A DNA stretch of 64,000 bases from contig NZ_CP054140.1 of assembly GCF_016446285.1 (NCBI RefSeq), positions 1,345,501-1,409,500 of the forward strand, given 5' to 3'. Position numbers and translations under genes: made by a program. Positions 1 through 64,000 of the stretch are shown here, piece after piece. Position 1 is the stretch's first letter. The number at the start of each line of letters is the position of its first letter. This DNA comes from Desulfobulbus oligotrophicus (GTDB taxonomy: Bacteria > Desulfobacterota > Desulfobulbia > Desulfobulbales > Desulfobulbaceae). The notes under the pieces were generated by a model. That model did no database searches and had not been told where the DNA came from. It worked only from the letters and a program-made list of their open reading frames with translations.

Positions 1-2128
1 GAATCAGCTCTTCTTCGGCTTGAACAAAGCTGATGGCAAGCGGCAGTTCACTGATCTGCTCAACAATACCGTCCTTGAGGGTTGCCGCTTTTTCCTTTTC
101 CTTGCTGAGTCGGGCAAGTGAGTATTCCAACAGGTCACGTTCGAAACGCATGGCCTTGAAGTCAGCCTCGGAGACAGTGCGGAACAGGGGCTTGATCTCG
201 GTGCGTAGAAACTCCAGCCGCTGGTGATTCAGGGTGATCCAGAAGTTTTTCTCATCGAGTTGGGCGAGTACGGCGGCGGCCTCCTTGATGATGACGGAGC
301 TTTGCGGCAGCCGGCTGATCTGCCGGCGCACCTTGGTAATTTCACACTCGGCAATCTGCGTCTGCGCAAGGTCGATGGCCTTTTCAATCTTATCCAGCCG
401 CAAGCCCACCAGGCGTACCGGCAGAGGCAGCTGGGGCTTGAGTTCCTTGCCCTTGGGTTGCAGCTTGAAGTACTCGAAGTTGTCCCAGCAGTCGAGGATG
501 AGAAACACATCCTTTTCTGTACACCAGGGCTTGGGCTTGCCGGATTCCAGCAGGCGGGTGCCACGCCCGATCATCTGCCAGAACTTGGTGTAGGAGTAGA
601 CCGGCTTGGCAAAGACCAGATTGACGATTTCCCGCACGTCGATGCCGGTGTCGAGCATATCCACACTGATGGCAATGCGGGGCATGTCGTTGTTGGTGAA
701 CTGGTCGAGGAGACCGCCCTTGCCGTAGACACGCGGGTCGTCCGACACCAGCACCTTGGCCAGCTCGCCTTTGTATTGCGGGAAGAGCTTGTCAAAGATC
801 TCTTCCATGCGCCGGGCATGGGCCATGGACGAGCAGAAGAAGATGGTCTTGCCGGGTAGCACACCGCTGTCGTCCTTAATGCACTCTTCCATGAACTCTT
901 TGACGATGAGAGTGTTGGTGCCCTTGTTGATGACCTGTTTTTCGAGCTGCGAACCCTCGAAGTTGATCTCCTCAATCTCTTTGCCTTCCAGCAGCAGCTT
1001 TTTCTGGTCTTCCAGCGAGATGGTGCGCTTGCTGATCCCCTCCATCTGGAAGCGGGTCTGAATCTTCATCACCTGGAAGCTGCACAGGTAGGGCGGCAGG
1101 TTGTTGACCGCCTCCTCAAAGGTATAGGCAAAGGTGGGCAGGCCATCTTCGCAGTGAAAGAGCTGAAAGGTGTTGTGATCGATGATATCGGTGGGGGTGG
1201 CGGTAAGCCCCAGGGTGATGGTCTTGAAGTAGTCCAGAACTTCGCCATAGGTGTTGTAGATGGAGCGATGGCTCTCATCAATCACAATGAAATCGAAAAA
1301 GTGCGGCGACAACTGCTGCGACTCGTCCCGGATGATGTTGAGCATGGTGGGATAGGTGGAGACGTAGATGCGGCGGTCTTTGGCGATGAGTTTTTCGCCC
1401 ACATTGGGCCAGCGTGGCTCGTGGGGCAGATGTTCCTTGAAGGCGGCCAGTGCCTGCTCACGCAGGGCGATGCGGTCAACGAGGAACAGGGTTTTTTCGG
1501 CGTGTCCGGCACGCATCAGGGCATCGACCAGGGCGATAGAGGTGCGGGTCTTGCCAGTGCCGGTGGCCATCACCAAAAGGAAGTCGCGTCTCTTCTGTTC
1601 TATACCTTCCAGCACAGCGCGAATGGCGCGGATCTGATAGTCGCGGCCCGCTATGGCGGTATTGATCAGCTCCTGGGTCAGGGGCTTGCGGTTGCGGCGG
1701 ATATATTGAAAGCGCTCAAGGTCATCACGGGTCGGGAAGCCGACGATCTTGCGTGGCGGGTAATTGCCGAGATCCCAGAAATAATGCTCATGGCCGTTGG
1801 TGTAGAAACAGAACGGCAGCTCGCCGCCCAGTTGTTTCTGGATGTTGTAGCAGTATTGCTTGGCCTGTTCGCGACCAAGGGCCGGATCCTTGCTGGTCTT
1901 CTTGGCCTCAACCACGGCCAGAGGCTTGCCGTTTTTTCCCAGCAGCACGTAATCACTGAACTGGTGGCCGGCATAGGGGGATGGGGATTCGGCGGTCGTC
2001 AACGCGGGTGCGGCGACCAGGATGTCGAACTCCTGAATGACCAGAGTTGGGTTGGTCACATCCCAACCTGCCTGGGCTAATTGCCAATCAATGAGTTCTG
2101 AACGGGTTTGTGCCTCCGATTTTGTCAT
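1..2128 (-). CDS. hsdR: Type I restriction enzyme R subunit, EcoEI-like (partial, 3' end beyond window)
   Basis: Reading the minus strand from the ATG at 2128 gives an uninterrupted frame to the window edge (about 709 codons). It would be the DNA-translocating and cleaving subunit of a type I restriction-modification enzyme. An E-A-K-K motif near residue 73 fits a PD-(D/E)XK nuclease. A Walker A GTGKT near residue 188 and a DESH box near residue 284 fit an SF2 motor, and the later part resembles the EcoEI-type C-terminal region. No hsdM or hsdS is visible; they could lie beyond position 1, downstream of this gene. The plus-strand open frames across this region are shadows. The family call is from recognised motifs, not from a search. 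Confidence 0.9.
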   Translation of the reverse strand, partial: MTKSEAQTRSELIDWQLAQAGWDVTNPTLVIQEFDILVAAPALTTAESPSPYAGHQFSDYVLLGKNGKPLAVVEAKKTSKDPALGREQAKQYCYNIQKQLGGELPFCFYTNGHEHYFWDLGNYPPRKIVGFPTRDDLERFQYIRRNRKPLTQELINTAIAGRDYQIRAIRAVLEGIEQKRRDFLLVMATGTGKTRTSIALVDALMRAGHAEKTLFLVDRIALREQALAAFKEHLPHEPRWPNVGEKLIAKDRRIYVSTYPTMLNIIRDESQQLSPHFFDFIVIDESHRSIYNTYGEVLDYFKTITLGLTATPTDIIDHNTFQLFHCEDGLPTFAYTFEEAVNNLPPYLCSFQVMKIQTRFQMEGISKRTISLEDQKKLLLEGKEIEEINFEGSQLEKQVINKGTNTLIVKEFMEECIKDDSGVLPGKTIFFCSSMAHARRMEEIFDKLFPQYKGELAKVLVSDDPRVYGKGGLLDQFTNNDMPRIAISVDMLDTGIDVREIVNLVFAKPVYSYTKFWQMIGRGTRLLESGKPKPWCTEKDVFLILDCWDNFEYFKLQPKGKELKPQLPLPVRLVGLRLDKIEKAIDLAQTQIAECEITKVRRQISRLPQSSVIIKEAAAVLAQLDEKNFWITLNHQRLEFLRTEIKPLFRTVSEADFKAMRFERDLLEYSLARLSKEKEKAATLKDGIVEQISELPLAISFVQAEEELI

Positions 2129-2627
2129 AGGTGTGGCGATCCTTGGGCATTATCATGTATTTTCAGCAGGTTTACATCCCAATCAGTTGCACCTTATACC
2201 TCTGTCTGATGTTTCGCGATAAAAAAAGTCAAGCAAATCAAGTCAATCTCTCATCTGTTGACTGAAGCATGGATATCATGAGCAGTAATGGTCACTTTCC
2301 TTGTGGTGTTGAGCCTGACTGCGTCCACTAAAACCGGCAACCGGTTCTAGTTGCTGTTTTACGGTCAATGCCTTTTACCTGTGGGGTGGAAATATCATTG
2401 AAAGGTACACAGAATGGCGGTAGCTTAAACTGTTTTTTTAATAAATAAAGCCGTCACCAACTTGGAGGACTGTTTTTCATAAATTTTGCAGTGGAACAGG
2501 GTGGAGATATGGCATTGTACCCGGCAGCCCGAGATACGGGTGGTTTAAGTGGCCGGATCGCCGGCGCGATTTAGGCGTGGCCTGTCGGTTGAAGTGAAAC
2601 AACACATGAGCGAATAAAGTGGACCCT
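2129..2627. other. Intergenic region, no gene recognised
   Basis: About 500 bp between hsdR (minus) and the hypothetical gene at 2628 (plus), so it must hold two divergent promoters. I see only a short AT-rich run near 2435-2450, a small AACCGG/CCGGTT palindrome near 2333-2347, and several very short open frames without convincing ribosome sites. No RNA gene or repeat was recognised. Confidence 0.4.
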
Positions 2628-3278
2628 ATGGAACTGTCAGTTGTTCTTCCGGAAGATATTGATGAGGTGGTTGCCGGCTACAAGGACTGCCGGCCGTTGA
2701 TCCCCATGCTGCACGGGCGGCTTGCCCAAATGGCCGATAAAGCGGCCATCAGGACCTGTGCAAAACGTTTGCACATGTTGAGCAGGCAAAACGGCAGGTT
2801 GGGTGTACGTTTTGACCATGAGCTGGAGGCGGAGGTCTTTCAGGATTACCTGATCTACATGTATCGCCCGCGGGGATTCAGCCTGGTCCGACAGCTTTAC
2901 AACCGTAAAGTTTACCCTGAAAAGAGCCTGGAACAAGAGCTGCTGGCCGGTATGGTGCAGGCCCGTTTCTCTGTCTTCTGGATCGGTGTGCTGCATCCTG
3001 AGAAGGGGTGCAGTGCTCTTGATATCATCAGCGGTGAGCAGCTGTTCATCTTGGATCAGACACTGACACAACAGGAGGCAACCGGTCTTTTGGCGGCATT
3101 TCGGGTTTTCCCCTTCCGAGGCGTTTGGGCGCATACCGGTGCCAACATGGTGTTGGGAAAAGTTGAGGACACCGCCGGGTTGCAGCCCATGGGTCGCATC
3201 TTAAACGATCAGCAGGAGCGTGAGCTCAATGAGGAGAATGTGCGGCGATGGCGCACACTGCTTGCCGGGCAGCAGTAA
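2628..3278 (+). CDS. Hypothetical protein, 216 aa
   Basis: I do not recognise this protein. The frame opens with GTG at 2619, but the ATG at 2628 (MELSVVLPED...) is the more natural start; neither has a strong Shine-Dalgarno. The product has no signal peptide or clear membrane segment and few cysteines. It looks like a soluble cytoplasmic protein with an acidic, helical C-terminus. It stands alone: hsdR is divergent upstream and the aminotransferase is convergent downstream. Protein-like composition over more than 210 codons supports a real gene, but the function is unknown. Confidence 0.6.
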   Translation: MELSVVLPEDIDEVVAGYKDCRPLIPMLHGRLAQMADKAAIRTCAKRLHMLSRQNGRLGVRFDHELEAEVFQDYLIYMYRPRGFSLVRQLYNRKVYPEKSLEQELLAGMVQARFSVFWIGVLHPEKGCSALDIISGEQLFILDQTLTQQEATGLLAAFRVFPFRGVWAHTGANMVLGKVEDTAGLQPMGRILNDQQERELNEENVRRWRTLLAGQQ

Positions 3279-3407
3279 AACGATTTTTTTGTTGACGCTG
3301 ACATGACCGGCAGGGAGGTGAAAACCCAGGAGATCGTCTGATGATCTTCAGTGCGCCTGCCCTGCGGTTCATTGTGTCTGCCGGGGGATGGTTCTATCCC
3401 ACCAGAC

Positions 3408-3441
3408 GGCTCAACCTTCAGACAAATAGACCGGTTGAGCC
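3408..3441. repeat. Inverted repeat between convergent genes
   Basis: GGCTCAACC at 3408-3416 and GGTTGAGCC at 3433-3441 form a perfect 9 bp stem around a 16 nt loop, 40-70 nt past the stop of the aminotransferase gene. No T tract follows on either strand, so it could be a 3'-end stabilising hairpin rather than a canonical terminator. Confidence 0.45.
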
Positions 3442-3480
3442 ATCCGGCAAGACCTGTTCTGCTGCTGCGGAGCGTTGGTA

Positions 3481-4752
3481 TCAATTGCTGCCGGCTGTGG
3501 GTTGTTCGGTTGAATCTTCCGGCGTCAGGGTAAAGATGCCGGCCTTGACTTCCTGTTCAATTTCCACCAGGGCACGGCGCATCTGTTTGAGAGCCTGGCG
3601 GATACGGTTTTCATTTTCCACAAGAGCCAGGCGTAAAAAACCGTCACCTTCCTCCCCGAATCCTGCCCCCGGAGCCACCGCCACATTGGCACGGTTCATC
3701 ATCTCTACCGAGAAGCGGATGGAGCCCATCTGAATAAACGGTTCCGGAATCTTCACCCAGACAAACATGCCTGCTTTAGGTTTTTCCACTTCCCAGCCCA
3801 TGCGGACCAGACCTTCGCAGAGGGCATCCCGCCGTTTTTGATAGATGGCCACCTGCTCGAGAATGGTGTCGTCGCAGTCCCGCATGGCGACAATTCCGGC
3901 CACCTGGATCGGTGAAAAGATACCGTAGTCGTAGTACCCTTTGATTTTACCGAGTCCACCGACCATCTCCGTATTCCCCACGCAGTAGCCCAGCCGCCAT
4001 CCGGCCATATTGTACGACTTGGAAAAGGAACCGAATTCAACCCCCACATCAAGTGCCCCCGGCACCTCCAGCAGTGAAGGGGCAACCTCATCATCATAGA
4101 TAATCTGGCCGTAGGCAAAGTCGTTGATCACCATAAAGTTGTACCGTTTGGCCAGCTTAATCATTTCGCTGAAGAAGTCCCTGCTGGCCAGGGTACCGGT
4201 GGGGTTGTGCGGATAGTTGAGCATGACCAGTTTGGGCTGCGGATAGAGAGACCGGCACATGGCGCTGATCTGTCGCAGAAAATCCTCCTCTGAGCCAAGC
4301 GGAAATCGTATAACGCTGGCACCGGCAATGACTGCTGCGTACACATGAATGGGAAAAAAGGGCGTCGGTACCAGGACGGTATCCCCGGTACCCAGCAGGG
4401 CAAGGCAGAGGTGGGAAATGCCCTCTTTGGAGCCGATGGTACAGATGACATCATCTTCTCCGGTGAGCTCCACATCATACTTGCGCTTGTAGTAAAGGGC
4501 TATTTCCCGTTTAAGGTTTTTCATGCCGCCGGCGGCGGGATAGCGGTGGGTTTTCGGGTCAACCGCCACCTCACACAGTTTTTCCGTGACCTTGTCGGGG
4601 GTGGGGTCCATGGGGTTGCCCATGCCGAGATCGATCACATCAATACCTTGCCATCGCTTTTCCATCTTGATCTTGTTGATGATGCCGAAAAGGTAGGGCG
4701 GCAGCTGGTTCATCCGTTCTGCAAAACGAATAGGGGACTGTGATGTCTGCAT
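3481..4752 (-). CDS. alaC: PLP-dependent aminotransferase, AlaC-like (alanine transaminase family)
   Basis: This 423-residue fold-type I aminotransferase closely resembles E. coli AlaC in the phrases IDLGMGNP, CTIGSKEG, PHNPTGT and SFSKSYNMAGWRLGY; Lys245 in the last is the expected PLP-binding lysine. AlaC interconverts pyruvate plus glutamate with alanine plus 2-oxoglutarate, and the wider group includes LL-diaminopimelate aminotransferases. I start at the ATG at 4752 because GAGGAAACAACT precedes it; the frame stays open to 4821. The gene sits behind an apparent alanine-rich leader peptide with a terminator and antiterminator (4820-4974), which independently argues that alanine is the relevant amino acid. 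It is monocistronic as far as can be seen. Confidence 0.85.
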   Translation of the reverse strand: MQTSQSPIRFAERMNQLPPYLFGIINKIKMEKRWQGIDVIDLGMGNPMDPTPDKVTEKLCEVAVDPKTHRYPAAGGMKNLKREIALYYKRKYDVELTGEDDVICTIGSKEGISHLCLALLGTGDTVLVPTPFFPIHVYAAVIAGASVIRFPLGSEEDFLRQISAMCRSLYPQPKLVMLNYPHNPTGTLASRDFFSEMIKLAKRYNFMVINDFAYGQIIYDDEVAPSLLEVPGALDVGVEFGSFSKSYNMAGWRLGYCVGNTEMVGGLGKIKGYYDYGIFSPIQVAGIVAMRDCDDTILEQVAIYQKRRDALCEGLVRMGWEVEKPKAGMFVWVKIPEPFIQMGSIRFSVEMMNRANVAVAPGAGFGEEGDGFLRLALVENENRIRQALKQMRRALVEIEQEVKAGIFTLTPEDSTEQPTAGSN

Positions 4753-4819
4753 AGTTGTTTCCTCGAAAAGAGATGGTAAAGGGCCAGGGACCAATCGACA
4801 GGTTTTTTTGTGAGCAAAC

Positions 4820-4851
4820 AAAAAAAGCCTGAACCGTTCCGGTTCAGGCTT
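4820..4851 (-). terminator. Attenuator terminator upstream of alaC
   Basis: The arms 4825-4836 and 4840-4851 form a perfect 12 bp stem with a 3 nt loop. On the minus strand the stem runs directly into TTTTTT. It lies between the leader peptide stop (4909) and the alaC ATG (4752), where an amino-acid attenuator belongs. Minus-strand sequence at 4861-4872 (CCGGTTCATGGC) can pair with the upstream terminator arm (GCCTGAACCGG at about 4840-4850), giving a mutually exclusive antiterminator. Confidence 0.75.
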
Positions 4852-4908
4852 GCATGCAACGCCATGAACCGGAATGCCAGTCCATGGTGAGCCGTTTTTC
4901 TGCTATGG

Positions 4909-4974
4909 TTAAGCAGCAGGCGGTCGCCAAGGAACTGGAGCTATCGCCGCTGCTGCTGCTATGGAGTATTGCAT
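4909..4974 (-). CDS. Alanine-rich leader peptide of alaC (candidate)
   Basis: A 21-codon frame (ATG at 4974, TAA at 4911-4909) encodes alanine at positions 6-10, 12, 20 and 21, including five consecutive Ala codons. It is followed within 60 nt by an intrinsic terminator and then by the alanine-transaminase-like gene. The Ala-codon run can itself pair with the CCGCCTGCTGCT segment at the end of the frame, as the pause hairpin of a classical attenuator does. The weak point is the ribosome site: no good Shine-Dalgarno precedes the ATG. The inferred role is ribosome stalling under alanyl-tRNA shortage to prevent termination. Confidence 0.65.
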   Translation of the reverse strand: MQYSIAAAAAIAPVPWRPPAA

Positions 4975-5017
4975 GACAATGAGTACACTGGTTGATAGTT
5001 ATAGAAACGTATAGATG

Positions 5018-5048
5018 ATTATGTAGTGTGATCGCGAGCTTTTGTCAA
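5018..5048 (-). promoter_or_regulatory. Probable sigma-70 promoter of alaC leader
   Basis: On the minus strand, TTGACA (5048-5043) and CATAAT (5023-5018) are 19 bp apart, with alternative -10 registers one or two bases closer. The predicted start lies about 35-40 nt upstream of the leader peptide ATG. Confidence 0.5.
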
Positions 5049-5153
5049 CTCTGTTACTACGCATGAAGTATGTCGGTTATACAGATGTACAGGTAATCGG
5101 TTTCGGGCCGTACACTCCGGGCATTTGCCGGATCATATCTCTGTTGTACATAT

Positions 5154-5197
5154 CCTGCCGACCGCCGGGTTTTCACGGAGACCCGGCGGTCGGCAGG
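5154..5197. repeat. Long perfect hairpin, 16 bp stem
   Basis: CCTGCCGACCGCCGGG at 5154-5169 is exactly complementary to 5182-5197, around a 12 nt loop. It lies about 130 nt past the stop of the BASS-family permease gene and 100 nt before the alaC promoter. There is no U tract on either strand. It could end or stabilise the permease mRNA, or be a member of a dispersed palindromic repeat family. Confidence 0.6.
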
Positions 5198-5324
5198 GCC
5201 TGTGCACAGTCCGACTTCTGCCGGAATACGCTGTCTTCGATGTTGCAGATCTGTCTCCTGTTTTTAACGATACGTTTATCCCGGCAGTGCAGAACTGTCG
5301 ATCAGAGCACAATCAGGCTGTCTG

Positions 5325-6296
5325 TTAAGCCGCTGCCGGCGGACCGAAAAGTCTGTCGGTCAGTTTGACATACCAGGCAGCTGATTGAACCTGAATGATG
5401 TAGGCCATGGCAACCACCAGGGCTGCCTCAGCGCCGAGGGCGCCAAAGGCGTTGATGGCCACAGCCAGGGCAATGGACAGGTTACGCATCACCGTACCGT
5501 AGACCATGGCAATGGCATCGCCGCGTGGTAGCAGCATTCGGGCAACCACAGTGCTTACAGCATAATTGACGCTGTAGATCAGAACAAGGGGAACAAGAAT
5601 CTGGAGAAGAATGTGTGGTGAGGCCATCACGGTTCGTGCCTGCAGAGCCAGAGCAATGAAAACGATCCCCAGCACTCCCAGGGTTGACAGTCCGGGGAAG
5701 CGCGGTGCAAAACGTTCGGCAAACCCCTTCGGGCCGTAGCGGGAGACGAGATACCGCTGGGTGGCATATCCCAGGGCCATGGGCAGAAAAACAATAAGCC
5801 CGATCTGCGTAAAGACGCCGGCCATATTCATGGTGACAGTGGCTCCCAGCAGGACTTTGACATATATCGGGGTGAGCAATGAGCCAAGGGTAAGGCCGAT
5901 CACCGTCATCTTGACGGCAGCAGCCACGTTGCCTTTGGCAAATCCGGTCCAGGAGATGGTCATGCCACTGGTTGGAACCAGACCGGCCAGCAGCAGTCCA
6001 AGCATCATGTACGGATGTTCACGGAAAAAGATCCAGCCCACACCAAAGGCCAGGAAGGGGATGAGTGCAAAGTTCACCAGTTGGGTGATTGTCTGGGCAC
6101 GGATGTCACCACCGGAAAAGACATCCCTGATTTTGAGGGTAACCATCATGGGGTAGACCATGAGAAAGGTGAACGGAACAATCAGACTTTTCAACCACAT
6201 CATATCGCCTGCAGCACCACAGATAAAACCAAGGATCATGGTTGTCGGGATAGCCAGGATGAGATTTTTGGTCAAAAATTGCAGGATCTTCCACAT
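5325..6296 (-). CDS. BASS/ACR3-like membrane permease
   Basis: A 323-residue, strongly hydrophobic protein with about nine or ten membrane segments, typical in length for the bile acid:sodium symporter / arsenite permease superfamily. The conserved core LVPTSGMTISWTGFAKGN and the late NLSIALAVAINAFG region fit that fold. The start is the ATG at 6296, preceded by AAGGAGGGGC. Substrate cannot be fixed from sequence: there is no adjacent arsR or arsenate reductase, and the ACR3-type cysteine in the fourth helix is not evident. An organic anion, arsenite or other oxyanion is possible. It is divergent from the peroxiredoxin gene. Confidence 0.75.
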   Translation of the reverse strand: MWKILQFLTKNLILAIPTTMILGFICGAAGDMMWLKSLIVPFTFLMVYPMMVTLKIRDVFSGGDIRAQTITQLVNFALIPFLAFGVGWIFFREHPYMMLGLLLAGLVPTSGMTISWTGFAKGNVAAAVKMTVIGLTLGSLLTPIYVKVLLGATVTMNMAGVFTQIGLIVFLPMALGYATQRYLVSRYGPKGFAERFAPRFPGLSTLGVLGIVFIALALQARTVMASPHILLQILVPLVLIYSVNYAVSTVVARMLLPRGDAIAMVYGTVMRNLSIALAVAINAFGALGAEAALVVAMAYIIQVQSAAWYVKLTDRLFGPPAAA

Positions 6297-6723
6297 CGAT
6301 TGCCCCTCCTTGACAGATGTCTTGCCTTTGTTCTCGTCTTTATGCGTTTGACGACCGGCCGGATGTAGACGTGTGTGGCTGTTGATTTCTGTATCCCGGC
6401 AGTCTGTTGTTCTTCACTTTGAATGTATCAAGAATCAGGCCAGCATGCATCTCACTATAGAGATGATTGCGTCTTGGTGCTACCTCATCGTGTGGAGGAT
6501 CGATTTTTGCAACAGCATACAGATGGGTGAATGCCAGCACTGTTGGATGGTAACCGATGAAGTCTGCCGGCACAGAATGGTGGAAGACGGATGTTCCTTG
6601 TTTTTTCTGCCCCGGCTGTGAACGCGGTTGATTTTCATTTTCATAGATAGTAACTTTTCTTAAGTTGTATGGAGCGCGACGATTTGATTTTTCTATCTGC
6701 ACTTATATCCAAGGAGGAAGCGT
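6297..6723. other. Divergent intergenic region, permease / peroxiredoxin
   Basis: About 430 bp that should contain promoters for both flanking genes. I see AT-rich stretches near 6635-6665 and 6685-6710, but no -35/-10 pair good enough to call and no clear Fur or PerR box. The open frames across it have unnatural composition. Confidence 0.4.
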
Positions 6724-7443
6724 ATGGCTGATAGTCCTGCGATTGGTTGTGCCCGCCCGACCGGAGGTCTGGTAGGTCAACCACATGAAACAGAAGAACA
6801 ACAGACAGCACCACCAGTAAAGGAGGAAAAAAAGATGATTCAGGTAGGAAAGCCAGCCCCTGATTTTGCGGCTCCCGCATATCATAAGGGCCAGTTCACC
6901 TCATTTAAACTTTCTGATCACTTGGGAAAATGGATTGTCCTGTGTTTTTATCCAGGTGATTTCACTTTTGTTTGAGCAACCGAAATATCGGCGGTCGCCG
7001 ATCATTATCCGAAGTTTCAAGAACTTGGTGTTGAAGTGTTTTCCGTGAGTGTGGACAGCGTTTTTGTTCACAAGATGTGGGATGACCACGAACTGTCTAA
7101 AATGGTCACCGGAGGTATCCCTTTCCCCATGCTTTCCGATGGTGGAGGCAAGGTTGGGGAAGCGTATGGCGTGTACGACCCGGACGCCGGCGTGGAAAAC
7201 CGCGGTCGATTCATCATCGATCCCGACGGCATTATCCAGGGGTATGAAGTGCTGAGTCCACCGGTGGGCCGATATGTGGCCGAGACCATACGCCAGATAC
7301 AGGCCTTTCAACTTGTACGGGCAACTAAGGGCGCTGAAGCAACTCCCTCAGGTTGGAAGCCGGGCAAGCTCACCCTCAAGCCGGGTCCGGATTTAGTCGG
7401 TAAGGTTTGGGAGGTCTGGAAAGTCAGCATGGAATCCGAGTAA
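6724..7443 (+). CDS. prxU: Selenocysteine-containing peroxiredoxin (PrxU-like)
   Basis: The frame is continuous from 6724 to 7443 except for TGA at 6973-6975, which falls exactly at the peroxidatic position of the peroxiredoxin motif: GDFTFV-U-ATE where relatives have DFTFVCPTE. Reading it as Sec gives 239 residues with normal AhpC/Prx sequence on both sides ([32 protein letters not shown]). Peroxiredoxins reduce hydrogen and organic peroxides. Two starts have strong ribosome sites: ATG 6724 after AAGGAGGAAG and ATG 6835 after AAAGGAGG. From 6835 the Sec is residue 47, the usual place. The extra 37 N-terminal residues contain a CARPTGG motif whose Cys might act as resolving partner. Confidence 0.9.
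6987..7002 (+). promoter_or_regulatory. SECIS-like hairpin of the peroxiredoxin gene
   Basis: ATCGGC (6987-6992) and GCCGAT (6997-7002) pair perfectly around a GGTC loop that begins 17 nt after the TGA. Bacterial SECIS elements are short hairpins at about this distance, with a GGU-containing apical loop bound by SelB. It lies inside the coding frame, as expected in bacteria. Confidence 0.8.
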
Positions 7444-7471
7444 CTCTCATCTTTTCGTCGCGTTTACCCGT

Positions 7472-7520
7472 ACGGGGCAAGACGGTTCCACGACAAATGG
7501 AGCTGTTTGCCCCGTTTTTT
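7472..7520 (+). terminator. Intrinsic terminator after prxU
   Basis: ACGGGGCAA (7472-7480) pairs with TTGCCCCGT (7507-7515) around a long loop and is followed by six T residues, 29 nt after the prxU stop. Confidence 0.7.
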
Positions 7521-8045
7521 GTTGGATATATGCTTCTCAAAAATTATCGTTATATGGCTGTGAGCGTCTTATAAACTGCGAAGAAGGTCTGCCTGGTTCA
7601 GGTCATTCTCAGGCGAACTTCTTGCGGACAGGAAGGATACTGCGCAACGGTTGTGTGGGAGAGTGTGCAACAGATCTGTGCATTGTCCACAGCATCCGGT
7701 GAACAGAAGACGTTCATTGGGACAAGCGCAGTGGACCTGTTCTGTTGCCATGTTCCCCTTGGCATGCCTGGAAGATGTACCCTTCCGGTATAGAGGTCTC
7801 TCCTGCCTGCTGTTGCCTACAGGGTGTTGCCGATTCTTCCACCCATGTCGGCGCTGTTGTGCAGCAGGATGCCTGAGGAGAGTGTGTTGCAGGAAAAAAA
7901 ATTAAGAATCATTGCAACCTGACAGGATACTTGCAGTACAAGAGAACAATTATTCACTGTCGGGCGGGGTGCCGGTGTTGAACCGATACCTCTCAACTTC
8001 TCCTGACAACCGGGAAGAAAAAAATTATCGATCACAGGAACTGTT
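7521..8045. other. Intergenic region, no gene recognised
   Basis: About 525 bp between the prxU terminator and the metallo-hydrolase gene. Small open frames exist on both strands, but their residue composition is Cys/Arg-rich and not protein-like. No hairpin, repeat or RNA gene was recognised. It presumably carries the promoter of the next gene. Confidence 0.4.
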
Positions 8046-8909
8046 ATGTCATTGACAACCAGTATCCAGGATGCCGGAGCCGTTATTCTTGTTGATAATG
8101 CAGGCCTGCCTGGATTTGCAACCGAGCATGGCTTTGCCCTTTGGGTGGAGGCAGACGGTATGCGTCTTCTTTTTGATACCGGACAGGGCGGTGTCTTGTC
8201 TGCCAATGCCAGGCGTGCAGGCGTCCGTTTGGCTTTGCTCGATCATCTCGTGCTCAGCCATGGCCACTACGATCACACCGGCGGCCTGGAAGAGGTCTTG
8301 CACCAGAGTCATAATTGTATGCTGCACTGTCACCCAGGTGCGGTCTCTCCCCGCTACGCTATCCGCAATCATGATGTCCGATCTGTTCAGATGCCGCGTG
8401 AGGTCATGACGGTGTTGGATCGGTTTCCGCAGGAGCAGCTTCATTGGGTACAGCGGCCTGTCCTCTTGAACAAGGCAGTCGGGCTTACCGGTCCCATTGC
8501 CCGCAAGACGGTTTTTGAGGGAAGTTCAGGCCCTTTTTTTCTTGATCAGTCCGGGCATCGACCGGATCTGTTTGATGATGATCTTGCCCTCTGGATACGG
8601 ACAGACAGGGGGCTGGTTGTCTGTGTGGGCTGTGCTCATGCCGGTTTGATCAATACATTGATGCAGGCACAGCGGCAGAATGATGGGATGCGTATCTACG
8701 CGGTAATCGGTGGTTTCCATCTGGTCAATGCGGATCGCAGCAGGATCGATCTGACGGTCCAGGCCTTGCAGCGGTTTGCACCGGATCTCATTGTTCCCTG
8801 CCATTGCACAGGTGCGGATGCAGTGGCAGCACTGCGCCAGGCCTTCGGTGACCGGTGCCGACCCGGTGCGGCGGGCATGACATTTCAGTTGACCGGAGCG
8901 GCATCATGA
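8046..8909 (+). CDS. MBL-fold metallo-hydrolase
   Basis: A 287-residue metallo-beta-lactamase-fold protein. The metal-binding motif SHGHYDHTGG (about residues 75-84) is intact, and later ligands are suggested by CVGCAHAG and VIGGFHLV. This subgroup resembles archaeal/bacterial proteins annotated as dihydropteroate-related aminobenzene phosphate synthase-like hydrolases. It often sits near NifX/NifB-domain genes, as here (8994-9353), though on the opposite strand. The start is the ATG at 8046, after a purine-rich stretch. Substrate is unknown. Confidence 0.8.
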   Translation: MSLTTSIQDAGAVILVDNAGLPGFATEHGFALWVEADGMRLLFDTGQGGVLSANARRAGVRLALLDHLVLSHGHYDHTGGLEEVLHQSHNCMLHCHPGAVSPRYAIRNHDVRSVQMPREVMTVLDRFPQEQLHWVQRPVLLNKAVGLTGPIARKTVFEGSSGPFFLDQSGHRPDLFDDDLALWIRTDRGLVVCVGCAHAGLINTLMQAQRQNDGMRIYAVIGGFHLVNADRSRIDLTVQALQRFAPDLIVPCHCTGADAVAALRQAFGDRCRPGAAGMTFQLTGAAS

Positions 8910-8993
8910 ACCGCTGCATATCTTTTAGTTTTTAGAGTTTAGAGGTTTGATGCGTCTGCTGTTTTTACACGCCCTAACCACGCTGCATTCTGA

Positions 8994-9353
8994 TCAGCGT
9001 CCGCGACCTTGCGCGTGCGGGGCGCTGATTTCCGGAAGCCTGCCCTGACGGTACAGGGTAAGAGCGTCGGCAACGCCTGTCGCTGTTGTCGCAAAAATTT
9101 TGATCCCGGCAGTCCGCAGTACCTGAAACGCCTTTGGTCCGCACTGACCGGTGATCACTGCCTGGGCACCGGATCGTACCAGGGATTCCGCTGATTGAAT
9201 ACCGGCACCGTGTGCAGCTTCACGGTTTTTATTCTCATGCATGGCAAAGGTATCGTCGTCCAGATTGTAGATGAGGAATCCGAAACATCTCCCAAAGCGG
9301 GGATCTATGGCTGCGCTCATATCGGTCCCTGCAACTGTAAATGCGATTTTCAT
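8994..9353 (-). CDS. NifX/NifB-domain (dinitrogenase Fe-Mo cofactor biosynthesis) protein
   Basis: 119 residues with the MTH1175-type fold: MKIAFTVAG at the start, the DPRFGRC motif, and the AQAVITGQCGPKAFQVL segment. Members bind or carry metal clusters; outside nitrogen fixation operons their role is mostly unknown. The start ATG has AGGAGG eight bases upstream. It lies just downstream of the DUF5320 gene on the same strand, a pairing common in anaerobes. No nif structural genes are seen, so a role in general metal-cluster handling is more likely than in nitrogenase assembly. Confidence 0.8.
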   Translation of the reverse strand: MKIAFTVAGTDMSAAIDPRFGRCFGFLIYNLDDDTFAMHENKNREAAHGAGIQSAESLVRSGAQAVITGQCGPKAFQVLRTAGIKIFATTATGVADALTLYRQGRLPEISAPHAQGRGR

Positions 9354-9469
9354 GTTTGCCTCCTGTTATGCTTGTTTGCGGCTGAAAGACCAGGTGTTCA
9401 CCATCTTTCCGTGATGCTGAGCTGACAGCACCGTAGATGGGTTGATGAACACCTGTGCAGAGAGAGCCT

Positions 9470-9862
9470 TTATGCAGCCGATTGTTCCTGGTTCAGAAGT
9501 GCCAGGCGCTGATTCACAGCATCCAGCCTTGTCTGCAGATGTTCAGCCTGCAGTTTGAGCGCCTGCCTTTGCTCGCCGGCATCAGCTTCAAAAGAGGCCA
9601 TACCGTTGCCCAGGCCTTGTCCCCAGCCGGGACCCAGGCCCCAACCGCGAAAAGCTCTCTGGGCAGACGATCTGCGGCAGAATGCACGGCCTCCGCCGGC
9701 AAATCCGCGACCTCTGCCGGTCCGCATGCCGCCTCCTCTCCCCGGGCCTCCACGCAGTTGGCCCGGAGTGTACTCCAGCACGCCTGTACCGCCGCAAAAT
9801 CCTGCTCCCCGTCCAGTCATTGATCCCTTTCCCAAAGGTCCTGATCCATCTCTTCCCGGCAT
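9470..9862 (-). CDS. DUF5320-type Gly/Arg-rich protein
   Basis: 130 residues opening MPGRDGSGPLGKGSMTGRG, the signature of DUF5320 proteins, which commonly neighbour NifX-like genes. The first two thirds are Gly/Arg-rich with a few Cys; the last 45 residues are a probable coiled coil (LQAEHLQTRLDAVNQRL). I choose the ATG at 9862, which follows AAGGAGGAAACG; the frame is open to 9886. It is followed after 116 bp by the NifX-like gene, so the two probably form an operon. Function is not established. Confidence 0.75.
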   Translation of the reverse strand: MPGRDGSGPLGKGSMTGRGAGFCGGTGVLEYTPGQLRGGPGRGGGMRTGRGRGFAGGGRAFCRRSSAQRAFRGWGLGPGWGQGLGNGMASFEADAGEQRQALKLQAEHLQTRLDAVNQRLALLNQEQSAA

Positions 9863-10337
9863 ATCGTTTCCTCCTTGCCTTGGCATAATGTTGCCTGCCC
9901 TGAGCGGAGTCGTTTTACAAGATCAGAGACAGCCCCGGGCAGAAAATCTCCTCACCGCGATCAATGCTGCACGAGCCGCATCCCTCGAGGTGACGGTCTG
10001 TTTTGTATATAACCAAGCAAATACAATGCCATGTTGACGGCAGCGCTGATATCTATATATAGTATTGATTTTATACTATTTATTTTTTTGTGGGTGAGTG
10101 TGAGTATGGATACAGGTGCGGATGTGCGACGGTACAGTTGCTGGTTTAGTCGCTTTTCTGCATTGTTGATGGTGTCGTTACGGTGTGTTGCAACAGTATC
10201 CTGGAGCAAAGCCGGACAAAGTCTTTTTATTGGGAAAGGTGAGGTGTGGACATGTTCAGGCCGATAAACGGGAGTGTGGCGGTTTTGGTGAAGAGGAGTA
10301 TCGACAGGCGGCCTCTGCCGTGAATAAGAAATAGAAA
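9863..10337. other. Intergenic region with an AT-rich palindrome
   Basis: About 475 bp between the DUF5320 start and the terminator at 10338. It contains ATAGTAT (10059-10065) and ATACTAT (10073-10079), a 7-7-7 inverted repeat in an AT-rich tract that could be an operator or promoter region for the DUF5320/NifX genes. The remaining open frames look spurious. Confidence 0.45.
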
Positions 10338-10390
10338 GGGCCGGTACTTCCCTGGACCTGCAAGATATCGCACGTCGGGAAGTCCGGCCC
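10338..10390 (-). terminator. Hairpin ending the minus-strand redox operon
   Basis: GGGCCGG-ACTTCCC (10338-10352) pairs with GGGAAGT-CCGGCCC (10377-10390), apart from one mismatch. It sits about 20 nt after the last small membrane gene. On the minus strand it is followed by a moderately T-rich run (TTTCTATTTCTTATT), so it probably terminates that transcript. Confidence 0.6.
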
Positions 10391-10409
10391 CGGTCAGAAT
10401 CCGGTCTGG

Positions 10410-10712
10410 TTAGTTGTTGACAGTCACCCGTCGCTTTTCCTTATTCACATATTTGAAGAAGATCGGGAACGCGACGAAAAACGCTACACATATCAGGTAC
10501 TCGATACCTTTGATATGGGAGTAGAAGTCGACCAGGGTATGCATGGGTTTCAGCATGCCCGTTGCCATCATGTACTGTCGTGCCAGCTCACCGACTTGCC
10601 AGTTAACCTGGTGGAGAGCACCGACAAAGGCCGCTACTACCCAGAGCATGACCAGGGTACCGAATGCCATCATGATTGTGGTGACCCGTTTAGAACTTTT
10701 TACCGTAGACAT
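10410..10712 (-). CDS. Small membrane protein, 100 aa, two predicted helices
   Basis: I do not recognise the family. Hydrophobic segments lie at about residues 12-33 and 68-87, separated by a polar loop (NWQVGELARQYMM...KPMHTLVDFYSHIKG) and followed by a basic tail. The ATG at 10712 follows AAAGGAG. It lies 36 bp downstream of another small membrane gene, behind one sigma-54-type promoter (11002-11017) and next to the HybAB-like redox genes. Both small proteins carry a similar first-helix phrase (LW..A...G), so they may be related subunits of, or accessories to, that complex. This is inference from context. Confidence 0.75.
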   Translation of the reverse strand: MSTVKSSKRVTTIMMAFGTLVMLWVVAAFVGALHQVNWQVGELARQYMMATGMLKPMHTLVDFYSHIKGIEYLICVAFFVAFPIFFKYVNKEKRRVTVNN

Positions 10713-10748
10713 GAGTATACTCCTTTCCTTCTATGATTATGCTGCACA

Positions 10749-10946
10749 TCAGAGACCGACAATGGTGCTGATGTATCCTTTGATCAGATTGCCTATGCCG
10801 CCGCTTGCCAGCCCGCCGATGAGACAGGCAGTGGCCCAGAGACCAATCAACCCTGCCATGGCCATGATAATCCGTACCGTGAACTTGGAAGTTTCCTGCC
10901 CGAGATCAACCTTAGCCTCATTCTTGTTAACGATCTGTGTAGTCAT
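10749..10946 (-). CDS. Small membrane protein, 65 aa, one predicted helix
   Basis: Family not recognised. A 20-residue polar start is followed by a long hydrophobic stretch (IIMAMAGLIGLWATACLIGGL, then a Gly-rich end). I choose the ATG at 10946, preceded by AAGGAGGACACC; the open frame reaches 11006 but would overlap the promoter at 11002-11017. It is first in a two-gene unit with the 100-residue membrane protein and is probably inserted in the inner membrane. Confidence 0.75.
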   Translation of the reverse strand: MTTQIVNKNEAKVDLGQETSKFTVRIIMAMAGLIGLWATACLIGGLASGGIGNLIKGYISTIVGL

Positions 10947-11001
10947 GGTGTCCTCCTTGAGTGGCTGTTTTGCCGAGTGTTCGTTGTTTTGCCTGGGTAG
11001 T

Positions 11002-11017
11002 TGCACCTGCAGTGCCA
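11002..11017 (-). promoter_or_regulatory. Sigma-54 (-24/-12) promoter for the small membrane genes
   Basis: On the minus strand the sequence is TGGCACTGCAGGTGCA, matching TGGCAC-N5-TTGCA at all but one base, with the invariant GG and GC correctly spaced. It lies about 55 nt upstream of the 65-residue gene's ATG and has nearly the same sequence as the promoter at 18420. Confidence 0.8.
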
Positions 11018-11119
11018 GTCTTGAACCTCTTGTGGCGGGAAAACGTGTATCCTTGTAACGCTATGAAATAATTACATATAAAATTTTATCTTCGCGATAT
11101 TGCCGCCTTGCGTCGGTGC

Positions 11120-11300
11120 AACGGTAGTGTTGTGATGATCTGTGGCGGCCACAGCAGTGCTGCAAAACAGTGGTAAAAGTGTGGTGACTGTGGTGCTGGG
11201 GTGTGGTGAAGTATTGCAGACAGGTTGTAGGGTGGGGAAAAGCGTGGTGTGTACTGGACCATGCACCTGTGGATGGTGTGGTAACTGCTGAGGATAGGGG
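11120..11300. promoter_or_regulatory. Array of TGTGG motifs upstream of the second sigma-54 promoter
   Basis: This non-coding stretch is crowded with one theme: CTGTGGCGGCCACAG (11140-11154, a 7-1-7 palindrome), AGTGTGGTG (11178), ACTGTGGTG (11187), GGTGTGGTG (11200), GCGTGGTGTG (about 11242) and TGGTGTGGT (about 11274). It lies 120-290 bp upstream of a -24/-12 promoter, where enhancer sites for a sigma-54 activator would be. The overlapping minus-strand frame (Thr/His-rich) is a by-product of the repeats. Confidence 0.55.
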
Positions 11301-11304
11301 GGAT

Positions 11305-12756
11305 TCAGGACGATATGGTGTGGCAGGGTAGATCCAGTGTGATGTGGCTTGCCCGGGTTGTGTCCTCTGGGATGAGTGATGCGCCATGTAGGTGCAACAG
11401 ATGTGCGCAGAAGGCTGAGGTTGGCCAGACTGCATCAGCAGGATCTTCGTGCCAGGAGGAGGCGCTGTTTGTCAGGAGTAACTGCAGTCGGTTAGCTGTT
11501 TCGGGGTGTTCGCGGCAGAGGATGCCGAGCTGCCTGTCTGTGTCAGGGTCTGTTGGCTTACGGTTTAACGCCATCTTTCCCTGGTGAAGCAGGGTGAGAA
11601 GGACGAGCCACAGGTCACCGGCCGGAACCGTGACCGTGTGTCGGCAGTTGGCGGGGAGGTTGAGCACAATGGTTTCAATGCGTAATGGTTTTTCAAGAAC
11701 GAGTGCCAGCAGATCAAATACTACACGCAGAGGTATGTCCGACCCGCTGCGGGCAGCCTGCCATTGGCTGATTCGTTGTAAGGCGGCAACAAGTTCGACG
11801 GACTTTTTTTCTTCTTTCATCAGTGCCTGGCAGAGGGTTATTTCACGTTCCCGGTTGATACCATGTTCACAGATATCGATGAGCGTCTGGGTGTAGTTCA
11901 TGACGCCGTTGAGGCTGTTTGTCAGTTCGCTTGCCAGCTCGGACCCGATATAGCCTGTTGTTGCGTATCGGTAGCGAAGCGCCTCTTGTTGTATCTGTGC
12001 GGCGCTGGTGATTTCGGAGTCTGTCGTCCGTTGCAGCGGGTGGTCTTTTTCTTCCAGAAGATGATGGAGTCGGTTCACCAGGGTGTCGATTGAGTACTGT
12101 GCATGGTCCTCTTCCTCCTGCCTCTTTAAGGCCGGCAGTTGGGAGAGACTGAGAATAGGGGCGGCGAGATAACGGTTGAGCAGATAGAGCAGTGTGCATG
12201 ACAGCACGACGATCAAGCCCAGGGTACCTATTATAATCCGGTGCAACCCAACCAGGATGCCCTGGGTGTGGTCAGTGAGCAAAAATCGGAACTGCTGCAA
12301 AGTAATATTGGTGTTGTTGAGGATACGCAGCACCTCTGCAACCTCTCCGGCCCGGTCATGACGTTTTTCATGGATGGCCCGGAGCCGGACCTCTATACCG
12401 ACAAGTTCAACTCTGGTAGGGAGTGTGGTCTTAAGATTTTCCGGGACAAGGATGTTGCCCTTGAGTTGCTCCATTTCTTTTTCAAGGTGGAGCAGTTCGC
12501 CGCTCAGGGTATGCAGGCTGATCTCTTTTTCCAGCACCAGAGATTCATTGAGATGGTCTTTGATGCCAGTGAATTGAAACAGCAAACGATCAGCATCAAT
12601 GACAGCCTGTTGACACTGGTCATATAAGAGGTATTGGCGAACACCGAGCAGAAGAACAAGAGTGAGAAAAACTAAAACCGTGGTGGTTATGGTAAAAAAC
12701 AGTCGTCTGAGCGGCCAGCGTAACCAGTGGGTTGTTCTCATGTCCTCTCGTTTCAT
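11305..12756 (-). CDS. Membrane sensor with degenerate histidine-kinase domain (pseudo-kinase)
   Basis: 483 residues. Two membrane segments (about 20-40 and 172-194) flank a mostly helical 130-residue periplasmic region with coiled-coil character. After residue 260 the sequence aligns with the dimerisation domain of the window's own kinase: GSELASELTNSLNGVMNYTQ against GELAAGVAHEINNPINGIINYAQ. The phospho-accepting His is Ser276, and a recognisable ATP-binding N box is missing. It likely senses or scaffolds rather than phosphorylates. It follows the HybB-like gene by 80 bp on the same strand. GTG 12762 or ATG 12741 are alternative starts. Confidence 0.75.
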   Translation of the reverse strand: MKREDMRTTHWLRWPLRRLFFTITTTVLVFLTLVLLLGVRQYLLYDQCQQAVIDADRLLFQFTGIKDHLNESLVLEKEISLHTLSGELLHLEKEMEQLKGNILVPENLKTTLPTRVELVGIEVRLRAIHEKRHDRAGEVAEVLRILNNTNITLQQFRFLLTDHTQGILVGLHRIIIGTLGLIVVLSCTLLYLLNRYLAAPILSLSQLPALKRQEEEDHAQYSIDTLVNRLHHLLEEKDHPLQRTTDSEITSAAQIQQEALRYRYATTGYIGSELASELTNSLNGVMNYTQTLIDICEHGINREREITLCQALMKEEKKSVELVAALQRISQWQAARSGSDIPLRVVFDLLALVLEKPLRIETIVLNLPANCRHTVTVPAGDLWLVLLTLLHQGKMALNRKPTDPDTDRQLGILCREHPETANRLQLLLTNSASSWHEDPADAVWPTSAFCAHLLHLHGASLIPEDTTRASHITLDLPCHTISS

Positions 12757-12836
12757 TGCCACTATAACAGTCTCCAGAAGAATGGCGGATTCCGGATTGA
12801 TGCCCTTTCAATTGCCGGAATCCGCTGACGGACGGG

Positions 12837-14096
12837 TTATCTCTCGCCCTGCCATTGGTACAGGATCGGCAGGCGATAGAGGATGAAACGATAGACGATA
12901 AAGTAAATGGCAAAGACAGTGATGGTTGCCCAGATCTCTTTCCAGTGCGGAATCTCCTGATACATCTGCCAGTTAAAGCAGATCATGGAGGTGTTGAGCC
13001 GATTCCAGATAATTCCGAAAACACTGATCCAGGCGGCAAAACGGACCATGCCGACCCGTTGGTGTTTGACACCGTAGGCAAAAAGTATCATGGGCAGGAT
13101 CACGGCCAGGGCCATTTCCAGCATGAAGTATTGGCCCCATCCGGTGAGCAGGTAGGCCCATTCGTTATCATGGGCGACTCCCACCAGCTTGATGACCAGA
13201 TAGGTGATCAGAGCATAGGCACAGCCTTTTCCCAGGCCTAAGGTGCAGCGATCGATATTGTGAAGAAACTGGTTGTCGCAACGCCATGTCATATAGCGTT
13301 TACAAAGTGCTGCCGAGACAATGACCATGGATAGACCGGCAAAGATGGCCGAGCAGAAGAAGTGGATCCATTGAAAGTTGGCTGATAACCACAGTGGATG
13401 AACCTTGGCGGGAGCATAGGTGAAGAGCGCTCCCAATGCCCCCTGGTGGAGCGTAGAGAGAATGATACCGGAAACGGTGAGCCCGATGGTTATGGACTTG
13501 ATAAATCGTTTTCCCTTGAGCCAGCCTATCCATTCGAAGAAAGCTGAAGAGACTTCGGCTATCTGTACGGAAAGATAGGTGGCAACGTGCCAGGCAACAA
13601 GAAAAAGTACAGCTGCGGGCCCCAGCGAGACAATCATCGGATAGTACAGCCGCCAGGGCATGCCGAGATCGACCAGAAGATAGACAACGGCAAAGAAGTA
13701 GCCGAGCAGTCCATTGAGCAGGGCGAGTCGTTCAATGGGCGTGAAATCTTTACGACCAAAGATCTCCACTGTCGTGCCAAGGAGAAAGCCTGAGGCTGAC
13801 AGTGGAACCATGCCGAACAGACCAAAGCCGAGAAACAACCCCCAGGGATAGTCGTTCGATGCGTGTGTGATCGATCCCAATCCGAAGATGTAGCGCTGGA
13901 GCAGAATCGGAATGCCGATGGCAAAGATAAAGATAAGTACCCAGTTGACCGGATTACGGAGAAACTGTTCTTTATATTCCTGCTTGCTTAAACCAAGCCA
14001 GAGTTTTTCTTTTAAATTCCATTGGCCCCCAGTTGGATTGAGGTGGGAAACAATGGGTATGGCGGTGGCCGGTTTATTTTCAATAAAGGTTTTCAT
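12837..14096 (-). CDS. hybB: NrfD/HybB-family integral membrane quinone-interacting subunit
   Basis: 419 residues with about ten hydrophobic segments, the length and look of HybB, the membrane subunit of periplasmic hydrogenase-2-type complexes (NrfD/PsrC superfamily). These proteins carry no cofactor; they exchange electrons or protons with menaquinone and dock the ferredoxin subunit. Its ATG overlaps the stop of the HybA-like gene (ATGA at 14093-14096), and a GAGGGG ribosome site lies just upstream. No hydrogenase large or small subunit is present, so the electron donor is probably a cytochrome or an enzyme encoded elsewhere. Confidence 0.85.
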   Translation of the reverse strand: MKTFIENKPATAIPIVSHLNPTGGQWNLKEKLWLGLSKQEYKEQFLRNPVNWVLIFIFAIGIPILLQRYIFGLGSITHASNDYPWGLFLGFGLFGMVPLSASGFLLGTTVEIFGRKDFTPIERLALLNGLLGYFFAVVYLLVDLGMPWRLYYPMIVSLGPAAVLFLVAWHVATYLSVQIAEVSSAFFEWIGWLKGKRFIKSITIGLTVSGIILSTLHQGALGALFTYAPAKVHPLWLSANFQWIHFFCSAIFAGLSMVIVSAALCKRYMTWRCDNQFLHNIDRCTLGLGKGCAYALITYLVIKLVGVAHDNEWAYLLTGWGQYFMLEMALAVILPMILFAYGVKHQRVGMVRFAAWISVFGIIWNRLNTSMICFNWQMYQEIPHWKEIWATITVFAIYFIVYRFILYRLPILYQWQGER

Positions 14097-15028
14097 GATT
14101 CAGACCCCTCGCTCTTTTTCTGTTGTTCCATCTTTTCTTTTTTTGTTGCCAGCAGGTGAATCCCGGTAAACAGAGCGGGCCAAATGGTTAGCACCATGGG
14201 CACGATCGACAGAAAGTCTTTGACATAGTTCAGTATGGGTTCTTTAGGAACAGCGGTGTTGAATTCAACCTGTTCAAAGGGGACTGGTGACAGGTACATC
14301 CAGGCCGTACCTCCCGCCTCATGTTCACCGTAGATATGGTCAACGTATGCTGCCGGATTTTCGCGTATACGCTGCCGACCCATTTCCAAGATATCTGTCC
14401 GGCGGCCGAATGTCATGACCTCCTGCGGACAGGCTTCCACGCAGGCAGGGGGCAGACCTTTGACCAGACGGGTGTCGTGACAGAAGATACATTTCATGAT
14501 CTTGGGATCAAAAGCGCTGGAGTAACGGAACGCCGGAATGTTGAACGGACAGGCGATCATACAGGTCCGGCAACCGACACAAACACTGGCATCGTAGATG
14601 ACAGCCCCTTCCGGGGTCTTGGTGTAGGCGTTGACAAAACAGGAGGTCAGGCAGGCCGGTTCCAGGCAGTGATTACATTGGATTTTACGGAAAAGCGGGT
14701 GATTTAATCCGGGGATGTCGTGCCGGTTGACAACCGTGTAACGGGTTTCGTCAGTGCGCCGTTTCTGGCCATGGGAGAGTTCATCAAAGACAGAAAAATC
14801 ATTGAAGGGTTTTTCCGGGGCAGGCAGATTCTGTTCTTTGTTGCAGGCCGCTTCACAGCTTCGACAGCCAACGCAACGTGACAGGTCGACAAGTACTCCC
14901 ATGGAGTCGGGATACCCTTCAAAGGTGGCCGCTGCCGTGTTTTTGGCCAGGGGAAAGGTCGCAGCGGCAGATGCGACTAAACTGCCTTGGAGGAACCTTC
15001 GCCGGTTGATCAGTTTTTTCATGTTCAT
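14093..15028 (-). CDS. hybA: HybA-like periplasmic ferredoxin, four [4Fe-4S] clusters
   Basis: 311 residues with a twin-arginine signal (RRRFLQG near residue 8), so it is exported folded. Four cysteine clusters are visible (CVGCRSCEAAC, CNHCLEPACLTSC, CVGCRTCMIAC, and CIFC...CVEAC), enough for four [4Fe-4S] clusters, plus a C-terminal membrane helix (FLSIVPMVLTIWPALFTGIHLL) as in HybA. It would relay electrons between the cytochrome encoded just upstream and the HybB-like quinone subunit, with which it is translationally coupled. The reading of the set as a Hyb/Hmc-type transmembrane redox complex is inferred from gene order. Confidence 0.9.
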   Translation of the reverse strand: MNMKKLINRRRFLQGSLVASAAATFPLAKNTAAATFEGYPDSMGVLVDLSRCVGCRSCEAACNKEQNLPAPEKPFNDFSVFDELSHGQKRRTDETRYTVVNRHDIPGLNHPLFRKIQCNHCLEPACLTSCFVNAYTKTPEGAVIYDASVCVGCRTCMIACPFNIPAFRYSSAFDPKIMKCIFCHDTRLVKGLPPACVEACPQEVMTFGRRTDILEMGRQRIRENPAAYVDHIYGEHEAGGTAWMYLSPVPFEQVEFNTAVPKEPILNYVKDFLSIVPMVLTIWPALFTGIHLLATKKEKMEQQKKSEGSES

Positions 15029-15064
15029 GCACCTCAGGTTGTAAAAGTAAACAAACGGCCGAAA

Positions 15065-15595
15065 TCAGCGGACACGGTTGTCTTTATTCTTCGTTGTTGC
15101 AGATGTCTTGTCTGTCAGATAGAAAAAATCTTTGCCGGCATCGGTCATGGCATGGCAACCCTCACAGTGGGACGGGGCATTTTTTTCCACATGACAGGGA
15201 ATGCAGTTAAGGTGATAGGCACCTTTTAAGCCGGGTTTATCGATGTGATAAATATTGGGATTACTGAGTTCAGTGACCTGTTCCGGGTAAAACTGTTGTC
15301 TGGTATGACAGTCTTTGCAGGAGACAGTCTGTGACGGCGGTGAATGCAGGTGGCAACGGACGCAGTTTGGATGCATGTCCTGATGTCCGGTGGTGTGGTG
15401 ATGACAATCCTTGCACCCGGCGAGTTTGGTATGACGAACATGACTGAAAATGACCGGTTCATACAACTCACTCAAACTGTCTATGGTGACAGTTGTTGGT
15501 GCATCGTACTCGTCCATGGTCTGTCCGAGTCCAGGCGATGCCCCGGCCAGCAGCAGAGCCACCGCTACGAACAGGGTCCGGTGGGTTGTCTTCAT
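15065..15595 (-). CDS. Pentahaem periplasmic cytochrome c (cytochrome c3-like)
   Basis: 176 residues with a cleavable-looking signal peptide ending near GLGQ (residues 22-25) and five CxxCH motifs (about residues 61, 78, 93, 131, 144), with many extra His residues able to serve as distal haem ligands. It fits the class III/Hmc-related multihaem cytochromes of sulfate reducers and probably passes electrons to or from the HybA-like ferredoxin. Its ATG overlaps the FtsH stop (ATGA at 15592-15595), so expression is coupled to the protease gene. Gap to hybA is 36 bp. Confidence 0.9.
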   Translation of the reverse strand: MKTTHRTLFVAVALLLAGASPGLGQTMDEYDAPTTVTIDSLSELYEPVIFSHVRHTKLAGCKDCHHHTTGHQDMHPNCVRCHLHSPPSQTVSCKDCHTRQQFYPEQVTELSNPNIYHIDKPGLKGAYHLNCIPCHVEKNAPSHCEGCHAMTDAGKDFFYLTDKTSATTKNKDNRVR

Positions 15596-17448
15596 TGGAT
15601 ATCCTCCGTTTGTTGATAAGAATTGTTTGCATGTGTGTTTATGCTGGTTTTTATCAAAGTGTGTTCAAGATCTTGTTCATTCAGATAATTGCGGTAGACG
15701 ATATCCACTTCCTCGGCATCCATGGTCTCGTTGAGGAGCAGCACTTCAGCAAGAGTATGGAGAAAGCGGTTGTGCTTTTTGAGTAAAGACGCGGCCTGTT
15801 CATAGCAGTCACCGATTATCCGGCTGATTTCCCTGTCAATATGCTGGGCGGTGAGTTCGCTGTGTTCCGTATTCTGAGCACTGCTGCCGAGGAAGTCGTC
15901 CGTGCTGCGACGGTAGGCAATAGGGCCGAGCTCGGCACTCATGCCCCATTCACAGATCAATCTGGTGGCAATATCTGTGGCCTGAGCGATGTCGTTGCTT
16001 GCACCTGTTGTGATGCGTCCGAAGACGAGACTTTCAGCAGCTCTTCCACCCATGAGAATGGAGATACGGTTGAGCAGGTATTCTCGTGAGTACGTGAGGC
16101 GATCATCCAGCGGGAGCTGCTGGGTCAGACCCATTGCCTGGCCCCGCGGGATAATGGTGATTTTATGGAGGGGGTCTGTTTCTTCCATGAGGAGGCCGAC
16201 AATGGCATGTCCTGCCTCATGGTAGGCAGTAAGACGCCGATCCTGTTCGCTGAGAACGATACTTTTACGCTCAAGCCCCATTATGATCTTGTCTTTGGCC
16301 TCCTCAAAGTCATCCATGTCCACTTCTGTTTTATTGTAGCGGGCTGCCATGAGGGCTGCTTCGTTGACCAGATTGGCTATTTCCGCACCACTGAAACCCG
16401 GGGTTGATCGGGCTATGGCAGGTAGATCAATCGCCTGTGCAGTGGTAATTTTACCGGCATGCACTTCAAGTATCTTGAGACGCCCTTTGACATCGGGGAG
16501 GGAGAGGGTGATCTGTCGATCAAAGCGACCGGGGCGCAGCAGAGCAGGATCAAGGATGTCGGGTCTGTTGGTGGCGGCGAGCATGATAACCGTATCATTG
16601 GTTCCGAAACCGTCCATTTCCACTAAAAGTGCGTTCAGGGTCTGGTTTCGTTCGTCGCTGGCGCCGGAGCTCTCACCACCGGAACGTCGGCCGCCGATCG
16701 CATCAATCTCATCTATAAAGATCAGACAGGGTGTGTTCTTCTTTGCCTCGGCAAACAACTCCCGCACCCGTGAGGCACCGACACCGGCGAACATCTCAAC
16801 AAAGTCAGAACCACCTATGGAAAAAAAGGCGACCGAAGCCTCACCGGCGATGGCCTTTGCAAGAAGTGTTTTTCCGGTGCCGGGAGGCCCCTGAAGAAGG
16901 GCACCTTTGGGAATACGTCCGCCAAGACGACTGTATTTGGCAGGGTTTTTCAGGAACTCGACAATTTCCTGGAGTTCTTCTTTCGCCTCGTTAATCCCGG
17001 CAACATCAGCAAAGGTAACCCGTTCTCCCTTAATGGGTGTAAAGCGAGAGCTGCGGCGGCCACCTGATTTTTCAGAGGTGAATTTCTTGTTGAAGATCAT
17101 CCAGCCCGCAAAGATAAGTACTCCCGGGAGCAGGATCTTCAACATGCCTGAGGTGCCGGATTCCCGGTCGCTCTCTCCGGTAATATGTATATCGTGTTCA
17201 AGTAATCGGGGGAGCAGGGTGGCGATGTCCGGGGCAAAGGTGCCGAAGGTTCGGCTGAAACGATCTTCTCCTGTCAGCATCTGGCCTTTGAAGTGGACTT
17301 TTTTAATATTGCCCTGCTCAAGGTCGCTGAGAAATTCGGCATAGCTCCGTTCCGGGGGAGTTGTTTCAAGCAGATAGACATTGTAGCCGGCTATCCCGAT
17401 TATTGTCAGGGTCAGAAGGAGCAGGCCAAGCTGAACCGGGTTGTTCAT
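15592..17448 (-). CDS. ftsH: ATP-dependent zinc metalloprotease FtsH (operon-specific copy)
   Basis: 618 residues. Membrane segments at about 5-25 and 102-120 flank a short periplasmic domain. The AAA+ module has Walker A GPPGTGKT (187-194), Walker B FIDEID (244-249) and a SRH region, and the zinc protease site is HEAGH (410-414). FtsH extracts and degrades membrane proteins. The unusual feature is its place: it overlaps the zinc-ribbon gene upstream and the cytochrome gene downstream by 4 nt each, inside a sigma-54 redox operon. This suggests a dedicated quality-control or switching role for the complex. Whether it is the only FtsH in the genome cannot be seen. Confidence 0.93.
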   Translation of the reverse strand: MNNPVQLGLLLLTLTIIGIAGYNVYLLETTPPERSYAEFLSDLEQGNIKKVHFKGQMLTGEDRFSRTFGTFAPDIATLLPRLLEHDIHITGESDRESGTSGMLKILLPGVLIFAGWMIFNKKFTSEKSGGRRSSRFTPIKGERVTFADVAGINEAKEELQEIVEFLKNPAKYSRLGGRIPKGALLQGPPGTGKTLLAKAIAGEASVAFFSIGGSDFVEMFAGVGASRVRELFAEAKKNTPCLIFIDEIDAIGGRRSGGESSGASDERNQTLNALLVEMDGFGTNDTVIMLAATNRPDILDPALLRPGRFDRQITLSLPDVKGRLKILEVHAGKITTAQAIDLPAIARSTPGFSGAEIANLVNEAALMAARYNKTEVDMDDFEEAKDKIIMGLERKSIVLSEQDRRLTAYHEAGHAIVGLLMEETDPLHKITIIPRGQAMGLTQQLPLDDRLTYSREYLLNRISILMGGRAAESLVFGRITTGASNDIAQATDIATRLICEWGMSAELGPIAYRRSTDDFLGSSAQNTEHSELTAQHIDREISRIIGDCYEQAASLLKKHNRFLHTLAEVLLLNETMDAEEVDIVYRNYLNEQDLEHTLIKTSINTHANNSYQQTEDIQ

Positions 17449-18368
17449 GACAGTGGCTCCATAGCTTCTTGAGTAACAGTTGTCTGAAGGCAGCGGTGTT
17501 TTTGGATCGGCTGATTGAGAAGACCTGTCAACAGTGCGGTGAACACGGCATTGCGATCCGGCAGAAGTGCGGCATTGTGCCGAAAGCAGAATTCATCCAG
17601 ATACTGCTGCAGGTATTTAATGGCAACGCCTCCCCTGTGCACCCTATGGAGACTGTGTTCCAGACTTTTGTGGAGACTGTGAATATGGGCTGGAGATTTC
17701 TGGTCGAGATGGAAGATCGTATACGAACTGCCGGGATGACACAGCGGCAGTATCTGCTGTCTGCTTGTCATTAAAGCAGAGGTTTCCTGTACGGTCTCCT
17801 GCAGGAAACCGGTCAGCGTTTGTCTGTTGAGTACAGGGATGTGGCGCATGCGTATTCGTCCGACAGTGTCATGGGCAGGCGCTCTTTCCAGTGCGGTCAG
17901 AATGTGCGCATGCTTCTTGCGCTCGGGTGCCGGCGTTATGGTGTCACAGCTGATCTCCACGACTCCATGGCAACGCCTCTGATCGGCCGCAGCCATTGCA
18001 AGACGCATTTTCTGCAACCAGCTCCAGGCTGTTTCATAACAGGAGAGATCTAGGAGGCGTTGCAGCTCTTTGGCACTGACGCCGAAGGGAGAAAGGCAAA
18101 ACCACCAGGTGGCGCGCAACCATGTCTGTATTGTTTTTTTGGTGCCATGAAGAAGTGTACCGCTTGTCAGTGAGGTCCGGTTGCCGCAGTGGGGGCAGAG
18201 CAGGTTCCGTTGAGGCGGCATGTCTGCATATCGATTTTTGCAAAGCGGACAGATAAACCCATCAGGCCAGCGCAGGGAAAAGAGCAAGGCAATGCATTGC
18301 TCTTCTGTGGTGAAGAGCTGCTGAAAGGAGGTGAGCAGAGCGTTTTGCGGGAGGTCGTAACCTTTCAT
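17445..18368 (-). CDS. Degenerate IS1595-like transposase, probably domesticated zinc-ribbon protein
   Basis: About 307 residues. The N-terminus is a four-Cys zinc ribbon (CPLC...CPHC) followed by SLTSGTLLHGTKKTIQTWL, which matches the start of IS1595/ISXO2 transposases. The C-terminus keeps the family's ending (GGVAIKYLQQYLDEFCFRHN). In between, the catalytic DETY-type motif is replaced (VEISCDTI), and the later acidic residues are not recognisable. No terminal repeats flank it, and its stop overlaps ftsH, so it behaves as an operon gene, not an IS. I place the start at ATG 18368 because the promoter at 18420-18435 leaves too little room for GTG 18404. DNA binding is a guess. Confidence 0.7.
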   Translation of the reverse strand: MKGYDLPQNALLTSFQQLFTTEEQCIALLFSLRWPDGFICPLCKNRYADMPPQRNLLCPHCGNRTSLTSGTLLHGTKKTIQTWLRATWWFCLSPFGVSAKELQRLLDLSCYETAWSWLQKMRLAMAAADQRRCHGVVEISCDTITPAPERKKHAHILTALERAPAHDTVGRIRMRHIPVLNRQTLTGFLQETVQETSALMTSRQQILPLCHPGSSYTIFHLDQKSPAHIHSLHKSLEHSLHRVHRGGVAIKYLQQYLDEFCFRHNAALLPDRNAVFTALLTGLLNQPIQKHRCLQTTVTQEAMEPLS

Positions 18369-18419
18369 GGTGTTTGCGTTGAACGTTGATGAGGACTTAT
18401 CCACTTGGTTACGGTCGTT

Positions 18420-18435
18420 TGCATGGGCAGTGCCA
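18420..18435 (-). promoter_or_regulatory. Sigma-54 (-24/-12) promoter of the redox operon
   Basis: On the minus strand the sequence is TGGCACTGCCCATGCA, one mismatch from TGGCAC-N5-TTGCA, with correct GG-GC spacing. It lies about 50 nt upstream of the zinc-ribbon gene start. A GCCACA half-site overlaps the -24 element. The sigma-54 activator gene lies immediately upstream. Confidence 0.85.
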
Positions 18436-18664
18436 CACTGCGGCGTGTTGGCTGTCGACAGGTGACTTCCTGTCTAATATATTGAAATCAATGAATAAAA
18501 AATTATCCATTAAAAGGAGGGGCTGTGGGAACAGCAGATGACCGGCAAGGATAATTTTTGAGTGTGTACTGATTAATGCCAAGAAATCAGCAATATAAAT
18601 CATTGGCTTGTCATGGGGAGCTCTGTGCAGAGAAAGAGCACGGCCCACCACATAACTGTAGTAA

Positions 18665-18697
18665 AGCCACAGTTGTGTGGCTACAGGAGTGTGGCGG
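18665..18697. promoter_or_regulatory. Candidate activator-binding sites upstream of the redox operon promoter
   Basis: AGCCACA-GTTG-TGTGGCT (18665-18682) is a perfect 7-4-7 inverted repeat, followed by AGTGTGGCGG (18688-18697). They lie about 230-280 bp upstream of the -24/-12 promoter. The same GCCACA-N4-TGTGGC arrangement occurs at 23332-23347. Confidence 0.6.
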
Positions 18698-18700
18698 TTC

Positions 18701-20500
18701 TCAGGTGTCGATTTGTGAGAGGTCGATTTGCAACGCCCGGATTCTGCGGTAGAGTGTAGTGCGATCGATGCCGAGCAGGCGGGCGGCTTTGGCCTTGTTG
18801 CCACCACTTTTCTGAAGAGCTTGAAGAATACACTCAGCAGGTGTGAGTTCCGTTGCTGCTGCCGGTTGTGCCATATGGGGTTGAGATCCTTCATCGGTAT
18901 CGGCATCGGAAGTTGCTACCGGAGGTAACACAGGATGACTGATTTCCTTTGAGAGATGATCCGTGGCGATTGTGGGCCCCGGACAGAGCACGCAGGCTCG
19001 CTCAATGACGTGTTTGAGCTCCCGCACATTGCCCGGCCAGTGATAGCCCATCAGCAGCTGCACAGCCTGATCAGAGATGCCGCTGATGTTTTTATCGATC
19101 TTCGGGGCGATTTCATTGATGAAATGGTGTGCGAGCAGGAGAATATCCTCCCCCCTTTCTCGCAGGGGTGGGAGGATGACATCGATGACACGGAGGCGAA
19201 AGTAGAGATCTTCCCGAAAAGCTCCGGCCTGTACCTTTTCTTTGAGATTGACGTTGGTGGCGGCAATCACCCTGACATCCACCCGGAGCGGCATATCCTG
19301 GCCGACAGGATAAAAGGTGCTCTCCTGCAGAAAACGCAGGAGTCGCAGTTGCATCATTGGGGGGATATCTCCAATTTCATCAAGGAAAAGAGTGCCGCCA
19401 TCGGCCTGGAGGATCCGGCCCATGCGATCACGATCAGCTCCGGTGAAAGAACCCTTGCGGTGACCAAAAAGTTCGCTCTCCAGAAGCGTTTCAGGGATAG
19501 CAGTACAGTCGACCTTGACCAGCGGTCGATTTTTACGATGACTTTCCTGATGCAGTGCCTCGGCGGCAAGCTCTTTCCCTGTGCCTGATTCCCCGGTGAT
19601 CAGGACGTTCAGATCAAGCCTGCCGACATTTTCAATCAAGGTGTAGGCTGCCTGCATGGCATCGCTGGCGCCAAGAAAACGATGAAACTGCTTGCGCCGC
19701 CCGCTCTGGGGAGGATCCGGCGCTGTCAGATCCCGCAGGACCATAACTGCGCCCTCATATCCGCCGGCCCCGTCTTTGAGTGGAGCAATGGCTATGCTGA
19801 CCACCTTTTTGCGTCCGCCCTCAATATCGCATTCGCACAGTGTGGGGGTACTCTCCTGTCCGGTCTTTAAAACGTACAGCAGGTCTTTTTTTAAGGACGA
19901 AAAGGTGTGTAACCCGCACATGGGCACGATGCTTCGCTGATCGACCAGTCCCGGGTACAGTTCGTTCAGCAGTAATCGGGCCGCGGGGTTGAGTTCCATG
20001 ATGTCGAGGTTGTCATTCACAGTCACAATGCCGTCGGTCACGCTTTTGAAAACTGTTTCAAGAAAGGCCCGGTTGCGCTCTCGTTCCTGTTCCGCACGTC
20101 GTTGCCCCTCCTCGAGCTGGTACTGCTTGAGGGCCAACCGTGCTGTTTTGAGCAGGGTCTCCTTGTCCACAGGTTTGGGGATGTAGTCAAATGCCCCGAG
20201 CCGTACAGCGTCAGCTGCTGTTTCCACCGTTGGATAGCCGGTTATCATGACCACCGGGCAGTTGAGGCCCAGTTCACGGGTCCGTTTAAGCACATCGATA
20301 CCGGTGTGGCCTCCGAGCACTATGTCGCTGATGATCAGATCATAGCGGCGGGTACCTATTTCACGCACGGCTTCTTCAAAGGTGGCTGCTGTGACAACCG
20401 GACTGTACCCTTGATTCTGCAAGAAGAATTGAAAGGTATTGCGCAGGCTCTCCTCGTCATCGATCACCAGAATAGCAGCGCCCGGTTCGAGCTCTTTCAT
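18701..20500 (-). CDS. NtrC-family sigma-54-dependent response regulator
   Basis: 599 residues in the order receiver (1-120, phospho-acceptor Asp59 in LIISDIVLG), PAS-like domain (about 145-260), AAA+ ATPase (Walker A GESGTGKE at 303-310, sigma-54 contact loop GSFTGA at 350-355) and a Fis-type helix-turn-helix at the C-terminus (NKAKAARLLGIDRTTLYRRIRAL). Phosphorylated, such proteins bind distal sites and remodel sigma-54 RNA polymerase. The ATG at 20500 has AGGAG upstream and overlaps the preceding PAS gene. Its likely targets are the promoters at 18420 and 11002. Confidence 0.93.
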   Translation of the reverse strand: MKELEPGAAILVIDDEESLRNTFQFFLQNQGYSPVVTAATFEEAVREIGTRRYDLIISDIVLGGHTGIDVLKRTRELGLNCPVVMITGYPTVETAADAVRLGAFDYIPKPVDKETLLKTARLALKQYQLEEGQRRAEQERERNRAFLETVFKSVTDGIVTVNDNLDIMELNPAARLLLNELYPGLVDQRSIVPMCGLHTFSSLKKDLLYVLKTGQESTPTLCECDIEGGRKKVVSIAIAPLKDGAGGYEGAVMVLRDLTAPDPPQSGRRKQFHRFLGASDAMQAAYTLIENVGRLDLNVLITGESGTGKELAAEALHQESHRKNRPLVKVDCTAIPETLLESELFGHRKGSFTGADRDRMGRILQADGGTLFLDEIGDIPPMMQLRLLRFLQESTFYPVGQDMPLRVDVRVIAATNVNLKEKVQAGAFREDLYFRLRVIDVILPPLRERGEDILLLAHHFINEIAPKIDKNISGISDQAVQLLMGYHWPGNVRELKHVIERACVLCPGPTIATDHLSKEISHPVLPPVATSDADTDEGSQPHMAQPAAATELTPAECILQALQKSGGNKAKAARLLGIDRTTLYRRIRALQIDLSQIDT

Positions 20501-21273
20501 GATTTTTCTCCTGGGGTCAGAGGTCGGGGGAAGGTGGCCAGATCACGAAACACCACCACTGCTCCGGTCAGGCGACTACCGTCGAGGATTGGCGTACTGA
20601 TGTACTCGACAGGAAAACTGGCGCCGTCTCTTCGCCAGAAAATTTCATCACGTCCGAAATGGACCTTTCCGTCACGATACGCCTGGTGAATCGGACATTG
20701 ATCAACCGGATACGGGGCGCCGTCAACCTGAGTATGATGGATTAAATCATGATGTGATTTCCCGACCAGATCTTCAGGTTCCCATCCGATCATCAGGGCG
20801 GCCGCTTTGTTGACAAAGGTCACCTTACCGTTGATATCAAGACCAAAGATCCCTTCACCTGCAGACTCAAGAATGAGTTCCATGCGTCGTTTTATTCTGG
20901 CGGTTTCAGCTTCAGCCTGGATGCGTTCTGCAATTTCACGGTTGAGCGAGGCATTGGCAACAGAGATTTCAAAGGTCCTTCGTTCCACTCGCTGTTCAAG
21001 GTTTTCTTTGGTGGCGGAAAGTTCCCGTTCGGTCTCGGTTAACAGTCGCTGTACATTGTTAAGTGCTGTTTCTGCCCGGCTTGTCTGGGAATAGGCCAGA
21101 TAGGCGACAATCAGAAATAAACCGATCATGAGCAGAAGTGACAGCAGTGCAAACGGCCATTGTTTGAGATCTTCCGGCCCAATGAGCATCTGGCGGTCCA
21201 TCAGCAGCAACAGAATTGCAGCAACAAGAAACAGTACCGCCAGTTGACCGATCAACTTTGTGTGTTCAGGCAT
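20497..21273 (-). CDS. Membrane-anchored PAS-domain protein without kinase domain
   Basis: 258 residues: two hydrophobic segments near the N-terminus, a coiled coil (about residues 70-130, NNVQRLLTETERELSATKENLEQRVERRT), then one PAS domain (FGLDINGKVTFVNKAAALMIGWEPEDLVGKSHHDLIH and onward). It ends there, with no histidine kinase, GGDEF or HD domain. It is sandwiched between and overlaps both the kinase and the response regulator genes, so it is probably a third, membrane-located signal input to this two-component pair. ATG 21273 overlaps the kinase stop; ATG 21285 is an alternative. Confidence 0.75.
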   Translation of the reverse strand: MPEHTKLIGQLAVLFLVAAILLLLMDRQMLIGPEDLKQWPFALLSLLLMIGLFLIVAYLAYSQTSRAETALNNVQRLLTETERELSATKENLEQRVERRTFEISVANASLNREIAERIQAEAETARIKRRMELILESAGEGIFGLDINGKVTFVNKAAALMIGWEPEDLVGKSHHDLIHHTQVDGAPYPVDQCPIHQAYRDGKVHFGRDEIFWRRDGASFPVEYISTPILDGSRLTGAVVVFRDLATFPRPLTPGEKS

Positions 21274-23290
21274 GTTGTCTCGCATTCTCCTTTGCAGCTG
21301 GTAAATCTATGATAACTGTGGTCCATTTTCTCCACTGGCTTTTTATACGTAAATAGCCCTTGTTTTCGCGGACCAGATTGTGGCTGATACTCAAACCGAG
21401 TCCGGTCCCTTCTCCTTTTGATTTTGTTGAGAAAAAGGGGTCCATCAACCGATCCATGAGATCGTGTTCAATGCCGGTACCGTAGTCGGTAACGGTGATA
21501 CGGATAAAGTTCTGCCGGTTACGTTGTTTAGGAAAGGCGGCGATGGCAATGAGTTTGTCGGCATGTGTGCATGGGTAACGCTCATTCAGGGCGTAGCGGG
21601 CATTGCTGAAGACGTTGAAAAAAACCTGCTGAAGCTGCTGGGCATTGCAAAATGCCAGGGGCAGATTCTCTGCATAGTCCTCCGACAAGGTGATACCATC
21701 AATGAGATACTGATGCCGGATCAGTTCGATGCAGTGACGAAACAGGGTCGGCACATCGACCGGTTCAGCGGTTTGCTCACGGTCGCGGGAGAAATCGAGC
21801 AGGTTTTTGGTGATACCGGCAATGCGTTTTCCCTCCTTGATGATGCAGTGGAGAAAATGTGCGTTGGTTTCGGCCTGCTCTGAGTCAAGCAGGATCTGGG
21901 CATAGTTGATAATACCGTTGATGGGGTTGTTGATTTCATGGGCCACACCGGCGGCCAGCTCACCAACCGAAGCCAGTTGAGCGGCACGCAGCGCTTCCGC
22001 CTTCATCTGCTGTTCTTCCGTCATGTCACGTGCAAGCAGCAGAATAGCACCTGAAAGGCCGCCATTGTCCCGGAGCGGGCTGACCGTCAGAAGAAAGTTG
22101 CCCCGCAAGCCCTGGAGTTCCGTCTCAAAAATACGACTTTTATTCTGGCTGAGCAGCACTTCCAGCGGGCAGATTGCCCCTGGACGCCGGTTGCCATGCA
22201 GAATCTCACAAACCTCTTTGCCAACCAGTGCTTCCCTTGGTTTGCGCGCCGCTGCTACCGTGGCCGGGTTGACATCAATGATGAGTCCCTGGGTGGAGAC
22301 GATTAAGGCCGGGTCCTGGACCGAGGAAAAGATGTTTTCCCACTTGGCAAGAGCATGATTGAGCGCCTGGTCGGCAGCAAGTTTATTGGTGATATCTATA
22401 CCGAATAGCACCAGTCCTACCTTGCCTCGCTCTATATCCGGGCGAATAGATCCATGCCATTCAATCATTCGTGTCTCACCGGTCCGGGTGAGGAGCTCAG
22501 CCTGAAAGTTCATTTCAGAATGACCATCTTGCAGCACCTTGGAGAATTTGTTCTGACTCTCTGCTCGTTTTTCAGGTCTGATAAGGACATCCACCCAGAA
22601 TCTACCCTTTACCTCTGATTCGGTATAACCTGTGACCTCCTCCGCCGTGGGGTTGAAGGAGAGAATCTCTCCGCAGGGGGAAAGGGAGACCAGCAACGCC
22701 TGCACCGTCTGCACTATTTCACAGTTAAAGTCATGTTCCAGGCGAAGATGACGGGTAGCATGACGAAGTGATAGCGCTCGGGATATGGTTGCCGTTATAC
22801 TGGAGATAAAGTCAAACTCAATACCCTTAAAAGGTGATACGCCTGTTGAAAAGATGTTGAGGATTCCATAGCTTTTCTGATTATGAACAAGCGGCCATGA
22901 GCCCCAGGAAAAGCCGTCTGTCATGGTTGCCGGCAGATGCAATGACCGGTTATTGGTTGGTGTGTTCAGTTCACTGATAACAGGCTCTGTCTGGGCCGTG
23001 ATTTTGGTTAAGATGTCGGTAAAGAAAGGGTTTTGCAGGCAATCGAGAATCAGCTCACGAGATTGACTGGCAGGTAATCCGGCCTGAGCAACAATGGTGA
23101 CCGGTACGATCTGCCCTTCAGGAGTACTCTGTGCCACCCATATCAGTGGGTACTTGGAAGCCTTCAACAGTAAGCTGCAACACCGGGTCAGAAAGACGGT
23201 GTCGTCGGCAACGGATTCGACCTGCAACTCGCCGATTTCCCGCAGCAGTTTATAGTGTTCGACATACTGTTCTATTGTTTTGGTATCCAT
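21266..23290 (-). CDS. Cytoplasmic GAF/PAS histidine kinase
   Basis: 674 residues: a GAF-like domain (about 15-180), two PAS domains (about 195-305 and 318-425), the dimerisation/phospho-acceptor domain with His451 in GVAHEINNPINGI, and a complete ATPase domain (FNVFSNARYAL, TDYGTGI, DPFFSTKSKGEGTGLGLSI). No membrane helix is seen, so it probably senses a cytoplasmic ligand or redox state. It starts a three-gene overlapping set with the PAS protein and the sigma-54 regulator. The ATG at 23290 (MDTKTIEQYV) is preferred; the frame extends to 23362 across a palindromic regulatory site. Confidence 0.9.
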   Translation of the reverse strand: MDTKTIEQYVEHYKLLREIGELQVESVADDTVFLTRCCSLLLKASKYPLIWVAQSTPEGQIVPVTIVAQAGLPASQSRELILDCLQNPFFTDILTKITAQTEPVISELNTPTNNRSLHLPATMTDGFSWGSWPLVHNQKSYGILNIFSTGVSPFKGIEFDFISSITATISRALSLRHATRHLRLEHDFNCEIVQTVQALLVSLSPCGEILSFNPTAEEVTGYTESEVKGRFWVDVLIRPEKRAESQNKFSKVLQDGHSEMNFQAELLTRTGETRMIEWHGSIRPDIERGKVGLVLFGIDITNKLAADQALNHALAKWENIFSSVQDPALIVSTQGLIIDVNPATVAAARKPREALVGKEVCEILHGNRRPGAICPLEVLLSQNKSRIFETELQGLRGNFLLTVSPLRDNGGLSGAILLLARDMTEEQQMKAEALRAAQLASVGELAAGVAHEINNPINGIINYAQILLDSEQAETNAHFLHCIIKEGKRIAGITKNLLDFSRDREQTAEPVDVPTLFRHCIELIRHQYLIDGITLSEDYAENLPLAFCNAQQLQQVFFNVFSNARYALNERYPCTHADKLIAIAAFPKQRNRQNFIRITVTDYGTGIEHDLMDRLMDPFFSTKSKGEGTGLGLSISHNLVRENKGYLRIKSQWRKWTTVIIDLPAAKENARQHA

Positions 23291-23331
23291 GACACATGAT
23301 TTTGGTTCATTGTTTGACTGGATGCTTTTTT

Positions 23332-23374
23332 GCCACAATAGTGTGGCGGCAGGTCCGTGCATGCCACACTATTG
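23332..23374. promoter_or_regulatory. Palindromic sites upstream of the histidine kinase operon
   Basis: GCCACA-ATAG-TGTGGC (23332-23347) is a 6-4-6 inverted repeat like that at 18666-18681. In addition, AATAGTGTGGC and GCCACACTATT (ending at 23374) form an 11 bp inverted repeat with a 15 bp spacer. The position, 40-85 bp upstream of the kinase ATG, suggests autoregulation by the encoded activator. I found no -24/-12 promoter here. Confidence 0.55.
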
Positions 23375-24282
23375 CACATAACTGTTGCAAGACGCAGCAG
23401 AATTGTCGAGTTTTTTATATCCTTGCATTGGTCGTGCCTGTTTGATGCGGGCTGGGTGCAACGCCGGGAGAGGACAGAGATCTGCGCACAGGCAATGAAA
23501 TGAGAAGAAACACCGATGTCGTATGTGGCGATCGTGTACAGGTGTCCTGGTTGTGGTTTATGAACAGTTGCTTTTATGCATTCTGCACACGGATAGGCAG
23601 TACCTGCACGTTTTTGTTGTCAGGTCCGGCTGCCGGCCGATTTAACCGGCTGCAACACCTGTTTTGTCTTTGATCTGCCTCACTCATACCGTCCCTGTGA
23701 TCAGAAGAGGAGTGTACCCTTCATTGAAGATGAATAATAGTGGTCACACAGTGTCAGAAGGGGAGCCGCCTCCTGTATAAAAAAATGCTGCTTTGTTAAA
23801 AAGGCCTGACATGTTTGTAATCATCAACACGGAGGAGTTTGATGCTTGTACCGGTGCATTGCTGGACGCTGTTTTCTCAATGCTGCCGGACCTCCACCGG
23901 ATTGAAAAGTGATGGTCTGTTGTTGTCATCAGGCATGGGTCGGTCTGCAGCAACATGACTGATCTCCATGCGTTTATGGAGTAACCGGTACCAACAGCAT
24001 CGTCATTTTGGTGCGTATTTTTGTATGCCGTCCAGTGTACAGCATGCACGATTGGGTGCCTGTCGCAGGTATTTGGTTGTTTTTTGCAGACTAAACCGGA
24101 TCTTTTATGATAAGTTGCATTTTTCATGGGCATTTTGCATCACACCGGTCAGGCCGATACCAGAGCTATGCGGTTGATAAACAGGGAATACGATGTGCCG
24201 TCGGTGCGGTAGGTAAAGATGAATCGAGAGTCTGGCGTCTTTTTGTTGATTGGTCAGATTCTACAACGGGGTGACGGGATTT
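23375..24282. other. Long intergenic region, no confident gene
   Basis: About 900 bp between divergent genes. Two short plus-strand frames have ribosome-like sites: ATG 23811 (33 codons, ending near 23912) after AAGG, and an overlapping ATG near 23840 (38 codons) after GGAGGAG. Neither resembles a known protein, so I do not call them. A GCCGGC-rich palindrome lies near 23630-23655. No RNA gene was recognised. The length is unusual for this compact window and may hide an sRNA or a decayed gene. Confidence 0.35.
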
Positions 24283-25836
24283 ATGGACACACAATACCAG
24301 GCTACCTTGGAAACTTTGGAGAGGCTGCGTGCGGAATCTGTTTCTGCCGGCGGAGTTCAGCAGATAGAGACTCAGCACCGTAAGGGGAAGTTGAGCGCCC
24401 GGGAGCGTCTTGATTTACTCCTTGATGAAGGCACTTTTGAGGAATTCGATGTTCTGAAGGTCGGCCGCGGCAGCAGTCTCGGAGGCGTAAAGAACTATCT
24501 GGGTGACGGTGTTATTACCGGCCATGGCTCCATTGACGGTCGTGAAGTTTTTGTCTTCAGTCAGGATTTCACCATTCTTGGCGGCTCCCTGGGGGAGGCC
24601 CATGCGCAGAAGATCTGCAAGGTTATGGACCTGGCCGTTAAAGTCGGGGCACCTATCATAGGCCTCAACGATTCGGGAGGAGCCCGTATTCAGGAAGGTG
24701 TCGACGCCCTGGCCGCCTACGGTGAAATTTTTCATCGGAATGTCCGAGCCAGCGGAGTGGTCCCTCAGATTTCCTGCGTTATGGGGACCTGTGCCGGCGG
24801 TGCGGTGTATAGTCCGTCAATCACTGATTTTGTGTTCATGGTTGAGGACTCGTCCTATATGTTTGTGACCGGTCCCTCTGTGGTTAAAACCGTTACGCAC
24901 CAGGATATCACCTCTGAGGATCTTGGCGGAGCTAAAATCCATGCGGGTGCCAGTGGAGTCGCCCATTTTACTGTGCATAATGATGTGCTGGCTCTTCGGG
25001 AGGTACGGAGGCTGATCAGTTATCTCCCCTCCAATAACCGTTTGCAGGCCCCCATTCTGGATCTCAGTGATGCGCCTGACCGGACTGATCCGGTTCTTGA
25101 TTATCTGATTCCGAGCAACTCCAACCAGACCTATGACATGAACGTGCTGATTCATTCCATTCTCGACGGCGCAGAGTTCATGGAGGTTCATGCAGGTTTT
25201 GCCCGTAATATTATCTGTGGTTTCGGTCGTCTTGGTGGTCAGACCGTAGGGCTTGTCGCCAATCAACCGGCGGTGCTGGCCGGGGTTCTTGATATCGATG
25301 CCTCGGTCAAGGCCGGCCGTTTTGTCCGTTTTTGTGATTCTTTCAATATTCCGCTGATTTCTCTTGTTGATGTACCCGGCTTTATGCCCGGGCCTGATCA
25401 GGAACATGGCGGTATTATACGGCACGGTGCCAAACTGCTCTATGCCTTCACCGAGGCAACAGTGCCGAGGGTTTCTGTGATCATTCGTAAGGCCTACGGC
25501 GGTGCTTATCTGGTTATGAACTCCAAGCACATTCATTGTGATGTCAACTATGCCTGGCCCACAGCTGAGATCGCAGTGATGGGGCCTAAAGGGGCAGCCG
25601 AGGTGATTTACCGCAAGGAGATTTATGCAGCTGAAGATCCGGAGGCAGTGCTTGATGAAAAAATGGAAGAGTATCGCCGCACTTTTGCCAACCCGTTTTT
25701 GGCAGCGCAACGAGGGTATATCGATGATGTTATCTTCCCTCGTGATACTCGGTCACATCTCATCCGTACCTTGCAGATGCTTGACAGCAAGAAGACAAAA
25801 GGCCCGGATCGTAAACACGGAAACATTCCCCTGTGA
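24283..25836 (+). CDS. pccB: Acyl-CoA carboxylase / methylmalonyl-CoA carboxyltransferase subunit (PccB/MmdA-like)
   Basis: 517 residues of the crotonase-fold carboxyltransferase family: KLSARERLDLLLDEGTFEEFD at the N-terminus, the acyl-CoA oxyanion motifs NDSGGARIQEG and GTCAGGAVYSP, and IIRKAYGGAYLVMNSK in the C-terminal half. It moves a carboxyl group between carboxybiotin and propionyl/methylmalonyl-CoA. The biotin carboxylase/carrier gene follows after 8 bp. In Desulfobulbus-like bacteria this chemistry belongs to the methylmalonyl-CoA route of propionate metabolism. The start is ATG 24283 (MDTQYQATLE); the frame is open to 24250. Confidence 0.9.
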   Translation: MDTQYQATLETLERLRAESVSAGGVQQIETQHRKGKLSARERLDLLLDEGTFEEFDVLKVGRGSSLGGVKNYLGDGVITGHGSIDGREVFVFSQDFTILGGSLGEAHAQKICKVMDLAVKVGAPIIGLNDSGGARIQEGVDALAAYGEIFHRNVRASGVVPQISCVMGTCAGGAVYSPSITDFVFMVEDSSYMFVTGPSVVKTVTHQDITSEDLGGAKIHAGASGVAHFTVHNDVLALREVRRLISYLPSNNRLQAPILDLSDAPDRTDPVLDYLIPSNSNQTYDMNVLIHSILDGAEFMEVHAGFARNIICGFGRLGGQTVGLVANQPAVLAGVLDIDASVKAGRFVRFCDSFNIPLISLVDVPGFMPGPDQEHGGIIRHGAKLLYAFTEATVPRVSVIIRKAYGGAYLVMNSKHIHCDVNYAWPTAEIAVMGPKGAAEVIYRKEIYAAEDPEAVLDEKMEEYRRTFANPFLAAQRGYIDDVIFPRDTRSHLIRTLQMLDSKKTKGPDRKHGNIPL

Positions 25837-25844
25837 GGTAAGCC

Positions 25845-27860
25845 ATGTTTGAAAAGATACTGATCGCTAACCGTGGTGAAATTGCCATCCGCATCATCCG
25901 GACCTGCAATCGTTTGGGGATTCAGACTGTGGCGGTATATTCCGATGCTGACAACAGAAGCCTCCATAGACATCTGGCCGACGAGGCTGTTCATATAGGC
26001 GAATCCCAATCGCAACAATCGTATCTGGACATAGATAAGATCATCGCAGCAGCAAAGGCCACCGGAGCACAGGCCGTTCATCCGGGCTATGGTTTTCTCT
26101 CGGAAAAGGCTGATTTTGCCCGGGCGGTCCAAGAGGCCGGACTGGTCTTTATCGGCCCGCCTGTGGAGGCGGTTGATGTTATGGGAGATAAGATCACCTC
26201 CAAGGAACTGGCCAAGAATGCCGGAGTACCGGTTATTCCAGGACATATCGAGGCTGTCAAAGATGAGGAGGATGCACTGGCTGTTGCCGAAGAAATCGGC
26301 TACCCCGTTCTTCTGAAGCCTGCTGCCGGTGGTGGCGGCAAGGGGATGCGTATTGTTCGCGAACCGGAACAGATGAAGGAGGCGCTTGAAGCCAGTCGGA
26401 AGGAAACACTGAAAGCGTTTAATGATACACGAGTATTTGTTGAACGATATATTGAGCAACCTCGGCACATCGAGATTCAGATCTTGGCTGACAGTCAAGG
26501 CCATGTTGTTCATCTCGGTGAACGCGAATGTTCAATTCAACGCCGGTATCAAAAGGTGGTGGAAGAATCGCCTTCGCCGGTTGTCTCCGCGGATCTGCGC
26601 ACGCGGATGGGAAAGGCTGCCTGCGATTTGGCCCGACAAGCCAAATACGTTAATGCAGGCACTGTCGAGTTTGTCATGGATGCGCACCACAACTTCTATT
26701 TCCTGGAGATGAACACCCGTCTCCAGGTTGAGCACCCTGTGACCGAGATGATAACAGGGCTTGATCTGGTGGAGTTGCAGCTCCGTATTGCGGCCGGAGA
26801 ACCATTACCGTTTGATCAGAGTGGAGTCACCTTCAAAGGTTGGGCTATAGAGGCGCGCATCTGTGCCGAGGATCCGGCTCGGGGTTTTATTCCTTCCACA
26901 GGCATGATAACTCGGTACGCTGCTCCTCGCGGTAGCGGGATCCGTGTGGATAGTGGCGTTAATATCGGTGGCAAGATCGATGTGTACTACGATTCTATGC
27001 TGGCCAAAGTGATCTGCCACGGGAAAACCCGAGAAGACGCCCGACGTCTGTTGATCGAGTCTCTTAACGGCTATCATATCGAAGGTGTATCAACCAACAT
27101 TGATTTTGTTACCAGTGTGATCTGCCTGCCCGAGTTTGCTGAAGGCGCCCTGACCACCGGCTTTATTGATCAGCATTTTGAAGGAGGAATTTCAAAGCGT
27201 TCACCATCACTGCAGTACTTGCAGTTAGCAGCCTTGGCAGCAACACTGATTTACCACACGCGGACCGTTGCTGTACGTGAATCTCTCCGGCACATGGTGT
27301 CCACTATCGGGGGTAAACGTGACATGGGAAGAACACACCATTACCGGGTGCGATCTCATGAAGATTTGTTTGAGGTGGTGCTGGAGGGGACACCGGTCAG
27401 TGGAGAGGTCTGTACTATTCGCGTAGACGGTAGTACACATAAGGTTGAAATTCCGGTATTTGAATTCTTCCGGCGCCGACTGAAACTGGTTATCAACGGC
27501 TTGCCCTATCGTTTTCGTATCCGGTTTCAGGATTCATTCATTTTTATGAGTTTCAACGGCATCTCTCGGCTTTTTGAAGTGTATACGCCGAAAGAGTGGA
27601 CCATGATGCAGTACATGCCGAAGAAAGCCGATAAACTGCTCGACAACGTTTTGGTCTGCCCAATGCCTGGGTTGGTTGTGGACGTGCTGGCTCAAAAGGG
27701 TGAGCGTGTTTTCCGCGGTCAGAACCTGGTGGTGCTTGAGTCCATGAAGATGGAGAGCGGCGTTGCCTCGCCGGTGGACGGTATTATCACTGAAGTGCTG
27801 GTCAATAAGGGGCAGGCAGTGGAGGCTGATCAGGTCCTTATCAAGTTTGAAGTGATGTAA
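25845..27860 (+). CDS. pccA: Biotin carboxylase with biotin carrier domain (PccA-like)
   Basis: 671 residues: biotin carboxylase in the first ~450 (MFEKILIANRGEIAIRIIR start, ATP-grasp loop KPAAGGGGKGMRIV, EMNTRLQVEHPVTE), a linker region, and a C-terminal biotinyl domain with the acceptor lysine in VLESMKMESG. It carboxylates its own biotin with bicarbonate and ATP and delivers it to the PccB-like subunit encoded 8 bp upstream. A separate acetyl-CoA carboxylase role is possible but less likely given the fused carrier and partner. Confidence 0.93.
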   Translation: MFEKILIANRGEIAIRIIRTCNRLGIQTVAVYSDADNRSLHRHLADEAVHIGESQSQQSYLDIDKIIAAAKATGAQAVHPGYGFLSEKADFARAVQEAGLVFIGPPVEAVDVMGDKITSKELAKNAGVPVIPGHIEAVKDEEDALAVAEEIGYPVLLKPAAGGGGKGMRIVREPEQMKEALEASRKETLKAFNDTRVFVERYIEQPRHIEIQILADSQGHVVHLGERECSIQRRYQKVVEESPSPVVSADLRTRMGKAACDLARQAKYVNAGTVEFVMDAHHNFYFLEMNTRLQVEHPVTEMITGLDLVELQLRIAAGEPLPFDQSGVTFKGWAIEARICAEDPARGFIPSTGMITRYAAPRGSGIRVDSGVNIGGKIDVYYDSMLAKVICHGKTREDARRLLIESLNGYHIEGVSTNIDFVTSVICLPEFAEGALTTGFIDQHFEGGISKRSPSLQYLQLAALAATLIYHTRTVAVRESLRHMVSTIGGKRDMGRTHHYRVRSHEDLFEVVLEGTPVSGEVCTIRVDGSTHKVEIPVFEFFRRRLKLVINGLPYRFRIRFQDSFIFMSFNGISRLFEVYTPKEWTMMQYMPKKADKLLDNVLVCPMPGLVVDVLAQKGERVFRGQNLVVLESMKMESGVASPVDGIITEVLVNKGQAVEADQVLIKFEVM

Positions 27861-27971
27861 AAGAAGTGGTGCCGGGTACGGCATAAACGGGAAGAGGGCT
27901 CACTGTAACCGGTTGTTTCATCGAAGGTGTCGGTGACAGCAGGATTTTCATTGGATATTTTTGTAGACGGC

Positions 27972-28178
27972 ATGATCAAGCTGACCCGGATCAACCATTC
28001 TGAATTTTACCTGAATCCTGATCTGATCAAGGGGATAGAACAAACCCCGGACACGATTATTACATTGATAAATGGTGATCATGTTCTTGTTCGTGAAAAA
28101 GCGGAGGAGATTATCGATAAGATAATCGATTTTCGTGTCCGGGTCATCCATCAGTCTCGACAGGATGTAACCCTCTGA
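27972..28178 (+). CDS. flbD: Flagellar protein FlbD
   Basis: 68 residues, MIKLTRINHSEFYLNPDLIKGIEQTPDTIITLINGDHVLVREKAEEI..., the typical FlbD/Swrd family sequence and length. FlbD-type proteins support stator function in several bacteria, and here the gene precedes motA and motB on the same strand by 205 bp. I start at ATG 27972, where family similarity begins; the frame is open to 27927 with no good ribosome site at either. Confidence 0.88.
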   Translation: MIKLTRINHSEFYLNPDLIKGIEQTPDTIITLINGDHVLVREKAEEIIDKIIDFRVRVIHQSRQDVTL

Positions 28179-28383
28179 TGCGGTGGATACAGGCAATACC
28201 TTGTTTTTTATTCCAGGAAAGGGCCTGTGTGTGGATCGAGTTGCACTGCAGTTTGCAGGTGTTTCTCCTGAGCGCTCAGGCCGCTCTCTATTTTTTTCTT
28301 TGTAATCAGAACGATAGTCCATACAATAAGATAACATAACAACGTGCAGATTCGTTCAGGATTTTTAACCAGTTGTTGAAGTT

Positions 28384-29172
28384 ATGGATATTGCAACTCT
28401 TATCGGACTGACCATGGGGTTGGGCGCTATTATCGGTGGAGCGGTCCTTGAAGGACTCCACCTGACCGCCCTGCTACAGCCTACAGCTGCCATTATTGTG
28501 CTCGGTGGTACCTTTGGCGCTGCCTTTGTCAGTTTTTCCCTTGATGTCGCTCTTGGTGCTTTTAAAGATTTAAAGAAATTGCTGACCAGTTCACCGAAAA
28601 ACGACGACCTCATAACAGAGATCTGTGGTTATGCTGCCAAGGCCAGGAAGAATGGTATTATTGCCTTGGAACAGGAGGGGCAAACCCACAAAGACCGGTT
28701 TATGAAAAAGGCGATTTCACTGTCAGTTGACGGGGTCGAGCCCAAGGATATTCGGGAATTACTGGAAATTGACCTTGGGGCAGAAGAAGAAAGTGCCAAG
28801 ATGAGTGCCGAGTTTTTTGAAGCTGCCGGCGGTTATGCGCCGACCATCGGTATCATCGGTGCCGTACTCGGATTGATCCATGTCATGAGCAACCTTGAGG
28901 ATACCTCTAAACTTGGTGCTGGGATTGCCGTGGCCTTTGTTGCCACTATTTATGGCCTGGTTACTGCCAATATTATCTGTCTGCCTGCCGCCACCAAGAT
29001 CAAAAATCGGATAAAAGATGATACCGTACGTAAAGAGATCATCATCGCCGGGGTGGTAGCCATTCAAAATGGTGAAAATCCGCGTTTTATCGAAGAACGG
29101 CTGCGTTCGTACCTGGGAAGCCATGCAAAAAGGGGTGGCGACGTCGCTGAAGAGGGAAGGAGCAAAGGATAA
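28384..29172 (+). CDS. motA: Flagellar motor stator protein MotA/PomA
   Basis: 262 residues with four membrane segments. It opens MDIATLIGLTMGLGAIIGGAVLEG and contains the cytoplasmic loop with charged residues and the GGYAPTIGIIGAVLGLIHVM segment preceding the third helix. With MotB it forms the ion-conducting stator that drives flagellar rotation. The motB start follows its stop directly (29172/29173). Similarity is to the PomA/MotA subgroup; whether H+ or Na+ is used cannot be decided here. Confidence 0.93.
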   Translation: MDIATLIGLTMGLGAIIGGAVLEGLHLTALLQPTAAIIVLGGTFGAAFVSFSLDVALGAFKDLKKLLTSSPKNDDLITEICGYAAKARKNGIIALEQEGQTHKDRFMKKAISLSVDGVEPKDIRELLEIDLGAEEESAKMSAEFFEAAGGYAPTIGIIGAVLGLIHVMSNLEDTSKLGAGIAVAFVATIYGLVTANIICLPAATKIKNRIKDDTVRKEIIIAGVVAIQNGENPRFIEERLRSYLGSHAKRGGDVAEEGRSKG

Positions 29173-30012
29173 ATGGCTCGGAAAAAAGCACCTGAGAAGG
29201 CAGCGAATCACGAACGGTGGTTGGTTTCCTATGCTGATTTCATCACCCTTCTGTTTGCCGTGTTTGTCACCCTGTACGCAATGTCGCAAACCGATAAAAA
29301 GAAAGTGGAGCAGGTTGCCGCATCGTATAGAAGTGCCTTTGGCATGAGCTCCGGTGCTGCCTCAGGTAAGCTGGAGATGTTACTCAAGACCGATATTCTG
29401 CCTGTACCGTCAATACGTCATCAGCCGAAGAATGCGGAAAAATCGAAAGCTGATCAAGACCAGTCAGCCAGGGGACAGGCAACCAGACAGGATTTTAAAA
29501 ACATCATGATTGTTTTAGAACGCTACCTGGCTGAACATGATGCGCAGGAGAAGGTCAGCATAGAGATAACCAGACGCGGACTGGTGATCAGTCTGAAAGA
29601 GGCTGGTTTTTTTGATTCGGCCAGTGCGGTTGTCAAACCGTCTTCCTATGAGCTGCTGGCTAAAATTATCGAATCTCTTCAGCCTTTCGAAAATCAGATC
29701 AGTTTTGAAGGACACACTGATAACATGCCGATACGATCATCAACTTTTCATTCCAATTGGGAGTTGTCGACAGCAAGAGCCATCAATCTGGCTCATTTTG
29801 CCATGGATCAGCACAGTGTACGACCAGCAAGAATTGCTGTCACCGGTTATGGCGAACATCGTCCGGTCGCAGACAATGCAATTGAGGAGGGAAGAAGGCA
29901 GAACCGTCGTGTTGATATTGTTCTTCACGGCACAAGCACCGGCGAGGTGGAAGAAACCCGGCCGGTTGAGTCGTCGCCGTCCAGAGCATCGCGGCCGCAA
30001 GTACCGTTTTAA
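29173..30012 (+). CDS. motB: Flagellar motor stator protein MotB (OmpA domain)
   Basis: 279 residues: a basic N-terminus, one membrane helix with the ion-binding aspartate (WLVSYADFITLLFAVFVTLYAMS), a plug/linker region and a C-terminal OmpA-like peptidoglycan-binding domain (ISFEGHTDNMPI... and the final NRRVDIVL). It anchors the MotA/MotB stator to the cell wall. A terminator follows at 30041. Confidence 0.93.
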   Translation: MARKKAPEKAANHERWLVSYADFITLLFAVFVTLYAMSQTDKKKVEQVAASYRSAFGMSSGAASGKLEMLLKTDILPVPSIRHQPKNAEKSKADQDQSARGQATRQDFKNIMIVLERYLAEHDAQEKVSIEITRRGLVISLKEAGFFDSASAVVKPSSYELLAKIIESLQPFENQISFEGHTDNMPIRSSTFHSNWELSTARAINLAHFAMDQHSVRPARIAVTGYGEHRPVADNAIEEGRRQNRRVDIVLHGTSTGEVEETRPVESSPSRASRPQVPF

Positions 30013-30040
30013 GAGTACTGTACTGACAAGATAAAATTAT

Positions 30041-30079
30041 GGCCGGTGCGCACCATGGAGATGGGGTCCCGGCCTTTTT
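30041..30079 (+). terminator. Intrinsic terminator after motB
   Basis: GGCCGG (30041-30046) pairs with CCGGCC (30069-30074), with further internal pairing in the loop (GGTGCGCACC), followed by TTTTT. Confidence 0.65.
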
Positions 30080-30181
30080 GTTACCCGAACAGGGCACTGT
30101 TTTTATTCTCTATCGCGATGATCAATTTGCAACCGTCTGTTGCATTACTGTACAGGAACCACTACCTGTTTATTTAATTCC

Positions 30182-31480
30182 ATGCAAATAGTCACTACCC
30201 ACCGTAATACTGATTTTGATGCGCTGGCGTCAATGGTTGCCGCAACTTTGATTTATCCGGATGCAATCGCCGCCTGTCCAACAGATGTTAACCCGAATGT
30301 CCATCGGTTTCTTTCGCTTCATAAGACATCTTTTAACATCATTCTGACCCGTGAGGTTGCCCTGGAGAGTGTTACCCGGCTGATCATCACTGATACCAAC
30401 CAGTGGCGAAGGATTGAGCGGTTAAGTCAGCTCCAGGATAGAGAGGATGTTGAACTGTTGCTTTGGGATCACCATACGGGTATCGGTGACATCCGTCCTC
30501 ATTGGCAGTGTGTGGAAAAGATCGGGGCCACAGTAACCCTCCTGGTGCGGGCTGTTAAGGGGCAGAATCTGCAGTTGAGTCCGCTTCAGGCAACTCTGTT
30601 TCTTCTGGGGTTGTATGAGGATACCGGCCAGCTGACCTTTAGTTCCACTACCCCGGAAGATGCCAGGGCTGCTGCTTTTCTCCTCGAACAGGGAGCAGAT
30701 CTTGATATTGTCGTTGATTTTCTGCATATGGCGTATGGTGAAGTCCAGAAAAAGGTATTGTTTCGATTGATGCGTGATGCTGAGCAACATGAAATCAAGG
30801 GTAAACAGGTGGGGATCGGCGTTGTGCACATCGATAAACATGTCGAGTTGTCGGTGGTGGTGCAGTTGTATGGAAAGATCGTTAATGCTGACGCGGTATT
30901 TGTTATCTTTGTTAACGAAAAAGGTGGTTGTTTTGTCATTGGTCGCAGCAGTGTTCCGGAGATCAACGTGAACACAGTCCTTCAGCGATTTGGTGGGGGT
31001 GGGCACCCGGGTGCCGGATCGGCAACCATCACTGCTGATCGTGTAGTGCCGGATGAGATCCGGCAGGAGATTCTGACTGCTCTCCACGAGGTACAGTGCA
31101 GCAGTGCGTTGGTGGCGGACATGATGTCCTTTCCTGTCACCAGCGTGTTACCGGCTACGCCGATGCATCAGATCCGGCAGATTATGGAAGAAGAAAATAT
31201 TCGCGGGATTGTGGTTGAGGAGGACGACCGGCTGCAGGGTATTGTTGTGTTGTGGGATTTGAAGAAACTACGTTTAGAGAAACAGTGGAACAGTCCGGTG
31301 AAAGCATTCATGAATCGCAACGTCACCACCGTCTCTCCCGATGCCCTGGCAAGTGAGGCTGCTGATGTAATGGTACAGAAGAATATCGGTCATCTGCCTG
31401 TTGTGCAGGGAGAAAAGGTGATTGGTATCGTTACTCGTACAGATGTGATCAACTATCTGTACGGCATGTTACCGGCGTAG
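30182..31480 (+). CDS. DHH-family phosphoesterase with two CBS domains
   Basis: 432 residues. The N-terminal part is a DHH/DHHA1 module (TTHRNTDFDALAS near residue 5, DHH at 96-98, GGGGHPGAGSA near 280). The C-terminal part is a CBS pair (MMSFPVTSV..., FMNRNVTTVSPDALASEAADVMVQKNIGHLPVV). It is a shorter paralogue of the N-terminal half of the fusion at 52123-54804, lacking the nucleotidyltransferase domain. It could hydrolyse small nucleotides or nano-RNAs with adenine-nucleotide sensing by CBS; this is inference. The start at ATG 30182 begins the conserved sequence. Confidence 0.8.
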   Translation: MQIVTTHRNTDFDALASMVAATLIYPDAIAACPTDVNPNVHRFLSLHKTSFNIILTREVALESVTRLIITDTNQWRRIERLSQLQDREDVELLLWDHHTGIGDIRPHWQCVEKIGATVTLLVRAVKGQNLQLSPLQATLFLLGLYEDTGQLTFSSTTPEDARAAAFLLEQGADLDIVVDFLHMAYGEVQKKVLFRLMRDAEQHEIKGKQVGIGVVHIDKHVELSVVVQLYGKIVNADAVFVIFVNEKGGCFVIGRSSVPEINVNTVLQRFGGGGHPGAGSATITADRVVPDEIRQEILTALHEVQCSSALVADMMSFPVTSVLPATPMHQIRQIMEEENIRGIVVEEDDRLQGIVVLWDLKKLRLEKQWNSPVKAFMNRNVTTVSPDALASEAADVMVQKNIGHLPVVQGEKVIGIVTRTDVINYLYGMLPA

Positions 31481-31490
31481 CCAAATAATT

Positions 31491-31525
31491 ATTCAGCCCG
31501 TGTTCTGTTGGTGCTGTGGCTGAAT
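31491..31525. repeat. Inverted repeat between convergent genes
   Basis: ATTCAGCC (31491-31498) and GGCTGAAT (31518-31525) form an 8 bp stem just past the DHH-CBS stop. There is no T tract, so it is a weak terminator candidate. Confidence 0.4.
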
Positions 31526-31553
31526 GGACAGATGTGGTGCAATATTGGGCGTC

Positions 31554-31895
31554 TCACCCCGGAGGCCAGGCCATGTATCGGCCGCCGAGGATGTGCACGT
31601 GCAGATGAAAGACGGTTTGCCCTGCCTGTGAGCCGTTGTTGGCTACGACCCTGAAATGTGGAATCTCTTCTTTGGCAGCTGTTTCAGCACCTATTCTCAA
31701 TAATTTCCCCATCAGACGTTCATTCTCCTGCGTTGCCGCTGCAGGACCGGTGAGATGTTCTTTCGGAATAACAAGGAAGTGCACCGGGGCCTGGGGAGCA
31801 ATGTCGCGGAAGACGAGCACCTCATCATCTTCGTAAAGTTTATCGGCAGGCACTTCTCCCCGGATGATCTTGCAAAACAAGCAGTTGTCAGGCAT
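31554..31895 (-). CDS. HIT-family nucleotide hydrolase (HinT-like)
   Basis: 113 residues, MPDNCLFCKIIRGEVPADKLYEDDEVLVFRDI..., ending with the histidine triad HLHVHILGG. The first CxxC (CLFC) is typical for bacterial HinT proteins, which hydrolyse nucleoside phosphoramidates such as AMP-lysine. I start at ATG 31895, after AGGAGG in the leader; a longer open frame to 32096 overlaps the upstream gene. It lies 34 bp after a periplasmic hypothetical gene on the same strand. Confidence 0.92.
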   Translation of the reverse strand: MPDNCLFCKIIRGEVPADKLYEDDEVLVFRDIAPQAPVHFLVIPKEHLTGPAAATQENERLMGKLLRIGAETAAKEEIPHFRVVANNGSQAGQTVFHLHVHILGGRYMAWPPG

Positions 31896-31929
31896 GATAG
31901 TCCTCCTGTAGTTAAAGAAAAGAAAGCTC

Positions 31930-32559
31930 TTACTGGGCCTTACTGACTCTGGGCAGCAGGTGAAATACCAGGGTATCGTTGAGGGTCGATATATTGATCG
32001 GTTCCATGACAAGAAGAATGGATTGAGCACCGACCTTGAGATCAATGGCTTCCAATGCATCAAGATCGACCACGTACTCACGGGCACTGAGAGCATTGAT
32101 AAGAGGTGTCAGGGGGTCTTGGGATTCATCGGCAATATGGGCGGTTTGACGAAAATGCGGTGTGAGCAGCAGTTTTTTTCGCACCGCATCAAAACGGGTC
32201 TGGAGATCACAGATCATGGGGAGTCGGACTTCCCCTAGACGCAGTTGGATATCTTGACCGCCGAAATTGGTTGTGGCCACCAGATTCCGTCCGAAGAGCA
32301 CTCCGTGAACAGTAATGATGTTATCGTGTATGACTAAACGCTCTACAGACTCCACGGTGATATCACCTTGTAACTGCCGGCTCTGGGAGGGGACTTCCAG
32401 GGGTAAGAGCTTTTGTATCGAAGTCAGGACTGTTTCTGCAGGCAGGGAAAGCACAACCGGCTGTTGCTTCGTATTGTCGCCGATTGCATTGGTGGTAAGG
32501 AGGGCTGGGAGGAGAACAATTATCAGGCAAATGACGCTGCGGGCAAGAGAGATGTGCAT
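31930..32559 (-). CDS. Secreted hypothetical protein, 209 aa
   Basis: Not recognised. A clear signal peptide (MHISLARSVICLIIVLLPALLTTNAIG) precedes about 180 residues rich in beta-type alternation (ITVHGVLFGRNLVATTNFGGQDIQLRLG) and without cysteines, suggesting a periplasmic or surface-associated beta-rich protein. It may share a transcript with the HIT gene downstream. No catalytic motif is visible. Confidence 0.65.
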   Translation of the reverse strand: MHISLARSVICLIIVLLPALLTTNAIGDNTKQQPVVLSLPAETVLTSIQKLLPLEVPSQSRQLQGDITVESVERLVIHDNIITVHGVLFGRNLVATTNFGGQDIQLRLGEVRLPMICDLQTRFDAVRKKLLLTPHFRQTAHIADESQDPLTPLINALSAREYVVDLDALEAIDLKVGAQSILLVMEPINISTLNDTLVFHLLPRVSKAQ

Positions 32560-32715
32560 AGTGACTTTGAGGTGAAAAGCAGCGTTGTTGCCGCGTTGAT
32601 TATCGGGAATATATACATTGAAATTTAAACGGATACTCGTCAGGATGCTCTATTTTCTTTATGCTGTCAAGGTCTACTTCCATGGGCATTTGGAAGAAAA
32701 AAATGCAGGATCGGT

Positions 32716-34101
32716 ATGAAAAAAAATAGGGGTAGGCATCCTTCACCGCTTCCGCCTGTGCTGACTGTTGATCGGCAGTGCTGTCTGAAAAATATGCCAC
32801 CTGATCTCGCTGCTGCGCTCCGTTCTGCGTTAACCATCGATAATCCAAAATACCGGGCAGCCAGACAATTTGGCCGGTGGATCGGTAAAAATCTCAAGCC
32901 GAAACTTTTTTTCTACCATGAAACAGAAAACCGCCTTTTTTTCCCCCGTGGTTTTGGTAACCAGGCCGTTCGGCTCTGTCGCAGGATAACCGGTCAGTCG
33001 CCGGAAATTGATGACCTTCGTCGTTTGCTGCCTCCTGTTTCGTTTTCTTTTTCAGGTGAACTTCGCCGGTATCAGCATGATGCGGTAACAGCCATCCTGG
33101 AGCATTCTTTCGGAGTGGTCGAGGCGGCTACCGGATCGGGCAAGACGGTCATGGCTCTGGCCGTCATTGCTCATCGGTGTCAACCGACCCTGATCATTGT
33201 TCATTCTAAAGAGTTGATGTACCAGTGGCGCTCACGTATCGAACAGTTTCTCGGGATAGAAGCCGGGATGGCAGGTGACGGTTTGTTTGATCTCCAACCA
33301 GTGACCGTGGCCATTGTAAATACTGCCGGAAAACATCTTGATATGTTGCCTGCACAGTTCGGCCAGATTGTAGTGGACGAGTGTCACCGGGTTCCGGCAA
33401 GCTTGTTTACCAATGTTGTGGCTGCCTTTGACTGCAAGTACATGCTGGGCCTGTCAGCCACTGCCTTTCGTCGTGAAGACGGTATGACGCAGTTGATCAA
33501 TATCTATATGGGAGATCGGGTCCATACGGTTGATGGTAAACAACTGGCAGCCAGCGGTGCTGTTGTCCTCCCGGTGTTTGAACAGCGACCAACCACTTTT
33601 GTTTATCGATACCAGGGAGAGTATGCGCGGTTGATCAAAGCGCTCACCGTCAACGAACAGCGGAACCGGCAGATTAGCCGCGATGTGGTGAACCTGGTTG
33701 AACAAGGGCATCAGGGGACAATTTTAGTGGTTTCGGATCGAGTAGCGCATTGTCATATCCTGGCCCACCTGCTGACAGAGAAGCATATGTCTGTCCGTGT
33801 TCTCACCGGTCAGACACCTCCGGAAGAACGGGCAAGGATTGTTGAAGATGTTCAGTCAGATCAGGTGACTATACTGATTGCCACTGTGCAGTTGATCGGA
33901 GAGGGGTTTGACTGTCCCGGTCTGTCCACCCTGGTATTGGCCACGCCGATCAAGTTTGAGGGGAGGCTGTTGCAGGTGGTTGGCCGTATAATGCGACCGG
34001 CCATGAACAAACAGGCCAGGGTCATTGATTATGTTGATGAGCATGTTCCGGTCCTGCGTCGTTCCGCTGCAATTCGACGGACAGTGTTTGCGGAATGGTG
34101 A
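32716..34101 (+). CDS. SF2 DEAD/DEAH-type helicase (XPB/UvsW-like)
   Basis: 461 residues. An N-terminal ~110 residues of unrecognised sequence is followed by a superfamily-2 core: Walker A ATGSGKT (138-144), DECH box (221-224), the SATAFR motif III and a C-terminal QVVGRIMRP motif VI. This compact layout resembles XPB/RadD/UvsW-type DNA helicases that unwind or reverse branched DNA. It stands alone, divergent from the secreted protein and convergent with mgtC. It could be a chromosomal repair helicase or of phage origin. Confidence 0.85.
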   Translation: MKKNRGRHPSPLPPVLTVDRQCCLKNMPPDLAAALRSALTIDNPKYRAARQFGRWIGKNLKPKLFFYHETENRLFFPRGFGNQAVRLCRRITGQSPEIDDLRRLLPPVSFSFSGELRRYQHDAVTAILEHSFGVVEAATGSGKTVMALAVIAHRCQPTLIIVHSKELMYQWRSRIEQFLGIEAGMAGDGLFDLQPVTVAIVNTAGKHLDMLPAQFGQIVVDECHRVPASLFTNVVAAFDCKYMLGLSATAFRREDGMTQLINIYMGDRVHTVDGKQLAASGAVVLPVFEQRPTTFVYRYQGEYARLIKALTVNEQRNRQISRDVVNLVEQGHQGTILVVSDRVAHCHILAHLLTEKHMSVRVLTGQTPPEERARIVEDVQSDQVTILIATVQLIGEGFDCPGLSTLVLATPIKFEGRLLQVVGRIMRPAMNKQARVIDYVDEHVPVLRRSAAIRRTVFAEW

Positions 34102-34374
34102 GCAGCGTTTTTTCCGGATATTACAGGTTCGGCATCTTTGTTTATTGGATGATCTGCAGTGCAAAGTTCATAAAATGTTCAATAAAGAGAGATGAACGAG
34201 ATCAAAAATGAGGTGACAAGGGGAAGGATGTGGTAAAATTAGTCGCTGTGCAGAGTTGCCTGTTGCTCGACTGACTCGATCGTGACAGGTGCTTTCTTTC
34301 TGTTGGCCGGGGATCAGGGGAGAGGTTGAAGCGACCGCCGGTTAACCCGTGTAGATGGCGGATCCTTCCCCCGG

Positions 34375-35097
34375 TCAATCTCCGGTTGGAGATATGCGGA
34401 AACAGCGAACCAGGGGCATTTGGCGTAAAGATTCAGCCAGGACGGCCATTTTGTTTGAATCAACAGTGCCGATGACCATTCTGTATTCAAAGGACCGGCC
34501 ATCATCAGAAGTCTGGTACTGCATGTTGTCGACAGTAAAACCGTGTTTGGTCAGTAAACTGATAACTTCATTTTCGTTTAATACGTGGTTTCGATCAAAA
34601 CAGATGCTGTGGTGTGCATAAAAATTTGACGGTAACTTTCCCTCGATCCACCGGAAAACCGAGAGTATCCCCAAGGCTAACAGAGTTGCAATGATTGCCG
34701 GAAACCAGAACCCGATGCCGATCAAAATCCCGGTGGCTGCGGTAATCCATATTGATGCTGCGGTTGTTAATCCGCGCACCGATTGACCCTCTTTAAAGAT
34801 CACACCTGCACCAAGAAAACCGATGCCTGTCATGATCCCCTGTGCCATTCTGGTTGGATCGGTACGAACTGTGTCCAGGGGTACCCCCGGCAGCCAGTTC
34901 CACTGATAATACGTGACCAGCATCAGGAGACTTGAAGCCAGGCAGACCAGTGTATGTGTCCGAAAACCGGCCGGTCGTCCATGATAGCTCCGTTCAAACC
35001 CAATAACTCCACCGGCAAGGAGTGCGCCGGCCAGGCGGGTGCTGATCATGAGATAATCTGCTTCCATTGCGGTAAGAACTGATTCAAAACCTGTCAT
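34375..35097 (-). CDS. mgtC: MgtC/SapB-family membrane protein
   Basis: 240 residues. The first ~145 form the MgtC membrane domain (LAGALLAGGVIGFERSYHGRPAGFRTHTLVCLASSLLM, TGIGFLGAGVIFKEG, VRGLTTAASIWITAATG). The last ~80 form a soluble ACT-like C-terminal domain. MgtC proteins affect Mg2+ homeostasis and, in some bacteria, inhibit the F-type ATPase. No Mg2+-responsive leader or mgtB is seen nearby. Confidence 0.88.
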   Translation of the reverse strand: MTGFESVLTAMEADYLMISTRLAGALLAGGVIGFERSYHGRPAGFRTHTLVCLASSLLMLVTYYQWNWLPGVPLDTVRTDPTRMAQGIMTGIGFLGAGVIFKEGQSVRGLTTAASIWITAATGILIGIGFWFPAIIATLLALGILSVFRWIEGKLPSNFYAHHSICFDRNHVLNENEVISLLTKHGFTVDNMQYQTSDDGRSFEYRMVIGTVDSNKMAVLAESLRQMPLVRCFRISPTGD

Positions 35098-35130
35098 AAT
35101 ATGTCTTTTCCGGTTAGCGATAAACTTATG

Positions 35131-35916
35131 CTATCTGTTTTTATCCATCTGCGCAACGGTCCGTCTGATACCGAATTCCCTGTTGAGGACATCAGGGTGA
35201 ACCTTCCTGCTCACTCTCCACTCTGTACGCAGTCCGCATAGAGTTGTGTAAATAAATGTGCTGCCGGTCAATGTTTTTCTGCCGTCAGGTGTGGCGAGTG
35301 TTGCCAGAGGAGTTTTTCTGAAATGAGAAGCAGGTGAGTCTCTATGAAACTTAAACATACCTTGAAAGTCGGCTATTTCCCTTGGAGACAGTGTGAATTT
35401 AAAAAGGGAAGTCCACTGTTTCTGGAGGATGTTCTGCTGAACCAGGTAGTCGTTCCCCTGGCGATCAATCCTGTACGATCGCCCCTGCTCTGTTTGAACA
35501 GTCCCGGTTCTGAGCAGAAGCGGAACTCTGAATGAATCTCCAAAGCCGACATCCACAAGCCAGGTTTCCTCAAGATGCACAAGCAGGACAACATGATCAA
35601 ACGCAGGTGTGAATGTACGGTCCTCCTGGGCGACTTGAGCAGAAAGAAGGTCGATTTTGTACCCAAGCGAGCGTAAAAGGTTTGCAAAGAGAATATTGTT
35701 TTCGTAGCATATGCCCCCTCGATTTTCTGTGACGATCTTCCGGTAGAAATGTTCTGGAGACAGCCGCATCGGTTCCGCCCAGTGGATGGAGAGATTTTCA
35801 AACGGTACACAGAGGAGATGAGCTGCCTGTAACGTATGTAGAGAGACCTGATCCGGATGTGTAAAAGTATGGTGATCAAGTCTCTTTAAGTAGGCCCGGA
35901 GGTGTTCAGGCTCCAT
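35131..35916 (-). CDS. nat: Arylamine N-acetyltransferase
   Basis: 261 residues with the NAT catalytic triad in the right order and spacing: Cys70 in RGGICYENN, His108 in DHVVLLV and Asp122 in VDVGFGD. It transfers acetyl groups from acetyl-CoA to arylamines or hydrazines, and some members act in secondary metabolism. It lies 33 bp upstream of mgtC on the same strand, perhaps cotranscribed. I start at ATG 35916 (MEPEHLRAYLKR), where the family begins; ATG 35940 is an alternative. Confidence 0.9.
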   Translation of the reverse strand: MEPEHLRAYLKRLDHHTFTHPDQVSLHTLQAAHLLCVPFENLSIHWAEPMRLSPEHFYRKIVTENRGGICYENNILFANLLRSLGYKIDLLSAQVAQEDRTFTPAFDHVVLLVHLEETWLVDVGFGDSFRVPLLLRTGTVQTEQGRSYRIDRQGNDYLVQQNILQKQWTSLFKFTLSPREIADFQGMFKFHRDSPASHFRKTPLATLATPDGRKTLTGSTFIYTTLCGLRTEWRVSRKVHPDVLNREFGIRRTVAQMDKNR

Positions 35917-36407
35917 TCGCATCCATTTCACGGCATGCATCCATTCGAGATTTGGTGGATAATCAGGTTGAAAGTAGAAATTAATCGGTGGTCACAACGG
36001 GGTCAATTCCAAATGATCGTACTTTTGCTGTTTTCCCGGGATACTGATATCTTCTGTTTGAATTGACAGGGGGTGTATGCTGTTCTTATCTGTTTGCTGA
36101 GGACAATGACCGGTGGATGTATGTCGCCAATCTGCAGTGTGCCCCTCTATTACCGACGGCGGGAATAATCCCGATAACGGTGGATGCAGATGCACCGTAT
36201 ATACTGTGGGGACAGGTGGTCTGGACCCGATTGACTGAAGGCAGGATCAGATCATTGCAGCTCTGATCTTTTACATGAATAAAGTTTTTGACAGGATACA
36301 GGCCGCTGGGACGGCACGAAAATATTTGCCGTCATCTCTTGTCAAACCGTTGGTTTTTTCATCCCTTGTTGCAATAAGCAGGAACCCATCAGAAAGTCAG
36401 GAGTAGT
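35917..36407. other. Intergenic region upstream of typA
   Basis: About 490 bp between divergent nat and typA. It holds one 67-codon plus-strand frame (36063-36266, Cys-containing, no ribosome site, no recognised family) and an inverted ACGGTG/CACCGT pair near 36177-36198. A TTGACA near 36289 could be the -35 of typA, though I see no good -10 at the right distance. Confidence 0.4.
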
Positions 36408-38207
36408 ATGAGACAGCAGTTTATTCGTAATGTCGCTATTATCGCCCACGTTGATCACGGTAAAACCACCCTGGTTGATCAGTTATTTCGTTCAAGTGGT
36501 ATGTTTCGTGATAATCAACATGTGGCCGATCGGCTGATGGATTCCATGGAGATTGAGCGTGAACGCGGTATCACCATTACTTCCAAAAACGGTTCGTATA
36601 CGTATGGTGATTATCAGATCAATATTATCGACACTCCCGGTCATGCCGATTTTGGTGGTCAGGTGGAACGGGTGCTGCATATGGCAGATGGAGCACTCCT
36701 GTTGGTGGATGCGCAAGAGGGGCCGATGCCGCAGACTTTTTTCGTGGTAAAGAAGGCACTGGCTGCCAAGTTGCCGATCCTGGTGGTGATCAACAAGATC
36801 GACAAACCTGCAGCCCGGTGCGATTGGGCTGTGGATCAGGTTTTCGGCCTGCTGGACCGGCTCGGTGCTCCGGATCATATCCTGGACTTTCCGGTGGTCT
36901 ATGCCTCTGCCAAGGCCGGCTACGCTGTTCATCAACCGGATGACCCGGTGACTGTGGACACTGGTATGCAGACTGTTTCCGAGATGATCATTCATCATGT
37001 GCCGCCACCATCCGGCAGTCCTGATGCCCCTTTGCAGCTGCAGATCAGCACCATTGACTATTCACCGTATCTTGGCCGTTTAGGGATCGGCAAACTTTTG
37101 AATGGTCGACTCAGTCTGCGTACTCCGCTGGTGGTTTCCCGCCGTGACGGGACCATTAACCCCGTACGGATCAGCAAGATCTTCGGCTTTGCGAGTAACC
37201 AGAAGGTACCGGTCGAAAATGTACAGGTGGGGGATATTGTAGCTGTTGCCGGTATGGAAGATGTGACCATCGGCGTTACCTTTACCGACCCCACCAATCC
37301 TCAGCCATTGCCGCTCATTGAGATTGACCCGCCCACTATTTCAATGAATTTTATTCCCAACGACTCACCTTTTGCCGGTCAGGACGGCAAGTATGTCACC
37401 TCCCGTCATCTTGAGGAACGCCTTTCCCGCGAGGTTCTCTCCGATGTGGCTCTTCAGGTCGAACCGCTCAGCAACGAGATCGGTTATCGGGTTTCCGGTC
37501 GCGGCGAGCTGCATCTTTCTATTCTTATTGAAAAGATGCGTCGTGAAGATTACGAGTTTCAAGTGACTCGTCCGCAGGTGATTGTTCGCGAGATTGATGG
37601 TCAGCTCATGGAACCGTATGAAGAGCTGTTTGTGGATGTTGATGAAAAGTTTCAGGGAGTGGTGATTGAAAAACTTGGCAGGCTTAAAGGGCTGCTCATC
37701 GACATGCAGGTCGAGAAAGAAATGACCCGTATGAAGTTTAAGGTGCCGACCCGTGGCCTGCTGGGGTATCGTTCCGTGTTCATGACCGATACCCATGGTA
37801 TGGGGGTGATGCACTACGTTTTTGCAGAATGGGGCCCCCATGCCGGAGAGATTCAGAATCGGATCAACGGTGTGATGGTTGTTAAGGAGACATGCACGTC
37901 AGTCGCCTATGCGTTGTTTAATCTCCAGGAACGAGGTAGACTTTTTTTAGGTCCGGGCGTTGCTGTTTACTCCGGCATGATCATCGGCGAACATTGTCGG
38001 CCTGCTGATCTGATTGTAAATCCGGCCAAAGGCAAAAAATTGACCAACATTCGTGCATCCGGAACGGATGAGGCGGTTATACTTGTTCCACCGGTAGACA
38101 TGAGTCTTGAGGACTGTATCTCGTATATCAATGATGATGAGTTGGTGGAGATCACCCCTAAGGCGATACGGTTACGTAAGAAGAAAGGGGTAAGGATAAG
38201 AGGATAA
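36408..38207 (+). CDS. typA: Ribosome-associated GTPase TypA/BipA
   Basis: 599 residues with the translational GTPase signature: AHVDHGKTTLVDQLF (P loop), RGITITSKN, DTPGHADFGGQVER and NKIDKP, followed by EF-G-like domains and the TypA-specific C-terminal domain. TypA/BipA assists late 50S assembly and is needed under cold or other stress. The ATG at 36408 follows CAGGAG. The gene is followed 28 bp later by a small CxxU membrane protein gene. Confidence 0.96.
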   Translation: MRQQFIRNVAIIAHVDHGKTTLVDQLFRSSGMFRDNQHVADRLMDSMEIERERGITITSKNGSYTYGDYQINIIDTPGHADFGGQVERVLHMADGALLLVDAQEGPMPQTFFVVKKALAAKLPILVVINKIDKPAARCDWAVDQVFGLLDRLGAPDHILDFPVVYASAKAGYAVHQPDDPVTVDTGMQTVSEMIIHHVPPPSGSPDAPLQLQISTIDYSPYLGRLGIGKLLNGRLSLRTPLVVSRRDGTINPVRISKIFGFASNQKVPVENVQVGDIVAVAGMEDVTIGVTFTDPTNPQPLPLIEIDPPTISMNFIPNDSPFAGQDGKYVTSRHLEERLSREVLSDVALQVEPLSNEIGYRVSGRGELHLSILIEKMRREDYEFQVTRPQVIVREIDGQLMEPYEELFVDVDEKFQGVVIEKLGRLKGLLIDMQVEKEMTRMKFKVPTRGLLGYRSVFMTDTHGMGVMHYVFAEWGPHAGEIQNRINGVMVVKETCTSVAYALFNLQERGRLFLGPGVAVYSGMIIGEHCRPADLIVNPAKGKKLTNIRASGTDEAVILVPPVDMSLEDCISYINDDELVEITPKAIRLRKKKGVRIRG

Positions 38208-38235
38208 ATAGCTTTCTTTTCTTCAGGGAGGTTTC

Positions 38236-38403
38236 ATGAAAGAGTTGTTGCTTATCGGCGTGGCATTCGTTGTCGGTATTGCCGCCTTTATAGTTCTTTT
38301 GAAAAAAATCGGTGATGGCTGTACTCCCTGACTGCTGCTCTATGGCTCCGTAGGTGCGGGGCTGTTGACCTATGCGGTGTTGAAATTTTTCCTGTCCGGT
38401 TAA
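38236..38403 (+). CDS. Small membrane selenoprotein candidate with CTPU motif, 55 aa
   Basis: ATG 38236 has an excellent ribosome site (AGGGAGG-TTTC). The frame reads a membrane helix (residues 4-22), then KKIGDG-Cys29-Thr-Pro-TGA32, then continues in frame through a second helix (LLLYGSVGAGLLTYAVLKFFL) to TAA 38401-38403, two bases before the next gene's ATG. Reading the TGA at 38329-38331 as Sec gives a two-helix hairpin protein with a CxxU redox motif at the membrane face. A SECIS-like hairpin follows at 38345-38362. Gene callers would miss it. Family unknown to me; a thiol/selenol oxidoreductase role is inferred from CxxU. Confidence 0.75.
38345..38362 (+). promoter_or_regulatory. SECIS-like hairpin of the CxxU membrane protein
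   Basis: GCTCCG (38345-38350) pairs with CGGGGC (38357-38362), one G-U pair included, around the loop TAGGTG. The GG of the loop begins 22 nt after the TGA. Distance, stem length and GGU-containing loop agree with bacterial SECIS hairpins, and with the element in the peroxiredoxin gene of this window. Confidence 0.65.
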
Positions 38404-38405
38404 GT

Positions 38406-39224
38406 ATGATGGCAACCATCAATCAAAATCGTCAGCTACAGGATCCGATTGTCTCAATACGGGCACGAATTGCGGAAAAACGCATTTTTGAGGCCCGATT
38501 TCTCTTTCGTCAGTTTGGAGACGTGATTGCACCACAGCAAAAACAGAAGCTGGCCGATGAACTGGCAGCCGTACTGACAGAAGCGGAACAGCTGTTGCAG
38601 CGTGCCCGGGCCCATGTTGCAGGTGGTGAACGTGCCCAGGCTGAGCAACTGTATCAAGAGATAGAAAAGGTGGTCATCGATATGCCCGGGGTTGCCGATG
38701 AGGCACGGGCATTGGCCGGAGCAGCGGTACTGACGTTGAAAATGAGGGCATCGGCTCCACTTGTCCCGGATCCGGAACAGCAGTTCAGCATCGATCCGGA
38801 ACCCCGGATTAGCAATCAGAACCATATAAGATTCAGAAAACCGCAGTCAAAAACACGAGCTGCACGATGGCTGGTGGTCTGCCTGGTAGCCGGTGCAGGT
38901 CTTTTAACAGCCTCTTTGCTCGTACTTTGGTACAAAAACGTTACAGATGCTGATTTTTCAATCCCTTTTCTGAGCCGGCCATCTGAAAAGATTCAGATCA
39001 GGCCGATTATAACGGCAGACCATCCTGCGATGGAACAGGCAGCTCCGGATACGGTTGTCTCCGGAACGAATGGACGGGATGATTCAGAAATGCAGGCAGC
39101 TGTTACTTTGTCTCCTTCGTCTGCAGACACACCGGTCTCGGCACCGGCTGGAAAGGTCCGGGTGCACCCTCTTTCCACCCTGGAGGTGGGTACCCTGCAG
39201 GTGGAGCAATCAACAGGGCAATGA
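38406..39224 (+). CDS. Hypothetical membrane protein with helical N-terminal domain
   Basis: 272 residues, unrecognised family. The first ~115 residues are helical and charged, with repeat-like character (LLQRARAHVAGGERAQAEQLYQEIEKV), followed by a membrane helix at about 155-177 (WLVVCLVAGAGLLTASLLVLWY) and a ~95-residue Ser/Thr/Pro/Ala-rich tail probably in the periplasm. Its ATG starts two bases after the stop of the CxxU selenoprotein, so the two are almost certainly coexpressed and may cooperate. ATG 38409 is an equal alternative. Confidence 0.75.
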   Translation: MMATINQNRQLQDPIVSIRARIAEKRIFEARFLFRQFGDVIAPQQKQKLADELAAVLTEAEQLLQRARAHVAGGERAQAEQLYQEIEKVVIDMPGVADEARALAGAAVLTLKMRASAPLVPDPEQQFSIDPEPRISNQNHIRFRKPQSKTRAARWLVVCLVAGAGLLTASLLVLWYKNVTDADFSIPFLSRPSEKIQIRPIITADHPAMEQAAPDTVVSGTNGRDDSEMQAAVTLSPSSADTPVSAPAGKVRVHPLSTLEVGTLQVEQSTGQ

Positions 39225-39255
39225 TGTATTGTGCCGTCAATGCCTGTCGGTTTTT

Positions 39256-39720
39256 TTACAGGACAGGTCGTTTGCCGGTTTGTTTAAAAACATAGTAGTC
39301 CTGTAAGATACGGGTATGATCAAAGACCAGCGGCGGCAGGTTTTCCCGGCGAAAGACTGCAGCGTGTTGCGCGTCATCTGCGGCTTCCGGTTTGCCGCTG
39401 GCTGTGGCAATGTACACGGTTGAAGCTGTGTGTTGGCGTGGGTCACGATTCGGGGCGGAATAGGTATGGAGTTGTGTTGTCAGGGTTACAGACAATCCGG
39501 TTTCTTCGGCAGCCTCTCGGCGGGCAGCCTCTTCAAACGACTCGCCGTAATCAACGAACCCACCAGGCAGGGCCCATCCGTATGGTGGGTTTTTTCGTTC
39601 GATCAAAACAATACCATCTTCAACTTCTATAATGATATCGACGGTCGGGGCAGGATTTCTAAAGGTTTGAACCTGGGACCCGCAGGTTGGGCAGAGCATT
39701 GACGGCCTCCATTGTTTCAT
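39256..39720 (-). CDS. NUDIX hydrolase
   Basis: 154 residues with a complete Nudix box ([21 protein letters not shown] plus TGL), preceded by a short CPTCG metal-knuckle-like start as in a subgroup of ADP-ribose/NADH pyrophosphatase-like enzymes. It hydrolyses nucleoside diphosphates linked to another moiety; substrate not fixed. The ATG at 39720 overlaps the stop of the HAD gene (ATGA), so the pair is translationally coupled. Confidence 0.88.
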
Positions 39721-40313
39721 AGGCACAGGGTGCGGATATCTGTCCAGCTGTGGACAACGGGCAATCCCTGGCGGTTGTGATTCCAAGGCTGAGCAAAAAC
39801 TATGGAATGAACACCGGTTTGACGTAACTGCAGGCAGGTTTCAACGCGATCGTCGATAAAGGCGGTAAGCCCGAGGCTTTTGATGTGCCTGGCCTTATCG
39901 TCGTGGTCACCCATGGCCACCACGTGCAGAGCCTGTGCAATCTGAGCAGGGAACATCTGCTTGAGCCAGTAATGTACCGGCTCAGCTTCGGATCGGGCTG
40001 TAATGATCGTCACCGGTGTATGGTCTGCCATCTCTGTCAGCACCTCCACTGCACCGGGCATCGGAAGAAGACCGGTGCCCACGGAATCGTGGAGGATTCG
40101 GAGAAAGATCTCTTCAGCAATACCTGCATCCATATCAAGACACTGTTCCACGCTAAACTCGGTGATGTGTTCCCGTTTTATACCGCAATAGTCGTACTGT
40201 TCGCAGGCGATACGGATAAAAGCTTCGATTGTATCTGCAATAACCCCATCGAAATCAAATCCGATTTCTGCAGGATGGATTTTACCGGTCTGCATGGGAG
40301 CGGGGGCTCTCAC
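39717..40313 (-). CDS. HAD-superfamily hydrolase, 5'-nucleotidase-like
   Basis: 198 residues with HAD motif [11 protein letters not shown], motif II TIITARS and the distal FIDDRVETC acidic motif. Length and layout fit small phosphatases of the 5'(3')-deoxyribonucleotidase type. The GTG at 40313 overlaps the stop of the upstream OB-fold gene; ATG 40295 is an alternative start. It is coupled with the NUDIX gene downstream, so the two could act in nucleotide clean-up. Confidence 0.8.
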
Positions 40314-41161
40314 TGTTCGATTTTGGCATCCTCAACAATGACCTCGTATTTGTAGCCGGCTCCAAAATCCCGATTAAAGGCGAGTGTTCCGGCAATGGTG
40401 ACCACCTTGCCCTCTTCCACATCTGCAGTGGTGGTGACCACCAGGTCATGATGATTCTTTTTGGCATCACCGGTTCCATCCTGCAGGTGGAGCCAGTTTT
40501 TCCCCATGATCATTCGTGAGATCTTCATGATTTTTCCGCGGACATGAACGGTCTTACCATCCAGATCTTTACCTTGTTGAAAACATTCAGCCACAGAATA
40601 ACTGTCCGGACCGACTGCTTTGTCGATACTGAGATCAGCAGAGGGAACGATTGCACCGGCACTGCCGGTTGATTGCCCCATGGTGTCGATGGCGCCGGCA
40701 TGTTCTTTGGTGCTGCTCATCTCTGTTCGCAGTGCCGACTCAAAACTGTTTTCCTGCTTACCGGTTTTTGATGTATCAGAGGCTACATTTTGGGCATTGC
40801 CATGTTTTTTATCTAATCCCGGGGAGAAGATAATTGTCTCAAACGTGCGGTTCAGCGTGTTCGAGGTGAAATTGTGCATAGGAATACCCGGCATACAGGC
40901 AATTGACTCGCCGGTTGTTACCGAAGTTTCAGGAACAGCAACCCATGTTTTTCCCTCTTTGGTATCCAGGTATACGTATGTGTAGCCATTGCTGTTCATG
41001 GTTTCAAGAACTGTCCCCAGAAGGACGGTCTCTCCAGATTTCACCTGCGCGGTCTCCGGATCTGGTCCAGCTGTTTTTGTCTCCTTGGCCAGGACAAGTG
41101 AGGGAAAGGCCAGCAGAAAGACAAGGGCGGCATGCAGTAAGGTTGTACGGATATTGGTCAT
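40310..41161 (-). CDS. Periplasmic NrfJ-like protein with two OB-type domains
   Basis: 283 residues with a signal peptide (MTNIRTTLLHAALVFLLAFPSLVLA). The segment GTVLETMNSNGYTYVYLDTKEGKTWVAVPETSVTTGE resembles the NrfJ family found near multihaem cytochrome genes. A second similar module (VHVRGKIMKISRMIMGKNWLHLQDGTGD...GTLAFNRDFGAGYKYEVIVEDA) follows after a Ser/Thr-rich linker with DKK and TGS stretches. NrfJ-like proteins may bind copper or aid haem proteins; function is uncertain. The ATG 41161 follows GAGGAG. It may share a transcript with the HAD and NUDIX genes. Confidence 0.8.
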   Translation of the reverse strand: MTNIRTTLLHAALVFLLAFPSLVLAKETKTAGPDPETAQVKSGETVLLGTVLETMNSNGYTYVYLDTKEGKTWVAVPETSVTTGESIACMPGIPMHNFTSNTLNRTFETIIFSPGLDKKHGNAQNVASDTSKTGKQENSFESALRTEMSSTKEHAGAIDTMGQSTGSAGAIVPSADLSIDKAVGPDSYSVAECFQQGKDLDGKTVHVRGKIMKISRMIMGKNWLHLQDGTGDAKKNHHDLVVTTTADVEEGKVVTIAGTLAFNRDFGAGYKYEVIVEDAKIEQ

Positions 41162-41280
41162 GGGGTACTCCTCTTTGAAAAGAAAGATAGCATTGTCAGT
41201 CCTGAGCAGGCACAGTATCCTGCAGTATCTTTTCGATCAGGCTGAATCGAACCTATACATTAGAGACGTCGGAAACACTG

Positions 41281-41814
41281 TCAACCCCTGTCGGGAAACA
41301 GTTGATCAAGGCATAGAGCGATGGACCGGCCCCAGACCTGATAACCTCTGGTACTGAGATGGACCTGGTCGGCCAGGAATCCGGGATGAGTGATGGGCAG
41401 GCATTGTTCATGAAACGGCTGTACTAAATCGAGGAAGGTGCACTCATTTATGGAATCGGCTACTTGGTGCAGTTCCCGGTTGATCTGTTCGATTTCATGG
41501 GAAGGTACAGCCGGCATGGGCATCAGAGAACAGAGAATCAGCGGTACTTCCGGATAGAAAAGGCGCATTCGCTGCATCATAGTGGAAAAAATTGCCGGCA
41601 CGAACATGTAGCCCATCAGAAGGTTGTTGGTTCCGGACTGAACCAGGACTGCATCAGGATCGGGACAGTCTTCCATCTCATCGACCAGACGTGCGGCCAG
41701 TTCTTCCGTCATTTCACCGGCAAGGCCCCGATTGATCACGAACACATCGGGCAGGTGCTTGGGCCAGTTACCCCACTCCACCAGGGAGTCTCCGAGCATG
41801 AGCAGTTTAATCAT
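41281..41814 (-). CDS. SGNH/GDSL-family hydrolase
   Basis: 177 residues with the SGNH blocks: LGDSL (catalytic Ser, block I), NRGLAGE (block II Gly), QSGTNNL (block III Asn) and a C-terminal DQVHLS (block V Asp-His). It is probably a cytoplasmic esterase/lipase-type hydrolase. ATG 41814 overlaps the stop of the debranching enzyme gene (ATGA), indicating cotranslation, an unusual partner for glycogen metabolism; it might act on acylated sugars. Confidence 0.88.
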   Translation of the reverse strand: MIKLLMLGDSLVEWGNWPKHLPDVFVINRGLAGEMTEELAARLVDEMEDCPDPDAVLVQSGTNNLLMGYMFVPAIFSTMMQRMRLFYPEVPLILCSLMPMPAVPSHEIEQINRELHQVADSINECTFLDLVQPFHEQCLPITHPGFLADQVHLSTRGYQVWGRSIALCLDQLFPDRG

Positions 41815-43916
41815 ATTGTTTTCCCTCTGATTGATTGTGATTGCAGAACAATGCAACCCATGGCCGGCACTGATACGGTCTGATTGTACTCTACAGTATC
41901 GGCGAGTTGCAGGTCAACGAAGTCGTGTGGAGACGGACGACTGGTATCGATGATCTGCTTCCATATTCGATTGCGGGTGGCAGCAGGAACGATGAACCGG
42001 GCTGACTCGTTGGGGCTGCCGTTGAGCATGACAAAAAAATCGTCATCTGTTTGTTCCAGTACCGCTCCATTGAGAAGATAGGCCAGCGTTCTGCACTCAT
42101 GCGACCAGTCCTGTTTGCCGGGATACAGGCTTTGCCAGCGTATCTCCAGAGAACAGCTGTCTTCTTCGATGCCGGTGTTCCCTGACTGGAAAAAGGTGTC
42201 ACGTCGGAAAACATGGTGGTTTTTCCGGAGTTTGATCAGCTTTTGGAAGAATCGGAGCTGCCCTTGTCTTTTTTTCAGCAATGACCAGTCCAGCCAACTG
42301 ATTTCATTGTCCTGGCACCAGGCGTTGTTGTTGCCCATTTGACTGCGTCCGAACTCATCACCGGCAACCAGCATCGGGACCCCCTGGGAAAGGAAAAGGA
42401 TGGTGGTCATGGTACGAAGACGCCTGGCACGAAGGCGGAGTATATGGGGGTTTCTGGTGGAGCCTTCTATACCGCTGTTCCAGCTGAGGTTGTTGTTGTC
42501 ACCGTCCCGATTGTTTTCACCATTCAGCAGGTTGTGTTTCACATTGTAACTCACCAGATCGGTCAGGGTGAAACCGTCATGACTGGTAATAAAATTGATT
42601 GAATTACACGGGCGGTGATTATGACGCTGATAGAGATCTGAACTGCCGGCAATTCGTGTGGCCAGGGCAGGGACCATCCCTAAGCGACCGCACATGAACG
42701 CACGGACATCGTCGCGGAAGCGGCCGTTCCACTCCGCCCAGCGATGGTGCGGTGAAAAATGACCCACTTGATACAGGCCCGCGGCATCCCATGCCTCGGC
42801 AATGATTTTGGTATGGGCGAGAACAGGATCTTCGGCAATTCTTTCCACCACCGGCGGGTTGGTAAGAACGTTGCCGTTGCCGTCGCGGCCGAGGATTGAG
42901 GCGAGATCGAAGCGGAAACCATCGACATGCATCTCAATAACCCACCAGCGCAGGGCGTCCATGATAAGGCTGCGAACAATCGGGTGGTTGCAGTTACAGG
43001 TATTGCCACACCCGGAATAATTCAGGTAGTTTCTTTTGTCTGCGTCGAGCAGATAATAGATGGTGTTGTCGATACCGCGGAAACTGGAAGTTGGTCCATC
43101 GGCTCCACCTTCGGCAGTATGGTTGAAGACGATGTCAAGAATAACCTCGATACCGGCACTGTGTAGAGCTTTGACCATATCACGAAATTCATTGAGCGGA
43201 GCGTGAAGGTCGCTGCTGTATGACGATTTAGGGGCAAAAAATGAGAGTGGGCTGTAACCCCAGAAATTCTTCAACCGTTTTTTGGTTTCCGGATTAATAA
43301 ACGTCGTTTCATTCTCATCGAATTCCGTAACCGGCATCAGTTCAACAGCTGTGATACCCAGTTGCTGAAGATAAGGGATCTTTTCGATAATCCCCTTATA
43401 GGTACCGGGATGACGGACTTTTGCTGTGGGGTGAAAGGTAAAACCACGAACATGCAGTTCATAGATGATGGTATCTTGCAGAGGGATATTGAGTGGTTTA
43501 TCACCTTCCCAGTCGTAGCTGTGTGTATCAAGAAGGCAACAGGGTTCATAACCGAGAAAATTTCTCGGCCCACCCCAGTTTGCAGAGAGAATTTCTTTGG
43601 CATACGGATCGAGTAAAATATGTTGTGAGTCATAGAGATGACCGGTGATACCAGGTTCATAGGGGCCGGATATCCGATAGCCGTAATGGAGATCCTCCGG
43701 TACTCCACTGAGCATGATGTGCCAGATATCTCCGGTTTTGTGTACTTGCGGGTCAAGGGGAATCTCTATATAGTCGTCTCGATGGTGAGGAAAGTTGAGA
43801 ACTAAGCTGACAGAGTGGGCATGCCGGGAAAAAAGGGCGAAGTTTATACCCAGGGGTAAGATGGTGCTCCCCAGGGGCAAAGGAACACCCGTCTGTGTGC
43901 GAATGGAGTTTTTCAT
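41811..43916 (-). CDS. glgX: Glycogen debranching enzyme, GlgX/isoamylase type
   Basis: 701 residues: an N-terminal CBM48-like domain (GVPLPLGSTILPLGINFALFSRHAHSV), then a GH13 barrel with VFNHTAEGG, GFRFDLASI (nucleophile Asp), IIAEAWD (acid Glu) and FITSHDG (transition-state Asp). It cleaves alpha-1,6 branches in glycogen or maltodextrin. It is followed by a coupled SGNH hydrolase and lies divergent from a DUF1566 gene across a Fur-like box. The ATG 43916 is 5 bp from that box. Confidence 0.93.
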   Translation of the reverse strand: MKNSIRTQTGVPLPLGSTILPLGINFALFSRHAHSVSLVLNFPHHRDDYIEIPLDPQVHKTGDIWHIMLSGVPEDLHYGYRISGPYEPGITGHLYDSQHILLDPYAKEILSANWGGPRNFLGYEPCCLLDTHSYDWEGDKPLNIPLQDTIIYELHVRGFTFHPTAKVRHPGTYKGIIEKIPYLQQLGITAVELMPVTEFDENETTFINPETKKRLKNFWGYSPLSFFAPKSSYSSDLHAPLNEFRDMVKALHSAGIEVILDIVFNHTAEGGADGPTSSFRGIDNTIYYLLDADKRNYLNYSGCGNTCNCNHPIVRSLIMDALRWWVIEMHVDGFRFDLASILGRDGNGNVLTNPPVVERIAEDPVLAHTKIIAEAWDAAGLYQVGHFSPHHRWAEWNGRFRDDVRAFMCGRLGMVPALATRIAGSSDLYQRHNHRPCNSINFITSHDGFTLTDLVSYNVKHNLLNGENNRDGDNNNLSWNSGIEGSTRNPHILRLRARRLRTMTTILFLSQGVPMLVAGDEFGRSQMGNNNAWCQDNEISWLDWSLLKKRQGQLRFFQKLIKLRKNHHVFRRDTFFQSGNTGIEEDSCSLEIRWQSLYPGKQDWSHECRTLAYLLNGAVLEQTDDDFFVMLNGSPNESARFIVPAATRNRIWKQIIDTSRPSPHDFVDLQLADTVEYNQTVSVPAMGCIVLQSQSIRGKTI

Positions 43917-43917
43917 A

Positions 43918-43945
43918 TTGCAATGAGAATGGTTATCATTATAGT
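43918..43945 (+). promoter_or_regulatory. Fur-like box inside a sigma-70 promoter
   Basis: AATGAGAATGGTTATCATT at 43922-43940 matches the Fur consensus pattern of GATAAT-like hexamers. It lies between TTGCAA (43918-43923) and TATAGT (43940-43945), spaced 16 bp, pointing at the DUF1566 gene. On the other strand a TATAAT overlaps (43943-43938), directed at glgX. Iron-dependent repression of one or both genes is the natural reading. Confidence 0.6.
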
Positions 43946-44011
43946 AAAGGGCAACTGGAGAGATAGTACTCGGTTCTCATTATTTTTGGAACTCTTGCGA
44001 TGGAGGATTCT

Positions 44012-44947
44012 ATGGGACTGTTCAGTAAGCTGATTGATGGGAATAGACCGGAGATCGATTGGGAGATGACGCCGGACTATACGTTTGGAACCTATGAGAG
44101 CTGGGGAGGCGTGGAACGGGTTCGCAGTAAAAATGAGCGGGTGTACTATTTTTTCATTGACGATTGGGGAGATGAACCGAAGCTTTGCCTTATGGAACGG
44201 GGGATAAAACATGCCCGTATTGTGGCGGAAATACTTGCCCCAAAAGATATGTTGCAACAGTGCATCAGCGAGCAGGGTAAAGTGGCACTGTTTGAACGTA
44301 CTCATCCCATTAATGAACAAATCAAACAGTGGTTGATTACCAACGTCATAGAGGGAGATGACGGTTCTACGATTGTGCCGTTGAATGTCAGTACAGATCG
44401 TGGTGTCGGTTCAACTGGATTACCCACCAGGGATGATCCGGTGGTTGTTGACAAGTACGTTGATCTCCCCGACAAAATGGAAGAGATGAGTGAAGAGGAC
44501 GTAGCTGCTCTTGTCTTACAATACAATTTTGCCGATCAGGAGCGTAATCCCGGTGGTCAGTTTGTCAACACCCTGGTTGACAACGAAGACGGTTTGACTG
44601 TCACCGATAAAAGCACCGGGCTAATGTGGCAGCGAGGCGGGATTGACATAATGAGTCATCGTTCCATCCGCAAGGAGATTGAAAAACTCAATGCCTCGCA
44701 ATTTGCCGGTTATTCTGATTGGCGACTACCAACCATGGCTGAAGCTCTTTCGCTACTTGAACAGGAGAAAAGCGAACAGGACCAGCATATACATCGGTGT
44801 TTTTCCATTGAACAACCCTTTATTTTTGTTGATGCAGTCAGAAAACCCGGCGGGCATTGGTTTGTTGATTTTAAACAGGGGCGAGCCTACTGGTCGTCAG
44901 GAACAATTCCCGGTGGTTTTGGCCGACTTTGCAGGTCGATAAAATAA
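44012..44947 (+). CDS. DUF1566 (Lcl C-terminal domain) protein
   Basis: 311 residues. The last ~130 residues carry the DUF1566 pattern (DNEDGLTVTDKSTGLMWQRGG...FAGYSDWRLPTMAEALSLLE...YWSSG), a fold related to C-type lectin-like domains. The N-terminal ~180 residues are unrecognised. No signal peptide is seen, so it appears cytoplasmic. ATG 44012 follows GGAGG-ATTCT and is chosen over ATG 44000. It lies downstream of a promoter with a Fur-like box and upstream of a single-domain response regulator on the same strand. Confidence 0.8.
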   Translation: MGLFSKLIDGNRPEIDWEMTPDYTFGTYESWGGVERVRSKNERVYYFFIDDWGDEPKLCLMERGIKHARIVAEILAPKDMLQQCISEQGKVALFERTHPINEQIKQWLITNVIEGDDGSTIVPLNVSTDRGVGSTGLPTRDDPVVVDKYVDLPDKMEEMSEEDVAALVLQYNFADQERNPGGQFVNTLVDNEDGLTVTDKSTGLMWQRGGIDIMSHRSIRKEIEKLNASQFAGYSDWRLPTMAEALSLLEQEKSEQDQHIHRCFSIEQPFIFVDAVRKPGGHWFVDFKQGRAYWSSGTIPGGFGRLCRSIK

Positions 44948-45040
44948 ACTTTGCAAAGAAAAAGCTGTTGATTCACAGGGAAGCAGTGAGTAGGATAAAT
45001 AGACGAAAAATATTTGAACCAGCCAAGGAGTGCCTGTCTG

Positions 45041-45412
45041 TTGAAAAGGATATTAGTTGTTGATGACGAATCACAGATACGAACCATGCTGACCCAGATG
45101 CTCGAATTAGAGGGGTACACGGTGCATACTGCCGAAGATGGCGCAGAGGGACTTTCCCTGGTGGGACGCTATGCTTTTGATTTGGTCGTTACCGATATGA
45201 TTATGCCGGTGAAAGATGGCTTGAAGTTCATTATGGAACTTGTGCGTGATTATCCTGATCTGAAAATCCTGGCTATTTCAGGAGGCGGGGCCATCAAGGC
45301 AGAACGTTATCTGACCATGGCTGGTTATCTTGGTGATATTGCAACACTGGAGAAGCCGTTCAGGCGGGATGCTTTTCTTGCATTGGTTCGAAAGCAGTTA
45401 GGGATCGAATAG
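45041..45412 (+). CDS. Single-domain response regulator (CheY-like)
   Basis: About 123 residues comprising only a receiver domain: acidic pocket VVDDES, phospho-acceptor Asp in VVTDMIMPVKDG, switch Ser in LAISGGG and Lys in LEKPF. No output domain follows. The start appears to be TTG: TTG 45041 lies 10 nt after AAGGAG; TTG 45014 is an alternative. It acts as a phosphorylation-dependent adaptor for an unknown kinase. Confidence 0.85.
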   Translation: MKRILVVDDESQIRTMLTQMLELEGYTVHTAEDGAEGLSLVGRYAFDLVVTDMIMPVKDGLKFIMELVRDYPDLKILAISGGGAIKAERYLTMAGYLGDIATLEKPFRRDAFLALVRKQLGIE

Positions 45413-45435
45413 GAAAGTAATTTTACAGGAACCAT

Positions 45436-45467
45436 AAAAAAGGCCGGCATTATTGCCGGCTTTTTTT
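45436..45467. terminator. Bidirectional intrinsic terminator
   Basis: GCCGGCA (45443-45449) and TGCCGGC (45454-45460) form a 7 bp stem with a TTAT loop, flanked by an A run on the left and seven T on the right. It serves the response regulator (plus) and the carboxypeptidase gene (minus). Confidence 0.9.
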
Positions 45468-45486
45468 ATGGTACAGCTGCTGCTCA

Positions 45487-46740
45487 TCAGTTAACGCTTG
45501 CAGCCGTTCTTGTCGTGTTGACTGTTTCAACTTTGGCCAGCCGGCCATCTTTTGCTGTTTGGAAACCATAGTTCACCAGTTTTTCCAGGTCCGCCCACAT
45601 GGATTCGCTCCCCATCAAGGCGACCACAATGGTACGGTTGTCTCGGGTAAACTGACCGACATAGGTCTGGCGGGCGGCAAGAGTGTACCCTGTCTTTCCC
45701 CCATCCGTTCCATCAAGACGCCACAGGGCTTTATTGTGGTTGCGCAGAACCTTTCCATAGGTGGTTGAGATGGATTTCTCATGCATTCTGCGAGCAAAAT
45801 CCTCATCCTGCATTGCATAGCGAAACAGATTGGCAAGGTCACGAGCTGTTGACTGCTGCCCGTTGGCAGTGAGACCCGAAGCGGTCCGACAAACTGTATG
45901 GCGGGCTCCCCACATCCTTGCTGTAATCGTCATGAGATTGGCAAAGTTTTCTTCACTGCCGCTTATTTTTTCGGCAAGGGCTACGCTGGCATCGTTAGCC
46001 GAGGCAAGTAAAACTGCGTTGATCAGGTCATTGGCCTGGTAGTCCCTGTTGGGATCCAAAAAAATTTTCGAGCTGGGCATGGCAGCCGCCTTGTTGCTGA
46101 CGTTGATGGTGTCATCGGGTTGCAGCGATTTAAGGGCAATCATGGCCGTTACTATTTTGATGGTGGAGGCAGGCTGCCGAGGGTTATCAGGGGCTTTTGC
46201 GAAGATCTCGCCACCGGTATCAGCGTCGAGGATAATGGCACTTTTCGAACTGATCTGTTCACCTATTTCAGTGAAGCTTTTGTGAGCAAACGTTTGCGGC
46301 TTCGAGGGAGTCGAAGAGGGAGCGGTTTTTTTATTGCGTGCAGTTTTGTTGGCGTGAGAGGTTGTGGAAGCTGATTTTGCTGACTTTTGGGTTTGTACTC
46401 GTTTTGCAGGAACACGGGACGATAATTTTTTGGCAGTGTTTTTACCTGTCCCTGCAGCGTGCTTTTTGGTTGTCTGTTGACCTGTTTTTCCAGCGGCTGT
46501 TTTTATTGCGGGTTGTTTAACCGCAATTTGCGAAACCTTGTTCGTTTTGGCCGGGAGCTTGGTTGGAGCTGGTGATTTTTTTTTGTTTGCAGTTGCGGTG
46601 GCCAGCGTGGTTGCCGGTTTCCCGTTTTTTTGCTGTGCTGTGGATAACGCAGCCAGACCATCCGGAACAAGCGGGCAGATATAGAGCAGGTTTAAAAAAA
46701 AGAGTGACAACAGAAGAGGGGACCATCGCATAGTGAACAT
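45487..46740 (-). CDS. D-alanyl-D-alanine carboxypeptidase (PBP5/PbpG-like)
   Basis: 417 residues: an N-terminal signal sequence, about 110 residues of Lys/Ala/Thr-rich low-complexity linker, then a serine-type penicillin-binding domain with the three active-site motifs STIK (SxxK), SAND (SxN) and KTG (GGKTGYT). It trims the terminal D-Ala from peptidoglycan stem peptides or acts as endopeptidase. The basic linker is unusual and may bind cell wall polymers. ATG 46731 is an alternative start. Confidence 0.9.
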   Translation of the reverse strand: MFTMRWSPLLLSLFFLNLLYICPLVPDGLAALSTAQQKNGKPATTLATATANKKKSPAPTKLPAKTNKVSQIAVKQPAIKTAAGKTGQQTTKKHAAGTGKNTAKKLSSRVPAKRVQTQKSAKSASTTSHANKTARNKKTAPSSTPSKPQTFAHKSFTEIGEQISSKSAIILDADTGGEIFAKAPDNPRQPASTIKIVTAMIALKSLQPDDTINVSNKAAAMPSSKIFLDPNRDYQANDLINAVLLASANDASVALAEKISGSEENFANLMTITARMWGARHTVCRTASGLTANGQQSTARDLANLFRYAMQDEDFARRMHEKSISTTYGKVLRNHNKALWRLDGTDGGKTGYTLAARQTYVGQFTRDNRTIVVALMGSESMWADLEKLVNYGFQTAKDGRLAKVETVNTTRTAASVN

Positions 46741-46911
46741 AACCTGTGAAGAAAAATAGAAGTGAATCGAATCATATGCCTAATAATATTTCTTTTTCCA
46801 TGCTGTCAAGCGAATTGACCGTTTTCTTTGAAAGTGTCTCAGGCTTATGGTAAACAGGCGCCATATTTTATGATTGGATAAAACGAAGTGAAAGAAAAGG
46901 CGGTGAACGGG

Positions 46912-48693
46912 ATGGAAACACTACCAGATGCCAGAGAAAGCAGCAGCGATGCATGCGAGGACAGCAGTCAGGATCAGGTCAACGCCGTACATTTGCCCGT
47001 GATTCAGGAAAATGCAACTACGATCAACGATTTAATCGATATCAGCTGTCGAAAGTATCGTCAACTTCCTGCCATCGGCATGGCGTTGGAAGAGGCGTTG
47101 ACCTATAAGGAGTTTCATGAGCGGATTCTTTCCATCGCAGCGTATTTACGGCATTTAGGCGTCAAGCAGGGAGACAGGGTTGCCTTGCTTGGCGAAAATT
47201 CTCATCATTGGGGAACCGTGTACCTGGCTGTTGTCCGTTTAGGGGCCTGTGCCGTCCCTATCTTTCCGGACCTGCCGGAGGGAGATGTTCATCACATTTT
47301 AGGGCAAATGGGGTGCAATATTATTTTTGTGACCCAGAGACAGATTGAGAAGATTTATGATCTGAAGCAGCAGTTACAACACGTTATAACCTTTGACGAT
47401 TATCATGATAACACCGGGTTGATCACGACCCAAACCTTCAGTGATTTTCTGGCCGAGGCGCTGGCGGAATTCGGTGAGCAGGCCCGTGACGAAACTCTGG
47501 AATTTCCCGGCGTCAAAACCGATGACCTGGCCACCATACTGTACACTTCGGGTACTTCCGGCTTTTCTAAAGCAGTGATGCTCAGTCATGGCAACCTGTG
47601 TGCCAACGCTTATTCCGCTGCTGGTGTCATTCAAATCGCACCGGGCTGGGTTTTTCTCTCGGTGCTGCCCATCTCGCATATCTATGAGTTTACAGTCGGT
47701 CTCCTACTGCCGTTGTTGAAGGGGTGCCGGGTTGTTTATGCCGGCAAGCCGCCGACTCCGGCGATTTTGCAGAAAATCTGCGAGAAAGAACAACCTCATG
47801 CCATGCTGATTGTTCCATTGATCATTGAAAAGATATTTAAAAAACGAGTGGCACCAGCACTGGAAAAGAGCAAAATGCTTAGTTTTCTTTGTAAATTCAG
47901 TATGAGTCGCAAGATGGTCTACCGTAAAATCGGTGCCAGGCTCTATGCTTTTTTTGGCAATCGGCTTCAGGTGATGGGAATCGGTGGTGCTGCCCTGAAT
48001 CCCGATGTGGAAACCTTTATCCGTGATGCCGAATTTCCGTTTATCGTCGGTTATGGCCTGACTGAAACATCCCCTTTGCTGGCGGGGGGGCCCCATGGTG
48101 ATCAGACGATCGCACATGGTTCTGCCGGAAAGCCGGTGCCGCATGTTGAAATTCGCATTGCTGATCCCCATCCTGAAACCGGAGTCGGTGAAATTCTGGC
48201 ACGCGGGCGAAACATTATGCAGGGGTATTACAACGACCCCGACGCCACCGAAGCTACCTTTACCGGGGATGGATGGCTTAGGACCGGCGATCTCGGCTTA
48301 ATTGACGGTAAAGGAAATCTCCATATCAAAGGGCGGTCCAAATCAGTTATTGTTCTCTCCAACGGTGAGAATGTCTATCCTGAAGCGATCGAGCACAAGA
48401 TCGATGCCTTCCCTTTTGTCCTTGAATCGCTGGTGATCGAGAGCTGCGGTAAGCTGGAAGCCTGGGTTTACCCGGATTATGAATTCATCGACAGCAGGAC
48501 CATGGGACAAAATCAGACTCAACGCCAGCAGTTCATCACAGAGTTGCTTGAGGAGATGCGGACCAGCATCAACACACAGCTTTCCAACTCTTCACGGCTG
48601 TCACGGATTCTTGAGCGACGCGAACCGTTTATCAAAACAGCAACGCATAAAATTAAACGTTATCTGTATTCAACCGGCAACATGCAAGCGTAA
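46912..48693 (+). CDS. Long-chain acyl-CoA synthetase (FadD-like AMP-forming ligase)
   Basis: 593 residues of the ANL superfamily: the P-loop-like ILYTSGTSGFSKAVMLSHGNL, the VGYGLTETSP adenylate motif, and GDLGLIDGKGNLHIKGRSKSVI in the C-terminal hinge region. It would activate fatty acids to acyl-CoA via acyl-AMP at the membrane. A FadL-type porin gene follows 32 bp downstream, consistent with uptake plus activation of fatty acids. GTG 46888 is an alternative start. Confidence 0.9.
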   Translation: METLPDARESSSDACEDSSQDQVNAVHLPVIQENATTINDLIDISCRKYRQLPAIGMALEEALTYKEFHERILSIAAYLRHLGVKQGDRVALLGENSHHWGTVYLAVVRLGACAVPIFPDLPEGDVHHILGQMGCNIIFVTQRQIEKIYDLKQQLQHVITFDDYHDNTGLITTQTFSDFLAEALAEFGEQARDETLEFPGVKTDDLATILYTSGTSGFSKAVMLSHGNLCANAYSAAGVIQIAPGWVFLSVLPISHIYEFTVGLLLPLLKGCRVVYAGKPPTPAILQKICEKEQPHAMLIVPLIIEKIFKKRVAPALEKSKMLSFLCKFSMSRKMVYRKIGARLYAFFGNRLQVMGIGGAALNPDVETFIRDAEFPFIVGYGLTETSPLLAGGPHGDQTIAHGSAGKPVPHVEIRIADPHPETGVGEILARGRNIMQGYYNDPDATEATFTGDGWLRTGDLGLIDGKGNLHIKGRSKSVIVLSNGENVYPEAIEHKIDAFPFVLESLVIESCGKLEAWVYPDYEFIDSRTMGQNQTQRQQFITELLEEMRTSINTQLSNSSRLSRILERREPFIKTATHKIKRYLYSTGNMQA

Positions 48694-48725
48694 GCGCTTT
48701 TTTTAAAACATCAGGAGAGGGGAAA

Positions 48726-50000
48726 ATGAAAAAAGTTTTTTTGGCAATTGGAGTGGTGTTGCTGGCAGCACAGGGAGATGTCTGGGCGTCTGCATACCGT
48801 ATTCCTGAACAGTCGGTAAACTCCACTGCACGTTCCGGAGCTTATACCGCATATACCCCCGGAGCTGACGCCACGTACTTCAACCCAGCGAACATGTCGT
48901 GGCTTGACAATAAGACCCAGATCGAGGTGAATGGTACCTGGATTCATCTGACGTCGATTTCGTATACAGATGCGCGCAGCGCAACTTTAAGTGGTGATTC
49001 GGAGTCGGAAAACTTTTTTATGCCCACACTGTTTGCAGTTTCTCCGGATTTCAATAATTTTAGATTCGGTTTTTCGGTCACGACGCCGGCTGGACTGTCC
49101 AAACAGTGGCAAGATCCGTATCCGCGGACCTTTGCGGAAGAGTTTACTCTTAAGGTGTTTGAGTTTAACCCCACGGTTTCGTATAAGTTGAATGATCTTT
49201 TTTCAGTGGGGGGCGGGGTTCGTGCCGTGTATGTTGACGGCAAGGTGAAGAGCCGGGGCATTGTTCAGCAACCCAATGTAACTGCTCATAGAGACATGGA
49301 TGGAGATACGTGGGAGGCCGGTTATAATCTGGCACTGACCGTACGGCCAACCGAGAAAATGAATTTGAGCCTTACGTATCGTTCGAAAGTTGATTTAGGC
49401 GTTGAGGGGCATGCAGACTTGGCCACGAATTTGAACAGACTGCCGATTCCACCATTTTCACCCATCCCCTCCACCTATATCGGTGACACCGGTGTTGAGA
49501 TTCCGTTGCCCGCAGTGTTATCGGCCGCTGTTGCGTACACGTTTTTTGATCAACTGACTGTGGAGTTCCAGTATGACCGGACGTACTGGTCTGACTATAA
49601 AGATCTTGATTTCACCTACCCTGTGTCACTGCTCAACCCCGTGTTGACAGGGGCTTTTGACGATCCGGTTGTCAAAAACTGGCAGGATACCGACTCCTGG
49701 CGTTTGAGCCTGGTCTATGATTTAAAAAACGATTGGGTTTTGATGGCGGGTTTTGGCATCGATAAAAACCCGATGCCAAGCAGTACAGTGGGTTTTGAAT
49801 TGCCCGATTCTGATGCCCTCGTCTACTCTGCCGGTGTGCGGTACACGATTAATCAGGCTATGGAAGTCGGGGCAGCCTACCTGTATGATTACAAGAAGTC
49901 ACGCAGCGTGAACAATATTGCTGAGGACGGCCGGCTGAACGGTACCTTGAAAGATGCCTCGGCCGGACTGCTGACTGTTGGATTTACGTACAAATTTTAA
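48726..50000 (+). CDS. fadL: Outer membrane long-chain fatty acid porin, FadL/OmpP1/TodX family
   Basis: 424 residues: a signal peptide (ending near DVWA), the family's N-terminal hatch sequence (AYRIPEQSVNSTARSGAYTAYTPGADATYFNPANMSWL), then alternating beta-strand sequence and a C-terminal aromatic (YKF) typical of outer membrane beta-barrels. It admits hydrophobic compounds such as long-chain fatty acids. The ATG follows AGGAGAGG. It forms an apparent operon with the acyl-CoA ligase. Confidence 0.92.
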   Translation: MKKVFLAIGVVLLAAQGDVWASAYRIPEQSVNSTARSGAYTAYTPGADATYFNPANMSWLDNKTQIEVNGTWIHLTSISYTDARSATLSGDSESENFFMPTLFAVSPDFNNFRFGFSVTTPAGLSKQWQDPYPRTFAEEFTLKVFEFNPTVSYKLNDLFSVGGGVRAVYVDGKVKSRGIVQQPNVTAHRDMDGDTWEAGYNLALTVRPTEKMNLSLTYRSKVDLGVEGHADLATNLNRLPIPPFSPIPSTYIGDTGVEIPLPAVLSAAVAYTFFDQLTVEFQYDRTYWSDYKDLDFTYPVSLLNPVLTGAFDDPVVKNWQDTDSWRLSLVYDLKNDWVLMAGFGIDKNPMPSSTVGFELPDSDALVYSAGVRYTINQAMEVGAAYLYDYKKSRSVNNIAEDGRLNGTLKDASAGLLTVGFTYKF

Positions 50001-50028
50001 TAAACACGTTCTTTTGCTGCTGTTTTGA

Positions 50029-50057
50029 AGGCCCGGAGTTTTCCGGGCCTTTTTTTA
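50029..50057 (+). terminator. Intrinsic terminator after fadL
   Basis: AGGCCCGGA (50029-50037) and TCCGGGCCT (50042-50050) form a 9 bp stem with a GTTT loop, followed by an eight-base T run. The IS element begins seven bases later. Confidence 0.92.
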
Positions 50058-50063
50058 TCCTAG

Positions 50064-51395
50064 CAGGCTGTTGAAAAACAGGAAAATACGAGACAAGGGT
50101 TGTTTGTTTGCCCTTCGATAGCTCTTTGACAGTGAGCCCTTGGCCGTTTGTTTGTCATGATGTGTTGCCGGTTTTCATCTTCCGAGGCGCTTCAAGCCGC
50201 TCTGATGAGGATTTCCCCTCTTATCCAGAGGTAACTACCCCCAGATTACGCATTCGGACCATGTTGTAGGCTGCCGCAGAGAGCGTGAACAGCCAGTCTA
50301 TCTTTTCCACGCCTTTGTATCTGGCTTTGCGTAACCAGGCGACGGTCTTCATCCAGCCAAATATCTCTTCCACCCGTTTGCGTTTTTTCCGGCTCACAGC
50401 ATAACCTGCATGACGGGTGGTCCGGCCATCGATGGCGGAGCCTTTGACTTTCTGCGCTACATGTGGAGTAACGGTCAGGATGCGCAGGTCATCGACGAAC
50501 TCCTTGCAGTCATACCCTTTGTCCGCGCCGATGGTGACTCGATGTGTGCCCGGAATATCCGAAGCCATGGAAAGGGCGGCCTCGCGCTCCGCCGTCCCGG
50601 TTGCCTGGGTCAGGCGGGTATCGACGACCAAACCGTTCCGATTTTCCATCAGCACATGCCCCATGAAGCAGAGCCTGGCCTCCTTGCCTTTTCCTTTTCT
50701 GAACAGCCGGGATTCTGGATCGGTGACCGATGCGTGCGTGTCATTGCGACGCTTTTTCCCGTGGAAATCCACTGCCGGATTGCGGTTGCCGCCGGTAGAG
50801 ACCGGAGGCTCCTCATCTTTGGGCCGAAAGCTCTTCAGCGATGCCCACGTTTCGATCAGTGTGCCGTCAACGGTGAAATGGTCGTCAGACAAGAGTCCGG
50901 CTGCCTCGGCTTGGGAACAGATGGATCGCAAGAACATCACCGCAAGATCACTGTGCAGAATGCGCTCCCTGTTTTTGGAATAGACGGAGTGATCCCAAAT
51001 TGCTTCATCCATGGACAGGCCGACAAACCAGCGAAAAAGAAGATTGTAATCAAGCTGTTCCACCAACATCCGCTCGCTCCGGATCGAATAAAGGATTTGC
51101 AGCAGCAGGGAGCGAAGCAGTTGCTCGGGCGGAATCGATGGTCGTCCTGTTCGTGAGTAGAGTTCCCGAAACACAGGGGAGAGTTCTTTCAGCGCCTTGT
51201 CAGCCATGATTCGGATAGGACGTAGGGGATGCGTTTGGGGAACCCGGGATTCGGGGGAGAGATAGCTGAACAATTTCTGTTGCTGAATGTCAGGACCGCG
51301 CATATTTCCACCTGTTTGTCAGTTATTCCAATTGGTTGGATAATACACGGTATTGTTTTACATGTCCCGTTGTTTATGAGTTTTTCAACAGCCTG
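50064..51395. mobile_element. Complete IS5-family-like insertion sequence, 1332 bp
   Basis: The ends CAGGCTGTTGAAAAAC (50064-50079) and its exact reverse complement (51380-51395) form 16 bp terminal inverted repeats. Both are flanked by CTAG (50060-50063 and 51396-51399), a 4 bp target duplication of the YTAR type used by IS5-group elements. One transposase gene on the minus strand fills most of the element and is intact, so the copy may be active. It has inserted at the 3' end of the M50 protease gene. Confidence 0.92.
50221..51303 (-). CDS. IS5-like DDE transposase
   Basis: 360 residues. The N-terminal DUF772-type domain (LRPIRIMADKALKELSP...GRPSIPPEQLLRSLLLQILYSIRSERMLVEQLDYNLLFRWFVGL) is followed by a DDE catalytic domain (TVDGTLIETWAS with the first Asp, GADKGYD with the second, and the acidic residue in RVEEIFGWMK). 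The ATG at 51303 has AGGTGG upstream. It catalyses cut-and-paste movement of the surrounding element. No frameshift or stop is seen. Confidence 0.93.
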   Translation of the reverse strand: MRGPDIQQQKLFSYLSPESRVPQTHPLRPIRIMADKALKELSPVFRELYSRTGRPSIPPEQLLRSLLLQILYSIRSERMLVEQLDYNLLFRWFVGLSMDEAIWDHSVYSKNRERILHSDLAVMFLRSICSQAEAAGLLSDDHFTVDGTLIETWASLKSFRPKDEEPPVSTGGNRNPAVDFHGKKRRNDTHASVTDPESRLFRKGKGKEARLCFMGHVLMENRNGLVVDTRLTQATGTAEREAALSMASDIPGTHRVTIGADKGYDCKEFVDDLRILTVTPHVAQKVKGSAIDGRTTRHAGYAVSRKKRKRVEEIFGWMKTVAWLRKARYKGVEKIDWLFTLSAAAYNMVRMRNLGVVTSG

Positions 51396-52017
51396 CTAGA
51401 AGGAGAGAGTGAGAGAAACGGATGATCGGCATGATCACCGCACTGATGATACCGGTATAAAAGAGGGCAAGCAGAATGAAAAAGCCAAAGGGTTCAAGAC
51501 GTGCATAACTCCGTGCGGTTTGAGGAGGCAACAGGCCCATGAGTACTTTGGAGCCGTCAAGGGGCGGGATGGGAATACAGTTGAAGACCGCCAGCATGAT
51601 ATTGATCCAGACACTGGCGACCAGCATGCCAACCAGCGGTTGCAGGAAAAAAAGCGGCAGGATTTGAAACGTAACCAGAAAGTGGGCCAGAGCTGCGCTG
51701 GCAATGGCCAGAATCACGTTTGATCCCGGACCTGCCAGGGCAACGAGTAACATGTCTTTTTGGGGTTGTCTGAAATAACGTGGATCAATCGGGACGGGTT
51801 TGGCCCAGCCTATTTTCATGATGATAAAGGCCAGCACCCCCAATGGATCGAGGTGTTTGAGCGGATTCAGGCTCAGACGACCGGCATTCTTGGCAGTTGG
51901 ATCACCCAGGCGCCAGGCAACGTAGCCATGCGCATACTCATGCACGGTTAAGGCGAACAGGAGTGGCGGTATTTGAATGATCAACTGTTGCATTAAGGCG
52001 TATATATCAACATTCAT
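51385..52017 (-). CDS. M50 (site-2 protease-like) membrane metalloprotease, C-terminus altered by IS insertion
   Basis: 210 residues with several membrane helices, the zinc site HEYAH (about residues 26-30) and the NCIPIPPLDG motif near the third ligand, typical of the short rhomboid-like S2P/YwhC group. These intramembrane proteases cut membrane-bound substrates. The frame now ends in the IS (SLLLAGC). Removing the IS and one CTAG copy gives CTT-CTA-GGA-TAA, so the ancestral end was SLLLG. Only the last residue or two are changed, and the protein is probably functional. The start at 52017 follows a GGAGA site. Confidence 0.88.
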   Translation of the reverse strand: MNVDIYALMQQLIIQIPPLLFALTVHEYAHGYVAWRLGDPTAKNAGRLSLNPLKHLDPLGVLAFIIMKIGWAKPVPIDPRYFRQPQKDMLLVALAGPGSNVILAIASAALAHFLVTFQILPLFFLQPLVGMLVASVWINIMLAVFNCIPIPPLDGSKVLMGLLPPQTARSYARLEPFGFFILLALFYTGIISAVIMPIIRFSHSLLLAGC

Positions 52018-52122
52018 GAGTGATTCTGTCTCCTCGAAAAAGATGAGGTGTATCTCTGTGTTTAGGTACTCAACGCTATAAATTAAGAAAGTGTGGAGGA
52101 AAAGCGAGAAAAAAGATGGTGT

Positions 52123-54804
52123 TTACGATAAAGCGGCGCCGGGAGGGTAGGTGGACTGAATAAAGGACAGTGCATCTTCACGACTGCCGACCTGACCGTC
52201 GAGCTGTACTTCGATCAGATGATTGCGAATGGTCCGGAAGAGGGGCCCGGGGATATACCCCATGGCTTTCAGTTCATCGCCGCGAACCAACGGTACAACA
52301 TTTCTCCAGGTGGTAACATAGTGGGAAACAGCCTGTTGAATGTAGCGCTTGCGGGCAATTGCCATGAGGTAGAGGAGACCTTCGATGTCGAGTTCATGCA
52401 GAAGCCAGTAGGTTTCACTGGGCCGGAGAAACGGTCGTTTCTGCATTTCTTGAGCAACACGTTCAGCCTCTGTTTTTTGGGCAATCAGCTTGCGTCGCTG
52501 GCGAGGAGGGAGTGAAAATCGGTTGCAGAAGGCAATGAGCTCCTTGGTTCGTGATCGACTCATGATCGCTAGTAAATAGACCATCCACGGTTCAATCTTA
52601 TCAGGTAGATACAGCAGTTTGAACCAGGAAATCGCCTGGTTGGCCTGGGTGAGAAAATGAAGGAATCGTCGATCGATTTTGAGGTTGGGACGCAGGTCGG
52701 GCCAGAGAAAGGGAAAGAGCTTCAGTGCCGCCATCCGCCGTAAAGCTGGTATGGGGTTGTCTTCGGAAAGAATCAGTTTGAGTTCGTGAAAGAAGCGAGG
52801 CTCCTCAACCCGATCAAACAGATTCATCTGGACGGTGTTTTTGATGAGTTTTTCGGTGTGTTTGGTGATGGTGAAGTCTAATCGGCTTTCAAAACGGATC
52901 GCCCTGAAGATACGAGTGGGATCCTCAACAAAGCTGAGGTTGTGCAGTACCTGAATTCGTCGCTCCTTGAGGTCGTTTTGGCTGTTGAAGTAGTCAACCA
53001 GGATACCGAATCGTTTTGGATTCAGATGGATGGCCATAGCGTTGATCGTAAAGTCACGCCGGTAGAGGTCGAGCTTGGTCGAGCTGTGCTCCACGGTGGG
53101 CATGGCGGCCGGATGATCGTAGTATTCCAGGCGGGCTGTGGCTACATCAATACGGGACTGGTCAGGGAAGATGACAGTCGCTGTCCCAAATTTTTCGTGG
53201 GGATGGACTATGCCATGGCGCTGGGCGGCCAGGGCTTTGGCAAGCCTGATACCGTCCCCTTCAATGACGATGTCGATATCAGTATTTTGTACCTGCAGGA
53301 TCAGGTCACGGACAAAACCTCCGGCCACGTAGGCGTTGCATCCCTGCTGCTCTGCTATTTCACCGATTTCTCGTAAAAGTACAATAACGTTTTTCGGCAG
53401 GACTTGCGTCATGACGCTGCTGAGATGACGGGTCCGCTCAATGGATGGACGTTCGTCACTGCGCAGCAGATCAAGCGAGAGATGTGCAGGGTCGTTGACA
53501 AGCAGGGCAAGCAGATCGGTACGGGTAATCACCCCGACAATGTCATCGTCACGCGTTACCGGTAAAAGACGCTGGCGGTTTTCAACGATCAGTCGCTGGA
53601 TATCGAAGAGAGTGCCGCTTTCAGGTATGGTGGCGATGTCGGTGGTCATGTAGTCAGCCACCGGTATATTGCCCAGTTTATGAAAAATAGCCTTTTCAGC
53701 AACCCGGCGTGAGATCATTCCCAGAAGGCCGCAGGGGTTTTCCCCGTTCCCGTCACTGTTGGTTCGTACCACCGGCAGCACGGTGACATTGTAACGGGTC
53801 ATTAACTGGTTGGCCTGATCGATACTCACTTCCGGGGTGACGGTGATGACCGGCGCACTCATAATTTCGCCGGCCATGGCTTTGGGGCGGACATGGCGGT
53901 GAAGTAAACTGATCAACTGTTCTTCAGCTTCAACAATGGTCAGGTTGCGGACCGTGGCGGAGGCTGCGGTGGCATGGCCGCCGCCCCCGAATTCTCTGGC
54001 AATTGTGCCGACATTCACTTCAGGGATGCGACTGCGTGCAATAAGGTAGGTCCGTTCACCCATGCTTAACAGGGCAAAGACCACATCAATATTGTCCAGC
54101 ACCATGAGACGCTGGACAAGGACTGAGAAATCATCGATATAATCCGGCATGGTCAGTTTGCTGACCACCACTGTCACGCCGCGTATGACATAGGTGTGGG
54201 CTTCTTGACGCAGTTGACCGAGCAGACTGATCTGTTCGGAAGACAGTTCGCGGGAAATAAATTGAGTGATGATATCCAGATTGGCGCCATGGGTCAGGAG
54301 CCATGAGGCTGCCGCCAGATCTTCCGGGCAGGTGGAGGAGTGCAGAAAGCTTCCGGTATCCTCATAAATGCCGAGTGCCATCAGTGTGGCCTCATCCGGC
54401 GAGGGAACGATATTTTTTTCTTGAAAAAGACGGGTGAAAATTGTTGTGGTGGAGCCTACCGGTTCGACGATCTCTTGCGAGCCACGGAGATCTGTCTCGG
54501 TATCAGGATGATGATCGTACAGATGAACCGTAACAGCAGGGTTGGTTGCACACTCCGCTAATCTGCCTATTCGATCGGCCTGCCGGGTATCCACAACAAT
54601 CAGACGTTGTACCTTGTCGATATCAATATGCTTGATCTTTTTGAATGCATAGATGTTGCGAAATTCCTGGGCCAGATAGTTGCGAACGGATTTTTCCTGT
54701 GATCCGGGGAAAACCAGGACGGCTTCCGGATACAGTCGTTTGGCTGCGATCATGGATGCCAAGGCATCAAAGTCTGCGCCGATATGCGTGGTGATAATAT
54801 CCAT
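52123..54804 (-). CDS. DHH-CBS-tRNA nucleotidyltransferase fusion (CCA-adding/poly(A) polymerase-like)
   Basis: 893 residues in the order: DHH phosphoesterase (DHH at 97-99), DHHA1 (GGGGHATAAS near 275), two CBS domains (about 310-450), a class II nucleotidyltransferase head (AYVAGGFVRDLI...DIDIVIEGDG, catalytic Asp pair), and the RNA-binding C-terminal part (RRDFTINAMAIHLN, EDPTRIFRAIRFESRL). Such fusions occur in Desulfobacterota and related groups and are annotated as CCA-adding or A-adding enzymes. The DHH half is a paralogue of the gene at 30182. The start at 54804 is the first Met of the conserved sequence. Confidence 0.88.
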   Translation of the reverse strand: MDIITTHIGADFDALASMIAAKRLYPEAVLVFPGSQEKSVRNYLAQEFRNIYAFKKIKHIDIDKVQRLIVVDTRQADRIGRLAECATNPAVTVHLYDHHPDTETDLRGSQEIVEPVGSTTTIFTRLFQEKNIVPSPDEATLMALGIYEDTGSFLHSSTCPEDLAAASWLLTHGANLDIITQFISRELSSEQISLLGQLRQEAHTYVIRGVTVVVSKLTMPDYIDDFSVLVQRLMVLDNIDVVFALLSMGERTYLIARSRIPEVNVGTIAREFGGGGHATAASATVRNLTIVEAEEQLISLLHRHVRPKAMAGEIMSAPVITVTPEVSIDQANQLMTRYNVTVLPVVRTNSDGNGENPCGLLGMISRRVAEKAIFHKLGNIPVADYMTTDIATIPESGTLFDIQRLIVENRQRLLPVTRDDDIVGVITRTDLLALLVNDPAHLSLDLLRSDERPSIERTRHLSSVMTQVLPKNVIVLLREIGEIAEQQGCNAYVAGGFVRDLILQVQNTDIDIVIEGDGIRLAKALAAQRHGIVHPHEKFGTATVIFPDQSRIDVATARLEYYDHPAAMPTVEHSSTKLDLYRRDFTINAMAIHLNPKRFGILVDYFNSQNDLKERRIQVLHNLSFVEDPTRIFRAIRFESRLDFTITKHTEKLIKNTVQMNLFDRVEEPRFFHELKLILSEDNPIPALRRMAALKLFPFLWPDLRPNLKIDRRFLHFLTQANQAISWFKLLYLPDKIEPWMVYLLAIMSRSRTKELIAFCNRFSLPPRQRRKLIAQKTEAERVAQEMQKRPFLRPSETYWLLHELDIEGLLYLMAIARKRYIQQAVSHYVTTWRNVVPLVRGDELKAMGYIPGPLFRTIRNHLIEVQLDGQVGSREDALSFIQSTYPPGAALS

Positions 54805-55035
54805 AGCCGCGATTATACACTACTCGAAGAGTCTGTAAAGACAAGGCCGTGTTCTGTGGATTCAGTAGAGGCCTGCAAGGTGTTCTTTTCCATAATATCG
54901 GTCTGTTGCCGGTGTGTTTGTCGAAACAGAAATAGGGATTGATGATCTGCTTGTCCATCGGTATCTGTCCTTTATTCAACAAGGGAGATACCGTTTTTGC
55001 AGAGTGAGAATTACGACTCTTTTCCCTGTTGTTGC

Positions 55036-55064
55036 TTGACAACTATTTGTGAATGCACTATTTT
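55036..55064 (+). promoter_or_regulatory. Sigma-70 promoter of tRNA-Gly
   Basis: TTGACA (55036-55041), a 17 bp spacer and TATTTT (55059-55064), placing the start about 16 nt upstream of the tRNA. Confidence 0.8.
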
Positions 55065-55086
55065 AGTTTGATTCACTCGGATTAGG

Positions 55087-55162
55087 GCGGGTGTAGCTCA
55101 GTTGGTAGAGCACAAGCTTCCCAAGCTTGGGGTCGCGGGTTCGAGCCCCGTTGCCCGCTCCA
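55087..55162 (+). tRNA. tRNA-Gly (anticodon CCC)
   Basis: 76 nt. The acceptor stem GCGGGTG pairs with TGCCCGC (two G-U pairs), the D-loop is AGCTCAGTTGGTAGAGC, the anticodon stem CAAGC/GCTTG encloses loop TTCCCAA (anticodon CCC), the T arm is GGGTTCGAGCCCC, and CCA is encoded. A promoter lies directly upstream and a terminator at 55238. Confidence 0.95.
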
Positions 55163-55237
55163 CACGGAGATCTGTCCGATAGTGTTGCCGTTTTAACTTC
55201 TGCAGATTGCACGGTGGCATGCACCGGTGTTTTTGAA

Positions 55238-55260
55238 AGTGGGCTTTGCCCGCTTTTTTT
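55238..55260 (+). terminator. Intrinsic terminator after tRNA-Gly
   Basis: AGTGGGC and GCCCGCT (55238-55244, 55248-55254) pair around TTT with one G-T pair, followed by a T run. Confidence 0.8.
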
Positions 55261-55351
55261 ATTGTCTCTTCACACTTTACTTGCTGTGAGATCGGAACGT
55301 CCCTGAGGACATGACGAAAAGAATAAGGTTGAAAAGAACGGTTTTTAACAA

Positions 55352-55813
55352 ATGGGCAATGATTCAGAACGAATAGTAACGATTGTCCAGGAATTTGCCG
55401 AGCCTCTGTTAGCACAGTCAGGTATGGAGCTCGTTGAGGTTCAATTCCGGAGAGAGGGGCATGGCTGGGTGCTTCGTCTGTTTATTGATAAGGAGGGCGG
55501 CGTTACCATCGACGACTGTGCTGAGGTGAGTCGTGAGGTCAGTGCCTATCTTGAGGTTGAAGACCCGGTTGAGCACGCCTACCATCTTGAAGTCTCCTCG
55601 CCGGGGCTGGAGCGGCCGCTTCGAGGGCGTCAGGACTTCAGTCGTTTTTCCGACCGGCTGGTCCGCCTTAAGCTGCATGATCCTGTTAAGGGGCAGCATG
55701 TTCTTGTCGGTACCCTGCTTGGCCTGGAAGGTGAAGCAGTGATATTGGCGTTGGATAATGAAACCGTTTATATCGATTTGGAAAATATAGTAAGGGCGCG
55801 TCTAACGTTGTAA
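55352..55813 (+). CDS. rimP: Ribosome maturation factor RimP
   Basis: 153 residues with the RimP pattern LLAQSGMELVEVQFRREGHGWVLRLFIDKEGGVTIDDCAEVSREVSAYLEVEDPVEHAYHLEVSSPGLERPL. It helps mature the 30S subunit and heads the conserved rimP-nusA-infB operon. The next gene, nusA, starts 46 bp downstream. Confidence 0.95.
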   Translation: MGNDSERIVTIVQEFAEPLLAQSGMELVEVQFRREGHGWVLRLFIDKEGGVTIDDCAEVSREVSAYLEVEDPVEHAYHLEVSSPGLERPLRGRQDFSRFSDRLVRLKLHDPVKGQHVLVGTLLGLEGEAVILALDNETVYIDLENIVRARLTL

Positions 55814-55859
55814 AATCCTTGGGGTGAACGTGGAATTGATCGCCTAGTTGGAGTCAAGC

Positions 55860-57179
55860 ATGGTAGGAACAGAAAATCTTAAACGAATTGTCGATCAGAT
55901 CTGCCGAGATAAAGGTATTGACCGGGCCTTGCTGATCGATGCGATTGAAGAGGCTGTCCGCTCCGCTGTTCGGAAAAAATATGGGGGTCGCCGGGATATC
56001 GAAGTCCAGTTCAGTGAAGATCTGGGAGAGATCGAGGTCTTTCAGTATCGTACGGTTGTGGAAGAGGTCTTTGATGAAGAGACTGAGATCTCTTTGGAAG
56101 ATGCTCGACGGCTGGATCCGGACGTTGAGGTGGATGATGATCTGGGTGAAAAGCTTGATAGCGTTGCCGATCTTGGCCGCATCGCTGCTCAGTCAGCTAA
56201 GCAGGTGATTATTCACCGAATGCGTGACGCTGAACGTGATGTGATTTACGATATGTATCGGGATCGCGAAGGCACTATCGTCAACGGTATCGTGCAGCGA
56301 TTTGAGCGAGGTGACATGATCGTTAATCTTGGGAGAACCGACGCTGTTCTGCCGCGAGACAATCAGATACCCAAAAGATCTTACAAGCAGGGTGACCGTA
56401 TCCGGGCCTATTTACAGGAAGTACGCCGAGATGCCCGAGAAGGTAAGCATCGTGATTCACAGTTAATCCTCAGCAGAACCTGTAACGAATTTCTGATCAA
56501 GCTTTTTGAAATGGAGGTCCCGGAAATTGCCGAAGGCATCGTCAAGATTATGGGTGCCAGCCGCGAACCCGGGTTTCGAGCCAAAATTGCCGTGTCATCC
56601 ATTGAATCGGATGTGGATCCGGTGGGCGCCTGTGTCGGTCTTAAGGGATCTCGGGTTCAGAATGTTGTTCAGGAGTTGCAGGGTGAGCGGATCGATATCG
56701 TACCCTGGAGTCCGGATCCGGTGAAGTACGTGTACAATGCCCTGGCTCCGGCAGAGGTGTCGATGGTGATTGTTGATGATGAAAAAAAATGTCTGCTCGT
56801 GGTTGTACCTGATGATCAGTTGTCACTGGCTATTGGAAGGCAGGGGCAGAACGTCCGTCTCGCTTCACGGCTTTTGGGGTGGAGGATCGATGTGAAGAGT
56901 GAGTCGAGATACGCAAACGCCGAAACGACAGGCTATCGGGAACTGCTGACGGTTGAGGGGATTGATGAGGGCTTGGCGGATCGGCTGTTTGGAGCGGGGA
57001 TAACTTCTGTGGAGCAGGTGGCAGAGACTGATGTTGAAAAATTGGCTGTTGCTGCCCGGATTGATGTGGATCAGGCAACGGCTTTACAGTTGATGGCTGC
57101 TCAAGTGCAGCCTGGGCAGGACCGGCAGGTTGAGCCAACAACGGATGAAGGAGCAGGAACAGAAGACACCGTGATCTGA
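55860..57179 (+). CDS. nusA: Transcription termination/antitermination factor NusA
   Basis: 439 residues: an N-terminal RNA-polymerase-binding domain (NLKRIVDQICRDKGIDRALLIDAIEEAVRSAVRKKYGG), an S1 domain (GTIVNGIVQRFERGDMIVNLGRTDAVLPRDNQIP), two KH domains (DPVGACVGLKGSRVQNVVQEL, LAIGRQGQNVRLASRL) and a C-terminal helix-hairpin-helix region. ATG 55860 has GGAG upstream; the frame is open to 55848. The stop overlaps the ylxR start by one base. Confidence 0.96.
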   Translation: MVGTENLKRIVDQICRDKGIDRALLIDAIEEAVRSAVRKKYGGRRDIEVQFSEDLGEIEVFQYRTVVEEVFDEETEISLEDARRLDPDVEVDDDLGEKLDSVADLGRIAAQSAKQVIIHRMRDAERDVIYDMYRDREGTIVNGIVQRFERGDMIVNLGRTDAVLPRDNQIPKRSYKQGDRIRAYLQEVRRDAREGKHRDSQLILSRTCNEFLIKLFEMEVPEIAEGIVKIMGASREPGFRAKIAVSSIESDVDPVGACVGLKGSRVQNVVQELQGERIDIVPWSPDPVKYVYNALAPAEVSMVIVDDEKKCLLVVVPDDQLSLAIGRQGQNVRLASRLLGWRIDVKSESRYANAETTGYRELLTVEGIDEGLADRLFGAGITSVEQVAETDVEKLAVAARIDVDQATALQLMAAQVQPGQDRQVEPTTDEGAGTEDTVI

Positions 57180-57397
57180 TGCAAAGAGGACATGTGCCGG
57201 TACGAACTTGTCGGGGATGTGGCCGGAAGGCCTCCCGGGCAACCTTACTACGATTTGTTCTGGTTGAGGGGTGCCTGGTTGAAGATCAACAGGCTGTGCT
57301 GACAGGGAGAGGGATTTACTGTTGCAATGATCCCGTTTGCCGGGCGCGTCTGGCAAAAAGCAAGAAAATCGGAAATCGGACTGAGCCTATGCGGTGA
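57179..57397 (+). CDS. ylxR: YlxR (DUF448) RNA-binding protein
   Basis: 72 residues with the family start PVRTCRGCGRKASRATLLRFV and the GRGIYCC...CRARLAKSKK end. It is small, basic and located between nusA and infB as in most bacteria. Reported to bind RNA or nucleoid in other species. Its ATG shares one base with the nusA stop. Confidence 0.92.
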   Translation: MQRGHVPVRTCRGCGRKASRATLLRFVLVEGCLVEDQQAVLTGRGIYCCNDPVCRARLAKSKKIGNRTEPMR

Positions 57398-57420
57398 ATG
57401 GCTGATGAAGGGAGTGTTTG

Positions 57421-60186
57421 ATGAGTAAGGTTCGTGTTTACGATCTCGCCAAGGAATTTGGGCTGAAAAGCAAAGAATTGGTAGACAGGCTGGTGGCGAT
57501 GGGCTACCCAGTAAAAAGTCATAGTTCAAGTGTCGATAGTGATATGGCCGCGGATATTCGAAATAAAATAAAAGGGTTAGTGGCTGCTGGCGTTGCAGAA
57601 GGTCGTATCGAGATGCGAAAGGAACCCGAACCGGCCGCTAAAAGCAGAGTTGTTGTCCGTCGTCGGTCCAGGGCGGAAAAAGAAGAAGCCGCGAGGAAAC
57701 AGGAGGAGGCCGAGGCCCAGGCGTTTGAAGAAGAAGTCCAGGCGCTGGAAGCGCGTCTTCAGAAGGCGGGTGCAGACGAGCCATCGATTGCAGAAGATGT
57801 CACAGCACCGGAGCCGTCTGACCTTCAGGATAGTGAGCCTGGCATCGTTGAGCCTGACGATGACACTCCTGCCGGGGAGCAGGAACCCGCTATTGTGGTA
57901 GAGAAGAGTGAAGAGCCTGCTGAAGAACCCGTTGTCGCTGAAAAAACTGATGAGGCGGAAGTCGCCGGTACTGCTGATGCCGTGCCGCAGGAAACAGAAG
58001 TGGAATCTTCTCCGCCCGCCGAGGAAACAGCTGTTGCAGATGTTGTTGAACGACCGAAGCGATTGGCCAGGGTCGTTGGTCGTGTTGTCATACCTGTCCC
58101 TGAAAAACGAACGAAGCCGACAACGAAGCCGCAACCCCGTTCGGCGCAGCCTCCTGTTGCAGGCGCACCTGTTGAGGTCCCGGTGGCCGCGGATGATGCA
58201 CGGGGGGACAAGGGGAAGAAAAAAGGCAAACGAATGGTGGCTATTCAGCCTGAGGATGATGAGCAGGGCAAAAAAAGCCCGGTTAAAGGTCAGAAGAAGG
58301 CAAGAGGCCGATTGGATTTCACAACGGATAGTGATGTCGAGTTCATGCGTCCTCGCAAGGGAAGAAAGAAGAGAGATGCAATAAAAAAAGACCAGCAGAT
58401 GCAACAGGTGGCTGATACCAAGGCCATCAAAAAGCGAATTAAGGTGGTATCCACCATCAGTGTGGGAGACCTGGCCAGGCGTATGGGTATCAAGGCCAGT
58501 GAGGTTATCTCTGCCCTGATGCGGTTGGGTGTGCTTGCTACCCTTAATCAGGCCTTGGATGTCGATACTGCTGCCTTAATAGCCGCAGACTTCGGCTACG
58601 AGGTCGAGCAGGCCATGACTGAAGAGCTTGAGCTGGAAGCCTTGCAGGAGCAGGAAAGCGAAATGGGCGGAGAGGCCTTGCCCAGACCGCCGGTGGTCAC
58701 TGTCATGGGACATGTCGACCACGGCAAAACGTCGATTCTCGATGCCATCCGTAAAACCGATGTTGTTGCAGGAGAGGCCGGTGGTATTACGCAACACATC
58801 GGTGCCTACCATGTACAGTCTCCTTCCGGTGATCTGACGTTTGTGGACACACCGGGGCATGCCGCCTTTACTGAAATGCGGTCGCGAGGCGCGAAGGTCA
58901 CTGATATCGTTGTCCTGGTCGTTGCAGCGGATGACGGCGTCATGGATCAGACAAAAGAAGCTATTGCACACTCAAAGGCTGCAGATGTGCCGATTGTCGT
59001 GGCTGTCAATAAGATTGACAAGGACAGTGCGGATCCGGAGAGAGTTAAGCGGGAGCTGAGCGATTTTGGACTGATTCCAGAGGAGTGGGGCGGTACCACG
59101 ATATTTTGCGAGACTTCGGCCAAGAAAGGAATCGGGATTGAAGACCTCATTGAATCCATTCAATTGCAGGCAGAGATTTTGGAGTTACGGGCAGATGCTC
59201 TCCGCCGGGCCAAAGGGACCGTGATAGAGGCTCAGCTTCACAAGGGCCGCGGGCCTGTGGCAACGGTTCTTGTACAGGAGGGGACTTTGCATCCCGGTGA
59301 CAACTTTGTTGCAGGGAATTACAGCGGGAAGGTGCGTACCCTGACGAACGAGCGCGGGGAGCAGGTGCAGGCAGCAGGTCCCTCAATTCCTGTTGAGGTT
59401 CAGGGCCTCTCCGGTGTGCCTCAGGCCGGCGACGAATTCGTCGTTCTTACTGATGAGAAGATGGCTAAATCCGTTGCTTCCGCCCGTCAGCTGAAGGCAA
59501 GAGAGACTGAACTGGCATCAGCATCCAAGGTGTCGCTTGAGAATCTATTTGAGAAGATAGCCGAACAGGATGTCAAGGAGCTGAGGGTTATTCTCCGTGC
59601 CGATGTCCAGGGTACATTGCAGGCCTTTGGGCAGGCAGCGGAGAATCTGTCGACAAAGGCGATTCGCGTTCGATCGCTCCACGAGGGGACGGGGACGATT
59701 ACTGAAAACGACATCCACCTTGCTGCTGCTTCAGATGCCATTATTATCGGTTTTAACGTTCGGCCTGCGGTTAAAGTGAAGGAGCTGGCGGAACGGGAAG
59801 GTGTTGATGTCCGCTCTTACGATGTCATCTATCATGCTCTTGAAGATATTGAGAAAGCGATGAAGGGCATGCTGGAGCCTGTCTATCAGGAAAGGGTGAT
59901 CGGTACGGCCGATGTCAGGGAAACGTTCCAGGTGCCGAAGGTGGGCACTGTCGCCGGGTGTGCCGTCATTGCCGGGAAGATCGAACGTAATGCCCGGGTT
60001 CGGGTATTGCGGGAAGGGGTGGTTGTCTATACCGGAAAAATCGGTTCACTGCGTCGATTCAAGGATGATGTCAAGGAGGTTCTTACCGGTTTTGAGTGCG
60101 GCATAGGGGTCGAGCATTTTAACGATATAAAAGTCGGTGATAATCTGGAGGCCTATGTTATGGATGAGGTGGAGGCAACTTTATAA
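57421..60186 (+). CDS. infB: Translation initiation factor IF-2
   Basis: 921 residues. The start [29 protein letters not shown] is the IF2-N module; a long acidic/basic low-complexity stretch (about 70-320) follows, then a second IF2-N-like module, the GTPase domain ([45 protein letters not shown]) and the C-terminal fMet-tRNA-binding domains. ATG 57421 lies after GAAGGGAG; an in-frame TTG sits at 57418. It recruits initiator tRNA to the 30S subunit. Confidence 0.97.
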
Positions 60187-60197
60187 GCGACACGACT

Positions 60198-60599
60198 ATG
60201 GCTGTGGATTTTGATTTTAAATTACCAGGTCTCGGACGTCCGGAAAGTTCCCGGCCTAAACGGGTGGCTGAGGCTATTAAGAATGAGCTGACGATCCTCC
60301 TCCTGCAAAAGGTGGCGGATCCGCGGTTGAACGGGGTCAGATTGTCCCGGGTGATCGTCACTCCTGATCTGAAATCAGCCAGGGTATATTTTACCACACC
60401 GAGCAACCTGGACAGCGGAGTTGCACTCAAAGGTATGAATCGGGCCAAAGGATACTTCCGCAGTCACCTCGCCAGGGTACTTAATCTGCGCTACACTCCT
60501 GAGCTGCTGTTTTACTACGACAATCTCAATGAAGAGATTGATCGCATTGATGGCCTGTTTCGGCAGATCGAGAAGGAGCGGAAGCATGAACAGTCCTGA
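60198..60599 (+). CDS. rbfA: Ribosome-binding factor A
   Basis: 133 residues with the RbfA KH-like fold motifs (RPKRVAEAIKNELTILLLQKVADPRL, VIVTPDLKSARVYFTTP, RSHLARVLNLRYTPELLFYYDNL). It aids 16S rRNA 5'-end processing. It has a long basic N-terminus and overlaps the nrnA start by 14 bp. Confidence 0.93.
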   Translation: MAVDFDFKLPGLGRPESSRPKRVAEAIKNELTILLLQKVADPRLNGVRLSRVIVTPDLKSARVYFTTPSNLDSGVALKGMNRAKGYFRSHLARVLNLRYTPELLFYYDNLNEEIDRIDGLFRQIEKERKHEQS

Positions 60600-61578
60600 T
60601 CCGACCGTATTGGCAACGATCCGAAGCAAAGGACACATTTTGCTGGCCACCCATTTTAATCCCGATGGTGACGCCCTTGGCTCCCTGCTTGGAGCAGCTG
60701 ATATTTTGCAAAGTATGGGGAAGAGAGTTTTTTGTTATCTTGAGGAGCCTATATCCCCACTGTATCGCTTTTTACCGGGTGCCGGTCAGATTCAAACCGA
60801 TATGAACAGGGTTCGCGAGTTTGTTGACTACGCTCAGGATGACTTTCTTACTCTGTGTCTCGACTGTGGAGATGTTCAACGCCTGGGCCGGCATTACGAG
60901 GAGTTGAGCAGTTTCCGCCCACTGATGGTCATTGATCATCACAGAGGGAACAAGGGGTTTGGTGATGGGTTCTGGGTTGAGGCGCATCGTTCCTCCACAG
61001 CGGAGATGGTTTATGATCTGGCAAAAGCCCTTGGAATTGAAGTCTCGTCACGGGCTTCTGAATGTCTGTTTGCCGCTATCAGCACTGATACCGGTTCTTT
61101 TCGCTATGAATCGACCAGCAGTCATACCTTCAGGGTTGTCAGTGATCTTGTGAGCAGAGGGGTCAAGCCCGAGCACGTTGCCAACAATCTGTATGACAAC
61201 TACACGCTGGGGCGTCTGCAGCTCATGCAGGAGGTTTTGGCGACTCTGGAAATGTATGAACGTGATCGTATCGCTATTATTCGAGTAACACAGCATATGC
61301 TTGACAGGACCTTCACCACCATGGAGGATACCGAGTACTTTATCAACCTTCCCCGGGCGGTGAGTTCTGTGCGGGTGGCTGTGTTTCTTAAGGAAGTTGA
61401 ACCATTGCATGTTTCAGTCAGCCTGCGGGCTAAAGGGAAATGTGATGTTGCTTCCGTGGCCCGGCGTTTTGGTGGAGGCGGACATCGGAATGCCAGTGGC
61501 TTCCGCATGCAGGGACAGGGGGTGGAAGCGGTGCGGGATCTTTTACTTCCGGTACTTCGCGAGGAGTTGCAGGCATAG
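60586..61578 (+). CDS. nrnA: DHH/DHHA1 phosphoesterase NrnA-like (nano-RNase/pAp phosphatase)
   Basis: 330 residues: HFNPDGDALGS, the CLDCGD and DHHRGNKGFGD motifs of the DHH domain, and GGGGHRNASGF of DHHA1. NrnA degrades short oligonucleotides and dephosphorylates pAp. It starts within rbfA (ATG 60586) behind GGAG; a longer frame to 60529 is unlikely. Its place between rbfA and truB is common outside enterobacteria. Confidence 0.92.
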   Translation: MNSPDPTVLATIRSKGHILLATHFNPDGDALGSLLGAADILQSMGKRVFCYLEEPISPLYRFLPGAGQIQTDMNRVREFVDYAQDDFLTLCLDCGDVQRLGRHYEELSSFRPLMVIDHHRGNKGFGDGFWVEAHRSSTAEMVYDLAKALGIEVSSRASECLFAAISTDTGSFRYESTSSHTFRVVSDLVSRGVKPEHVANNLYDNYTLGRLQLMQEVLATLEMYERDRIAIIRVTQHMLDRTFTTMEDTEYFINLPRAVSSVRVAVFLKEVEPLHVSVSLRAKGKCDVASVARRFGGGGHRNASGFRMQGQGVEAVRDLLLPVLREELQA

Positions 61579-61583
61579 TTCTG

Positions 61584-62366
61584 GTGAAAGGGTGTGACGT
61601 TTCATGCAGAGATGAGCGAACCTGGACGCAAGGGGTGTTTCTGGTTGACAAGCCGGTGGGATTAACCTCCTTTGCTCTTGTCCGCCGGATTCGTTGGCTG
61701 CTTGGTATAAAAAAAGTGGGGCATGCCGGAACATTGGATCCTTTTGCCTCCGGTCTCCTCATCGTTTGTGCGGGGCGGGAAGCTACCAGGCAAATAAATC
61801 AACTTATGGCAGGACGAAAAACATACCTGGCCTGTCTTCAGTTGGGTGCAGAAACATCCACCCTGGATCCCGAGGGAACGATCAATGCCACCTGTCCGGT
61901 TCCTCACCTTGACCAGACTGCTGTTCAGGCATGTCTTAAAAGTTATATCGGTCCTCAATTCCAGGTGCCACCGCCTTTTTCTGCAGCAAAACACAAGGGC
62001 AAACCGTTATATGCCTACGCCCGTCGGGGCATACTGATTCAAAAAGAGGCCAAACCCATCGAAGTCTATCGTCTGGATTACCTGGCGTACGATGCAGTGT
62101 CCCACCAGTTGACTGTTCTTGTTGAGTGCAGCCCGGGAACCTATATCAGGGTGCTGGCAGCGGATATTGGTCGATCCCTGGGGTGTGGTGCTTATCTGGA
62201 GAGTTTACGGCGCACCCGGAGTGGGCCCTTTACAGTTGAGGAGAGTCTGTCCGGAAAGATCTTATTGGAAGAGAATGGTCTGCAACTGTTATGCAGCAAC
62301 CGACGAAGTATTGATGAGGTATTGGAGACCATCGGGCAGCCGTCTCTTTGTACTTGCAACAGTTGA
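61584..62366 (+). CDS. truB: tRNA pseudouridine(55) synthase TruB
   Basis: 260 residues: LVDKPVGLTSFALVRRIR, the catalytic HAGTLDPFASGLLIV segment with its Asp, and GTYIRVLAADIGRSLGCGAYLESLRRTRSGPF. It makes pseudouridine-55 in the T loop of tRNAs. The best start is GTG 61584, five bases after the nrnA stop; the ribosome site is inside nrnA (GAGGAG). Confidence 0.93.
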   Translation: MKGCDVSCRDERTWTQGVFLVDKPVGLTSFALVRRIRWLLGIKKVGHAGTLDPFASGLLIVCAGREATRQINQLMAGRKTYLACLQLGAETSTLDPEGTINATCPVPHLDQTAVQACLKSYIGPQFQVPPPFSAAKHKGKPLYAYARRGILIQKEAKPIEVYRLDYLAYDAVSHQLTVLVECSPGTYIRVLAADIGRSLGCGAYLESLRRTRSGPFTVEESLSGKILLEENGLQLLCSNRRSIDEVLETIGQPSLCTCNS

Positions 62367-62447
62367 TGCCCCTCGGGTATAGAAAGGCAAATCGTTCCTC
62401 TGGGTCGCAACCCTCTGCCCCAGAAACAGGAACAAATTATCCAGACT

Positions 62448-62477
62448 CCAGAAAGGCTGAGGGCGTTGCTTTTCTGG
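62448..62477 (+). promoter_or_regulatory. Hairpin in the rpsO leader
   Basis: CCAGAAA (62448-62454) pairs with TTTCTGG (62471-62477), 25 nt before the rpsO ATG. S15 represses its own mRNA through leader structure in several bacteria; whether this hairpin is that site is unproven. Confidence 0.4.
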
Positions 62478-62501
62478 CAGCAGAAGGACAATGGAGTGTT
62501 C

Positions 62502-62771
62502 ATGGCACAAACAACGGAGAAGAAAAAAGAACTGATTGAACAATTTAAAACCCATGAGAACGATACAGGGTCCTGTGAAGTGCAGATTGCACTTTTGACA
62601 GACCGTATCCTCTATCTCACCGAACATTTCAAAACACATACCAAAGATCACCACTCTCGACGCGGACTGTTGAAACTCGTTGGTCAGCGTCGCAATTTAC
62701 TTAAATATTTGCAGAAGAAGGATGTTGACAAGTATCGAACTCTGATTCAGCAGCTCGGTATTCGCAAGTAA
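62502..62771 (+). CDS. rpsO: Ribosomal protein S15
   Basis: 89 residues, [70 protein letters not shown]..., the standard S15 sequence and length. It binds 16S rRNA and nucleates the 30S platform. ATG 62502 has GGAG seven bases upstream. A GAAA-tetraloop hairpin follows the stop. Confidence 0.97.
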
Positions 62772-62783
62772 GTCGTTTTTTTG

Positions 62784-62816
62784 ACGGCGAGCCGAAAGGC
62801 TCGCCGTTGATATTTT
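62784..62816 (+). terminator. Tetraloop hairpin between rpsO and pnp
   Basis: ACGGCGAGCC (62784-62793), loop GAAA and GGCTCGCCGT (62798-62807) form a perfect 10 bp stem followed by TGATATTTTT. It is a terminator or processing hairpin ending most rpsO transcripts. Confidence 0.75.
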
Positions 62817-62856
62817 TACAGACGGCGCCATTGCAGGCTACAAATCTTCATAACGA

Positions 62857-62921
62857 CACAAAGGGCACAGAGAGAATTGACGTGAAATGTCGATTGTCGC
62901 TGCACCCTTTGTGCCTTTGTG
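62857..62921. repeat. CACAAAG-type inverted repeat element
   Basis: CACAAAGGGCACAGAG (62857-62872) and, about 33 bp later, CCCTTTGTGCCTTTGTG (62905-62921) form an imperfect inverted pair. Similar CACAAAG/CTTTGTG tracts are a widespread dispersed intergenic repeat type in many environmental bacteria. Only this copy was noticed in the window. Confidence 0.45.
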
Positions 62922-62963
62922 ATGTAACTGAGCTGCACTGGTTTGGCCGTTCCCCACGTTATA

Positions 62964-62980
62964 TTCCGAAGCATTCGGAA
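62964..62980 (+). promoter_or_regulatory. Hairpin abutting the pnp ribosome site
   Basis: TTCCGAA (62964-62970), loop GCA and TTCGGAA (62974-62980) form a 7 bp stem immediately before CAGGAG and the pnp ATG. Its place suggests control of pnp translation or mRNA processing, as in the known autoregulation of pnp in enterobacteria. Confidence 0.5.
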
Positions 62981-62991
62981 CAGGAGAATTT

Positions 62992-64000
62992 ATGATGCAT
63001 ACAGTAGCAATCGATATCGGCGGGCACAACATATCAATGGAAACCGGTAAAATGGCCAAGCAGACAAATGGCTCAGTAATGGTTTCCAATGGCGACACCA
63101 AGGTGCTGGTCACAGTTGTTGCTGAAACTGAACCCAGGGGTATGGGATTCTTACCACTGACTATTGAATATCAAGAGCGGATGTATGCGGCCGGGCGCAT
63201 TCCCGGTAGTTATTTTCGCCGGGAAATCGGTCGACCGAGTGAAAAAGAGGTGTTGACCTGTCGTCTGATAGATCGGCCTTTACGACCACTTTTTCCGGAA
63301 GGGTATGACTGTGAAACCCAATTGATTGCCACGGTTTTTTCCGCAGATCAGAATTTTGATCCGGATGTGTTGGCCATGAACGGGGCTTCCGCTGCCCTGC
63401 TTATCTCCGATATCCCATTTGGAGGACCGGTTGGAGCTGCCCGGGTCGGCTATGTTGACGGCCAGTACGTGCTTAATCCGAGCAAGAAGCAATTGGAACG
63501 CTCGCAACTGAATCTGGTCGTTGCCGGTACAAAGACCAATGTGGTGATGGTTGAGGGCAAGGCGAGTGAGCTGTCCGAGGACATTGTACTTGAAGGTATC
63601 TTTTTTGCCCATGCCGGTATTCAGCCCCTTATTGAACTGCAACTCGAACTTCAACGGCGGGCGGGTAAAAGTAAACGGGTCGTTGTGGCCCCGCAGGTCA
63701 ATGCAGTTCTTAAAGAGCAGGTTGAGACCCTGGCTGCTTCTGGAATGGAAGAGGTGCTGAGTATTGCAGAAAAGGTGGCTCGTTCTGATCGGTACAGCCA
63801 GCTGAAGGCAGAGGTCCTTGCTCAGCTTGATCCGGAGTTGTACGAGTCTGTTGGTCAGGTTCATGAAATTTTAGATGATTTTAGAAAAAGGATGATGCGA
63901 AGCCGTATTGTCACGAAAGGCGAGCGACTGGATAGACGTTCTTTTGAGGAAGTTCGACCGATCAGTTGTGAAGTGGGGATCCTTCCCCGGGCGCACGGCT
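62992..64000 (+). CDS. pnp: Polyribonucleotide nucleotidyltransferase (partial, 3' end beyond window)
   Basis: An open frame of 336 codons to the window edge, starting at ATG 62992 (or the adjacent ATG 62995) after CAGGAG. The sequence is the first RNase PH domain and linker of PNPase: MAKQTNGSVMVSNGDTKVLVTVVAE, YQERMYAAGRIPGSYFRREIGRPSEKEVLTCRLIDRPLRPLFP, SAALLISDIPF, and the start of the second core (GERLDRRSFEEVRPISCEVG). It degrades RNA 3'-5' by phosphorolysis. The second catalytic core and KH/S1 domains lie outside the window. Linkage with rpsO is classical. Confidence 0.95.
   Translation, partial: MMHTVAIDIGGHNISMETGKMAKQTNGSVMVSNGDTKVLVTVVAETEPRGMGFLPLTIEYQERMYAAGRIPGSYFRREIGRPSEKEVLTCRLIDRPLRPLFPEGYDCETQLIATVFSADQNFDPDVLAMNGASAALLISDIPFGGPVGAARVGYVDGQYVLNPSKKQLERSQLNLVVAGTKTNVVMVEGKASELSEDIVLEGIFFAHAGIQPLIELQLELQRRAGKSKRVVVAPQVNAVLKEQVETLAASGMEEVLSIAEKVARSDRYSQLKAEVLAQLDPELYESVGQVHEILDDFRKRMMRSRIVTKGERLDRRSFEEVRPISCEVGILPRAHG

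Follow-up and report, generated by a model that had tools for sequence, protein, structure and literature searches.

Classical transcription attenuators (trp, his, leu, thr, phe, and ilv) resemble the locus described here in two respects: a leader peptide with cognate codons precedes a biosynthetic gene, and the position of the ribosome selects either an antiterminator or a terminator with a U tract. In classical attenuation the outcome is set by whether segment 2 of the leader RNA is free when its partner appears. Attenuation is known for few amino acids and, to our knowledge, alanine is not among the well-described ones. Alanine T-box leaders are also comparable, as they control transcription and sense uncharged tRNA-Ala, which the present leader would do as well. 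Apart from alaL of S. lividans, no alanine leader claim was found in the openly accessible papers searched. This leader, located before alaS, has 22 aa with 6 Ala (MNVIGRNIFATARATSSPVAAA); according to the passage available from the article (PMC8079986), it was reported as new in 2021 and is claimed to be alanine-dependent. Naville and Gautheret 2010 (PMC2965389) mention alanine nowhere. The first-pass annotation of our locus, made from the sequence alone, stated that no well-described attenuator is known to be built on alanine codons, which is nearly but not strictly true given the description of alaL in that passage (PMC8079986).

The locus belongs to a window of 64,000 nt from Desulfobulbus oligotrophicus (NZ_CP054140.1, positions 1,345,501 to 1,409,500), and its features lie on the minus strand unless marked otherwise. 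Judging by sequence comparison and modeled folds, the leader upstream of the alaC-like gene is very probably a ribosome-mediated transcription attenuator responding to charged tRNA-Ala. The first-pass annotation had interpreted it as an Ala-codon attenuator, and the comparison supports this with one amendment: the decisive switch appears to be the pairing of segment 2 with segment A. Neither segment, nor the U tract that follows an additional hairpin in most relatives, was among the elements it listed. Those that it did list, namely, promoter-like boxes, a 21-codon frame with eight Ala codons, an antiterminator segment at 4861-4872, a 12 bp terminator with U tract, and a weak leader ribosome site, were all recovered.

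Among 73 Desulfobulbaceae genomes, 21 have alaC, and 20 of these have a readable upstream region. The leader precedes alaC in 17 of these 20 and is absent in G016, G027, and G047 (two Desulfobulbus and one Desulfogranum). The 17 family genomes and Desulfobulbus rhabdoformis together provide 18 leaders from the genera Desulfobulbus and Desulfogranum. An intact Ala-run leader with hairpins before alaC is present in 17 Desulfobulbaceae genomes, and the 18th (G021, a fragmented assembly) has a broken frame, in which a one-base deletion creates a stop right after the Ala run. Examples of the encoded peptides are MKQQVAAAAAMNPVHWRPVAF, MTHMIAAAAAMNPVHWRPVA, and MLPKYYAGAAAARNMVHWHPTAPW.

The −35 box TTGACA (5043..5048) is exact in 18/18 Desulfobulbaceae leaders, and the −10 box TACATA (5020..5025) keeps its distance from it, the spacer being 17 nt in the window copy and in all 18 leaders. 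Transcription would start near 5013. The leader ATG is located 38-60 nt downstream of the −10 box in the 18 leaders. In the window, the frame MQYSIAAAAAIAPVPWRPPAA (4909..4974) has 21 codons, 8 of which are Ala, five of them consecutive. An in-frame ATG and stop are kept in 17/18 Desulfobulbaceae leaders and also occur in 12 alaC leaders from other parts of the phylum; G642 has GTG as its start. The control codons GCA GCA GCA GCG GCG (4945..4959) are invariant at codon positions 1 and 2 in 18/18 leaders, and in each of the last four Ala codons the third position varies. The run comprises 4 or 5 codons, and its distance from the ATG differs by multiples of three among Desulfobulbaceae leaders. 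GCR runs of five occur in only seven places in the 3.1-Mb window genome. A frame and cognate-codon run of the ribosome-mediated attenuator type are conserved at the sequence level, and the frame would presumably be translated. As for the ribosome site, no Shine-Dalgarno pairing precedes the window leader (0.0 kcal/mol) and it is absent in several relatives too; in most relatives it amounts to −3 to −7 kcal/mol.

Codon choice within the run differs from that of the gene. In the 17 intact Desulfobulbaceae leaders GCG or GCA account for 71 of 79 run codons, compared with 159 of 552 Ala codons in the alaC genes, which, unlike the runs, favor GCC. The window genome has only UGC and GGC in its tRNA-Ala set, and the GCG/GCA bias of the Desulfobulbaceae runs indicates that UGC may be the isoacceptor sensed. 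Leaders of a second order have mixed Ala codons, so sensing of a single isoacceptor may hold only in Desulfobulbaceae.

The leader RNA contains a chain of arms with the alternative pairings 2:A, A:B, B:C, and C:D. Segment 2 (AGUUCCUUGGCGA, 4924..4936) overlaps the leader codons after the Ala run, and its pairing is kept in relatives with compensatory changes. Segment A (UCACCAUGGACU, 4879..4890) is the partner of 2 in the ON state and of B in the OFF state; segment B (CCGGUUCAUGGC, 4861..4872), which is exactly the antiterminator segment listed earlier, joins A in the OFF state and C in the ON state. Segments C (GCCUGAACCGG, 4839..4849) and D (GGUUCAGGC, 4827..4835) are partners in the C:D intrinsic terminator (4825..4851, 12 pairs, loop of 3, U tract 4826-4820), which sits between the leader frame and the alaC-like gene. 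The ON state therefore combines 2:A with B:C, and the OFF state A:B with C:D. All four helices are kept when the arms are taken from each Desulfobulbaceae sequence. The A:B hairpin (4862..4887 in the window) would itself be a first terminator where a U tract is present: it is followed by 6-10 U in 11/18 Desulfobulbaceae leaders, so 2:A would disarm two terminators there. The window copy has lost this U tract.

Compensatory changes are found in both ON helices, i.e., in an antiterminator (2:A and B:C) that excludes A:B and C:D. At the first 2:A pair, which falls on a third codon position, 12 of the 18 leaders have A-U, 5 have G-C, and one has U-A; the genome with U-A no longer forms the competing A:B pair, meaning that the change tracks 2:A. 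Similarly, a B:C pair changes from G-C to A-U in the window genome and in G024, its closest relative. Helix 2:A of the window genome contains C-U and C-A mismatches, and 5.8% of shuffles do equally well. The covariation scores count cells and not independent events, though separate changes are present in G017, G021, and the second order. In the MAFFT alignment A1 the ON helices score 0.138 vs 0.086 in shuffles (reached by 0/500), with the OFF helices barely above shuffles. In a set of 25 sequences, pairing reaches 96.8% in the ON helices, whose covariation is 0.308 vs 0.205 in shuffles (reached by 0/500) and 0.135 for the best slide, the respective OFF values being 94.7%, 0.257 vs 0.192, and 0.105.

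Both alternative structures that the first-pass annotation proposed to look for by folding are predicted, and the compensatory stem changes and conserved Ala-rich frame that it proposed to seek in upstream alignments are present in Desulfobulbaceae and also in the second order. RNA that stops short of B folds into 2:A in 29/29 leaders (18 from Desulfobulbaceae and 11 from the second order), and in the 18 Desulfobulbaceae RNAs spanning segment 2 to just before B this helix has 8-11 pairs. Full-length Desulfobulbaceae leader RNA prefers OFF in nearly all cases and is otherwise balanced. The outcome would thus hinge on segment 2 being free when A emerges. Regarding the geometry, the last Ala codon and segment 2 are separated by 11 nt in 16/18 Desulfobulbaceae and by 9 nt in 11/11 second-order leaders, and the stop codon lies 9-15 nt past segment 2 in intact Desulfobulbaceae leaders and 18-24 nt past it in some genera outside the family. 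Judging from ribosome footprints, segment 2 would stay open with the ribosome on the first Ala codons and would be at least partly covered with the ribosome at the stop. The spacing lets a stalled ribosome free segment 2 and a finishing one cover it, masking being less clear with later stops; for a stop as far as 24 nt from that segment, full masking by a ribosome at that position is doubtful. A protective 1:2 hairpin is predicted in some genomes only and not in the window genome. Since no consistent hairpin holds segment 2 without a ribosome, an untranslated leader may read through, unlike that of trp.

In the proposed mechanism, RNA polymerase would start near 5013 and a ribosome would translate the 21-codon leader. 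When alanyl-tRNA is short, the ribosome would stall in the Ala run, leaving segment 2, at 11 nt from the last Ala codon, free to pair with A once A is made, so that B is left for C. Formation of B:C would then block the C:D terminator, and A:B would be blocked where it carries a U tract, allowing transcription of alaC. When alanyl-tRNA is plentiful, the ribosome would reach the stop codon, which lies 9-15 nt after segment 2, and mask that segment, in which case A:B and C:D would form and transcription would end before alaC.

Other readings of the leader have to be weighed against this mechanism. The tail after the Ala run (V-H-W-R-P) is conserved in Desulfobulbaceae, which would agree with a nascent-chain arrest peptide that stalls on a ligand or protein and not on starved Ala codons. 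However, the conserved codons are precisely the segment 2 codons, and their covariation with A falls partly on third positions. No conservation is seen in the final residues ahead of the stop, and in the second order the tail differs (SAW, TAW, PAW, and SALA) while the Ala run and 2:A pairing persist. Such a peptide is considered very unlikely. Somewhat less likely still is a metabolite riboswitch or protein-bound RNA, in which the Ala frame would be a by-product of a GC-rich hairpin. Rfam reports no leader family at the window leader with gathering or permissive thresholds, giving weak sub-threshold matches only, and there is no Rfam match to a T-box sequence and specifier stem. The full leader is indeed very stable and has a closing helix (the 216-nt RNA folds at −73.2 kcal/mol, z = −4.3, with 0/200 shuffles equally stable), but no conserved pairing of the Ala-codon strand is found in the leaders compared. 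Fixation of Ala codons at positions 1 and 2 with freedom at position 3, length changes that keep the frame, and swaps of the cognate codons to Trp and Phe/Tyr within the same layout also speak against such an RNA.

The least likely of these readings is a small RNA or an unregulated tandem terminator with an untranslated frame. A plain terminator would have no need of 2:A and B:C, which are conserved and covarying, and the unit recurs upstream of alaC orthologues, although its discrete promoter-to-terminator extent of ~190 nt and the lack of a ribosome site in the window genome would suit such a reading.

The attenuator reading can further be followed beyond the family. A sequence pattern of the Desulfobulbus tail, run against 84,980 genomes, proved too narrow and missed other orders: it matched only Desulfobulbus and Desulfogranum, its three further matches being chance sites and not leaders. 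The other orders were reached with covariance models, the first of which (R1) was built from the 18 Desulfobulbaceae leaders. In family f6 R1 detected a decayed copy before alaC in G093, reading MKIH, a stop, RQKRAAAAKALRVR, and another stop. The other f6 alaC orthologues have neither Ala frame nor promoter, only scattered unrelated hairpins. Ala frame and terminator are absent together in genomes without the leader, and the pattern named in advance as contradicting the attenuator, a terminator kept without the Ala frame, was not seen, as frameless alaC orthologues also lack promoter and terminator. A search of 395 sampled genomes from the phylum with R1 located Ala leaders upstream of alaC in family f103, and a protein search showed that 11/11 alaC orthologues of this second order (families f103 and f84) carry one, with peptides such as MNAAAAAARKTAWATVGDVTKP and MSRTSTLSAAAAATGSALAAAR. 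Their segment 2 (CAGCC-UG-GGCG) and segment A (CGCCA-UGGGCUG) differ in letters and pair in the same way. A third family has one alaC leader (G412, MKIKPASLAAAAATSTVPAIHGCE). These 12 leaders, like the 17 intact ones of Desulfobulbaceae, combine the Ala frame with the promoter spacing, the alternative helices, and the terminator.

The second R1 match in G036 and most other weak R1 matches in the class are ordinary terminators or belong to unrelated genes. In L162 of G036, a gene resembling peptide chain release factor 3 is directly preceded, on the reverse strand at about 1501-1630, by two consecutive terminator-like hairpins that carry U tracts, with no leader frame evident.

A broader covariance model (R2) recovers the two-hairpin layout with other codons. 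It occurs in other Desulfobacterota with WWW or WWWW before TrpB-like genes (L231, L232, L239, and L242) and trpE (L233), and, in Phe/Tyr and Leu cases that rest on one to three loci each, with FFYFYF or FYFYF before PRK06836-type aminotransferases (L243, L244, and L247) and with the Leu-rich frame MRLFQLLTLCLKLLVPG before leuA (L246). The codons suggest that these PRK06836-type enzymes are aromatic aminotransferases. L234 has the same layout with a Leu-rich frame and no clear downstream gene. An Ala-run leader SAAAAATAAS with a hairpin precedes a different aminotransferase, PRK06855 (L241, G586), suggesting that this enzyme makes alanine. Gene families were checked at L230, L231, L232, L233, L241, L243, L244, L246, and L247, and the TrpB-like, TrpE, LeuA, PRK06836, and PRK06855 matches are above their cut-offs. 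Rfam has no match in L231 and L233, the two Trp leaders scanned. Where the gene is unambiguous (Trp), the control codons match its product, which supports the same reading of the Ala run. It is fairly likely that Desulfobacterota share an attenuator of the double-hairpin type, with both successive hairpins disarmed by a single early pairing and with codons that match the gene: Ala with alaC and a second aminotransferase, Trp with trpB-like genes and trpE, Phe/Tyr with PRK06836-type genes, and Leu with leuA.

The gene controlled in the window (3481..4752, start codon ATG at 4752) encodes a 423-aa protein with a PF00155 domain. It had been called AlaC-like in the first-pass annotation, and indeed its best NCBIfam match is the alanine transaminase model NF006033 (E. 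coli-type AlaC), at 503.7 bits below the cut-off of 647; the second-best is LL-diaminopimelate aminotransferase. Its substrate is therefore not certain from these matches. A protein of ~219 aa, the window copy of which has no Pfam or NCBIfam match, is encoded at 2619-3278 (+) and in L166 at 2886-3536, convergent with alaC here and in G017. On the other side, a near-perfect long palindrome (CCTGCCGACCGCCGGGT...ACCCGGCGGTCGGCAGG, 5138-5213), single copy in the genome, separates the alaC promoter from a bile-acid/ACR3-like transporter gene.

A conserved alanine attenuator would extend attenuation to an abundant amino acid near central metabolism, and its four-arm, two-hairpin chain represents a variant that is compact and testable. 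As the amino acid sensed can be read from the codon run, such leaders offer a substrate assignment for ambiguous aminotransferases (alanine, LL-diaminopimelate, or aspartate). If the reading of a shared double-hairpin attenuator is true, codon runs would reveal substrates of uncharacterized aminotransferases, and the alanine form would be the first alanine attenuator of a biosynthetic gene to have comparative support.

In comparison with classical attenuators, the alaC leader would sense alanine, has a four-arm A-B-C-D chain in which 2:A would disarm two successive hairpins, and carries segment 2 inside the frame, just past the control codons, with no clear 1:2 hairpin. Unlike alanine T-box leaders, it has no T-box match, and a frame of Ala codons would do the sensing. 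As for S. lividans alaL, the passage available (PMC8079986) describes control of alanyl-tRNA synthetase and a longest Ala run of three and gives no comparative support, whereas the alaC leader precedes a biosynthetic gene and is backed by about 30 loci.

Follow-up and report, generated by a model that had tools for sequence, protein, structure and literature searches.

Comparative sequence evidence for an apparently undescribed family of two-helix membrane selenoproteins in Desulfobulbales

A short reading frame in Desulfobulbus oligotrophicus, interrupted by a TGA at its 32nd codon, raises two questions: is this UGA decoded as selenocysteine (Sec), and what might so small a membrane protein do? 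The frame lies in a window of 64,000 nucleotides, i.e., the whole stretch of DNA that was analysed (contig NZ_CP054140.1, forward-strand positions 1,345,501 to 1,409,500), and all coordinates count from its first letter. With TGA read as Sec, positions 38236-38403 encode 55 residues, MKELLLIGVAFVVGIAAFIVLLKKIGDGCTPULLLYGSVGAGLLTYAVLKFFLSG*, from an ATG at 38236-38238 that follows an AGGGAGG to a TAA at 38401-38403, two bases before the ATG of the next gene at 38406. A first-pass annotation made from the letters alone had described a strong ribosome site, a TGA flanked by hydrophobic stretches, a Cys29-x-x-U32 motif and a stop two bases before the next gene; each of these elements could be located, and both flanks of the TGA are hydrophobic. 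The features, all on the forward strand, are as follows.

6835-7443, forward strand: Sec peroxiredoxin PrxU with motif TFVU, Sec codon at 6973-6975 (NF040737, 391 bits)
36408-38207, forward strand: bipA/typA (TIGR01394, 830 bits), ending 28 nt upstream of the selenoprotein gene
38225-38231, forward strand: ribosome-binding site AGGGAGG, 4 nt 5' of the start codon, read directly
38236-38403, forward strand: putative selenoprotein gene of 55 codons and a TAA stop; its product is a two-helix membrane protein containing C29-T-P-U32
38320-38322, forward strand: codon of Cys29, the partner of Sec in C-x-P-U (absent from loci L137, L139 and L219)
38329-38331, forward strand: codon 32, an in-frame UGA decoded as selenocysteine; two genomes of a single genus have UGC (Cys) here instead
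38342-38365, forward strand: bSECIS-type hairpin within the coding region (helix 2), 10 bp stem, loop AGGU at 38352-38355
38406-39224, forward strand: uncharacterised ORF of 272 aa downstream of the selenoprotein gene

The genome of D. oligotrophicus contains selA (619 bits), selB (347.7 bits, over the cut-off) and tRNA-Sec (71.5 bits, over the cut-off), so the absence of selAB that would have refuted the reading was not encountered. The window also holds a second selenoprotein, as had been suspected: the Sec peroxiredoxin is real and matches the PrxU family. Among the 213 Desulfobulbales genomes that bear the two-helix gene, selB was detected at E 1e-60 or better in 184; 24 of the other 29 have selA and 4 more have tRNA-Sec, so that at least one of the three was found in 212 of 213. 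The sole exception (G156), in which none of the three was detected, is a draft that is 94% complete. When presence of the gene was compared with selB alone over 258 genomes, the correlation was weak (Fisher p 0.07), owing to the many incomplete drafts in which either the gene or selB is missing; adding selA and tRNA-Sec to selB resolved this signal. Genus g11, five genomes of the same family (G053-G057; three of them >90% complete), lacks selA, selB, tRNA-Sec and the gene, and appears to have abandoned selenocysteine use entirely. Five genomes (G640, G645, G649, G653 and G665) show a second, weaker tRNA-Sec-like match of 77 nt at 50-52 bits, perhaps another kind of tRNA.

A single-protein search of 74 genomes of the window's own family returned 59 matches, and the in-frame TGA stands at the same place in 59 of 59. 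Profile A1, built from 54 of these matches, recovered the gene from 213 of the 258 Desulfobulbales genomes; restricted to good-quality genomes, presence rises to 136 of 149, and 59 of 69 genera are represented. In a second order of the phylum the gene occurs in 23 of 101 sampled genomes, with 27 UGA copies and some genomes holding two or three. Orthologues in Desulfobulbales carry TGA at the Sec codon throughout except in one genus (g52), and neither TAA nor TAG occupies that codon in any homologue from the own family, Desulfobulbales or the second order; one copy (G195) appears degraded by an extra TAA. The annotation had proposed that homologues ending at the UGA would refute the reading and that Cys or Sec should be sought at position 32. 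Essentially every homologue continues past the UGA, which is kept nearly everywhere and replaced by UGC in a single genus.

No convincing relative was found in the phylum-wide sample beyond these two orders, and plasmids, viral contigs and PDB sequences gave no match. Other phyla were covered by one single-sequence scan only, by which absence from them is not shown. A match in Haloferula (L048) was rejected as a chance similarity within a longer membrane protein, and weak matches without TGA (L138 in G706, and others at E 0.001 or weaker) were not accepted as relatives. L138, a 307-residue frame matching over CTPGLFYYRHMGTG at E 0.003 with Gly at the Sec position, could be either chance or a remnant.

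The family consensus reads MKELxxxGxAxxAGIxAFxLIxxxxGxDCxPULLxYGSxGVGLxVYxxLKxLF, and C29, U32, Y36 and G42 are invariant in 66 aligned, wide-ranging rows. Three further homologues (L137, L139 and L219, with NMSU, DISU and GRPU) keep U and lack C29. Two of them, L137 and L139, are extra paralogues in G685, a genome with three copies, and bear a hydrophilic tail (KQPDK..ETHG.KT). In distal helix 2 the first, second and third codon positions show 0.50, 0.28 and 0.64 differences per site, similar to the 0.45, 0.36 and 0.63 found before the UGA, and far lower inside the hairpin (0.21, 0.12 and 0.31). The substitution pattern 3' of the UGA is, as inferred from these alignments, that of coding DNA.

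The hairpin downstream of the UGA provides a separate line of evidence. In the window it has a core of 8 bp, or 10 bp with the outer pairs (38342-38351 with 38356-38365; -12.6 kcal/mol). The core stem starts 12 nt after the UGA codon (about 10-12 nt for the hairpin) and the AGGU loop 20 nt after it. The first-pass annotation, which gave 6 bp and 22 nt for a hairpin with a GGU-containing loop, understated the length of the stem. Two classes can be distinguished, namely GGCUCCGU-AGGU-GCGGGGCU in Desulfobulbales and GGCCCGCU-GGG-AGCGGGCU, with a 3-nt loop, in the second order. Across 63 distinct sequences of the first class, 93.3% of cells pair, two-sided changes number 32 cells against 9.6 in shuffles, and covariation is 0.333 against 0.227 (sd 0.012) in shuffles and 0.06-0.19 in register-shifted controls; the second class likewise exceeds its control (0.262 vs 0.139). 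RNAalifold recovers the same core stem unguided, and folding energy lies below that of synonymous redraws (mean z -1.37; upstream control -0.46).

By the published bSECIS criteria (PMC13188914), 78 of 92 homologue Sec-UGAs qualify, whereas of the 39 TGAs that terminate these genes only 1 does; chance levels are 3.2% for TGA triplets of the window (85 of 2630) and 11.7% for synonymous-codon redraws. The strict model thus misses 14 of the 92 homologues. Because many homologues themselves terminate in TGA, two UGAs on one short mRNA must be told apart, and the predicted hairpin, with rare exception (1/39), accompanies only the first of them. Since the hairpin lies within the codons of helix 2, the RNA fold sets part of the protein sequence, namely Ser38-x-Gly40-x-Gly42. 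The strongest pair (columns 22/29, A-U or G-C) links codon 39 with codon 41, and the residues change in step with it: Ile39 accompanies Val41, while Val or Ala at 39 accompanies Ala41. A SECIS element that overlaps the second helix thus visibly shapes the protein.

Genus g52 (G218 and G219; loci L217 and L218) offers what the alignments identify as a natural Sec/Cys pair. Its two genomes carry TGC (Cys) at the Sec codon, in the stretches ...DDGCPACLAVNAAIAAALLAIYLLNRFF and ...EDGCPMCLALNAAIAAALLTLYILNRYLG, and the Cys-form sequences are GCPACLAVNAAIAAA in G219 and GCPMCLALNAAIAAA in G218. Orthology of the Cys form is supported because in G218 mtnA begins 3 nt after it, an arrangement shared with many Sec forms. 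Both genomes still have selA, selB and tRNA-Sec. Neither of the two Cys forms meets the bSECIS criteria (0/2), and residues 37, 38, 40 and 42, which the hairpin encodes in Sec forms, are all Ala; the small residues that the SECIS imposes on Sec forms are released once Sec becomes Cys. As far as the comparison reaches, Cys is the only replacement in a clear orthologue, never Trp or Arg.

Taken together, comparative evidence shows codon 32 to be decoded as selenocysteine by SelB and tRNA-Sec under direction of the hairpin, and we regard it as nearly certain that the gene at 38236-38403 is a genuine selenoprotein gene, albeit without protein-level proof of Sec.

What the protein does is much less constrained. 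AlphaFold2 places helices at residues 2-24 and 32-54 with modest confidence (pLDDT 69-71, pTM 0.37), which, with the two hydrophobic stretches, agrees with the two-helix membrane layout suggested earlier. A fold search was uninformative, as its matches were all nonspecific helical hairpins (a chain of the Ost6 complex at Z 5.5 and an integral membrane kinase at Z 5.3). Under the positive-inside rule, positively charged segments favour the cytoplasmic side. The N-end carries a net charge of -0.1, the turn +1.5 and the C-end +0.9, so the turn with C29 and U32 is favoured in the cytoplasm, although this inferred placement rests on a modest charge bias. The product may therefore adopt a helical-hairpin topology in which the two ends lie outside and the short positive turn lies inside; Cys29-x-Pro-Sec32 would then sit on the cytoplasmic side, at the N-end of helix 2.

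C-x-P-U resembles C-x-P-C redox active sites and sits at the start of helix 2, where Sec at a helix N-end is expected to be a reactive selenolate; for these reasons we favour a membrane redox relay. In this reading Sec32, as a rule joined to Cys29 through a reversible selenenyl-sulfide, would serve as a redox centre anchored in the membrane and relay electrons between thiols of the cytoplasm (thioredoxin-like reductants) and some partner in the membrane. That partner could be a larger membrane enzyme, the quinone pool, or a hydroperoxide of lipid or protein. The Cys-Sec couple is apparently not obligatory, because C29 is missing in three Sec-bearing homologues. The CxxU redox motif named by the first-pass annotation is hence present, and its redox role plausible but unproven. 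A thiol/selenol relay facing the cytoplasm is the likeliest function, inferred only, and we give it about an even chance; the composite explanation, a genuine selenoprotein serving as a membrane redox centre, we consider probable. At this size the protein lends itself to total synthesis or to expression in a Cys-mutant form, which makes its chemistry testable.

A second possibility is that in a real selenoprotein Sec32, with Cys29, is a ligand for soft metals or metalloids (Hg, Cu, Zn, As) and that the small helical hairpin carries metal or assists a transporter, much as MerT/MerF proteins do. It would account for paired soft ligands at the membrane surface and for the loss of Cys29 where Sec remains, and metal binding has been proposed for several bacterial selenoproteins linked to transporters (PMC13188914). 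However, the mercury transporters of Pfam and NCBIfam remain unmatched, no metal-resistance genes recur alongside (the recurrent neighbours are bipA, mtnA, or der/dnaX), and the gene is vertically conserved over the order, whereas resistance genes are usually patchy. We therefore hold metal binding to be possible but unlikely.

The gene neighbourhood bears on a further reading, in which the selenoprotein serves another enzyme as a small subunit or as its anchor in the membrane, perhaps in connection with methionine salvage (MtnA), and Sec makes a redox-sensitive contact. Among 143 distinct loci, bipA lies directly upstream in 66 and mtnA directly downstream in 36, with gaps of 3-190 nt and in many families of Desulfobulbales. 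In three loci of the second order the gene order is mtnA-der-gene-dnaX (dnaX named from sequence; MtnA and Der confirmed), mtnA thus standing two genes upstream; an association with mtnA in both orders suggests that the arrangement is ancient. The selenoprotein gene is tightly coupled to mtnA at loci L140-L152 and L180-L228, in many families of the order. Such association would favour a subunit role, but bipA rather than mtnA is the neighbour in family f6 and in the family of D. oligotrophicus, most loci of the second order have no recurring neighbour, and MtnA is a soluble isomerase for which no membrane partner is known. The 272-aa downstream ORF is found beside the gene in some members of the D. 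oligotrophicus family only. Housekeeping neighbours such as bipA and mtnA disclose neither function nor mechanism, and the subunit reading appears improbable.

The remaining alternatives deny selenocysteine altogether, and we consider both very improbable. That the UGA is an ordinary stop ending a 31-residue one-helix peptide, with the downstream part untranslated, draws on termination being the default for UGA and on the lack of expression data, but is contradicted by the coding substitution pattern and conserved helix after the UGA, the Sec/Cys pair with an open frame, the covarying SECIS and the lack of TAA or TAG at that codon in the homologues found. Read-through by a near-cognate tRNA (e.g., Trp) would by itself also conserve the frame, but it fits poorly with Cys as the only replacement in a clear orthologue, with the bSECIS-type hairpin, and with the absence of the gene from genus g11, which is without Sec machinery.

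The selenoprotein family is apparently undescribed. The annotation's remark that no characterised family has this layout holds in Pfam, NCBIfam and a 2026 catalogue. No Pfam or NCBIfam family matches any of the 54 members, a curated cut-off is never reached, and the best matches are at chance level (E 0.006 or weaker) to unrelated membrane segments. Neither the 119 prokaryotic selenoprotein families catalogued in the 2026 review nor the new families of deep-Sep include one listed with this motif and architecture. The supplementary lists of older surveys fall outside this comparison, which takes in the hypothetical families of the Olavius symbiont selenoproteome only through later reviews. A selenoprotein kept in >80% of genomes of a whole sulfur-cycling order is without a Pfam/NCBIfam model or catalogue entry; its shortness, its hydrophobicity and the UGA that interrupts its frame are the probable reasons.

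Several known systems bear comparison. PrxU shares the genome and the Sec machinery but differs in having an unrelated fold, a TFVU motif and a family already named. With MerT/MerF, including a predicted selenoprotein MerT-like form (PF02411, C/SxxU), the family has in common a small helical membrane protein with Cys/Sec paired near a helix; the 54 members gave no Pfam match to it at E up to 10, and no mer neighbours were seen. In DsbB/VKOR, too, a short turn leads into a transmembrane helix whose N-end bears a CxxC-type motif. E. coli DsbB (CVLC) aligns in register but insignificantly (hhalign probability 0.6%, E 0.1), which is a lead only. DsbB has four transmembrane helices and two periplasmic Cys pairs, whereas here two helices and one Cys/Sec pair are predicted, the motif is cytoplasmic by charge bias, and Sec replaces the second Cys. 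It is conceivable, though speculative, that the protein is a minimal membrane selenoenzyme, a DsbB/VKOR-like single hairpin whose one Cys-Sec pair exchanges electrons with menaquinone at the cytoplasmic surface, Sec being kept in nearly all members since Cys is insufficient in sulfidic anaerobes.

The closest parallels in decoding are the bacterial CxxU selenoproteins (SelW-like, AhpD-like and glycine reductase A; PMC13188914 Table 1), which share the in-frame UGA with a bSECIS just downstream, the Cys three residues before Sec and a Cys-form homologue. They are soluble domains, often thioredoxin-like, and have no profile match to this family, in which 50-60 residues form a two-helix membrane hairpin and Cys forms are very rare. 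The low-confidence model has two helices only and no thioredoxin-like alpha/beta fold, for which 55 mostly hydrophobic residues are too few. Being neither thioredoxin-like nor provided with more than a very few Cys forms, unlike most listed families, the protein bears on why some lineages keep Sec. What sets it apart is apparently the combination of a known decoding mechanism with a new protein architecture.
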